Assembly: GCA_944350345.1 (NCBI GenBank)
Contig: CALVOP010000007.1
Coordinates: 1-38,323 of the forward strand
Reading direction: 5' to 3'
Source: an uncultured Bacilli bacterium
Lineage (GTDB): Bacteria; Bacillota_I; Bacilli_A; RF39; UBA660
Length of the DNA: 38,323 nucleotides
Shown here: in pieces, positions 1 through 38,323 of the stretch
How positions within the stretch are numbered: position 1 is the first letter of the stretch
Layout: each line of letters starts with the position of its first letter
The notes under the pieces: generated by a model
Told to the model about the DNA's origin: nothing
The model's database searches: none
What the model saw: the letters and a program-made list of their open reading frames with translations, nothing else
Program-made: the position numbers and the translations under genes

Positions 1-86
1 TGAAATTTAATAATAATTCATATATAATATTCTTAGAAAGAGAACATAGTTCGTAACTTGTATGCTATTCGCTCCAAAAGAAAATT

Positions 87-112
87 AGTCGATTAAAAGT
101 CGACTTTTTATT
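87..112. terminator. Intrinsic terminator, probably bidirectional
   Basis: Perfect 6-bp stem AGTCGA / TCGACT around a 7-base loop (87-105), followed by a T-run on the plus strand; the other side is also T-rich when read on the minus strand. It lies just past the stop of the minus-strand regulator gene, so it could end that gene and a plus-strand gene left of the window. Bases 1-86 hold no gene I can recognise. Confidence 0.7.
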
Positions 113-147
113 TTTGTTTTTATTTTATTTTTTTACTTTTATATTTA

Positions 148-693
148 TTATTCAAGTGGACAATTATATTTTATATTCTTAAATGTTGGAATTACTGTTA
201 TAATATCATCATCTTTAACGCAGTAAAATGTATTAATTAATATTCCTTTATCAACATAACTATCGTTATCATTTATATCTGAAACTCTCCAACTTATTAT
301 TGGACTGTTTTTAAATGCAATTGCTTGAAGTGTGTCTATGATAATAATTATTAATATAGTAATAACTGTAGTTAAAAATATTGTTATAAGTTTATTCTTT
401 TTTAGCTTTTTTATTTCTTTTGACGAATAATCAAGAGTATCAATTAAGACCTCTTCGCTTTTGTTATTTATTTCTTCTTTATTAACTTTTTCCCCATTTA
501 AAATTTCTGTAATTGAAACTCCTAAAATTTGACTTAATGGTTTCAATAAAGATAAATCCATAAGGCCAAGGCCTCTTTCCCATTTGCTTACAGCATTTTT
601 GGTTATACCTAACTTTTCTGCCAACTGTTCTTGAGTTAATTTGTTTTGCTTTCTTAATTCAGCAATAAATTTACCAATTTTTTCATGATTCAT
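148..693 (-). CDS. XRE-family transcriptional regulator with C-terminal membrane anchor
   Basis: The N-terminus (about residues 4-60) is a clear Cro/C1-type helix-turn-helix: LTQEQLAEKLGITKNAVSKWE is the turn and recognition-helix signature. After a charged linker there is one hydrophobic segment rich in Ile/Thr (about residues 102-125), then about 50 residues that would lie outside the membrane. The reading frame opens at a TTG at 708, but the ATG at 693 gives a normal helix-turn-helix N-terminus and has a GGAT-type Shine-Dalgarno-like run about 9 bases upstream, so I prefer it (181 residues). Family knowledge: XRE proteins with a membrane tail are common in low-GC Firmicutes and are thought to sense envelope or small-molecule signals. 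The target is unknown; neighbouring genes or its own promoter are possible. It is the only recognisable DNA-binding regulator in the window, so it could control the nearby surface genes, but nothing in the sequence shows this. Confidence 0.85.
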   Translation of the reverse strand: MNHEKIGKFIAELRKQNKLTQEQLAEKLGITKNAVSKWERGLGLMDLSLLKPLSQILGVSITEILNGEKVNKEEINNKSEEVLIDTLDYSSKEIKKLKKNKLITIFLTTVITILIIIIIDTLQAIAFKNSPIISWRVSDINDNDSYVDKGILINTFYCVKDDDIITVIPTFKNIKYNCPLE

Positions 694-890
694 TTTATCA
701 TCATCCAAAAAGAGTATATTAATTATGTATCAAATATTAAACATACTATCAGCTCACTTTAATAAATTGTTAATCTTTTATTTGTGTAAACATTATATAT
801 TAAATTATTATTTTTATCTATTTTTCATTATTTTTTATTTTATTAAAATGTTTATAGTAAAATTTTTTTTAATATGTTAGTATATACTAT

Positions 891-1781
891 ATGAAAGAAA
901 AAATAATAGAAATATTGAATAAAGAAAACTTATATGAAATTGGTTTTGCTAAAATAGAGTATTATAGAGATATTGAAAACGTTTTTTTGTTACAGGAAAA
1001 ATATAATTATAGAACACCTTTTCAAGTTGGTAATGTTGATTCTAAAACGTTTAAAAATGAGATTATATTTAAGACTGCTATAGTTGTTTTGATGCCTTAT
1101 TGTAAAATTTCAAATAAAATTAAAAAAGAATATGCATATGTTTCTGCTAGTTTTAATGGTGTTGATTATCATTTGTTATTAAAGGAAAAATTAGAAAGTG
1201 TTTCTTTATATTTAGAGTCTTTAGGTTATATTGCAAAAATATTTGTGGATAATAATTATTTGGATGAAAGGTATTTAGCTTACAGGGCAGGGTTAGGTTT
1301 TTATGGCTTAAATCATCTACTTATTAATGATAAGTATGGTAGTTTTTTCTTTATTGGTGTTATTTTGACTGATGCAATATTTAACTATTCAAAACCATTA
1401 AATAAAACTTGTTATATGTGTAAGAAATGTTTAGAAGTTTGCCCTAATGGGGCAATTATGGAAGATGGGAATTTCAATGGTAATAAGTGTATTAGTTTTA
1501 TTACTCAAAAAAAGGATATTTCAATTGAAGAAGAGAAATTAATAAATCAATGTATTTTTGGATGTGATGTTTGTACTAATGTTTGTCCACATAACTTAAA
1601 AGTTAGTGAGTGTAAAAATGAGGATATATTTAAAATTGATGCTTATAGTTATTCACATCTTAGTAATAATGATTTTAAAAAAAATTATGGAAAATATTCA
1701 TTTTCTTGGAGAGGACGAAATATATTTGAGAGGAATTTAAATATTTATAAACAAAAACTAGAAAAAAAAGATAAATTATGA
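891..1781 (+). CDS. queG: QueG-like epoxyqueuosine reductase, short form
   Basis: QueG reduces epoxyqueuosine to queuosine in tRNA using cobalamin and two 4Fe-4S clusters. The C-terminal half has the paired ferredoxin-like cysteine sets: CYMCKKCLEVCP near residue 175 and CIFGCDVCTNVCP near residue 222, with another Cys (NKC) between them. N-terminal family features are also visible: IGFAKIE at the start, GVDYHLLLKEKL in the middle and DERYLAYRAGLGFYG before the first cluster; the Asp residues just before that stretch fit the family's catalytic acid region. The protein is 296 residues, shorter than the roughly 380 of E. coli or Bacillus QueG, because it lacks the C-terminal HEAT-like repeats; short forms are known. 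The ATG has no good Shine-Dalgarno upstream, and a TATACT sequence lies almost on top of it, so translation may be from a leaderless or very short leader. A paralogous reductase of the same family is the alternative. Confidence 0.8.
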   Translation: MKEKIIEILNKENLYEIGFAKIEYYRDIENVFLLQEKYNYRTPFQVGNVDSKTFKNEIIFKTAIVVLMPYCKISNKIKKEYAYVSASFNGVDYHLLLKEKLESVSLYLESLGYIAKIFVDNNYLDERYLAYRAGLGFYGLNHLLINDKYGSFFFIGVILTDAIFNYSKPLNKTCYMCKKCLEVCPNGAIMEDGNFNGNKCISFITQKKDISIEEEKLINQCIFGCDVCTNVCPHNLKVSECKNEDIFKIDAYSYSHLSNNDFKKNYGKYSFSWRGRNIFERNLNIYKQKLEKKDKL

Positions 1782-1807
1782 TAATATTTTAATGTAGGAG
1801 GTATTAA

Positions 1808-2314
1808 ATGGAAAGCAAAGAAGAGAGAAGAGTAATACCAGTTAAAAATTATTTTATATTATCAATTATTTGTTTGGTTACAATAGTTGCAACTATATAT
1901 ATTAATGCTTGGATTAAAACTTATAAAGTTAATAGTAATGTTAATCCTTTAATAGGCAAGGTTCAAGAGATAACTTTAAGTGATTTGGAAGCGACTATGT
2001 CTGAAACAAATTTAGCAATTTTGTACGTTGCCAATAATGATAATTTTGCTTTAGATAAAGAAATTTTAAAAAGGGTAAATGCGGATAGTATTAATGATTA
2101 TTTTTATTATATGAATGTAAATGCTATATCACAAGAAGATTGTATAAAATCATTAAAAGAATATTTTAGTGATGTTAAAAATGAAATTAACTCGGTACCA
2201 ATGCTTATATATATTAAAGACGGACAAGCTGTTAAAGTCATAGATTCCAAAGATAAGAAATTGAATATTAATGATTTTAATGTTATTTTAGATAATTACT
2301 TAGAAATTGATTAA
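1808..2314 (+). CDS. Membrane-anchored thioredoxin-fold-like protein, no catalytic cysteines
   Basis: The 168-residue protein has a short basic cytoplasmic start, one transmembrane helix (about residues 14-34) and an extracytoplasmic domain. The domain runs as LAILYVANNDN, then helices, FYYMNVNA, and VPMLIYIKDGQ, which is the strand and cis-Pro order of a thioredoxin fold. The CxxC motif is absent: YVANNDN stands where the redox pair normally sits, so redox activity is unlikely. A strong AGGAGG ribosome binding site lies six bases before the ATG, 26 bases after queG, so the two genes may be co-transcribed. The fold is inferred from pattern only. A binding or scaffold role at the membrane is possible; the function is unknown. 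Confidence 0.6.
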   Translation: MESKEERRVIPVKNYFILSIICLVTIVATIYINAWIKTYKVNSNVNPLIGKVQEITLSDLEATMSETNLAILYVANNDNFALDKEILKRVNADSINDYFYYMNVNAISQEDCIKSLKEYFSDVKNEINSVPMLIYIKDGQAVKVIDSKDKKLNINDFNVILDNYLEID

Positions 2315-2446
2315 AATTGTTTATCTTATTTATGCTAAGGCTTATAAATAGAAACCGTTACTTTCCAAAAGAAAAGGCTAATTAGTTTAAATCTGAATCC
2401 GATTAGAACAATATATAATTTGTAATTATGATTAGAATTATACATT

Positions 2447-2505
2447 AAAAAAGTCCATATGTGATGTGAACTCCATTTTGGAGGCATCAAGATTGGACTT
2501 TTTAT
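2447..2505. terminator. Long bidirectional terminator between convergent genes
   Basis: A-run plus AGTCCA on the left pairs with TGGACT plus T-run on the right (2447-2457 with 2494-2503). Inside it a second helix forms: GATG/CATC and CTCC/GGAG around an ATTTT loop. It has poly-T on both strands, so it can end the plus-strand gene at 2314 and the minus-strand gene at 2520. The preceding 130 bases (2315-2446) hold no open gene. They contain several short pairings, so a small structured RNA ending at this terminator is possible but not demonstrated. Confidence 0.8.
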
Positions 2506-2519
2506 TTTAATTTATCTTC

Positions 2520-3644
2520 CTATAAAGATTGTACTTTTTGTTTTCTTGAAATTAGATATGTTGCTGACCCAATTGCTAACAAAGTAGAACCAAATATTAT
2601 ATAACTAACAACACCTGTTTTCGGATTTTCTATTGCTTCATTTAATATTTTAATTGTTGGACTACATTGATTTGCATCAGTATTTTGAACAGTATTACCA
2701 TTAAATACAATTGTTGGAGCTTCATTTACAACTAATTCTAATCCTATTATACTATCATCTACTACAGATTTTAAGCTTAATTTGTATTGAATTTTTTCAA
2801 CTTGATTAGATTTTATATCGCCTAGATTCCAATTAATAGTTTTTGTTGTTTCATCTAATGTTGCATTTGATGGATTACCAACTAAGCTTATATCAAAATT
2901 TTCTACTATATATGACGCTAATGGCATTGCAATACTAGTGCCGATTTTAGCTGGGATAAGTGTATTGTTAATTGCAGTAGTAGTTTCTGTTACGCTTGAA
3001 ACGCTTATGGCATTTTCAACTGTTTCAGTTGCGGTTGTGTAAAGTATTAATGTTGTGTCACTAGTATCAGCAGTAATTTGAGAAACTAAATTGGCTGCTG
3101 TATTTGTATCATCAATAACTATTATAATTTTATTATCACTAGATGAACTGAAAGCTGAAAGTGCTGCTTCAACTGCTTCATTAACAGTTGCACCTGACCC
3201 TACAGATGCCTCTTTAATTTCATCCAAACCAGTAGCTGCTTCAGAAATAGTTTGAACCATAGGTTTAGTTACTAAGGTGTCCGAAACCAAAATAGAGCCT
3301 ATTTTTGTATAATCTGTACCTAAATTAGTAAATACATTTTCAGTTAATTCTTTAAAATTATTAATTGTTGTTTCTCCGTTTGATTTGTTAAAGATATACA
3401 TAATCTCAGTACTTTTAGCATTATTTAGTGTTAATTCTATCGTAATATCACCATTAACTAAATCTTCCTCAACGATTTCTTGTCTTAAAACTCCAACAAT
3501 TTCTCCTTCAGTTGTTTTAAATAAATACTGCTTAGCTTTTTGTACTATTTCTATTCTATTATTAGCAGCACTCAATAATGGTAAATTTATTAGGCCTACT
3601 ATTAATAAGCACGCAATAGCAAATAGTTTTTTTGTCCTTTTCAT
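2520..3644 (-). CDS. NPKTG-anchored surface protein with degenerate von Willebrand A-like domain
   Basis: The protein starts with a Sec signal peptide (MKRTKK then a hydrophobic run ending LLSAA). It ends with a cell-wall sorting signal: NPKTG, a hydrophobic helix and a basic tail RKQK. This form suits class B sortases, and such an enzyme is encoded divergently 133 bases away. Residues about 70-215 follow a von Willebrand A plan: ELTLNNA, IMYIFNKSNGE, a helix, YTKIGSILVSD, VNEAVEAALSAF and KIIIVIDD. The metal site DxSxS is replaced by NKSNG, so metal-dependent adhesion is doubtful. Residues about 230-330 look like a beta-sandwich stalk (ITWNLGDIKSNQ-like DUF11 pattern). AAAGGAGG sits six bases before the ATG. 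Likely a surface adhesin or structural protein; the ligand is unknown. Confidence 0.75.
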   Translation of the reverse strand: MKRTKKLFAIACLLIVGLINLPLLSAANNRIEIVQKAKQYLFKTTEGEIVGVLRQEIVEEDLVNGDITIELTLNNAKSTEIMYIFNKSNGETTINNFKELTENVFTNLGTDYTKIGSILVSDTLVTKPMVQTISEAATGLDEIKEASVGSGATVNEAVEAALSAFSSSSDNKIIIVIDDTNTAANLVSQITADTSDTTLILYTTATETVENAISVSSVTETTTAINNTLIPAKIGTSIAMPLASYIVENFDISLVGNPSNATLDETTKTINWNLGDIKSNQVEKIQYKLSLKSVVDDSIIGLELVVNEAPTIVFNGNTVQNTDANQCSPTIKILNEAIENPKTGVVSYIIFGSTLLAIGSATYLISRKQKVQSL

Positions 3645-3669
3645 TTTTATCCTCCTTTATATTAATTAC

Positions 3670-3678
3670 ATTATAACA
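3670..3678 (-). promoter_or_regulatory. Extended -10 promoter for the surface protein gene
   Basis: On the minus strand this reads TGTTATAAT, a perfect extended -10. It sits about 26 bases before the start codon, leaving room for the AAAGGAGG ribosome binding site. No good -35 is seen, which is normal for extended -10 promoters. Confidence 0.65.
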
Positions 3679-3748
3679 CAATTTAAATTTTTTACACACA
3701 TTTTTTACAATTTTACATTAATAATTTGTTCATTTATCAATTTTTTTA

Positions 3749-3757
3749 TGCTATTAT
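3749..3757 (+). promoter_or_regulatory. Extended -10 promoter for the sortase gene
   Basis: TGCTATTAT fits TGnTATAAT with one mismatch. It ends 20 bases before the sortase ATG, and GGTGAT lies between as the ribosome binding site. Together with the minus-strand element at 3670 it makes a compact divergent promoter region for sortase and substrate. Confidence 0.5.
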
Positions 3758-3777
3758 TAAAATAGTATGGTGATTGT

Positions 3778-5352
3778 ATGGAATTACTAAAAATTAGTTT
3801 TCATAATAATGAAGTTGTATTTTCTTATTATAGTAGTAATAAAAATCTAAATAATTTTATTAATTCTAATAATATGTATAATGGCGAATTATTATATTCT
3901 TTTTCATATGTAAATAAAAATATAAATAAAATAAAAGAGATAATAAATAGTTATTTTTTTAATAAATATAGTGGTAAGTTTGTTTTTTCTGATGAAAAGA
4001 TGTTTATTCAATTAAGTGGCATTATACAAAATATGAATTTTCCTATTGATTTAAAAATTAAAGGAAATTTTGCTGTAAGTTATGAAGCTTATAAGAAGAT
4101 TTTGAAAATTAAAAATTTAAATTCTGTTTATTGTTATTTTATGCCTGAAAACTATGTTCATACTTTTGCATTAAAAAATGTAAGTGTTTATTTTTCGTTT
4201 AAAGGCAAATTTAGTAGGAGATTTATTGAATTAAATGATTTGTTTAATATGAAGAATATGTATTATAAAAGAAACATAGTTTTAAATGAAAATATTTTTA
4301 ACGATTTTGAATTATTTGTTAGTATAAATAGGCACTTAAAAATTATTCATATATATGACTATTCACTGCAGGTAATTGAAAGATTAGTGGATTTTGACCC
4401 GCTTAACGCGTTTACTATTTTAATTCATCAGAATGGCGGTAATATTGATAAACTAAATCAAGATTTCAAAAAGTTGAAGGAATTAAATAAAAAGTATAAA
4501 AAGAAAACTGGTGAAATTAAAATCATTTTTTCTGATGATTTTGTTAAAAATAATATATTTAAGCAGCTAACTTATAGTAATTTAAAAGTATGCTCAGCAA
4601 TTATTATTTATCTGGCCTTTGTTCTGTTAATTTCTAATTCTTATAACGATTATGTTACTTGGTTTAATTCTAACTCTATCATGAATAGTTTGTCTACAAG
4701 CGAAACCACCTATGAAATAGTTGTGGATGATATTGATGTGGAACCAATATCCCCTGTAGAAGATGAAGAAGAGGATGTTAATCCGTATGCTAATATACCT
4801 ACAAATTTAGAAACATTAGTTGGTATTAATAATGATACAGTAGGGTGGTTATCTGTTAATAACACTAAAATTAATTATCCAGTTACTCAGTCATCTGATA
4901 ATAGTTATTATTTAAATAGAGATTTTTATGGAAGACGTACTGCGAATGGTTGGGTCTTTATGGACTATAGAAATGATATTGTTAATTTAAGTAAAAACAC
5001 TATACTATATGGTCATGCTTTGCTTAGTGGTTATATGTTTGGTGACTTAAGAAAAACAATTAAAAGTTCTTGGTATAAAGAAGAAGAAAATTTGTATATA
5101 ACTTTTAATACTCTAAATAAAGAGATGAAATGGGAAGTAATTAGTATATACAAGACCCCATATACTACTGATTATTTAAAAGTTAACTTTTTTGATGATG
5201 ATGATTTTCTTGAATTTGTTGATTTAATTTTAGATAGAAGTGTTTATAATTTTGGTGTTAAAGTCAATAAAGATGATTATATTCTTACTTTATCAACTTG
5301 TTCTGGAAATGATAATGGTAGATTGGTTTTACATGCAAAATTGGTAAAATAA
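3778..5352 (+). CDS. srtB: Class B sortase with long cytoplasmic N-terminal domain
   Basis: Sortases cut a surface protein at its sorting motif and join it to the cell wall. The C-terminal ~190 residues are a class B sortase: the family start (WLSVNNTKINYPV, then YYLNRDFYG) is followed by catalytic His413 in YGHAL, Cys508 in TLSTCSG and Arg515 in GRLVLHAK. A transmembrane helix lies at about 272-289, followed by an acidic linker (about 310-340). The odd part is the first ~270 residues, which precede the only membrane helix and so should be cytoplasmic. Ordinary class B sortases have only a short N-terminal tail before the anchor, and I do not recognise this domain. The divergent neighbour at 2520 carries NPKTG and is the obvious substrate. 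Start chosen at the ATG after GGTGAT. Confidence 0.9.
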   Translation: MELLKISFHNNEVVFSYYSSNKNLNNFINSNNMYNGELLYSFSYVNKNINKIKEIINSYFFNKYSGKFVFSDEKMFIQLSGIIQNMNFPIDLKIKGNFAVSYEAYKKILKIKNLNSVYCYFMPENYVHTFALKNVSVYFSFKGKFSRRFIELNDLFNMKNMYYKRNIVLNENIFNDFELFVSINRHLKIIHIYDYSLQVIERLVDFDPLNAFTILIHQNGGNIDKLNQDFKKLKELNKKYKKKTGEIKIIFSDDFVKNNIFKQLTYSNLKVCSAIIIYLAFVLLISNSYNDYVTWFNSNSIMNSLSTSETTYEIVVDDIDVEPISPVEDEEEDVNPYANIPTNLETLVGINNDTVGWLSVNNTKINYPVTQSSDNSYYLNRDFYGRRTANGWVFMDYRNDIVNLSKNTILYGHALLSGYMFGDLRKTIKSSWYKEEENLYITFNTLNKEMKWEVISIYKTPYTTDYLKVNFFDDDDFLEFVDLILDRSVYNFGVKVNKDDYILTLSTCSGNDNGRLVLHAKLVK

Positions 5353-5354
5353 AA

Positions 5355-5388
5355 AAGGCGTTAATATTTTGTTAATGCCTTTATTTAT
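5355..5388. terminator. Bidirectional terminator between srtB and the HerA-like gene
   Basis: A 10-bp stem AAGGCGTTAA / TTAATGCCTT (one G-T pair) with a 7-base loop, T-rich on both sides. It sits between two convergent stop codons only 28 bases apart and serves both genes. Confidence 0.85.
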
Positions 5389-7138
5389 TTCCTATCATCC
5401 AATTATCAAATATTTCACAGTTTGCACTTTCTGGTGGCGGACTAGCTTTTTCCATTTTTACTATCATAGGGATTTTAAATATTCTTCCAAATGCTACACA
5501 TGTTCCTGATTGTAAGGATTTTTGCTTTTCTATAATATCTGAACTTATATTCGGAATCATTTTTGTTATGTAATCTAAATCTTGTGGGTGTGTTATTTTA
5601 AAGATTAAAAAGTTTGCTGCTTGGCTTATTACGTTACTGTTCAAATCTGTTGGCCTTTGTGTTATTAAGTCGAGTATTAATCCGTATTTTCTTCCTTCTT
5701 TGCTTATACGTTCAAAAATGTTGTATCCGATTAAATCAACGTCATCGTTTGGAACTACATATCTATGTGCTTCTTCTAATATTATATGCATTGGAAAACT
5801 TGCTCTTGGTTCTAAAGCTTTTGTAAATTTTAAAAACATTCTGCTATATATTTTGGTTAAAGTTCTAGCAAATCTGTCGTCGACGTCTTCTAAGTTTATA
5901 TTTATTACTTGTGCTTTTTTTCCATCTATTAGTATCAAGTCATTTATAAATTCAGTAATGTTGTTATACTTATCTTTAGTAAAAAATTTGGCATATGGTC
6001 CATTTATAAGGTTTGCTAGTTTTACTTTAAGTGATATAGCTTCATCATACATATCTTCATTTAATAAATATCTTTCGCTAAATAGGGTAAAGTTTAATGC
6101 AATTTGTAAATCTTTTAAACCGTATTTTACGTTATTTGTGTTAATGTTCCATACTTTGTCTTCTTGTAAAAAACTTTCAATATATTCAGATATAATTGTT
6201 CTTTCAGCAAATCTTCCCTCAGAGTCTATATCAAAACAGTTTCTAAATACACGAGTAAATCCTATTCCTGGAACTACAGCTTGTAAACTAATCTCTGGCG
6301 TATTTGTGTTTGATACTATGTCAAAAATTTGGTCTCTTATTTTAGCTGATGTTTGATTAGTGTACATTATTGATGTAATTGCCTTGGCTAAAAGGTGATT
6401 TTTATATGCGTTTACTTCAGGATCATTTGATGCAAAAATTTTGGCTAACTCAATAGCGCTTTCTACTATTGCAATTTGTGAATATTTTGTGGCATCAAGT
6501 AAATTTAAAACATCTTCTATTTCTAATAAATGTACTGGTAACTCTAAAAGTGTTTTATCTTTTTGTTTTGCACTTGTAGATATAAGTTTATAATGTAAAT
6601 TTGGATTGATTTCGTTTAGGTTTTTAAATGCATTTATGTATTCACCGTATGAATCAAATATAAAAAGATTAGCTTTATATGGTATTTCATTTTGGTTTTT
6701 AAAAAGATTTTGAAAAATTCTACAAATTCCATAGGTTTTACCACTACCACTGTTTCCAAAAATTGCTGTGTGATTTGAAAACATATCATTTAAATCAACT
6801 TTTAATGGATAATTTTTATATAAAGGGCTTACTCCTAGTGTAAGACTTTCTTTGTCTTTTCCAACGATTATTCTCAGTTCTTCTTCAGTTATTACTCTTA
6901 TTTTTGCATCTAAACTTGGTTTTTTTAATATTCCTCCTATAAAATTGTCAGTTGTTAATTCGCCTAGAAAGTTTATTTTTAAAGTATCTTCATTTATTTC
7001 TTCAACTTCGCCTAATATTTTTTTGTCTTTATCTTCAAAAACCACGTGAACATTTAATAAATCTTTCATCAGTTCTTCAGAATGTATTAAACTTACTATT
7101 GCAAAGTTTTTGCTTATTACTTCGATTTTATTAAACAT
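5381..7138 (-). CDS. HerA/DUF87-type ATPase
   Basis: This family forms hexameric ring ATPases related to FtsK and VirB4, acting on DNA in repair or phage defence. The N-terminal ~115 residues look like a HAS-barrel (small beta-rich domain with ILGEVEEI and IGGIL strands). Walker A is GNSGSGKT at residues 128-135, and Walker B is MHIILEEAHRYV near residue 454. An arginine-rich segment RISKEGRKYGL and a sensor-like LITQRPTDLNSNVISQAANF follow, both typical of HerA. The length of 585 residues is normal. GAGGGAT lies seven bases before the ATG. The usual partners of HerA (NurA, or SIR2-type effectors) are not in the window, so the role is open. It faces away from the secretion cluster and has its own upstream region. 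Confidence 0.85.
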   Translation of the reverse strand: MFNKIEVISKNFAIVSLIHSEELMKDLLNVHVVFEDKDKKILGEVEEINEDTLKINFLGELTTDNFIGGILKKPSLDAKIRVITEEELRIIVGKDKESLTLGVSPLYKNYPLKVDLNDMFSNHTAIFGNSGSGKTYGICRIFQNLFKNQNEIPYKANLFIFDSYGEYINAFKNLNEINPNLHYKLISTSAKQKDKTLLELPVHLLEIEDVLNLLDATKYSQIAIVESAIELAKIFASNDPEVNAYKNHLLAKAITSIMYTNQTSAKIRDQIFDIVSNTNTPEISLQAVVPGIGFTRVFRNCFDIDSEGRFAERTIISEYIESFLQEDKVWNINTNNVKYGLKDLQIALNFTLFSERYLLNEDMYDEAISLKVKLANLINGPYAKFFTKDKYNNITEFINDLILIDGKKAQVININLEDVDDRFARTLTKIYSRMFLKFTKALEPRASFPMHIILEEAHRYVVPNDDVDLIGYNIFERISKEGRKYGLILDLITQRPTDLNSNVISQAANFLIFKITHPQDLDYITKMIPNISSDIIEKQKSLQSGTCVAFGRIFKIPMIVKMEKASPPPESANCEIFDNWMIGNK

Positions 7139-7224
7139 CTAAATCATCCCTCTATTATTCTAATTTGATATTATCATAATAAAAGTTTTTTTTCAATTTT
7201 TTTCTTTTTTAATCATTTTTAATA

Positions 7225-7233
7225 TGTTATAAT
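7225..7233 (+). promoter_or_regulatory. Extended -10 promoter at the head of the secretion cluster
   Basis: TGTTATAAT is a perfect extended -10 with no clear -35. The predicted start of transcription near 7240 leaves a short leader before the AGGTGG ribosome binding site at 7243-7248. Confidence 0.65.
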
Positions 7234-7256
7234 TTGTATAGTAGGTGGATATGATA

Positions 7257-7895
7257 ATGAAGAAAACATTTTTTTTGTTAATATTATTAGTTTTTCCTAT
7301 TTTCGTAGATGCTGAATGCACTTATAAAGAAAAGTATGAGCTTAATTCTTTGTCAAGTTATATTGATTATACTTATGATTATGATGAGAGTTCACAATTA
7401 TTTACAGTATATTTGTATAACATTGATGACAAACTGGAATTAAGGTACGAGAATAAAGTTTATACTCCAAGTGCTAACAAAGTAACAATTAATAATGTTA
7501 AACCAGGATCTAGTTTATCTATAGATGTTTATTCTACAGTTCAAAATGAATGTTATAACGAATATTTAAGAGTCATTTATATATCAGTGCCTTACTTTAA
7601 TTGGTTTTACCAAAGTGTTTTATGCGATGGCCATGAGGATTTAGACATATGCAATTCTAGATTTTTGGATTATCAAATTTCTAATCAAACATTTATTTTG
7701 TTATTAAATAATGAAGAATTTACTTTAAACAAAGACGACGGAATAACAGAATCTGTCGAAGAACAAAAGTGGTATGATGTTGTAATTGACACTATGCAAA
7801 AGTATTATATTAAATTTGCCATATCTGTTATAAGTACTTTGATAAGTGTATATATTTTTAGAGTTATTTATAGAAAGGTTAAACATAAATTGTAA
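7257..7895 (+). CDS. Secreted protein with C-terminal membrane anchor (paralog 1)
   Basis: I do not recognise a family. The protein has a signal peptide (MKKTFFLLILLVFPIFVDA, then Cys), an ectodomain of about 150 residues with several Cys, one transmembrane helix near residues 185-203 and a short basic tail RKVKHKL. It should be held outside the membrane by its C-terminus. It resembles the next gene product: both have a beta-rich middle, VYS(T/N)V followed by a Cys, a YIS/RVN strand, and a Cys-acidic-Cys pair (VLCDGHEDLDIC here). They are probably a tandem duplication. Possible starts are GTG 7245, ATG 7251 and ATG 7257; the last leaves eight bases after AGGTGG and gives a clean signal peptide. 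As the first gene of the cluster it may be an accessory surface subunit. Confidence 0.7.
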   Translation: MKKTFFLLILLVFPIFVDAECTYKEKYELNSLSSYIDYTYDYDESSQLFTVYLYNIDDKLELRYENKVYTPSANKVTINNVKPGSSLSIDVYSTVQNECYNEYLRVIYISVPYFNWFYQSVLCDGHEDLDICNSRFLDYQISNQTFILLLNNEEFTLNKDDGITESVEEQKWYDVVIDTMQKYYIKFAISVISTLISVYIFRVIYRKVKHKL

Positions 7896-7908
7896 TATTT
7901 TTTATATA

Positions 7909-7917
7909 TGTTATAAT
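7909..7917 (+). promoter_or_regulatory. Extended -10 promoter
   Basis: TGTTATAAT again, 21 bases before the ATG at 7939 and partly in the gap after the preceding stop. It could start a separate transcript for 7939-11951. Confidence 0.6.
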
Positions 7918-7938
7918 TTTAATAGGGTAAGGTGTAAA

Positions 7939-8589
7939 ATGAAGAAAATAATATTTGGTTTTGTGATTTTAACGCTCTTTTTTGTAAATGCACTTACGTG
8001 TAAGGCTGTGTGTAATGATAATGTGTTGCTTGCTGCAAAAGACGTAAAAGTAGAAGCAATATCTATGACAGACGATTTAATATATTACGTGATTAAAATA
8101 TCTAATTTGACACCAGATATTTATATTACTGTTTATGAAGATGATAATGAAACCACAACGACTTATACTTATGATGATTCAGAAAATGGAGTTATAGAAA
8201 TTGAACATTGGTATATATATGAAAAAGTATATTATACAGTTAATGTTTATTCTAATGTTGAAGGATGTACTGGAGAATCTTTAAATGAAATAAGAGTTAA
8301 CACTAAAAAATTTAATGAAAGATATGGTTATGTTTCATGTGAAGAAAATCCAGATTATGAAAAATGTGATCCCTTTTATGAACCACCTGCAGGTGAAGAG
8401 CAAACTGATGAAGAGTTTTATGAAGAAATTCAAGAATATAATAAAAAACAAAATACTTCTTTTTGGGACAAAGTTAGTAATATCATAAAAGAATATTATT
8501 TATATGCGCTCATTCCCATTTTAGTGGTAACAATTATTTATGTCATTATTATATGGGTTTATAAGTCAAAGCGGGGTGACACAGAATGA
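7939..8589 (+). CDS. Secreted protein with C-terminal membrane anchor (paralog 2)
   Basis: The protein has 216 residues, with a signal peptide ending near TCKA, then an ectodomain with paired cysteines, an acidic Pro/Glu-rich stretch (about residues 140-170), one transmembrane helix at about 187-208 and a basic tail. It shares its plan and short motifs with the preceding gene (VYSNVEGC; YVSCEENPDYEKC), supporting duplication. The frame is open further upstream, to 7846, but the ATG at 7939 follows TAAGGTG and begins a normal signal peptide, so the longer form is rejected. Its stop overlaps the next start (ATGA), indicating translational coupling with the large Cys-rich protein; the two may work together outside the cell. 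No enzymatic motif is seen. Confidence 0.7.
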   Translation: MKKIIFGFVILTLFFVNALTCKAVCNDNVLLAAKDVKVEAISMTDDLIYYVIKISNLTPDIYITVYEDDNETTTTYTYDDSENGVIEIEHWYIYEKVYYTVNVYSNVEGCTGESLNEIRVNTKKFNERYGYVSCEENPDYEKCDPFYEPPAGEEQTDEEFYEEIQEYNKKQNTSFWDKVSNIIKEYYLYALIPILVVTIIYVIIIWVYKSKRGDTE

Positions 8590-11501
8590 AAAAATTTAAC
8601 TTTTTCTTTCTCAGTATTTTATTTATAGTTTTTTGCTACGTTATGCCAATAGAAAAGGTTTGTGCAAGCAATCAAGTAAAAATAACAACTGTTGATGGAA
8701 CAAAAAATAGTAATATTTATTATAAAGATAATGTAGGAGAACAAATCAATGTTTCCGTATATACTTATAAAATTGGTGAAGCAGATGCATATTGTTTGCA
8801 TCCTGGCAGAGTAGGCCCAGGGAATACCACATATTATGAAGATGAAACTTTTGATGTATCTAATTGTAACGAAGAATTTACTTATGAATGTGGATTAGCT
8901 TTTATACTTTCTGAGTCTTTAGCAAATGATTACAGTTATAGAGCCACTGAAACAGCATTAAGGTTATTTGCGGCTTACTCTTCTGATGAATCAAGTGAAA
9001 TGATCGGTTCTGATGGATGGTATGATGCCGAAACAGGTCTTACTGTTAAAGCCCAAATATACAAAAAAACTGCTCAAGCGGTTATGAATTGGGGATATAA
9101 TGTGGATAATATAAATCATTGTTATGATAAACAAGGTAACGAGATAGAATGTGTTAATGTACTATATGGAACAGGAGAACAAGCTGAAGATTTAAAAAAT
9201 GGTATAGAGTTATTTAAAAAAGTAATGACTGGTGGAATTGAAAATAAATGGGTTCCTAAAATTGAACTCGTAGATACGGAAAAAAAAGAAAATGGAAATA
9301 TAATATTTACGTTAAATACTAATTTTAATAAAAATACTAAAATATCTATTCCTGATACTATTTTGGGATATCCTATAGATAAAAGTATCACAAATTGTGA
9401 TAATGGTTGCGTAATAAAACTTACTGTGAACGCTCCTAATGTGGATGAAGATCTTTTTATTAATTTTAATATAACTTTTGAGGACATTAGGTATTCTTTA
9501 GGAACAATTAAAAGATATAAGCCCGCCGGTGGAAAGGCACAGTATTTTTTATCATACTTAACCACTCCGATAACTAATGTTTATCCAATACAATATACTG
9601 TCAATAGTGAAATTACATCTTGTTGTATAGGAGAATCTGTCAATAAGGATATGCCTTTAAGCTGTGATGAAAGCACAACAGGGGAGATAAGTGACCCTAA
9701 AATGTGTTCAATATTGAATTCATGCGCTGGTAGTGGTGATATGTCTTATAATAAGACTAAAGATGCAGGCTTAAATAGTAAATACTGCAGTATGTATTGT
9801 AGAGAAGAAATGCATTTCACTTTTATGGATAGAACTGAAGTCATTGCTGGAAGACAATTTAAATATGATATTTTGCGCAATGATACTTATTTAAGTACTG
9901 TTGTCAAGGGTTATAAAGAATGCGTTGTTGGTAGCATAAATTTCGGCCAATGGGAGATTGATTATCTTGAAAAAAATAAACAAGTTTTAGAATATTTTAA
10001 TCAGTGGAAATTATGGGAGACTAGAGCCAATAATGAAATAGCACATAATGAAGAAGACTATATTAAATGTGAAAATTGCTCTATTGAGGACAATGCAAAC
10101 AATGAAAAAACTGTAAAATGGACTTGGTATTCATGGCCTGTAAGATATTACGGCCATACTACTGCTAATTATTATGGAAAAGGATATGTAAGTAATTATT
10201 CAACATCAAGGCAATCAACTTCTAGTGGCACAAATCGTTCTGGAAGTGATAATTCCAATTGTGAATGTGACGATTGCAGTATTGGAGCTAGTTGTAGGCC
10301 AGATTCTGGGACAAGCGCTAAAATTGAAGCTGAAAAATATAAAAAATTATATGATACGGCAATTAATGAAAGGGACCAATTAATTTATGATATTAAAAAT
10401 TGCAATTTAATGACAGGAACAAGCGCTTATAACTATGTGAGTGCGTATAAAATAAACAATCTTAATTTAGATATTAGTTATGAAGATAAATACTCAGATT
10501 TTATTGAAATACAAGACAGTGATGTCGTTGGTGATGTAACTATAACCTATTTTAATTTAACTGGCGATGATGGTAATGATAAAACCACAACGGATTATTG
10601 GTCAAAAATAAATAATTTAAATATTTTATATGACGGATCCGGATATTGTTCTGGGTGCGGTGGAGAAGCCAATATATCTTCAAGCATTAAAACAAAAGAA
10701 ATTGATAAATGGAGTTGTTCAAATACTGGTACATCTGCAAGATGTGTTTTGGAAAAAGTCGAAGTACCGGTTACTAATGCTGCAAAATCTGAGGCAACGT
10801 CTACAAAAAATTTTGTTCAAAATGCGACACTTTACACTCAATTATTTACAGGTGAGGTAAGCAATAAGCCAAGTGGAGTTGGCTATTGGGTTGGATTAGA
10901 AGATTATGTTTATCCAATAGAATTAAATAAGGAAAATGGAGAATATAATGTTAATGTTTCTTATAAATTTTCCAATGATCTCGTTAGATTTTCTCAAAAT
11001 GAATTTAATTGTGCATTTAAAGTTATTAATGAATTAACCATGTATGAATGTGATTCTAGTGTTGAAAATTGTTACGTTGATTGTAATCCGCTTGTAGAAG
11101 TTTGCGATGACTATGGCGAACCAAAATCTGGGTTAGGGGTAATTGTTAGAAGTGTTGATTTATCTGACTTATTCCCCACAAATAGAGCAATTGGTATGAA
11201 CTGGGCTAATTCTTTAAACGTAATTAATGCTATTCAAAGTTTAGGAAATGATATATGGATTAATAAGCAACCTCAATATGTAATTGAATTATCACCATCT
11301 AATATTAGAAATATTAAAAATTATAATAATTATAATGATTACCTTGATTATTCAATAAATTGTGATTCTTCATTAAATTGTACAAGTAACTTCTTAACTT
11401 CTATTTCTTCAAATACCAATTATGCTTATTATGTAGATCTTTCTTTGGGCAGAAATAAAAGATTAGATGACTTTAATAATTATTATAAATATGGAAGGTG
11501 A
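8586..11501 (+). CDS. Large secreted Cys-rich protein, possible thioester-type adhesin domain
   Basis: The protein is 971 residues with a signal peptide (to about residue 28), more than 30 cysteines and many Asn/Tyr. Residues about 55-170 resemble thioester adhesin domains: DAYCLHPGRVGPG with Cys70 matches the family's Cys-plus-Pro/Gly loop, followed by YRATETALRLF, which looks like the family's TQxA motif except that Gln is Glu122. A second candidate is KTAQAVMNW with Gln164. If neither Gln pairs with Cys70 there is no thioester. A Ser/Thr/Gly-rich stretch (about 540-560) and a Cys cluster CECDDCSIGASC lead into a helical segment (about 577-605). The C-terminus has no sorting signal or membrane helix, so it is released or held by a partner. 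ATGA overlap with the upstream gene. It may be the surface-exposed tip or adhesin of the machine; this is inference. Confidence 0.65.
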   Translation: MKKFNFFFLSILFIVFCYVMPIEKVCASNQVKITTVDGTKNSNIYYKDNVGEQINVSVYTYKIGEADAYCLHPGRVGPGNTTYYEDETFDVSNCNEEFTYECGLAFILSESLANDYSYRATETALRLFAAYSSDESSEMIGSDGWYDAETGLTVKAQIYKKTAQAVMNWGYNVDNINHCYDKQGNEIECVNVLYGTGEQAEDLKNGIELFKKVMTGGIENKWVPKIELVDTEKKENGNIIFTLNTNFNKNTKISIPDTILGYPIDKSITNCDNGCVIKLTVNAPNVDEDLFINFNITFEDIRYSLGTIKRYKPAGGKAQYFLSYLTTPITNVYPIQYTVNSEITSCCIGESVNKDMPLSCDESTTGEISDPKMCSILNSCAGSGDMSYNKTKDAGLNSKYCSMYCREEMHFTFMDRTEVIAGRQFKYDILRNDTYLSTVVKGYKECVVGSINFGQWEIDYLEKNKQVLEYFNQWKLWETRANNEIAHNEEDYIKCENCSIEDNANNEKTVKWTWYSWPVRYYGHTTANYYGKGYVSNYSTSRQSTSSGTNRSGSDNSNCECDDCSIGASCRPDSGTSAKIEAEKYKKLYDTAINERDQLIYDIKNCNLMTGTSAYNYVSAYKINNLNLDISYEDKYSDFIEIQDSDVVGDVTITYFNLTGDDGNDKTTTDYWSKINNLNILYDGSGYCSGCGGEANISSSIKTKEIDKWSCSNTGTSARCVLEKVEVPVTNAAKSEATSTKNFVQNATLYTQLFTGEVSNKPSGVGYWVGLEDYVYPIELNKENGEYNVNVSYKFSNDLVRFSQNEFNCAFKVINELTMYECDSSVENCYVDCNPLVEVCDDYGEPKSGLGVIVRSVDLSDLFPTNRAIGMNWANSLNVINAIQSLGNDIWINKQPQYVIELSPSNIRNIKNYNNYNDYLDYSINCDSSLNCTSNFLTSISSNTNYAYYVDLSLGRNKRLDDFNNYYKYGR

Positions 11502-11507
11502 TATTTA

Positions 11508-11951
11508 GTGAAAGAATCTTTTTGGACATATTTAGTTATAGTGCTCGGCTTATTTATTACAGTAGTTTTAATAATTGTACAAGATTTAACATCTACATCT
11601 GAAGAAGATTATTATTTAATGAAAGAAGTCATGGAAGCAGCTATGATTGACTCAGTTGATTATGGTATCTATAGATCTACTGGTCAAATTCGTATTATTG
11701 AGGAAAAATTTGTTGAAAATTTCACTAGAAGATTTGCAGAAAGCGTTAGTGCAAATAAAGATTATAGATTAGAATTTTTTGAAATTTATGAATCTCCGCC
11801 TAAAGCAACAGTTAGAATTAGCACATCTAGTAAAGAGTATACAGTTAATTCTAGCGAAGTAGTCGATTTTGGAATTGTTACTGTTTTGAGTGAAATTATG
11901 GAAACTAAGTATCAAGAATCTAAATGGCCTAATGGTTGCGAAAATTGTTAA
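11508..11951 (+). CDS. Single-pass membrane protein, TadE/pseudopilin-like
   Basis: This 147-residue protein starts at GTG after GGAAGGTGAT. It has a hydrophobic helix directly at the N-terminus (residues 5-25) followed by a small ectodomain: a helical stretch EEDYYLMKEVMEAAMIDSVDYG, strands YRLEFFEIYE and KATVRISTSSKEY, and a C-terminal CENC. A short cytoplasmic head, long N-terminal helix and small alpha/beta domain are the plan of TadE/TadG-type pseudopilins, but no clear processing motif is present. It lies six bases after the large secreted protein and just before a terminator, closing the first sub-operon. The assignment rests on shape and on the Tad genes that follow. Confidence 0.5.
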   Translation: MKESFWTYLVIVLGLFITVVLIIVQDLTSTSEEDYYLMKEVMEAAMIDSVDYGIYRSTGQIRIIEEKFVENFTRRFAESVSANKDYRLEFFEIYESPPKATVRISTSSKEYTVNSSEVVDFGIVTVLSEIMETKYQESKWPNGCENC

Positions 11952-11965
11952 AAAAGTTATATATA

Positions 11966-12007
11966 AAATACTTTAAAATTAAAATTGATTTTAAAGTATT
12001 TTTGTTT
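11966..12007 (+). terminator. Intrinsic terminator inside the cluster
   Basis: The stem AATACTTTAAAAT / ATTTTAAAGTATT is a perfect 13-bp match with an 8-base loop, followed by a T-run. It separates the surface-protein genes from the Tad genes. The stem is almost all A-T, so it may be leaky. Confidence 0.75.
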
Positions 12008-12013
12008 TATAAT
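11985..12013 (+). promoter_or_regulatory. Promoter for the Tad genes, overlapping the terminator
   Basis: TTGATT (11985-11990), 17 bases, TATAAT (12008-12013). The -35 lies in the loop and right arm of the terminator hairpin, so the end of one transcript and the start of the next are interlocked. AGGAGG and the ATG at 12039 follow. Confidence 0.6.
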
Positions 12014-12038
12014 TATATATATAATAGAGGAGGAAAGT

Positions 12039-12857
12039 ATGAAAAAGTTTTTAGTTGGTGTTAAAAAATTCTTTTCTAATAAGAATACGGTTACAATTAT
12101 ATGTGTTTTAGGAGCTATTTTAGTAATATATTTTGGTTATAATTATAGAATAGATCAAATAACAAGTCCGATCAAAGTTCCATATGCAAAAGTTGAAATA
12201 CAACCACGTACTGAAATCACACAAGATATGATAGGATATGTGGAAATACCTAGAAATATGTTGACAAGTAATACAATAACTGATGTTAATAATGTTTTGG
12301 GATATTATGCAAATTATAACACAGTTATTCCAATGGGCAGTATTTTTTACCAATCTACATTAGTAACGTGGAGTCAAATGCCTGATTCTGCTTGGGCAGA
12401 TATTCCTGATGGATATACTGTAGTTAGTTTGCCTGTTACAACTGAAACAACATATGGTAATTCAATTTTTCCAGGCAATTACATTGATTTATATTATGCT
12501 GCTAATGATGAAACTGGTAAATTATTGCTTGGTAAATTGATAGAAAGTATTGAGGTTTTAGCTGTTAAAGATAGTAATGGTAATCATGTATTTGAAAATA
12601 GTGCGGAATTAAGTGCACCATCTTCGTTAATATTTGCTGTGCCAGAAGAATTGCACTTATTGTTAAGAAAAGCATCTTATTTAAGTGGTGAGATAATTCC
12701 AGTTCCAAGAAATAGGGATTATTCACAAAATCCTGGCGCTACTATTGTAAGTAGCGAATATATTCAAGACTTTATTTTAAGTCAAACTGTTGTTATACCT
12801 GATCAACAATTACCAAGTTTAGATGATAATTTAGAAGAAAATGTGGATCAAGAATAA
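12039..12857 (+). CDS. CpaB/RcpC-like SAF-domain pilus assembly protein
   Basis: CpaB/RcpC proteins are periplasmic or extracytoplasmic parts of Tad/Flp pilus machines. This 272-residue protein has a basic start, a transmembrane helix (about residues 18-36) and then a SAF domain: VPYAKVEIQPRTEITQDMI and YVEIPRNML are the family's conserved opening. A second beta domain has GYTVVSLPV, FPGNYIDLYYAA and LIESIEVLAVKD, as in CpaB C-terminal regions. In double-membrane bacteria CpaB works with the secretin CpaC; none is seen here, in line with a single-membrane cell. The frame extends upstream to 11985, but AGGAGG nine bases before the ATG at 12039 fixes the start. First gene of the Tad segment; the next gene is 34 bases away. 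Confidence 0.85.
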   Translation: MKKFLVGVKKFFSNKNTVTIICVLGAILVIYFGYNYRIDQITSPIKVPYAKVEIQPRTEITQDMIGYVEIPRNMLTSNTITDVNNVLGYYANYNTVIPMGSIFYQSTLVTWSQMPDSAWADIPDGYTVVSLPVTTETTYGNSIFPGNYIDLYYAANDETGKLLLGKLIESIEVLAVKDSNGNHVFENSAELSAPSSLIFAVPEELHLLLRKASYLSGEIIPVPRNRDYSQNPGATIVSSEYIQDFILSQTVVIPDQQLPSLDDNLEENVDQE

Positions 12858-12891
12858 TTGATTTTGTTAAAAAAATAGAAAGGGTGTTGAG

Positions 12892-13995
12892 ATGAACGAG
12901 GCAATTTTTTCTCAAATAGATTTTGGCCCATTAAAAGAATTTTTAGATAATGATGATATAACAGACGTTTCATATACAAATAATGGACAAATATGGGTAA
13001 AGTCTTTATCACAAGGCGTTTATAAAGTTGAAAGACCAAACGTTAATAATGCCCTACTTGAAAAAATAGCCTTTCAATGTTCTAATGTTATGGGCAAAAC
13101 ATTTAATATGGCTCATCCAATGTTAGATGCTGAAAGTGCTGAATTACGTTTAAATTTTATTCATGAGAGTATAGCTACAAATGGTATTGCTTGTGTAATT
13201 CGTAAAACACCAGCAAAAATTAGACTTAATAAAGAAAAATTATTAAGCGAAAATTATGTGTCCTTACAAATTCATGATTTTTTGTTTAAATGTGTTGAGG
13301 GACATTGTAATATTATTGTGTCAGGTGAAACTGGTAGTGGCAAGACTGAACTTGTTAAGTATTTGGCAAGTCATACTAAGGAGAACGAAAAAGTTATTAC
13401 TATAGAAGATACTTTGGAATTACACTTAGATAGAATTTTTCCTCATAGAGATATAGTCGCATTAAAAACTAACAATATTGCAAATTACAGCGATATCCTT
13501 GTTGCTTGTATGAGACAAAATCCCAGATGGATTCTTTTGTCCGAAGTTCGTAGTGCAGAAGCTGTAATGGCAGTTCGTAATTCAATTAGTAGTGGACATA
13601 ACATTATTTCAACTATACACTCTGATAAAGCGAGTAGTATTCCTATGCGTATGTATTCATTACTTGAAACAAATTTAGATATAGAGCAATTTTTAAAAAG
13701 TATTCATAGATATATTCATTTGGGGGTGCATGTTAAAGGATATATGTCAAAAAAATATGGGAGATTCCAACGTGAAATTGTTGAAGTTGTTGAATTTTAT
13801 GTAGATAAAAATAATGAAGCTAAGACAAATGTGCTTTATGTTAAAGATATGGATGGCACTGAACATTATAATAATCCAAGTTCGGAGTTACTTGATTATT
13901 TGAGCGCTCAAGGTATCGATTTACCTAAAGAAACATTTGTGAAAAATTCTGAAATTTTAAGAGAAACTAATAAAGAAAATTTGGAAATTTTATAA
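12892..13995 (+). CDS. cpaF: CpaF/TadA (VirB11-family) secretion ATPase
   Basis: This is a hexameric cytoplasmic ATPase that powers pilus assembly or secretion. Walker A is GETGSGKT at residues 145-152. The Asp box ITIEDTLEL follows at about 171-179, then Walker B ILLSEVRSAEA near 214-224 and the His box SSGHNIISTIHSD near 234-246, all in family order. The N-terminal 110 residues carry the usual CpaF pre-domain (ISYTNNGQIWVK is the YNGxxxxF/DxxINGP-like strand pair). Length 367 fits the short end of the family. AAAGGGTG precedes the ATG. Known single-membrane conjugation systems generally lack a VirB11 ATPase, so its presence beside VirB4 and VirD4 genes is unusual; with TadB and TadC immediately downstream it should drive the Tad-type platform. 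Confidence 0.93.
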   Translation: MNEAIFSQIDFGPLKEFLDNDDITDVSYTNNGQIWVKSLSQGVYKVERPNVNNALLEKIAFQCSNVMGKTFNMAHPMLDAESAELRLNFIHESIATNGIACVIRKTPAKIRLNKEKLLSENYVSLQIHDFLFKCVEGHCNIIVSGETGSGKTELVKYLASHTKENEKVITIEDTLELHLDRIFPHRDIVALKTNNIANYSDILVACMRQNPRWILLSEVRSAEAVMAVRNSISSGHNIISTIHSDKASSIPMRMYSLLETNLDIEQFLKSIHRYIHLGVHVKGYMSKKYGRFQREIVEVVEFYVDKNNEAKTNVLYVKDMDGTEHYNNPSSELLDYLSAQGIDLPKETFVKNSEILRETNKENLEIL

Positions 13996-14008
13996 AGGAG
14001 GTATTTAT

Positions 14009-14914
14009 ATGGGATATGTATTAGAAATATTAATTGCTGGATTTTTATTACTATTTATGGTTGTATACCGTATGAATACTGGTGGCAACTTTTATAAGTT
14101 TATATCTAAAGCTTTTTCTGAAGCTTATAATAAATATGCACCATATTCATTTAGAATGGTAAGAGAGAAAACTAAAGAGTTAGGTCAAGAATATACTCCA
14201 AGACAATATACAATCCAAGCAATAGTATTTGCTGGCGGAGCTGGCGCTATATCATATTTATACTTTTATAATTTAGTAATAGCAATATTTTACGCAGTAG
14301 TGGCAATTTTATTTATACCATATTTGGCTTATCTTAGGTGTAAAAAGGTATACAGCGAATTTATTTTTGAACAAATACAAATTTACACTACAAACGTAAT
14401 AATGGAATTTAATACAACCCAGTCATTTGTAAAAGCCTTGGAAGGTGTGAGAGATTCTGGCGTCCTAGAAGATCCAGTACTAACTGATGTTACCGAAATG
14501 GTACAAATGTCATATTCTAATGGGACAATAGATGAAGCAATTAAATTTATGAATGAAAAATATCCGTTTTATGTAGTAAAAAATATGCATCAATTATTTT
14601 TACAAATAACTAAAGAAGGTTCTAAAGATAGTGGAGAAGCCCTTGAAGGCATGAGTCAAGATATTGATATGTTAGTTGAAAATGTATATAGAGATAGGCT
14701 AGATAGGCAACAATTTCATAAGCAATTTATTACATTTGGTATTTGCTTATATTTTTTGGTAGCTTTAATTCAATATTTACTTGGAGTTGAAAGTTATATG
14801 GATTTAATCGATACTTGGTATGTTAATTTGTTGTTACACGCTGTTATAATTGTAAATTCATATTTTCTATTAAATGGAGAAAAATATTATAATGAGGATG
14901 TGGGGGCTGAATAA
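14009..14914 (+). CDS. tadB: TadB-like type II secretion F-domain platform protein
   Basis: Inner-membrane platform protein on which the CpaF ATPase acts. It is 301 residues long with an N-terminal helix (about 3-20), a pair of helices around 72-112, a cytoplasmic F-domain and two C-terminal helices (about 243-260 and 270-290). The F-domain shows the typical EFNTTQSFVKALEGV and VKNMHQLFLQITKEGSKDSGEALEGMSQDID, the family's signature helical pair. AAGGAGG lies seven bases before the ATG and overlaps the stop of cpaF, and its own stop overlaps the tadC start by one base (TAATG), so the three genes are translationally linked. Confidence 0.85.
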   Translation: MGYVLEILIAGFLLLFMVVYRMNTGGNFYKFISKAFSEAYNKYAPYSFRMVREKTKELGQEYTPRQYTIQAIVFAGGAGAISYLYFYNLVIAIFYAVVAILFIPYLAYLRCKKVYSEFIFEQIQIYTTNVIMEFNTTQSFVKALEGVRDSGVLEDPVLTDVTEMVQMSYSNGTIDEAIKFMNEKYPFYVVKNMHQLFLQITKEGSKDSGEALEGMSQDIDMLVENVYRDRLDRQQFHKQFITFGICLYFLVALIQYLLGVESYMDLIDTWYVNLLLHAVIIVNSYFLLNGEKYYNEDVGAE

Positions 14915-15699
14915 TGATAGAAATATTTGTTTTTGGTATATTAATTTTAACTGTTTTTATTGTAAATGGACAAATTGATACAAATAAATTTATTAAAGAT
15001 AATAAAAAAGCATTTAATTTATTAAAAGAAGATGATTATGAGTTTTTAGTTGCAGCTAAGTATGGAGATTCTGCAAACGCTGAAAAACTTTTTGAAGCTA
15101 GAATAAGAAATGGTTTAGTCACTTTATTGATATTGATTATTCTGTTTATTTCCAGAATATCTTTTCTGAATTTAATATTTGCTCTAGCTGGATCATATTT
15201 GATTTTTAAATCAGGGTATACAAGTTTAAAAAGCTATTATAAAAAGCATTTACACGAAATTAATTTATTGTTGCCTTATTACTTAAAAAGTTTAGAAATA
15301 TTAATTCAGCATTACACTGTTCCTGTTGCTATAACCAAGTCTGTTGATGATGCGCCTTTAATATTTAGAGAAGGCTTAAAAGAACTTATAGCTAGCATTG
15401 ACGCGGGAGATTCTACAATTGATCCATACATGGCTTTTGCAATTAAATATCCTGTTAGAGATTCAATGAGAATGATGAGGTTATTATATAGATTAGGTCT
15501 TGGGAATCAAGAAAGAAAGCAAGAACAGTTAATAGTTTTTTCTAGGACAATATCTAATTTACAGGCTAAAAGCCGTGAAACAAAATATAAAGAGCGTTTA
15601 GAAAAAATGGAAAAAAAGACAATGGTTATGTTATCGACAACTGGTGTAGGAGTAATGATAATATTATTGATTTCGATTATGCAAATGTTTCAGTTTTGA
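14914..15699 (+). CDS. tadC: TadC-like platform protein
   Basis: Second F-domain platform protein, expected to pair with TadB. It has 261 residues, with an N-terminal helix, a helical hairpin around residues 68-105, a cytoplasmic domain (SLEILIQHYTVPVAITKSVDDAP; LKELIASIDAGDSTIDP; LLYRLGLGNQERKQEQL) and one C-terminal helix ending near MQMF. It starts on the TAATG overlap with tadB. The end of this gene has no clear terminator, but a good promoter follows for the prepilin-like gene, so expression may rise there. Confidence 0.8.
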   Translation: MIEIFVFGILILTVFIVNGQIDTNKFIKDNKKAFNLLKEDDYEFLVAAKYGDSANAEKLFEARIRNGLVTLLILIILFISRISFLNLIFALAGSYLIFKSGYTSLKSYYKKHLHEINLLLPYYLKSLEILIQHYTVPVAITKSVDDAPLIFREGLKELIASIDAGDSTIDPYMAFAIKYPVRDSMRMMRLLYRLGLGNQERKQEQLIVFSRTISNLQAKSRETKYKERLEKMEKKTMVMLSTTGVGVMIILLISIMQMFQF

Positions 15700-15720
15700 T
15701 GTAAATTTTTTGTATATTTA

Positions 15721-15749
15721 TTGATAATTAAGTTTAAAATATGTATAAT
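15721..15749 (+). promoter_or_regulatory. Strong promoter for the prepilin-like gene
   Basis: TTGATA (15721-15726), 17 bases, TATAAT (15744-15749). This is one of the two best sigma-70-type promoters in the cluster. It precedes the small prepilin-like gene, the subunit that would be needed in most copies. Confidence 0.7.
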
Positions 15750-15777
15750 AATAAATGATGATAGGAGGAATGATGGA

Positions 15778-16050
15778 ATGAAAGAAGCAACTGGTGAATT
15801 AAATATGACAGTTATAACAGTTATCGCTATTGCTGCTGTTGCTGCACTATTTTATGCTTTTGTTTGGCCAATGATTCAAAGGACAATTGTTCAACAAACA
15901 TGTAATACTTATGGACCTGGATATACTGCGACTAAGGTGCAGGCTGGAGAGAGTGCGGCTTGTACAACTTCCAGTGATAAGACTTCATGTTGGGTATGTA
16001 AATGTGATACTTCTAAGGGCTGTACCGGTGGAGATATTTTAGCTGATTAA
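15778..16050 (+). CDS. Small Flp-type prepilin-like protein
   Basis: The 90-residue protein starts MKEATGELNM and runs directly into a hydrophobic helix (about residues 11-31). A Cys-rich extracellular tail with CNTYGPGY, CWVCKCDTSKGC and GGD follows. A short polar head with Gly before a long helix is the plan of type IV and Flp pilins; the likely cut would be after Gly6, but the Glu expected at +5 of the mature protein is not there, so processing is uncertain. No prepilin peptidase is in the window. Six Cys in about 40 residues suggest disulfide stabilisation. The frame is open from 15721; the ATG at 15778 is chosen because AGGAGG lies about 10 bases before it. Position right after tadC and its own strong promoter fit a major subunit. 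Confidence 0.65.
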   Translation: MKEATGELNMTVITVIAIAAVAALFYAFVWPMIQRTIVQQTCNTYGPGYTATKVQAGESAACTTSSDKTSCWVCKCDTSKGCTGGDILAD

Positions 16051-16070
16051 TTTTTAATAAGGTGATGTAA

Positions 16071-16547
16071 ATGCGTGAAAGTATAGGTGGAACTTGGTTA
16101 CTTGGTTTTGTGGTACTATTTATAGTACTCTTTTCTGGTTATTTAGCAGTTTCAATTAATTATACTAAAGCATTTAAAGTGAAAAATCAAATTATTAATT
16201 TAATTGAACAAAATGAAGGATTTAGAACATCTTCATTTGGCAATATTGCCGGTGCTAGTAATGATCAACTTTCTAGTAGTGATAGAACAGAAGATAAAAT
16301 TTATTACTATATAAAAGATATTGGTTATGCAACTACAAGTATAGATAGTGATAAGTGCTCTGGGTATGGGACATATTATACTGGTGGATATTGTGTGAGA
16401 AGAGTGTGTAACGCTAATGGAGTTTATTATAAAGTTACTTCATTTATTAAATTTGAGTTGCCATTGATTTGGACTAGTTTTACAATTCCTATTCATGGTG
16501 AAACAAAAATGATATTTTATGATAATTCAGATGTGAGATGTGGGTGA
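16071..16547 (+). CDS. TadE-like minor pseudopilin
   Basis: The protein has 158 residues: MRESIGGTW then a long helix (about 10-30), followed by NYTKAFKVKNQIINLIEQNEG, a continuing amphipathic helix. This is the plan of TadE/TadF-type minor pilins, with a Gly pair just before the helix. The ectodomain has Cys at CSGYG, YCVRRVC and a final CG, plus beta strands (VYYKVTSFIKFELP, FTIPIHGETKMIFY) matching the C-terminal strands of TadE proteins. AGGTGATG lies before the ATG, 20 bases after the prepilin-like gene, so the two are probably expressed together. Confidence 0.65.
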   Translation: MRESIGGTWLLGFVVLFIVLFSGYLAVSINYTKAFKVKNQIINLIEQNEGFRTSSFGNIAGASNDQLSSSDRTEDKIYYYIKDIGYATTSIDSDKCSGYGTYYTGGYCVRRVCNANGVYYKVTSFIKFELPLIWTSFTIPIHGETKMIFYDNSDVRCG

Positions 16548-16553
16548 TAATTA

Positions 16554-17540
16554 ATGAATGTTATAATTGCAAATAAGTATAAAGAAATGTTAATGGGTCT
16601 AAATATTGAAGTAATAAAATCTATGGAAGGTGTGTTCGAGGTAGATGAAATAATAGACACTTTTTCTAATTTTTATTTTGATAGAATGATTTTAGATATT
16701 ACAGCAATTAAAAATTATACTAATTTGGATAATTTACAAAAATTATCGATTAATTTGGACATAAGTAGAGTTATTTTAGTACTTGATGATTCTCCTCAAA
16801 GTGAAAGTCAAGAGTATTTATCTAAACTTATATCAATGGGTATTTATAATTTTACAAGAAATTTAGAAGGGATAAATTATTTGCTAGGGCACCCTAATAG
16901 TTATAGAGATGTTGCGCATATACATAATGTCGAAAGTTATCCCGATCAGGCCACACCAGAAAATTCGGTTGTTAGGGTAAAAATAATAGGTATTAAAAAT
17001 TTAACTGAACATGCAGGCGCTACAACTTTGACATATCTATTAAAAAAACATTTGGATGCTAATTATAATGTTGCTGCATTAGAAGTAGGAAAACGTGATT
17101 TTGCTTTTTTTGAAGGTGAAAATTTTATCAGTACATCAGAAGGCGAATTGCCTAAAGAATTGATGAAAAAAAGTGATTTTGATATTTTGCTAGTCGATTT
17201 AAACAATTATCCAGATGATGAAATTTGTAGTTATGTTTTATATTTAGTTGAACCGTCTACAATTAAATTAAATAAATTAATCAGAAGAGATAGGAAAGTA
17301 TTTGAAAGACTAAACAATAAAAGAATTGTATTAAATAAAAGTTTTGTTACTGAGTCTGACGTTGCTGTTTTTGAATATGAAGCCGGAACAAAAGTTTTTT
17401 ATAATATTCCGCCTTTGGATGATAGAAAAATGCCTCAAAGTGCAATTAATGCAATTATTTCTAAGTTGGGTCTTATAAAGAGTGATGAAGGCGAAGATGA
17501 TAATTTTAAAAATAAATTACTTGGATTGTTTAAATTTTAG
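16554..17540 (+). CDS. CpaE/TadZ-like protein with degenerate P-loop
   Basis: CpaE/TadZ proteins place Tad machines at a site in the cell and carry a receiver-like domain followed by a ParA/MinD-type domain. Here residues 1-110 look receiver-like (strands VIIAN, RMILDITA, RVILVLDDS, GIYNFTR). From about residue 140 there is VRVKIIGIKNLTEHAGATTLTYLL, in the place of the deviant Walker A. GATT is kept, but the Lys residues needed for nucleotide binding are missing. Further MinD-like strands follow (NVAALEVG, FDILLVDLN, RIVLNKSF). ATP hydrolysis is therefore doubtful and it may act as a scaffold. It starts seven bases after the TadE-like gene, and is the last Tad-type gene before the VirB-type genes. 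Confidence 0.65.
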   Translation: MNVIIANKYKEMLMGLNIEVIKSMEGVFEVDEIIDTFSNFYFDRMILDITAIKNYTNLDNLQKLSINLDISRVILVLDDSPQSESQEYLSKLISMGIYNFTRNLEGINYLLGHPNSYRDVAHIHNVESYPDQATPENSVVRVKIIGIKNLTEHAGATTLTYLLKKHLDANYNVAALEVGKRDFAFFEGENFISTSEGELPKELMKKSDFDILLVDLNNYPDDEICSYVLYLVEPSTIKLNKLIRRDRKVFERLNNKRIVLNKSFVTESDVAVFEYEAGTKVFYNIPPLDDRKMPQSAINAIISKLGLIKSDEGEDDNFKNKLLGLFKF

Positions 17541-17561
17541 TGTAAATATTGTCTAATTTTA

Positions 17562-17590
17562 TTGACAAGATGTTTGATATTATATAAAAT
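17562..17590 (+). promoter_or_regulatory. Consensus promoter for the VirB2-like gene
   Basis: TTGACA (17562-17567), 17 bases, TAAAAT (17585-17590). The -35 is perfect. It is followed by AAGGAAGAAGGAG, the strongest ribosome binding region in the cluster, suggesting high output of the small gene downstream. Confidence 0.75.
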
Positions 17591-17616
17591 TATATTTAAG
17601 GAAGAAGGAGATTTAT

Positions 17617-17991
17617 ATGAATTTATTTTATTTATTAGCAGCGGAACCAAGCGCTGTGTGCAATGCATTAACGCCAATTATGACTTTATTAGGCTATGTT
17701 ATTTTTGGTATTAAAGTAGTTGTTCCAGTTATTTTAATTTTATTTGGCATGTTGGACTTAGCAAAAGCTATTATGGGTAAAGATGATAGTGAGATTAAAA
17801 AGGCACAAATTAGTTTGTTTAAAAAGGTTGTGGTTGCTGTTTGTGTTTACCTAGTGATAACGTTAGTTGGCTTAATAATGTCTTTGATTTATCCTAATTG
17901 GAATGACGAATGTTCTGAAGCCGTTTCGTGTGCGTTAAATAATCCATTCGATTCCACTTGTGAAGTAATCCCAAGTAATCAAAATGATTAA
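17617..17991 (+). CDS. VirB2-like small membrane (pilin-like) protein
   Basis: The 124-residue protein has two or three hydrophobic helices (about 22-48 and 68-92) separated by a short basic cytoplasmic loop KDDSEIKKAQISLFKK. An acidic Cys-containing tail follows (CSEAVSC, CEV). Two helices joined by a basic loop are the plan of VirB2/TrbC pilins of type IV secretion systems. A perfect -35 promoter ahead and a terminator directly behind make it a single-gene unit, in keeping with a subunit needed in many copies. The helix pair closely resembles the C-terminal module of the next gene: LILFGMLDLAKAI here against LILLSMFDLVNAI there, with matching IKK/YKK loops. The pilin role is inferred. Confidence 0.6.
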   Translation: MNLFYLLAAEPSAVCNALTPIMTLLGYVIFGIKVVVPVILILFGMLDLAKAIMGKDDSEIKKAQISLFKKVVVAVCVYLVITLVGLIMSLIYPNWNDECSEAVSCALNNPFDSTCEVIPSNQND

Positions 17992-18009
17992 GGATTTTAT
18001 CCTTTTTTT
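17990..18009 (+). terminator. Short terminator after the VirB2-like gene
   Basis: AAGGAT / ATCCTT with a 3-base loop, then seven T. It starts within the stop codon of the gene. Confidence 0.65.
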
Positions 18010-18161
18010 GTAAATTTTACTATCTTCAGGGTAGGCGTACTTTTTATTATGCTGTAAATGTTTATTTTTGACAATTTTAGTATTAATTAATTTTTTTTAA
18101 TTTATATATTATATTAATTTAAATTGTTTTAAAATTTTTAAATTGATGGTTAGTTGTAAAA

Positions 18162-18198
18162 AATAGTTTAAAAAGTACTTTTAAACTATTTTTTTTTA
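18162..18198 (+). terminator. Second terminator ahead of the VirB6 unit
   Basis: A 12-bp perfect stem AATAGTTTAAAA / TTTTAAACTATT around AGTAC, followed by a T-run. The AT-rich 150 bases between this and the first terminator (18010-18161) hold no gene I can see; a TTGACA at 18068 has no matching -10. A short untranslated RNA between the two terminators is conceivable. Confidence 0.7.
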
Positions 18199-18207
18199 TG
18201 TTATAAT
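18199..18207 (+). promoter_or_regulatory. Extended -10 promoter for the VirB-type operon
   Basis: TGTTATAAT, immediately after the T-run of the terminator. It is about 40 bases before the ATG at 18248 and probably drives the long run of genes to about 28808. Confidence 0.65.
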
Positions 18208-18247
18208 TTAATTGTAGTTTAAGTATTTAGAAAAATAAGGAGTTCTT

Positions 18248-19561
18248 ATGAAACAAAGTCGTGTTTACATTTTTATTATATCTTTGTTATTTTTTTCGGT
18301 TTTTCTTTTAAATGTTTCTAGAGTTTATGCTTATCAAATGTATGAAAGTTTACTTGAACCTCATTCTTCTTGCGTTAATGATCGTAGTTGTTTATTAATT
18401 TGTTCATATACCGAAGAAGAAAAGAAAAAATCAGCTGATGGGCATTTGTTTTCTACTTGGAATGCAACATATATATACTATATTTATGATACTGGAGAAT
18501 GGCAAATTACGTGGGATAAGCCAACAGCAATTGTTGGTAAAAATGATTCAATAGCTTTATCTTCTGATGAGTTATTATCTAGTGATGTTATTCATGCACA
18601 AAGCGGAGTATTAAATAAAATGATTAATACTGGAGTTTGTCCGAATTATGCTCATGTTGATAGAGGTTTTGGAAAAAATGAAGTTTGCTTTGACAATGAT
18701 GGCGAGTATTGCGCAGATAATGTTGGAAGTGCTTGGTATGATATATCTACATCATTTGGTAAATGCTCTGATAGTTTAGTTTGTTCTAAAAAATATGATG
18801 TAAATAATCAGATTATGTCATATTTAGATAATTTTAATTTTACTTTGAGAGATATAAATTTGTCAGATTTAGATTTTAATAATATTTCTTCAGAACAAGA
18901 AGATAAGCTTGATTTACTTTGTGAGGATTTAAGAGATAAAAATATTTCTGTTTCTAATCAGTTGGTTACAGATTTTTCTGTGAATTTTTTGAATAATGCG
19001 TCAGCTGAATTTATGTCAAATTGGAATTCTTATCTTTATGTAAAAAACAACGTAAAAAAATTGTATGATCCTATTATTAATAAATTGAACAAATATTGTA
19101 ATGATAAAGTCAATCATGAATATGAATCTGGTATGATAACTGAAGAAGAACGCGATGAAATTACATCTCAAAATAATCAATCATCACAAGATTTGATTAA
19201 TAACTCACAAAACGATATTGATTCTGGATTTAATATTATTAATGAAGGAAATTGGGTAAATATTGATACTAATTTAGGTGATTGTTCGGATTATATTGGA
19301 GATGCAGATGTGCAAGGAACTCCTGCATATTATATAGATTTTGTTTATGATATTATTAAAATAGTCATAGTAGTTACTTTGATATTATTATCTATGTTTG
19401 ATTTAGTTAATGCCATTATATCTGAAAAGGCTTTAAACGGAATTTATAAAAAACTTATATATAGATTAATTATTGTTATTTTAATATTGTTGTTGCCAAC
19501 TTTAATTTCTTTAGTAGGACAATTGTTAACTGGCAAAGATATTTTATGTGGAATTGGATGA
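18248..19561 (+). CDS. Secreted ectodomain fused to a VirB2-like membrane module
   Basis: The protein has 437 residues: a signal peptide (to about residue 29, RVYA), an ectodomain of about 330 residues with paired Cys (CVNDRSCLLIC; CFDNDGEYC), a helical Asn/Gln-rich stretch around 290-330, and a C-terminal membrane module (about 360-437). The module resembles the small VirB2-like protein upstream: VIVVTLILLSMFDLVNAI, a basic YKKLIYRL loop, and a second helix LIIVILILLLPTLISLVG, then a Cys. So a VirB2-type helix pair has been joined to a large exported domain. AAGGAG lies six bases before the ATG. The stop overlaps the start of the VirB6-like gene (ATGA), suggesting the two are made together and may form one membrane complex. 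The ectodomain matches no family I recognise. Confidence 0.65.
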   Translation: MKQSRVYIFIISLLFFSVFLLNVSRVYAYQMYESLLEPHSSCVNDRSCLLICSYTEEEKKKSADGHLFSTWNATYIYYIYDTGEWQITWDKPTAIVGKNDSIALSSDELLSSDVIHAQSGVLNKMINTGVCPNYAHVDRGFGKNEVCFDNDGEYCADNVGSAWYDISTSFGKCSDSLVCSKKYDVNNQIMSYLDNFNFTLRDINLSDLDFNNISSEQEDKLDLLCEDLRDKNISVSNQLVTDFSVNFLNNASAEFMSNWNSYLYVKNNVKKLYDPIINKLNKYCNDKVNHEYESGMITEEERDEITSQNNQSSQDLINNSQNDIDSGFNIINEGNWVNIDTNLGDCSDYIGDADVQGTPAYYIDFVYDIIKIVIVVTLILLSMFDLVNAIISEKALNGIYKKLIYRLIIVILILLLPTLISLVGQLLTGKDILCGIG

Positions 19562-21483
19562 TGTGTATGATTAATATTATGTTAAATTTAGTTAATAGTT
19601 TATGGATATTAGATATTTTAAAAAAGATTTGTTTGTTTTTTGATTGGCTTATATACAGTGTGGCTTCATGGTTTTTTAATGCTTTTTATCAAATTTCAAA
19701 GATGAATATATTAGTATATGATGATGCTTTACCTGATGTTTCAGTTTTGATTAAGAGAATTAAATTATTTATTGGTATTTTTGTGCTATTTATTATGGTG
19801 AGAACCTTAATTACCTATTTGACTGACCCTGAAAAAGTTATAGAACCTAGTAAAAAAATTGTAATTAATGTCTTCGTATCTATAGCTTTATTGGTCGTTT
19901 CACCAACCATATTTGATTTGATGAATGATTTTCAAAAATCCATTATAGATTATAATACATTACCTAGATTATTGTTGGGTCCTGATGTTTCTGAAGGTTT
20001 TGATGAAAATGCTGGGAAAACTTTTATGGGAAGTATGTTTACATTATTTTTTTACTGCGATAGTTGTGGTACTGATGTTAGAAATGCTATTAATTCAGTA
20101 AAAACTGGTTCTAATAATATTTTATCATTAATAAATTATACTAATAATACTGGGGTTTACTATGAATATCCAGTTTTATCAGGTATTGTTGGTATGGTTA
20201 TGACATATTACTTTATTGTTTTTGGATTAGCTTTAGGTGTTCGTATATTTAAATTATACTTTTTGCAGATTTTAGCACCTATACCTATAATTGCATATAT
20301 TGATCCAAATAAAAAAAGCTTTTGCGATAAATATCTTTCTATTTTTATAAATACATATATTGAAATTTTTGTTAGATTATTTACGATTTTAATGGCGTAC
20401 AATTTAGGACAAATGATTCTTAATGCTTTATCTACAACAAGCGGTGATAAAAGTTTTTTGGTTAAACTTTTATTGGTAATTGCTTTGTTTCAATTTGCTA
20501 AAATTTTTCCAAAAATAGTTTCTGATTTATTTAATCTTAAATCATCTCTTAGTGAATTAAAAGGTTGGGGTGCTTTACCTGGAGCAGTTTTGGGAACTGG
20601 GGCAGGATTAGCAACTGGTTTAGTTTCTGCAAAAATGGGGCATTTATCCGGCAGAGATTTTGCTTCACATGCTTTATCTTCTACTTTTAAAGGTGGAATG
20701 GCAGGTTATAAAGGTGGTCAAAAAGGAATTATGGATTTTGGCACTAGTATGGCTGGTGTTGCTACTGGTGGCTTTGTTGCTGCTAATCAAATATATAATT
20801 CTGGTGGATATGGCAATTATGTTAAAGGACGATTATTAAATAAGTTTGGAGCTGGCGAATACATTAAAAATGAGAATGAAAGATTATCTGATGCTTTAAC
20901 TAATGCAACTCAAACTAAAGATAAATTTGAGGATTATCGTGGAAGATTATCAACATTAAAAAGTGAAGCTCAACGTTTATATGATGCAAGACATAATGGT
21001 GGTTTGGCTGGTAATGTTGATTATCAAGCTCAGTTAGCTGTGAGAAAATCTGCCGCAGAAAGATTGGCTCGAAATGCTAAGGATTCTGAAGCACGTGAAA
21101 TGTTTGCTAGAGCTAACACTGCAATTAACAATATTGAACGTGACTATCGAACAGATGTGGGAAGATTCTATAATAGTGCCTTGAATGGTTCAGATACTTC
21201 GTCAGAAGCAACTACATTACGTTCTATTAGTGATAAGATAAGTAAAGAAATTAGAGATGCTGATCAAAGTATTAATTTAAGTACATATGATGGAATTAAT
21301 AATGCAGAAGCTATTTTAGATGATAGCATTGTAGTTGCTGATCATAATGTTGATACAGCACAAAGAGCTTTAAAAAAGTTTAAAGATAAAAATATTTATA
21401 AATACTCTACATTTGATGCTGGAAAAAGTAACAAGTATAAAAGTAAAAATTCATCTAGCCAATCATCTCAATCTGGCTCTTAA
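19558..21483 (+). CDS. VirB6/TrbL-like multi-pass channel protein
   Basis: VirB6-type proteins form the inner-membrane channel of type IV secretion systems. The first ~330 residues contain six or seven hydrophobic helices (for example LFIGIFVLFIMVRTLITYL, VFVSIALLVVSPTIFDLM and YYFIVFGLALGVRIF followed by LQILAPIPIIAYI; the latter is the best-kept part of the family). A Gly-rich stretch of about 75 residues (GALPGAVLGTGAG onward) leads into a long charged helical region, then a Ser/Gln/Asn-rich tail. Possible starts are ATG 19546, 19558, 19561 and 19567; 19558 gives the ATGA coupling with the upstream stop, so I choose it. The gene ends at TAA 21481, but the same frame continues as a similar Gln/Ser/Gly-rich tail to 21693 (separate entry). 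Confidence 0.75.
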   Translation: MMCMINIMLNLVNSLWILDILKKICLFFDWLIYSVASWFFNAFYQISKMNILVYDDALPDVSVLIKRIKLFIGIFVLFIMVRTLITYLTDPEKVIEPSKKIVINVFVSIALLVVSPTIFDLMNDFQKSIIDYNTLPRLLLGPDVSEGFDENAGKTFMGSMFTLFFYCDSCGTDVRNAINSVKTGSNNILSLINYTNNTGVYYEYPVLSGIVGMVMTYYFIVFGLALGVRIFKLYFLQILAPIPIIAYIDPNKKSFCDKYLSIFINTYIEIFVRLFTILMAYNLGQMILNALSTTSGDKSFLVKLLLVIALFQFAKIFPKIVSDLFNLKSSLSELKGWGALPGAVLGTGAGLATGLVSAKMGHLSGRDFASHALSSTFKGGMAGYKGGQKGIMDFGTSMAGVATGGFVAANQIYNSGGYGNYVKGRLLNKFGAGEYIKNENERLSDALTNATQTKDKFEDYRGRLSTLKSEAQRLYDARHNGGLAGNVDYQAQLAVRKSAAERLARNAKDSEAREMFARANTAINNIERDYRTDVGRFYNSALNGSDTSSEATTLRSISDKISKEIRDADQSINLSTYDGINNAEAILDDSIVVADHNVDTAQRALKKFKDKNIYKYSTFDAGKSNKYKSKNSSSQSSQSGS

Positions 21484-21693
21484 CAGGGTAATTCATCTGG
21501 TGGTGCTCAACAAGGCCAAGGGCAAACTGGTAGCGGTCAATAAAATCCAAATAGTAGTGGGCAAGCAATCAAAAATCCACCACGCGGTCCAGTAATTTAT
21601 ACTGATCAAAATGGCGAAAAAAAGACTACCTCTGGAATAACAATTAGTACAGAAGGCGATTTTCAAAAAAATATGAGAGATAGACATAAGTAA
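21481..21693 (+). other. C-terminal tail of the VirB6-like gene, interrupted by two in-frame TAA codons
   Basis: Reading on in the frame of the VirB6-like gene after TAA 21481 gives QGNSSGGAQQGQGQTGSGQ, a second TAA at 21541, then NPNSSGQAIKNPPRGP, VIYTDQNGEKKTT, SGITISTEGDFQKNMRDRHK and a double stop TAATAA at 21691. The composition continues the Ser/Gln/Gly-rich tail before the first stop, and the double stop is followed by AAGGAGG for the next gene, as expected for the true gene end. Both TAA codons sit where Gln (CAA) would fit and are one transition away from it. Loss of a dispensable tail, read-through, or errors in the assembled sequence are all possible. Confidence 0.7.
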
Positions 21694-21724
21694 TAAGTTC
21701 AAATTAAAAAAGGAGGAAAAAAGT

Positions 21725-22033
21725 ATGTATTTAATACCTGCAAATAGTAAAAAGGGACAATTAATATTTAATATGTTTAGACCAATAGATTTAATTATAT
21801 TCGCTATTGGGGCGTGCACAACACTTATATTAATGTTTGCTATACAAGCAACAACAATGTTTGCTTTGGTAATTAAATTGGCACCTATTGTAATTACTGC
21901 GTTACTCGTGATGCCGCTACCAAATTATCATAATGTAATGATGTTTTTAAAAGATGTTATTGATTTTTATAGCAATAGAAGAATATATGTGTGGAAAGGT
22001 TGGTGTGTAATGAATGAGTACTCAAAAGATTAA
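21725..22033 (+). CDS. PrgI/VirB3-like small membrane protein
   Basis: The protein has 102 residues with a polar start, two hydrophobic helices (about 22-42 and 46-65), then a cytoplasmic tail with NYHNVMMFLKDVIDFY and RRIYVWKGW. The ending aromatic motif YxWKGW after two helices, directly ahead of a VirB4 gene, is typical of PrgI-family proteins of single-membrane type IV systems, which correspond to VirB3. AAGGAGG is seven bases before the ATG. It overlaps the next gene by 20 bases in another frame, so the two are tightly coupled. Confidence 0.75.
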   Translation: MYLIPANSKKGQLIFNMFRPIDLIIFAIGACTTLILMFAIQATTMFALVIKLAPIVITALLVMPLPNYHNVMMFLKDVIDFYSNRRIYVWKGWCVMNEYSKD

Positions 22034-22580
22034 TGCTAAGGCACAAAAATATGCCGAGAATTGGTTGCCAATAAAATCTATAATGAATGGAGCAATTCAA
22101 GTAGATGGAGGTTTTAATGTAACTGGAGTAAAAATTCAACCAAAAAATATATTTATTATGGACAGTCAAAGTCAAAGTAACGCAATATTTAATTTAAGAA
22201 ACTTTTATAATACTATTGACTATGAATTTTGGTTGATAGTTGCTGATAGACCAGTTGATGTAAATGTTTATCTTTCTCAACTTCAATTGCTTTATAATAG
22301 TGTGCAAACTCCTGCAATGAGGAAACTTATTATGCAAGATATTAATAAAGCCAACTTATTTATGAGAAAAGAAATTGGAGTTTCAGATACTGAATATTAT
22401 ATTTTATTTAAGGAAAAACGACCTGAGATAATTCAAAAAAGAATTCAAAATCTCATAAGTGGTTTAGCCTCTGTTGGATTGACTGCTAGACAAGTTAGCA
22501 ATGATGATTTAAGGGTGCTTTTGGATGGATTCTTAAATGGTGGTGTAACCACTGAGTTTGGAACGGTGATTGGTGTATGA
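22014..22580 (+). CDS. VirB4 N-terminal domain encoded as a separate protein
   Basis: This 188-residue protein has no P-loop and corresponds to the N-terminal part of VirB4-family proteins. It has VTGVKIQPKNIFIMDSQSQ, then EFWLIVADRPVDVNVYLSQL, a run of charged helices, YYILFKEKRPEIIQKRIQNL and a C-terminal helix. Its stop overlaps the start of the ATPase gene by four bases (ATGA). In related VirB4 proteins this domain and the ATPase are one chain, so here the protein is split, presumably with the two parts reassembling. The start lies inside the end of the PrgI-like gene, with GGTGTG upstream as a weak ribosome binding site. Confidence 0.7.
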   Translation: MSTQKINAKAQKYAENWLPIKSIMNGAIQVDGGFNVTGVKIQPKNIFIMDSQSQSNAIFNLRNFYNTIDYEFWLIVADRPVDVNVYLSQLQLLYNSVQTPAMRKLIMQDINKANLFMRKEIGVSDTEYYILFKEKRPEIIQKRIQNLISGLASVGLTARQVSNDDLRVLLDGFLNGGVTTEFGTVIGV

Positions 22581-24361
22581 ATTTAAAAAGTCAATTAGCT
22601 CCTAAGGGGTTAGAATTTAGACCAGGAGATATGATTATTAGTGATAAATATATTACGATATTAACTATTATTGGGTATCCTAAAGTTATACCCGAAGGCT
22701 ATTTAGCTCAGTTAACGCAAATGAGTGGCATAAAAATTGTTATTAAGCATATACCTATTCAATTTAGTGTTTTATCAAAAATGTTAAATAAAGAAATTGC
22801 TGATATGAAAATGAAATATCAAAATGAGCGTGATAGAACAATTCAAGAAAGAATTAGACAAGATTATGAAAGTATTGAAAGTTTTATTAGTATGCTTACA
22901 GCTACTCAAGCTAGAATATTTGATTTTCAAATGCATGTAATTGTAACTGCAGATAATAGCGAAGAACTTGAAATGAAAAAAGTTCAAGTTAAAAATTATC
23001 TTGATGCTATGGGTATGAAAGGTATAACTTTAAGATATGAACAAGAAAAAATATTAAAAAGTTGTTTGCCAATATTTCCTAAAAATGATATTGAAGATCG
23101 TGTTGGTACGCCAATACCATCTGTTACGATGGGAGCGATGTATCCATATGTATTTGATAGTATTAAAGATCCTGGGCTTTCTTGTTTACTTGGTGTTGAT
23201 TTTAGTGGTGGAGTTATATTATTTAATCAATTCCTATATCAAATTAAGAAAGAATTCAACAGAAATAATGCTAACATGATTATGTTAGGTACATCTGGTA
23301 GTGGTAAGAGTACTGCTGCAAAATTGCTTTTAAGAACAAATATTAGAAATGGCAATAAAATTGTTGCAATTGATCCTGAAAATGAATTGTATGAGATGAC
23401 ACAAATGTATGGAGGAGACTCAATAGATTTAGGTCGTGGTGGACGTTTTGGAATGATTAATCCATTAGAAATAGTAGTGGATTCTGATGATGAGGATGCT
23501 TCTGAAGGACTAGGGTATACAATTCTTACTAGAGGATTACAAACTTTAAAAGCATTTATGAAATATTATAGTCCAGATATTGAAGAAGATGTGTTGACAT
23601 TATTTAGTGAAGTTGTTCAAGATACTTATAAAAGATATAAGATTGATATGGACACGGATTTTACTAAGTTAAAGAGTGAGGATTATCCAACATTTGATGA
23701 TGTATATGCTACTATCAAGGGTAGATTAACATCTATGATAGATAGAACACATGAAAGAGTTATAATGGAAAGATTAGAATTGAAAATTAGACCATTAATT
23801 AAAGAATTAAGGTATTATTTTACTGGTCATACAACTGTTACTCCTAATAGTGATTTTATTGTTTTTAATATAAAAGAATTAATGAATAGTGATGCTAATA
23901 TTAGAAATGCATTGTTCTTTAATATTCTTAAACATGCTTGGGGATTATGTTTGGATAAAAATACAAACACTATTTTAATGGTTGATGAAGCACATACATT
24001 ATTAGCAGATAGAAATGCACTAGGGGCTGAATTCTTGGCTCAAGTGCAAAGGCGTAGTCGTAAATATAATACTGGTACTATAATAATAACTCAGCAACCA
24101 ACTGATTTTGCTAGTCCAGAAGTGTTTATACATGGTAAAGCAATATTTGATAATGCTGCTTATTATTTGGTTATGGGATTAAAAAAACAAGCTGTTGATG
24201 ATTTGTCAAAATTAATAGATTTAAATGATCAAGAAAAAGAAAGTATAAAAAGATATAATCAAGGGGAAGCGTTGTTTGTTTGCGGATCTAGAAGAATGCG
24301 TATAAGCGTTATTGTTACTCAGGAAGAATTAGATTCATTTGGAACAGCAGGTGGTTTCTAA
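22577..24361 (+). CDS. virB4: VirB4-type secretion ATPase
   Basis: The essential ATPase of type IV secretion systems. Walker A is GTSGSGKS at residues 238-245. Walker B is NTILMVDEAHTLL around 465-475, followed by the family's RRSRKYNTGTIIITQQPTDF and a C-terminal sensor region (ELKIRPLIKELRYYFTG lies between). The N-terminal 200 residues contain the rest of the pre-ATPase region: GFRPGDM-like LEFRPGDMII, a coiled helix pair, and TLRYEQEKILKSCLPIFP just before the P-loop domain. At 594 residues it is shorter than the usual 650-800 because the first part is on the preceding gene. The ATGA overlap with that gene implies matched production. With VirD4 and CpaF it makes three different secretion ATPases in one cluster. 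Confidence 0.93.
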   Translation: MNLKSQLAPKGLEFRPGDMIISDKYITILTIIGYPKVIPEGYLAQLTQMSGIKIVIKHIPIQFSVLSKMLNKEIADMKMKYQNERDRTIQERIRQDYESIESFISMLTATQARIFDFQMHVIVTADNSEELEMKKVQVKNYLDAMGMKGITLRYEQEKILKSCLPIFPKNDIEDRVGTPIPSVTMGAMYPYVFDSIKDPGLSCLLGVDFSGGVILFNQFLYQIKKEFNRNNANMIMLGTSGSGKSTAAKLLLRTNIRNGNKIVAIDPENELYEMTQMYGGDSIDLGRGGRFGMINPLEIVVDSDDEDASEGLGYTILTRGLQTLKAFMKYYSPDIEEDVLTLFSEVVQDTYKRYKIDMDTDFTKLKSEDYPTFDDVYATIKGRLTSMIDRTHERVIMERLELKIRPLIKELRYYFTGHTTVTPNSDFIVFNIKELMNSDANIRNALFFNILKHAWGLCLDKNTNTILMVDEAHTLLADRNALGAEFLAQVQRRSRKYNTGTIIITQQPTDFASPEVFIHGKAIFDNAAYYLVMGLKKQAVDDLSKLIDLNDQEKESIKRYNQGEALFVCGSRRMRISVIVTQEELDSFGTAGGF

Positions 24362-24385
24362 TTTTCATCTTTTCTGGAGGTAATT

Positions 24386-27300
24386 ATGAATGAGGATAAT
24401 AATTTAACACCTGAAGAATTAGGGGAATTGCAAAGTGAAGAGGCTCAGAAAAAAACTGGGCCTAATTTGTATGACAGAGCAAATCAGATTAAAAATTCAT
24501 ATGATGATTATCAAAAGATAAAAAATAAGATTCAAGCAAGAAAATCTAAAAATATTTCAGATATAGGTTCTAATTCAGCTAAAACTGTTACAAACGCAAC
24601 TTCAACAGGAACTGCTGCTACTGGAAGTGGAACCGCCGCCGCCGGAACTGGAGCTGCTGCTACTGGAAGTGGAGCCGCCGCCGGAACTGGAGCTGCTGCT
24701 ACTGGAACTGGAGCTGCTGCTGCCGGAACTGGAGCTGCCGCTGCCGGAACTGGAGCTGCCGCCGCTGGGACTGGAGCTGCTGCCGCTGCCGGAACTGGAG
24801 CTGCTGCTGCCGGAACTGGAGCTGCCGCCGCTGGGACTGGAGCTGCCGCCGCTGCCGGAACTGGAGCTGCCGCCGCTGGAGTTGGGGCTTTTTCAATTTT
24901 AGGTATCGTTTTGTTAGTTATCTTGGCGATTGCATTAGTTGCAGTATTGATTGCTTCTATATATTATAGTATCGTCGATCCAATCTCAACAAAATATTCA
25001 GTAGATTCCGAGACTGTTGTTAATGAATATGATATTAATGATATACCAGATGATGCTGAAGATGAAAACGGCAATCTTTTGTCCGATTCTGATGTTGGTG
25101 GTATAAGAAATATTTTAAATACAGATGATTTGGATTTAGATGAATTATTTGGTGATGTGTCTTCAAGTAAACTTGGAGTCATTGATAGTATACGAGCTAA
25201 GCTTTATGAGTGGTTTAATTGGCTACCGGGGAGTAGCTATAGCGAGGCTTTAATCAATAAGATAATTGAAATAAATTTAAATGACAAATTAAGTGAAATG
25301 GGAACGGATGATAAAGAACAATTGCCGTTAGGGGCTTTGTTAACTACATTTACTTATACTTATGCAAGTCAGTATCTTGATAGTAATACTAATACTTATA
25401 AAGATATTGTTGATGGTATTAATGGTAGTACTGAAGAAGTCGATGTTAATAGGGTAAACCCTTCTACACCGATTTCGATGATTAGATCTTTGTTTAATGA
25501 GGAAATTTTAAAAATAGATAATCCTAATGATATTGTAGATTTATTGGATAATATGATTTTTCACGAATTTTATCCTACTTATAGTTGGGAAGAAGTTGAT
25601 AGTGATTGTGAATATGATGAAAATGGAGAAGTAATTTTTTGTACTATATATATGGGATGTCATAGGTCTGATAATGATTCATATCAATTAGATTATTATA
25701 AATATTATTTATATTTAAGATATGGTGCATATGTTTCTGGTTATGCTGTTGATTCAAGTAATACATATCAAAAAATAGGTGTTGGAAATACTGAACAATT
25801 GTGGGGCAAAACGGATTTAAAAAATTATAAAGATGATTCAGATGATACAATTGCTTTTGGTTATGAATATTTTAAAAATTTAAATGCGGCTTATATTTCT
25901 AGTTCAGCTGAGTGTGAGCTTAAAGAAGTTGCTGATGAATCTTTGACTGAATTAAATGCTGCTTCTGATGATAAGACTAAATATAAAATGATTACAGGTG
26001 ATGTTGAACATTCTGTAGACAGAGCTAATAATTTCTTTAAGGCAAGAGATGTAACTAATGGTGTTGATGAAATAAACAATAATCATGAAATTTTTAGCGA
26101 TTTTTCAAAATATGATGAAAAAGCAAATCCGCATGATACGCTTGATTTATCTACTCCATACATTAAAATTGATAATTCCAAACCAAATGGTAATGGTAAT
26201 TTTGCTGTCAATTATAATAATGGGGAAAATTATGAATATAAGCATGGATGGATTTATAATAGATTTCCTTTTTTTAGAGATGAGTTTCAAAAAGAGGAAG
26301 GAACAGTTTATCTTTATGATAGTGTAAAAACTCCTAAAACTATTGAATTACAGATAGAAGATATTGATTCTTATAAAGAAGTTTTTAATGATGTTTTAGG
26401 CTATGATACATCAATTTATGCTTCGGGTGGCTGGAGTTCATCATTTAACTCTGATGGTACGGAATCTTTTCCTTTGCCAGTTGGAGAATATACTATTACT
26501 TCATGTGTTGGAGAAAGAACAATTGATGGACAATTTAGTAATCATGGTGGTATAGATATTGCAGTTTCGAGAGGGACACCATTATATGCATGGAAATCTG
26601 GGGTTGTTGTAAGGACCAATAATTCTTGTGGTGAAGGTTATTATGGTGACACTTGCGGTGGTGGTTATGGTAATTTTGTAGTTATAGATCATGGAGAAGA
26701 GAATGGTGAAAAACGATATACAATATATGCACATATGAGTAATACATCCGTTCTTGTTGGTGATGAAGTAAGTGCTGGGCAACAAATAGGCACAAGTGGA
26801 AATTCTGGAAGTAGCACTGGTCCTCATTTACATTTTGAAATTAGAATTGGTGGAACAGAGTGGAAGAATTCTATTAAACAAGACCCATATCCTACATTAG
26901 CTGAAATAGTTGGCGGAGAAGATATGCCAAACCAATGTGCAGAAGGAACTATATTTAATGTCCAAGCAACATTAATTAATGGAAATAAAACTAATAGTGA
27001 AAATAAGAAAGAATTATGCGAATTATTGGTAAATAAATTTTCTCAAAATGGTGCTATCGCATTAATGGCAAATGCTGCGCATGAAAGTAGTTACAACACG
27101 GGAGCTAATGGAGATAGTGGAACTAGTTATGGCTTGTTTCAGTGGCATGCAGGAAGAAAACAAAATTTACTGAATGCCTACCCTAATTCTTATAACACTG
27201 TTCAATCGCAGTTTAACTTTTTACTTAGTGAATTAAATTCATATTCTTCTTTATACAACGATTTAATTAGTGGAGCTAAATCTTCTAAAGAACTAGCTTA

Positions 27301-27415
27301 CGATTTTTGCTATAAATTTGAAAGACCTGCAAAAAAAGAGATAAGCTGTAAAAATAGAATGTCATCTAGTAAATATAAAGACGCTGAAAATTATGTAAAA
27401 AACGGATGCCAATAA
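24386..27415 (+). CDS. Membrane-tethered M23 peptidase and lysozyme-like hydrolase with Gly/Ala repeat
   Basis: This bifunctional wall hydrolase of 1009 residues is likely the VirB1-type opener of the peptidoglycan for the machine. It starts with a charged cytoplasmic head (1-60). A Gly-Thr-Gly-Ala-Ala repeat follows (about 72-166), then a transmembrane helix (about 169-195) and a long linker domain (about 200-680) I do not recognise. The M23/LytM endopeptidase domain has H720 and D724 in HGGID, plus H814 and H816 in HLHFE, with YGNFVVIDHG and GNSGSSTGP between. The C-terminal ~120 residues match phage-tail lysozyme domains: ANAAHESSYNTGA with probable catalytic Glu900, then YGLFQWHAGRK. TGGAGG precedes the ATG. 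Bifunctional hydrolases are usual in single-membrane type IV systems; the repeat is unusual. Confidence 0.85.
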   Translation: MNEDNNLTPEELGELQSEEAQKKTGPNLYDRANQIKNSYDDYQKIKNKIQARKSKNISDIGSNSAKTVTNATSTGTAATGSGTAAAGTGAAATGSGAAAGTGAAATGTGAAAAGTGAAAAGTGAAAAGTGAAAAAGTGAAAAGTGAAAAGTGAAAAAGTGAAAAGVGAFSILGIVLLVILAIALVAVLIASIYYSIVDPISTKYSVDSETVVNEYDINDIPDDAEDENGNLLSDSDVGGIRNILNTDDLDLDELFGDVSSSKLGVIDSIRAKLYEWFNWLPGSSYSEALINKIIEINLNDKLSEMGTDDKEQLPLGALLTTFTYTYASQYLDSNTNTYKDIVDGINGSTEEVDVNRVNPSTPISMIRSLFNEEILKIDNPNDIVDLLDNMIFHEFYPTYSWEEVDSDCEYDENGEVIFCTIYMGCHRSDNDSYQLDYYKYYLYLRYGAYVSGYAVDSSNTYQKIGVGNTEQLWGKTDLKNYKDDSDDTIAFGYEYFKNLNAAYISSSAECELKEVADESLTELNAASDDKTKYKMITGDVEHSVDRANNFFKARDVTNGVDEINNNHEIFSDFSKYDEKANPHDTLDLSTPYIKIDNSKPNGNGNFAVNYNNGENYEYKHGWIYNRFPFFRDEFQKEEGTVYLYDSVKTPKTIELQIEDIDSYKEVFNDVLGYDTSIYASGGWSSSFNSDGTESFPLPVGEYTITSCVGERTIDGQFSNHGGIDIAVSRGTPLYAWKSGVVVRTNNSCGEGYYGDTCGGGYGNFVVIDHGEENGEKRYTIYAHMSNTSVLVGDEVSAGQQIGTSGNSGSSTGPHLHFEIRIGGTEWKNSIKQDPYPTLAEIVGGEDMPNQCAEGTIFNVQATLINGNKTNSENKKELCELLVNKFSQNGAIALMANAAHESSYNTGANGDSGTSYGLFQWHAGRKQNLLNAYPNSYNTVQSQFNFLLSELNSYSSLYNDLISGAKSSKELAYDFCYKFERPAKKEISCKNRMSSSKYKDAENYVKNGCQ
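24611..24888 (+). repeat. GC-rich Gly-Thr-Gly-Ala tandem repeat within the hydrolase gene
   Basis: About a dozen tandem units of 18-24 bases based on GGAACTGGAGCTGCTGCTGCC. They encode GTGAAA(A/T) with one extra Ala in some units. The tract is GC-rich in an otherwise AT-rich window, and its units vary by whole codons, so copy-number changes keep the frame. Other frames are also open here; these are shadows of the repeat. It codes for the segment between the cytoplasmic head and the membrane helix. Confidence 0.9.
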
Positions 27416-27444
27416 TAAATATATAGAAAGGAGAATTATTATTA

Positions 27445-28092
27445 ATGTTTAATTATATAAAAAAAATTATTGTCTTAGTGTTAAGTATATTTTTAATAAG
27501 TGGCTGTGATGCGAATTATGAGTTAAATTATAAAAATGGTATATTTGAAGAGAAACTGACGATAAATAATTATGTAGTTAATAGCGATGAGCTGTTTCTT
27601 ATTGATCATTATAAAAATGATAATATTTATAGCGATATAAATGATAAAGTTGTAACGAATAAAAAAATCAAAAGTAGGGGCGGAAATAGATATAATTTAA
27701 AATTTATAGCAACTTATGATGAGGAATCATATAATAATTCTTTGGCCATTACCTCTTGTTTTGAGTATAACAAGTACGAAGAAGATGATGACAATATATA
27801 TATTGCTTTATATGGCGATTATTACTGTGACACATTTGATAAATTAAAGGTGGTATTCAAAACTGACAAAAAAATTAATTATAGTAATGCACATGACAAA
27901 ATTTTAGGAAAACTTGTATGGGAGTTTAACCCAGAAGATGATATGGAAATAGAGCTTGAAATTAGTAAAAATGAGGTTAAATCGCCGCTTTATGTTGTAC
28001 TATTTGTTTTACTTATTACAATAATTATAGGTGTTTTATTATATTTAGTTTATAAATTTTATGTTATATATAAAAAAAATAGGGATGTGTAA
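27445..28092 (+). CDS. Lipoprotein with C-terminal membrane helix (paralog 1)
   Basis: The protein has 215 residues with a lipoprotein signal: FLISGCDANYEL, with lipid attachment expected at Cys in SGC near residue 22. A beta-rich ectodomain follows, then LVWEFNPEDDMEIELEISKNE and a C-terminal transmembrane helix (about 184-205) with a basic end. It is therefore attached to the membrane at both ends, an unusual plan. The next gene has the same order: SGCD(A/V)NYE, a middle beta domain, a KWKFTPDD / VWEFNPEDD motif and a terminal helix. The pair are tandem paralogs and follow the hydrolase gene (AAAGGAGAA ribosome binding site). Likely assembly or scaffold subunits of the extracytoplasmic part; no known family is recognised. 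Confidence 0.7.
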   Translation: MFNYIKKIIVLVLSIFLISGCDANYELNYKNGIFEEKLTINNYVVNSDELFLIDHYKNDNIYSDINDKVVTNKKIKSRGGNRYNLKFIATYDEESYNNSLAITSCFEYNKYEEDDDNIYIALYGDYYCDTFDKLKVVFKTDKKINYSNAHDKILGKLVWEFNPEDDMEIELEISKNEVKSPLYVVLFVLLITIIIGVLLYLVYKFYVIYKKNRDV

Positions 28093-28094
28093 AA

Positions 28095-28808
28095 ATGAAA
28101 AAAATATTTTTACTATTAATAATAGTACTTTGTATATCTGGTTGTGATGTAAATTATGAAGTATTTTATAAAAAACCTGATAATATTTTAGAGACAGTCA
28201 ATGTAAAGTTTTTAAACTCTAATGCTCTTTTATATAATGATTCAGTTGAAGATTATGCAAAAGATATGTTCAATGGTTGGAGAGATTCATATGATTTAAA
28301 AAATTATGATTATAGGTTAAGTTTAGGTGCTGAAACTTCTAAGATTAATGTTAGTAAAAATCATAATAATCTAAATTCTCTTATAAATAATTCTGCTTTT
28401 AATACTTTTTTTAGTAATATTAATATTTCAAAAGATGAAAGTGGTAATAATACTTTAATACTATCTGATTATGTTTACGCAGTTAAAAATGAAGAAGAAG
28501 ATTTGTATTTGGAGGAAAGCACTGGAGAAAGTAGTAATTTGTATGTAATTTTAAGAAGCAATTATAAGTTAAATACTAATGCAGATGAAATAAATGAGTC
28601 ATTGGGTATTTATAAATGGAAATTTACTCCGGATGATTATAATAAAACATTAAAAATAGTGTTTACCAATGACTTTAATTTTATTGCTTATCTTTATAAT
28701 TTAAGTTCGGTTTTTATTATATTTTTTGTTTCTATTTTTGTAGTGGTGATTTGTGTATTGGTTGTTAAATATATAAAAAGGAAAAATACGAATGCAAATA
28801 AAATATGA
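28095..28808 (+). CDS. Lipoprotein with C-terminal membrane helix (paralog 2)
   Basis: The protein has 237 residues. The lipobox is CISGCDVNYEV, with Cys near residue 17. The middle domain has a Ser/Asn-rich strand region. Near the end comes YKWKFTPDDYNKTLKIVFTND, matching WEFNPEDDMEIELEI of the upstream paralog, then a transmembrane helix (about 204-228) and a basic tail KYIKRKN. It begins two bases after the previous stop. Both proteins would cover the outer face of the membrane around the secretion channel. It is the last gene before a new promoter for the coupling protein. Confidence 0.7.
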   Translation: MKKIFLLLIIVLCISGCDVNYEVFYKKPDNILETVNVKFLNSNALLYNDSVEDYAKDMFNGWRDSYDLKNYDYRLSLGAETSKINVSKNHNNLNSLINNSAFNTFFSNINISKDESGNNTLILSDYVYAVKNEEEDLYLEESTGESSNLYVILRSNYKLNTNADEINESLGIYKWKFTPDDYNKTLKIVFTNDFNFIAYLYNLSSVFIIFFVSIFVVVICVLVVKYIKRKNTNANKI

Positions 28809-28837
28809 TTGTTCATATAATTTTGTCGTGATATAAT
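28809..28837 (+). promoter_or_regulatory. Extended -10 promoter for the virD4 unit
   Basis: TTGTTC (28809-28814), 17 bases, TATAAT (28832-28837), with TG one base upstream of the -10 (TGATATAAT). GTG at 28858 follows a GAGGTGT ribosome binding site. Confidence 0.7.
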
Positions 28838-28857
28838 GTTTTTGTGAGGTGTGATAC

Positions 28858-31044
28858 GTGAAACTAAAGTTTAGAGCTAGTGTTAAAGATGTAGTTATTT
28901 TTTGTATTTTTTGCGTCTTTTTGTTATATCTAGTAGCTATAGCTGTATTAAATTTACATTATTTTTCTAATTATGGATATTTTTATGGTTTAAATCCTTT
29001 CCCAGCTTTTGGGCCGGATTTAATTGTTTCAACACTTGTATTTTATTTACTTGCTTTAGTTGGTGTTTTTATGAGTGTTTCTTCGTACTTTTTTGAACGT
29101 GAAAAAGGTTTCGGTTATACTTCTAAGAAAAAGGAAGAGTCTAAAGGTGGATGGGCAAAATGGATGGAAGAAACTGACATGAAAAAAGCCTATGATATTA
29201 AACAAATTGAGTTAAATAAAAGTGAGTATGATCATTCTGGTGTTCCAATTATAATTGAAGGTAAGAAGCAGCATGGAACTAAATTGCAAAAATGTAAAGC
29301 TTGGGTTGATGATGGTGAAAACCATACTTTAATTATGGGGGCTAGTGGTAGTGGTAAAACTTGGGCAATCCTTGATTCTTTAGTAAAAATTTTAGGTAGA
29401 CGCGGAGAAAGTATGATAATTACTGATCCTAAAGGTGAGATATATGAAAATAATGCTAATATGCTACGCGAACGTGGGTATAAAGTTATTATTTTGAATT
29501 TCCGTGATCCTAAGTATGGGGCATGTTGGAATCCATTTAGTTATCCATATAGGTTGTGGAAAGAAGGCAATCATGATAAAAGTCAAGAATTGTTAGAGGA
29601 CTTAGGTAATAATATATTAATTGATCCAAATAATAAGGCGGAACCTTTTTGGGAAAATAATGCCGCTGACTATTTTACTGGTCTTGCATTAGGCTTGTTT
29701 GAAGATGCTACTGATGAAAGTCAAGTTAACTTAAATAGTATAAATTTAATGCATAGTATGGGTGAAGATAGAATAGGGGCTACTAGATATATAAATGAAT
29801 ATTTTAAATTTAAAGATCCGCTTAGTGGTGCTTATGTAAGCGCTAGTTCTACTATTAATGCTCCCGCGGATACAAGAGGAGGAGTTACCTCTGTTTTTAA
29901 ACAAAAAATTCGAATTTTCTCTTCTCGTGAAGAATTGTCTAAAATGTTGAGTAGAAGTGACTTTGATTTAAGAGACATAGGTAGAGAAAAAACTGCTTTA
30001 TTTATAAAAATACATGATGAAAAGACAACATATCATGCTTTAGCTACTATTTTAGTAAAACAAATTTATGAAAGTTTAATTGAAGTGGCTCAAACGGAAG
30101 AAGGAAATAAATTAAAGATAAGAACAAATTTTTTACTTGATGAGTTTGCAAATATGCCTGCTTTAAAAGATGTTGAAAGTATGGTTACAGCCAGTCGTAG
30201 TAGACGAATTAGATTTACTTTTGTTATTCAAAACTTTAGTCAGTTAAATAAAGTATATGGAAAAGAAGTTGCTGAAACAATAAAAGGTAACTGTGGAAAT
30301 ATGATTTATCTTATGACTACTGAATATCAAGCTTTGGAAGAGTTTAGTAAATTATGTGGTGATGTTCAGCCGAAAGCTGAAAAAGATAAGCCTCTTCCTC
30401 CTATACGACCACTTGTATCTGTTAGTGATTTACAACAAATGAAAAAATTTGAAATTATTGTTAAAAGATTTAGAAATCAGCCATTTAAAACTAAACTTGT
30501 CCCTTCTTTTGAAATTGATTGGGGTGAGGATTATGGAAAGAGTGGTTACCCTGAAACTAAAATGGATGATGTGAAGGTTTTTGACTTAAAAGATTTTGTA
30601 GATAGAAAGCGTGAAGAGAATGGAATGAGCAAGCCTTTTTCTCCTGAAGCTATGAATTTTGCCCCACAATTTCCATTTTCAGAAAAAACATTTGGGCAAT
30701 CTGTTAATAGCCATAATAATGCAAAGCCTTCTATAAATGTAGCCGATTTGGTTAAACGTATTGACGCAAAAATAGCCGAGTTAGAAGAAGAAGAAAAAAG
30801 AGAAAATGAATTAAAACAAAATGATTTAAATTTACATAAAACTGAAAATAGTGGTAAAATAGTTGCTAATACAAATTTATTTGATAAAGAAATTGATAAG
30901 AAATTAATAGATGACGAAAAAAAGCTAGAGGAACATCCAAAAATTGAAAAACCAAATATAAATGTTGATGAAGAAAGTATCGTTATAGATGATAATATTA
31001 TAGATGATGATTTTTTTGATGATTTCTTTGATGATGAAGTTTAA
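28858..31044 (+). CDS. virD4: VirD4/TraG-type coupling ATPase
   Basis: Coupling proteins pick the substrate and feed it to a type IV channel. Two N-terminal membrane helices (about residues 9-30 and 58-80) precede the motor. Walker A is GASGSGKT at 161-168. IITDPKGEIYE follows, and Walker B is FLLDEFANMPAL around 423-434. Then come TASRSRRIRFTFVIQNFSQLNKVYG and NCGNMIYLMTTE, all in VirD4 order. The C-terminal ~120 residues are charged and helical, ending in a strongly acidic Asp/Phe tail (IIDDDFFDDFFDDEV). The length of 728 residues is normal. The start codon is GTG. A coupling protein implies an exported substrate; with no relaxase nearby, proteins are the more likely cargo, and the acidic tail could be a binding site for cargo or adaptor. 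It has its own promoter. Confidence 0.93.
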   Translation: MKLKFRASVKDVVIFCIFCVFLLYLVAIAVLNLHYFSNYGYFYGLNPFPAFGPDLIVSTLVFYLLALVGVFMSVSSYFFEREKGFGYTSKKKEESKGGWAKWMEETDMKKAYDIKQIELNKSEYDHSGVPIIIEGKKQHGTKLQKCKAWVDDGENHTLIMGASGSGKTWAILDSLVKILGRRGESMIITDPKGEIYENNANMLRERGYKVIILNFRDPKYGACWNPFSYPYRLWKEGNHDKSQELLEDLGNNILIDPNNKAEPFWENNAADYFTGLALGLFEDATDESQVNLNSINLMHSMGEDRIGATRYINEYFKFKDPLSGAYVSASSTINAPADTRGGVTSVFKQKIRIFSSREELSKMLSRSDFDLRDIGREKTALFIKIHDEKTTYHALATILVKQIYESLIEVAQTEEGNKLKIRTNFLLDEFANMPALKDVESMVTASRSRRIRFTFVIQNFSQLNKVYGKEVAETIKGNCGNMIYLMTTEYQALEEFSKLCGDVQPKAEKDKPLPPIRPLVSVSDLQQMKKFEIIVKRFRNQPFKTKLVPSFEIDWGEDYGKSGYPETKMDDVKVFDLKDFVDRKREENGMSKPFSPEAMNFAPQFPFSEKTFGQSVNSHNNAKPSINVADLVKRIDAKIAELEEEEKRENELKQNDLNLHKTENSGKIVANTNLFDKEIDKKLIDDEKKLEEHPKIEKPNINVDEESIVIDDNIIDDDFFDDFFDDEV

Positions 31045-31060
31045 ATAAGGAAAAAAGAAT

Positions 31061-32368
31061 ATGGAAATAGTAATAGAAAAGTTTAATAAAATAATTGATA
31101 ATTTTAAAAATTTTTTTCGAAATTTTATTAGAAAAATTTCTAATAGTAAGCAGATTTTTATAATAATTACTGTAATCATAGCTTTTATTACATTAATTAT
31201 AGTTATTACAAAATCGATTATTATTAGAGTAAGAAATGATAACTGTTATGAATTAAGAAATAAAATAGGAAGTTACGTTGATTCTTATTTAGACAGTAAT
31301 GACTTGTGGCCGACTGTTAACGGTGATAATATAATTGTTGATTTAAATAATATAAAAAAAATAACTTTCAACGATAAAGTTTGTTCTGGTACTGTTAAAA
31401 CTACTAAAGTAAATGATGAATATATAAAAACGTTTTACTTGGAAAATTGTAGTTATTGTTCGGTTGATAATTTTAGTAAGGAAAAAGATATTTATGATAA
31501 TAAATTAAATGCAGAGGTCGTAGTTTATATAAATTATTATAATGTTACAAATAATAATTCTAAATGGAGTGATTACATTCCTTTTGAAGAGATTAGTACA
31601 GAGGAAACGAATGGTGTATTATTGCCTTTAGATGAAAGCGATTTACCAAAAGTAAGTGATGAAGCAATTATAACTGAGATAATTAAAGAGGATAAAACTT
31701 TTTATAGCTACAGAGATAAAAAATGGCTTTGGTATAAAGTTAATAATAATGACTATAGTGAATTTAGTAGTGATCAACCAAGTGGATATGCAAAAAAAGA
31801 TACTAAAACTGAAATTAGAACGGAATATACTGAATGGAGTATTGATTATCCTGAAGAAAAAGATTATAGAGTTATTTTTTCTAAAACTGGGTATAGATGG
31901 TATAAAACAGATGAAAATGGTAATAAATCTTGGTGGAATAATGGGGCATATTACCCTGAAAAGCCAGAAGAAGGGTATAAAAGGGGTAATGGTAGTAAGA
32001 TAACTATGTATCGTTATTATGATAAGATGTGGAAATGGTACAACGGAGAAGCTAGGGGGTACTCTTCTAGTCAATCATCAACGGCCCCATCTAATTCATA
32101 TAAGTATAAAGATGAAGATATAACAAGTTATTCAAATTGGTCTGATTATAAATCTTCTTCAAGTATTGATAGCAGTAATTCTTATTATAGAGAAGAAAGA
32201 ATTAATGTTCATTCAAGATATATGATTAAATATAAGATTAGATCATTTAAAGTTTTAGAAAAAGATCTTGAAAGAAGCAAATTTGAGGAAACTGTAGGTA
32301 AAACACTACAAGAGATGTCAGAAGATATAAACATTGATCTTGAAATAACATTTAAATATAGATATTAA
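31061..32368 (+). CDS. Membrane-anchored pseudopilin-like protein with aromatic repeats
   Basis: The protein has 435 residues: a basic cytoplasmic head of about 30, a transmembrane helix (about 31-54), then an ectodomain. The first part (YELRNKIGSYVDSYLDSNDLWPT, INPxx-like VDLNNIKKITFNDKVCSGTV) resembles the globular part of type IV pseudopilins. From about residue 213 there are three imperfect repeats around residues 213, 271 and 316: FYSYRDKKWLWYK, VIFSKTGYRWYK and MYRYYDKMWKWYN, each followed by a Ser/Pro/Gly-Tyr-Lys stretch. A C-terminal strand-rich piece ends in EITFKYRY. AAGGA precedes the ATG and it lies 16 bases after virD4, so it is part of the same unit. No prepilin cleavage motif is visible. 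A surface-exposed fibre or binding subunit is a fair guess. Confidence 0.6.
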   Translation: MEIVIEKFNKIIDNFKNFFRNFIRKISNSKQIFIIITVIIAFITLIIVITKSIIIRVRNDNCYELRNKIGSYVDSYLDSNDLWPTVNGDNIIVDLNNIKKITFNDKVCSGTVKTTKVNDEYIKTFYLENCSYCSVDNFSKEKDIYDNKLNAEVVVYINYYNVTNNNSKWSDYIPFEEISTEETNGVLLPLDESDLPKVSDEAIITEIIKEDKTFYSYRDKKWLWYKVNNNDYSEFSSDQPSGYAKKDTKTEIRTEYTEWSIDYPEEKDYRVIFSKTGYRWYKTDENGNKSWWNNGAYYPEKPEEGYKRGNGSKITMYRYYDKMWKWYNGEARGYSSSQSSTAPSNSYKYKDEDITSYSNWSDYKSSSSIDSSNSYYREERINVHSRYMIKYKIRSFKVLEKDLERSKFEETVGKTLQEMSEDINIDLEITFKYRY

Positions 32369-32369
32369 A

Positions 32370-32396
32370 TGGTTAGAAAGTTTCTAATCATTTTTT
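32370..32396 (+). terminator. Terminator at the right end of the secretion cluster
   Basis: TGGTTAG / CTAATCA (one G-T pair) with a 7-base loop that can pair further, then six T. It closes the virD4 unit. Confidence 0.7.
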
Positions 32397-32426
32397 ATGC
32401 TTTTTTATTAAGCAGTAAATTAATTA

Positions 32427-32432
32427 TATAAT
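32427..32432 (+). promoter_or_regulatory. -10 element for the rhodanese gene
   Basis: TATAAT here, and again at 32437-32442; the first suits a start near 32439 with AGGTG at 32443 as ribosome binding site. No clear -35 is seen. Confidence 0.4.
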
Positions 32433-32454
32433 ACTATATAATAGGTGTTAAATT

Positions 32455-32712
32455 ATGTATAAAGAAAATTATTATAATATAAAAAATAAAAAAAATATCA
32501 TTATTATTGATATTCAAGATAAATATGAATATAGTAAATGGCATTTACCTAATTCAATAAATATTCCTTATGATGAACTTGTAAATAATTATAGGAATTA
32601 TTTAAGTAAAAGCAAAATATATTATATTTATTGTAAAAGTGGGAAATTAAGTAAAAGATTGGTAGTAGTTTTGAATTATTTAGGGTATAATACTATTATG
32701 TTAGAAGGTTAG
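32455..32712 (+). CDS. Small rhodanese-domain protein
   Basis: Single-domain rhodaneses move sulfur through an active-site cysteine. The 85-residue protein has IIIIDIQDKYEYSKWHLPNSINIPYDEL, the typical start of the domain (Asp strand, then HxxxSxNIP), and YIYCKSGKLSKR with active Cys60 and the six-residue loop. It ends in LNYLGYNTIMLEG, the usual last helix and strand. It is slightly shorter than most single-domain rhodaneses (about 100). It lies seven bases before the DedA-like gene and is probably expressed with it. Confidence 0.85.
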   Translation: MYKENYYNIKNKKNIIIIDIQDKYEYSKWHLPNSINIPYDELVNNYRNYLSKSKIYYIYCKSGKLSKRLVVVLNYLGYNTIMLEG

Positions 32713-32719
32713 TGATAAG

Positions 32720-33301
32720 GTGGGAATTTTTTCAAAAATTTATGAATATATTTTAGAAATTATAAATTTATTAGGGATTTTGGGTCCAGTTTTTGGCTGC
32801 TTTTTAATTGTAATTGAGTCAATTGCACCAATTTTACCTTTAGCAGTTTTTATTACTTTAAATTTTATTACTTTTGGGCATTTCATAGGCTTTATAATTT
32901 CTTGGATTTTTACGTTGTTAGGGTGTGTTATGTCATTTTGTTTATTTAGAAAAGGTTTTTATAAAAGATTTAATAATTTCGTAAATTCTAGATATAAATT
33001 AAAAAAATTTATGAAAGTTGTAAGTAGTATGACTTTAAGTGAATTAGTTGTATTAACTGCAATTCCTTTTACTCCCGCCTTTCTAGTGAATATAGCAGCT
33101 GGATTAAGTGATATGAGTTTTAAAAAATATTTTGCAGGTATTTTTTTAGGCAAAATTTCTTTAGTTTATTTTTGGGGGTATATTGGGACAAGCCTTATAG
33201 AAAGTTTAAAAAATCCAATTATTTTAATACGTATCTTTGTTTTAGTTATGATAATGTATATTATTTCACGTTTTGTAAATAAAAAAGTTAATTTGGAATA
33301 G
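32720..33301 (+). CDS. DedA/VTT-family (SNARE-associated) membrane protein
   Basis: Family proteins are multi-pass membrane proteins; several flip undecaprenyl phosphate or other lipids. Here 193 residues include VIESIAPILPLAVFITLNFITFG, the family's ExxxPxxP-like re-entrant opening, and AIPFTPAFLVNIAAGLSDMSFKKYFAGIFLGK, the second conserved loop (F/Y-x-P, then G-hydrophobic-x-M). About five helices are visible. The start is GTG at 32720; AGAAGG lies about 11 bases before it. Coupled in position with the rhodanese gene. Substrate unknown. Confidence 0.85.
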   Translation: MGIFSKIYEYILEIINLLGILGPVFGCFLIVIESIAPILPLAVFITLNFITFGHFIGFIISWIFTLLGCVMSFCLFRKGFYKRFNNFVNSRYKLKKFMKVVSSMTLSELVVLTAIPFTPAFLVNIAAGLSDMSFKKYFAGIFLGKISLVYFWGYIGTSLIESLKNPIILIRIFVLVMIMYIISRFVNKKVNLE

Positions 33302-33328
33302 ACAAAAATATTTGTTTGGTGTTAAAAT
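33299..33328 (+). promoter_or_regulatory. Promoter for rmuC
   Basis: TAGACA (33299-33304), 18 bases, TAAAAT (33323-33328), with TG one base before the -10 (TGTTAAAAT). AGGTGA lies at 33336-33341 and the ATG at 33348. Confidence 0.5.
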
Positions 33329-33347
33329 ACTTTTAGGTGAATGTTGT

Positions 33348-34433
33348 ATGATAATGGATTATATTGTTATAGGTTTATTAGTAGTTTTAATATTCATTGC
33401 AATTTTTATATTTTTTAAAATTAAAAGAGTAAATGAAAGTGAAATTATCGAAAAACTTTTAAAAATTGAAAATGAAGTAACTAAGGAAATAGGAGACTTT
33501 AAATATTATTTTTCTAAGATTGTAAATGGAGACTTTGAAAAATTACGCTCTGAAATTGAGAATAAACTTGTTCAAATTAATGATAAAGTAAATGAAAGAA
33601 TTGATGTGAATTTTGAAAAAACTAATAAGACTTTTAGTAGTGTTTTAGAAAGACTTGCTAAAATTGATGAAGCTCAGAAGAAAATTGATAATTTAAGTAA
33701 TGATATTGTTAGTTTACAAAGTATTTTAACTGATAAGAAAAGTCGCGGTATATTTGGCGAGGTTAATTTAAAACATATTTTATCTAGCGTTTTTGGTGAA
33801 AAGAATGATAAAATATATAAAATTCAATATACACTTAGTAATAAGTATATTGCAGATGCAATTGTATTTGGCCCAGAACCTTTAGGCAATATTTGTATTG
33901 ATTCAAAGTTTCCATTGGAAAATTATAGATATATGTTGGAAAAAGGTATAACTGAAGAAGAAAAGTTAAGACGTGAAAAGATGTTTAGAGATGATGTTAA
34001 AAAGCATATTGATGCGATTAGTAGTAAATACATTATAAGCGGCGAAACAAGCAATCAGGCGATTATGTTTTTACCTGCTGAAGCTATTTTTGCAGAAATT
34101 AATGCTTATCATACTAATTTGATAAGTTATGCTCAAAGTAAAAATATTTGGATTAGTAGTCCAACAACTTTGATGAGTTTGCTTACTATTATTCAGGCTG
34201 TTTTAATGGGCATGGAAAGAGATAAGTATACAAGTGTTATTCACGAAGAGTTAAATAAATTGGGTGAAGAATTTAGCAAATATAGACTTAGATGGGATAA
34301 ACTGTCAAGAAGCATTGATACTGTTAGTAAAGATGTTAAGGATATTCATGTTACAACAGAAAAAATTACTAAAAGGTTTGACTCTATTAGTCACGTAGAA
34401 ATTGTTCATAATGATGATGAATTATTAAACTAA
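33348..34433 (+). CDS. rmuC: RmuC-family protein
   Basis: RmuC proteins are membrane-anchored, coiled-coil and nuclease-fold proteins tied to suppression of DNA rearrangement. This 361-residue protein has one N-terminal helix (about 4-24) and a coiled coil (about 30-125). The conserved core carries KKSRGIFGEVNLKHIL, IADAIVFGPEPLG, CIDSKFPLENYRYM, ISGETSNQAIMFLPAEAIFAEI and ISSPTTLMSLLTIIQAV. These are the hallmarks of the family, including the PD-(D/E)XK-like Asp and Lys positions (ADAIV, DSKFP). The frame is open from 33312; ATG 33348 follows AGGTGA with good spacing. Confidence 0.9.
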   Translation: MIMDYIVIGLLVVLIFIAIFIFFKIKRVNESEIIEKLLKIENEVTKEIGDFKYYFSKIVNGDFEKLRSEIENKLVQINDKVNERIDVNFEKTNKTFSSVLERLAKIDEAQKKIDNLSNDIVSLQSILTDKKSRGIFGEVNLKHILSSVFGEKNDKIYKIQYTLSNKYIADAIVFGPEPLGNICIDSKFPLENYRYMLEKGITEEEKLRREKMFRDDVKKHIDAISSKYIISGETSNQAIMFLPAEAIFAEINAYHTNLISYAQSKNIWISSPTTLMSLLTIIQAVLMGMERDKYTSVIHEELNKLGEEFSKYRLRWDKLSRSIDTVSKDVKDIHVTTEKITKRFDSISHVEIVHNDDELLN

Positions 34434-34463
34434 TTGTGTTATATTATTATTAGGAGGTATTTT

Positions 34464-35204
34464 ATGTTAGTAGGTGTTGTGGTTTTAGTTGCATTTTTTC
34501 TGATTGTTTCAATTAAACAAATTAATGAGTATGAAAGGGGTGTTAAATTTACTTTAGGTAAGTTTTCTAAAATAATGAATCCTGGTTGGAATATAGTTTT
34601 GCCAATTTTTCAATCTTTTAAAAAAGTGGATATTAGGACAAAGGCTGTTGATGTTCCTGAACAGGAAGCAATTACAAAAGATAATGTTTCTATAAAGATA
34701 AATGCTGTTTTGTATTATGAAATTTTCGATGCTTCTAAAGCTATTTTAGCTGTTGAAAATTTTAATTATGCGGTTAGTCAACTTGCTCAGACAACTATGA
34801 GAAATGTTGTTGGAACGGTAAGTTTGGATGAACTTTTAACGGAAAGAGAAAAAATAAGTGAAGAAATATGTTCTATAGTTGATGAAGCAACAGATCCATG
34901 GGGAATTAAAGTTGCAAATGTGGAACTAAAAGATATAAGTTTACCAGAAGAAATGAAAAGAGTAATTGCAAAAATAGCCGAAGCTGAACGTGAAAAACAA
35001 GCGGTTATTACTAAAGCTGCTGGTGAAGTTGAAGCAAGTAAAAACCTTGCAGAAGCAGCTGAAACAATGTCTAAGGCTCCAGGTGCTTTGCATTTGAGAA
35101 CATTGTCTACTATAAATGACTTAAGTAGTGATCAATCTAATACAATAATTTTTGCTTTACCAATTGAGGTATTAAGAGCATTAGAAGGGATTAATAAAAA
35201 ATAA
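34464..35204 (+). CDS. SPFH/Band 7 family protein (slipin)
   Basis: SPFH proteins assemble on membranes and organise lipid or protein patches. The 246-residue protein has an N-terminal helix (1-17), then EYERGVKFTLGKFSKIMNPGW and the SPFH domain up to about residue 180 (VDIRTKAVDVPEQEAITKDNVSI; VGTVSLDELLTEREKI; WGIKVANVELKDISLPEEM). A helical stretch with AEAEREKQAVITKAAGEVEA follows, and a C-terminal IIFALPIEVLRAL. This is the slipin subtype. AGGAGG lies six bases before the ATG, so the upstream open frame to 34434 is not used. A weak extended -10 (TGTTATATT at 34437) could give it a separate start. Confidence 0.9.
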   Translation: MLVGVVVLVAFFLIVSIKQINEYERGVKFTLGKFSKIMNPGWNIVLPIFQSFKKVDIRTKAVDVPEQEAITKDNVSIKINAVLYYEIFDASKAILAVENFNYAVSQLAQTTMRNVVGTVSLDELLTEREKISEEICSIVDEATDPWGIKVANVELKDISLPEEMKRVIAKIAEAEREKQAVITKAAGEVEASKNLAEAAETMSKAPGALHLRTLSTINDLSSDQSNTIIFALPIEVLRALEGINKK

Positions 35205-35279
35205 TCCTTTTTATTTGTTTATAAGCAAACTATGGAAAAAAGTGTAAAGCAAAAAACTATTGTTTTTGAAAATACTTTA

Positions 35280-35288
35280 TGCTAAAAT
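35280..35288 (+). promoter_or_regulatory. Extended -10 promoter for the coiled-coil genes
   Basis: TGCTAAAAT, 29 bases before the ATG at 35318, with GGGAAGTGG as the ribosome binding region. The 75 bases before it hold no terminator I am sure of. Confidence 0.5.
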
Positions 35289-35317
35289 TATTATAGGAAA
35301 ATAAGGGAAGTGGCAAT

Positions 35318-36556
35318 ATGGATACTAATTATGAAGCGGTTAAATGTCTCATTGAAATTTTAGTAAAAAAAGCAGGATATGACATCAATAAAAATTATTC
35401 TGAAAATGAACTAAAAAAGACCAAAGAAACTATAAATAAACTTGAAAATGATAGAGACATAGAAAAGGCTACTAAAAATGAACTTATTGCAAATCTAAAA
35501 ATTAGACAAGCTAATTGGGAAAATAATGCTGAAGTTATAGGTAAGTCTTTATTAGATTGTTATAAAAATAATAAATCATATATGGATGTAAGAGCTAAGG
35601 TAGAGTTTTTATCTAATCTTGCAAAGAAAGACGAAGAGTCAAAAAATGGACAATCTTTAATGACTTATGTTTATTCTAAACTTAAGGAACTTGAAAATGA
35701 ATATAATGAACTTAATTTGAGAATTGAATCAAATGATTATATTAATCAAGAGGAAAAAGATTTAGATGTTAAGTTAAAAGAATATTTAATAAATAGTATA
35801 GATAACTATTCAAATGAGATTTCTTTGTGTGACGATGAGTTGGAAAGATTAAAAGATATGGAACATAAAGAGCAAATGATTAAAGAAAGATTGAATGCTT
35901 ATATTGCTAATGTAAAAAAAGATGTAGAACTTTTAGATAAATTGAAAAAGAATTCTTTGGATAAAGGTATTACATTGGAAGTATGGGAAAAGATTGAAGA
36001 CATTGAACTTAATATAAAGAGTAAACTTGAAAAAGTATTAAGTGTTCTTAAAAAGACTGATAATGTTTTAAATGAAGTAAATGAGAATAGGGAAAGATGC
36101 AATAATAAAAAAACAACAATGTCTAAGGAAATTGAAAGAAGTAATAATAAATTAAACCGAATTAATGAGAGATTAAATAATGATGATTATTTGGATTATA
36201 CTAGAAAAATAAAGGATCTTAATAAGAAAGAATTAATTAGAATTGAACTTAATGAATTAAAAAATAAAAAAGATGTTATATATGTAAATGTAGATATGGT
36301 TAAGGAAGAGTTAATTAGGGAATGGTCAAAAAATTCTTCTGATAATTCGCCTATAGAATTTAAACCTAAAAAATCAGATGATATAATTGCTGAAAATATA
36401 GTAGAGGATGAAAAAGATAAAGAAAATGAAATAACTGTTGATAAACCACTTGTTAAAGAAGATAGTATTAATGAAATTGAAAGTAAAAAAGAAATTGTTG
36501 AATTAGAAGAAAAAGAAGATAAAAAGGAATCTAACAAAATTGAGTTGGATTGGTAA
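35318..36556 (+). CDS. Coiled-coil protein (paralog 1)
   Basis: The 412-residue protein is almost all charged heptad-type helix, with no signal peptide and no membrane helix, so it is cytoplasmic. The N-terminus VKCLIEILVKKAGYDI is matched in the next gene (LEDLINILVKKSGTDL). WENNAEVIGKSLLDCYKNNKSYMDV near residue 67 matches WQNSAEVLGGKILDAFKSNKDINDV there, and YVNVDMVKEELIREW near residue 325 matches YVDSKVIKEEIYNLW. After that comes an acidic Lys/Glu tail. The pair arose by duplication. I recognise no family; cytoskeleton-like or scaffold roles are typical for such proteins but nothing proves this. Strong ribosome binding site; 15 bases to the next gene. Confidence 0.7.
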   Translation: MDTNYEAVKCLIEILVKKAGYDINKNYSENELKKTKETINKLENDRDIEKATKNELIANLKIRQANWENNAEVIGKSLLDCYKNNKSYMDVRAKVEFLSNLAKKDEESKNGQSLMTYVYSKLKELENEYNELNLRIESNDYINQEEKDLDVKLKEYLINSIDNYSNEISLCDDELERLKDMEHKEQMIKERLNAYIANVKKDVELLDKLKKNSLDKGITLEVWEKIEDIELNIKSKLEKVLSVLKKTDNVLNEVNENRERCNNKKTTMSKEIERSNNKLNRINERLNNDDYLDYTRKIKDLNKKELIRIELNELKNKKDVIYVNVDMVKEELIREWSKNSSDNSPIEFKPKKSDDIIAENIVEDEKDKENEITVDKPLVKEDSINEIESKKEIVELEEKEDKKESNKIELDW

Positions 36557-36571
36557 AAAGGAGTTGAAATA

Positions 36572-38233
36572 ATGAACTATAAAGCATTAGAAGATTTAAT
36601 TAATATATTAGTAAAAAAATCTGGTACAGATTTAGGTGTTCAAGTGGTTTCTAATGAAGTGGCAAGGCTTGAAGAGAAAAAGAAGAAGTTAGTTAAAGAG
36701 AAAAATAAATTAGATGATAAACTTGAAAAAGGTGATTATGTTCTTCAAATTGATAAAGATAAAGATTTGAATGAAAAAGGATACTTGGAAAAAATGATTA
36801 AGTTACTTAATCAGGAAAAAGACGAGTATTATTCTGAATTAGAAGGATTTAATAGAATTTTAGAAAGTGGAGAAACTTATTTTAATTCTCTTAAGGAAGA
36901 TATTAGAAGACTTAATAAACTTGCTAAAAAGTTGATGGTTAAAAATGAGATGAAACCTTCTGATGAAACTAAAAAGGAATATGAAAGTACTTTAGAAAGT
37001 ATTCATACTAAAGAGAAGGAAGTTAATCGTAAAAAATATTTGGAAGAAGAAATAGTTAGAGTTGAAGATGAGATAAATATTAACACTATTAGGCTCAATG
37101 AAGTTACAAAGAAAATCTCTGAAAGTAGTTATACAGATGATTTGACTTTTAATAAAGATAAGTTGATGTTAGATAATTGTAAAAGAGAAATTGAGATTGT
37201 TGATGCTTCAATTGAAATGTGGCAAAATAGTGCAGAAGTTTTGGGCGGAAAGATACTTGATGCGTTTAAAAGCAATAAGGATATTAATGATGTTAAAGAT
37301 GAAATTGATGCTTTGGTTAAAATGGCAAATTGCGAGTTAAAATGTACTCAAGAGGAAATTAATGGATCTAATATTTTTGAAATAATTGATAATTATGAAA
37401 AGTTAAGTGTTAATTTAAGAGGCAAAGTTTCAAGTTATAATTATGATAATGAAGAAGAAAAAAATAAGATTCATGTTAAACAGTCATATCATAAAGAAAA
37501 AATATCTAAATGCAAGGCAAATTTGGAAGGCATTAATTCTAGAAAGTCTGAAGTTCTTAATTTAATTAGTGTGAGTAAGAACTTGAGTGAAGATGTAAAA
37601 CAGGCAAGAATGTGTAGTGAAAACGAGTTATCTTATTTGGAATCTAGATTATATGGAGTTAATACTTTAGATGTTTCTGATGAGGAATTAAAGAATATTG
37701 ATAATCTTATTGGTGAAATAAAAATTGATATTGAAAACAATAAATATCTTGAGAATGAGTATATAGATGATATTTATGCTTATAAGGAAGAACTTAAAAA
37801 TCTTGATATAAATTATTCGACTTTACAAAATGAAATAAGTAAGGAAGAAAAGATATTGGAGATTTTAAATAGTGAAATTTCTAGTAATGATATTTGTGAA
37901 AATAAAATTGATAAACTTGCTGATAGCGTATTATTAATAGAGTATAATGAAAGACTTAAGTCTTTGAAAAATCAACAACAATATTTATATGTTGATTCTA
38001 AAGTTATTAAAGAAGAAATATATAATTTATGGAAACGTTCTGGTTCTTCTGATAGAGAAGAGATTGTAGAAGAGAAAAAAAAGAAAGAAGATAAAGAAGA
38101 CATAGTTGAAGTTAATGAGCCAGTTGTTGAAGAAACTGAAACAGAAGAAGTTAATGATTCATCTGATAATGGAGCAAAAGACAGTGAAATGGAAGTTTTG
38201 GACGACTTTGAATTTACTGATTTAAGTGAATAA
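36572..38233 (+). CDS. Coiled-coil protein (paralog 2, extended)
   Basis: The 553-residue protein, like its neighbour, is nearly all charged helix and has no membrane segment. Three anchor motifs are shared with paralog 1 (N-terminal LxxLIxILVKKxG, the W(Q/E)NxAEVxG motif, and the C-terminal YV-x-(V/I)-KEE(I/L) motif). The second lies near residue 216 instead of 67, so about 145 residues of coiled coil have been added in the first half (or lost from paralog 1). The tail is strongly acidic (EEVNDSSDNG, ending EFTDLSE). AAAAGGAG precedes the ATG. The two proteins probably form joint coils. Function unknown. Confidence 0.7.
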   Translation: MNYKALEDLINILVKKSGTDLGVQVVSNEVARLEEKKKKLVKEKNKLDDKLEKGDYVLQIDKDKDLNEKGYLEKMIKLLNQEKDEYYSELEGFNRILESGETYFNSLKEDIRRLNKLAKKLMVKNEMKPSDETKKEYESTLESIHTKEKEVNRKKYLEEEIVRVEDEININTIRLNEVTKKISESSYTDDLTFNKDKLMLDNCKREIEIVDASIEMWQNSAEVLGGKILDAFKSNKDINDVKDEIDALVKMANCELKCTQEEINGSNIFEIIDNYEKLSVNLRGKVSSYNYDNEEEKNKIHVKQSYHKEKISKCKANLEGINSRKSEVLNLISVSKNLSEDVKQARMCSENELSYLESRLYGVNTLDVSDEELKNIDNLIGEIKIDIENNKYLENEYIDDIYAYKEELKNLDINYSTLQNEISKEEKILEILNSEISSNDICENKIDKLADSVLLIEYNERLKSLKNQQQYLYVDSKVIKEEIYNLWKRSGSSDREEIVEEKKKKEDKEDIVEVNEPVVEETETEEVNDSSDNGAKDSEMEVLDDFEFTDLSE

Positions 38234-38255
38234 AATAAAAACCTTGTTTATGAAA

Positions 38256-38275
38256 TGCACCCCATAGAGTAGACA
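38256..38275 (+). mobile_element. Probable left inverted repeat of an IS3-family (IS150-like) element
   Basis: TGCACCCCATAGAGTAGACA resembles the TGnAnTGCACCCC...AGAC ends of IS150-group elements, as I recall them. It is followed within 40 bases by a promoter and ribosome binding site for a gene starting beyond the window, which is the usual layout at the left end of such an element. The transposase itself is not in the window. Confidence 0.5.
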
Positions 38276-38296
38276 TTTAAGTAAAAAGACTTTTTG

Positions 38297-38305
38297 TGAT
38301 AAAAT
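38297..38305 (+). promoter_or_regulatory. Extended -10 promoter facing out of the window
   Basis: TGATAAAAT with AAAGGAGGT at 38315-38323 as the last bases of the window. A gene, probably the orfA of an IS3-type element, should start within about 10 bases. Confidence 0.55.
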
Positions 38306-38323
38306 ACACTTCCGAAAGGAGGT

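Follow-up and report, generated by a model that had tools for sequence, protein, structure and literature searches.

The variability of the 3' end of a virB6-type gene was described for virB6-4 of Anaplasma phagocytophilum, which differs in length via tandem repeats; the extensions are very long, with protein lengths of 4,322 and 9,935 aa, and the gene product was detected (PMC7648143). Stops located between two open parts of a gene are known from ribosome bypassing of the T4 gene 60 type, and for bypassing within one frame there is no known natural case (PMC5009743).

The locus considered here lies in a window of 38,323 nucleotides, i.e., the whole stretch of DNA that was analysed, which is contig C7 of a draft genome (898 kb, 33 contigs, ~90% complete). 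The frame of a VirB6-like gene continues within it beyond two TAA codons. The homology of this tail, its frame, its spacing to the next gene and the presence of stops are established in two species of one genus. The explanation that we consider probable is that nonsense mutations have recently removed a lineage-specific, low-complexity, dispensable tail, and have done so in parallel in both species.

The VirB6-like gene and its former 3' end

The VirB6-like gene, located like all features of this section on the forward strand unless stated otherwise, occupies positions 19546–21483 when the first in-frame TAA (21481–21483, context TAA CAG) is taken as its end, and encodes a polytopic membrane protein of 645 aa, with hydrophobic segments between residues 4 and 326. 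Beyond the first TAA the frame runs 69 more codons, interrupted only by a second TAA (21541–21543), until the TAATAA double stop at 21691–21696; these coordinates, as well as the closing of the frame just before the ribosome binding site of the next gene, confirm what was given in the first-pass annotation. The stretch between the first TAA and the double stop (21484–21690) consists of 68 sense codons and one TAA, and its last 32 codons (21595–21690, IYT...RHK) form a terminal segment discussed below. The beginning of the Ser/Gln-rich tail, about 20 residues (21421–21480), is still translated before the first TAA. The next gene, TcpE/VirB3-like (21725–22033), starts with the ATG at 21725 behind the ribosome binding site AAAAAAGGAGG, and its Pfam TcpE match is weak (E 6e-4, under the curated cut-off).

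With a codon model trained on the window's own genes, frame 0 of 21484–21690 scores 0.45 bits/codon, compared to 0.53 in the preceding 60 codons; the value is −0.45 in frame +1 and in frame +2, and the frame-0 score was not reached in any of 4000 dinucleotide shuffles. It is the codon signature that is significant, not the low number of stops by itself (P=0.14). The distance to the tcpE-like gene points in the same direction. In 25 of 27 relatives the VirB6-like stop and the tcpE-like start are at most 34 nt apart; in the focal genome this start follows 241 nt after the first TAA and 28–31 nt after the final TAATAA. Since the spacing is normal only when counted from the final stop, 21691 is taken as the old gene end, and the TAATAA as the ancestral one. 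The codon signature, the spacing and a homologous tail in a second species bear out the earlier claim that 21484–21690 is the natural former 3' end of the VirB6-like gene.

For control, the window and 200 kb of two other contigs of the same genome (~238 kb) were considered. Of 200 ORFs in them, 86 were followed by 60 nt or more of free sequence. Where an in-frame extension other than the focal one scored highest, it was a separate small gene with a start of its own or looked like antisense signal. The control ORF caller left out the focal gene because it preferred an antisense ORF (21493–21819), and the focal scores come from the separate analyses of tail and spacing. This ORF (minus strand, 108 aa) overlaps the tail and the start of tcpE, and a simple ORF caller can pick it instead of tcpE. 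One control case, G000:C4:25107-26063 (L115), resembled a stop-split gene, with the stop in frame in 4 of 6 species of the genus, and was rejected: the halves are out of frame in two species and TTG ATG follows directly 3' of the stop, so that it looks like two adjacent genes with coupled translation. Within the tail, a separate small gene was rejected as well, as no in-frame ATG, GTG or TTG with a ribosome binding site precedes the conserved segment. A reading in the +1 frame (MAKKRL-LE, then a stop, in both species) gave pN/pS of 0.5, but it is only a 9-codon segment lacking a start signal, and it was not retained.

The protein is encoded beside VirB3/TcpE-like and VirB4 genes. No VirB6/TrbL profile among the Pfam or NCBIfam families matched it, nor was there a meaningful match among solved structures; the name "VirB6-like" thus denotes position and topology only. 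The AlphaFold model, with a mean pLDDT of 40, was set aside. Of 193 genomes in the family, 156 contain a homolog, and this conjugation-type operon seems widespread among them despite their small size (0.5–1.8 Mb). Low-complexity ends recur in the family: in 11 of 31 other homologs, S, G, Q, N, P or T make up half or more of the last 30 residues. The downstream VirB4 (22014–24361) is split into two overlapping genes, of which 22014–22580 matches positions 93–276 and 22577–24361 positions 294–891 of NF045975 (mycoplasma ICE VirB4); the split arrangement is also present in another genome of the genus (L002). Further downstream, 13 copies of a 21-bp tandem repeat (24604–24880) encode an Ala/Gly/Thr-rich linker of an M23 peptidase/lysozyme protein (24386–27415).

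The tail in relatives and its divergence

In the first-pass annotation, the natural-tail reading was made to depend on whether homologs end at the first TAA with nothing similar to the 69 downstream codons, and the outcome is divided. On the one side, in three species of the same genus, G194 (53–54% identical), G193 and G196, VirB6 ends near the position matching residue 626, before the first TAA, and the alignment of the C-termini shows no tail, including the part still translated here. The closest relative found in public data, an "uncultured Bacilli bacterium" assembled from a metagenome, has the same VirB6 as G194. On the other side, a fourth species of the genus, G070, carries IYTNSNGEKTTSFGIILDGEIKLNSFLRERHK followed by a stop, 19 nt upstream of tcpE. 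This segment (L040, 202–297) can be aligned gap-free to the final 32 codons of the focal tail, and the two are identical at 47% of amino-acid and 67% of nucleotide positions. Sequence is not the sole basis of the homology, which also relies on position, because the per-genome E-value of the match is only 0.0014. Just upstream of the homologous segment, G070 has four stops (TAA, TAA, TAA, TGA) within ~12 codons, and these are preceded, at the start of the contig, by a 39-bp repeat that occurs four times in the same frame. The repeat itself (L092, G070 contig C9, 1–159) is present in 4.1 copies of the unit SGGSTGGQQGRGP, and the assembly breaks inside it. The body of VirB6 is absent from the G070 assembly, and frame continuity into the tail is not seen there. 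The MAFFT alignment gives no stop position common to the focal species and G070, with low complexity leaving doubt for 21541; the stops of G070 thus apparently lie at different places, which argues against one conserved read-through site.

The search for the tail covered 386 genomes of the family, and beyond those already named it gave no convincing match; the matches in G037, G155, G079, G114 and G163 (E 0.1–0.3) were to unrelated proteins or out of context. No intact full-length tail was found in the relatives, G070 having its four stops and the other three species no tail. Apparent in-frame stops in some family homologs were dismissed, since in the inspected cases (G194, G002) they lie upstream of the start codon. 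Viral contigs contained no relatives. A five-species tree of tcpE and virB4, built in iqtree under GTR, groups the focal genome with G070 with weak support (70%).

For the 32 codons shared with G070, a small sample, pN is 0.33 and pS 0.34 (pN/pS 0.99); for the flanking genes, pS is 0.62–0.68, about twice as high, and pN 0.05–0.09. The equality of pN and pS fits no protein constraint on the tail. However, the total divergence of the segment (p = 0.33) is below the flanking synonymous divergence. Synonymous differences amount to 6 of 18 in the segment and 115 of 174 in the flanks (P about 0.009), and codons for identical residues differ in 2 of 15 cases, compared to 303 of 810 in the flanking genes. 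Had the segment evolved neutrally ever since the two species separated, more differences would be expected; it was therefore under constraint during some of that period, or was exchanged, or is under constraint at the level of DNA or RNA. In a simple neutral simulation, two stops with a retained signature were best reproduced by a recent loss, at ~0.05–0.15 substitutions per site, though loosely (joint frequency about 1%). The four clustered stops of G070 next to a stop-free distal segment that kept its signature fit poorly at any distance, and here lies the main loose end of this analysis.

Probable nonsense loss and competing explanations

It is proposed that the 3' end of the VirB6-like gene once coded for a C-terminal tail that was soluble, prone to repeats and of low complexity, and that only some species of the genus have. 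The hydrophobic part, which reaches up to residue 326 and is presumably membrane-embedded, and the soluble part common to relatives are complete before the first TAA; the tail would be dispensable for the channel protein, and for this reason nonsense mutations could have become fixed. In the focal species the two TAA codons would end the protein at residue 645, with the remainder untranslated and beginning to decay. As the homologous tail of G070 is broken by other stops, the loss would have occurred in parallel. Either the tail was gained in the ancestor of the focal genome and G070, or it was lost in the other species. Both a coding signature past the stop and pN/pS near 1, as in a nonsense-truncated decaying tail, were found. 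The loss of a dispensable tail, one of the options named at the outset, is accordingly the best reading, though the pattern of divergence from G070 fits neutral decay poorly.

The persistence of frame and coding signature past the stops in two species, with the distal 32 codons free of stops in both, might also be expected if the TAAs were read through or misread by near-cognate tRNAs at a low level, giving a minor long VirB6 whose tail is still under selection. We regard this as unlikely. The CAG following the first TAA does recall the stop-CAR read-through context, which comes from plant viruses and which, to our knowledge, is not known from bacteria. Yet with pN/pS of about 1 there is no sign that purifying selection acts on the protein past the stop, and the stops of G070, which include a TGA, are not at one conserved position. 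The decoding machinery does not favour the longer form suggested in the first-pass annotation either: all 31 tRNAs of the genome have sense anticodons, with no suppressor among them, the genome has two genes for release factors of the PCRF type, and the sequence 3' of the stop revealed no stimulating RNA structure, as it folded no better than shuffles. The same components leave almost no room for a genome that reads TAA as glutamine, even if both internal stops are placed where Gln would fit. The earlier statement that all other genes stop with TAA has to be corrected, the 28 genes of the window using TAA 18 times, TGA 8 times and TAG twice; TAA is nonetheless the commonest stop (133 of 200 in the ~238-kb sample), and stop usage, the release-factor genes and the tRNA set rule out recoding, which had been called unlikely from the start. 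That the ribosome instead bypasses a stop-rich segment in frame and resumes in the distal one is suggested by G070, in which a stop-dense linker separates the open repeat from the open distal segment with frame 0 kept on both sides; as no take-off stem-loop was found and the layout of the segments differs between the two species, we consider it scarcely credible. Low-frequency ribosome passage in both species, whether by read-through or by in-frame hopping, so that a minor VirB6 carries the terminal segment despite two to four stops, is given little chance. If it did occur, the tail would be an example, rare in bacteria, of stops being passed in frame.

The low divergence of the distal segment, with fewer synonymous changes than in the flanking genes and with conserved nucleotide blocks in the DNA alignment, would be accounted for if the segment had a role at the level of DNA or RNA, such as in the tcpE leader, and were not kept as protein. 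This seems quite improbable, given that Rfam has no match in the window, that folding does not exceed that of shuffled sequences, that three species of the genus lack the segment and have a normal tcpE leader, and that the frame-0 codon signature indicates a coding origin. The remaining possibility concerns the data, as a metagenome-assembled draft of 33 contigs could contain sequencing or assembly errors or a mixture with a minor strain. This would require two substitutions to TAA within 63 nt while the neighbouring genes are intact, and errors, also raised initially, are very improbable because G070 was assembled independently and its version of the tail is interrupted in the same way, by stops of its own.

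Comparison with described systems

In genes with stop-codon read-through, a coding-like extension likewise continues in frame after a stop. Such genes differ from the VirB6-like gene, in which there are several stops, no conserved stop position, context or stimulating structure, and no visible protein constraint. In the T4 gene 60 type of bypassing (PMC5009743) the frame is also open on either side of a stop-containing stretch; here, in contrast, a take-off stem-loop was not found and the layout is not conserved between the two species. The case also carries a caution, that a coding-like stretch past a stop is alone no evidence of recoding.

The probable nonsense loss of the tail is closest to ordinary 3'-terminal nonsense truncation, i.e., partial pseudogenisation, in which stops likewise appear before the old end, the codon signature is retained, and the tail is variable or absent in relatives. 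What distinguishes the present locus is that the truncation occurs in parallel in two species of a genus, and that the distal segments of the two resemble each other more closely than would be predicted from synonymous sites in the flanks. The pattern suggests that a conjugation-type channel protein can acquire a C-terminal tail, have it repeated and lose it again, all of this fast and within one genus. Compared to Anaplasma virB6-4, the tail described here is short and interrupted by stops, and the tails are not homologous as far as tested, whereas the two systems resemble each other in being virB6-type genes with a variable, repeat-rich 3' end.
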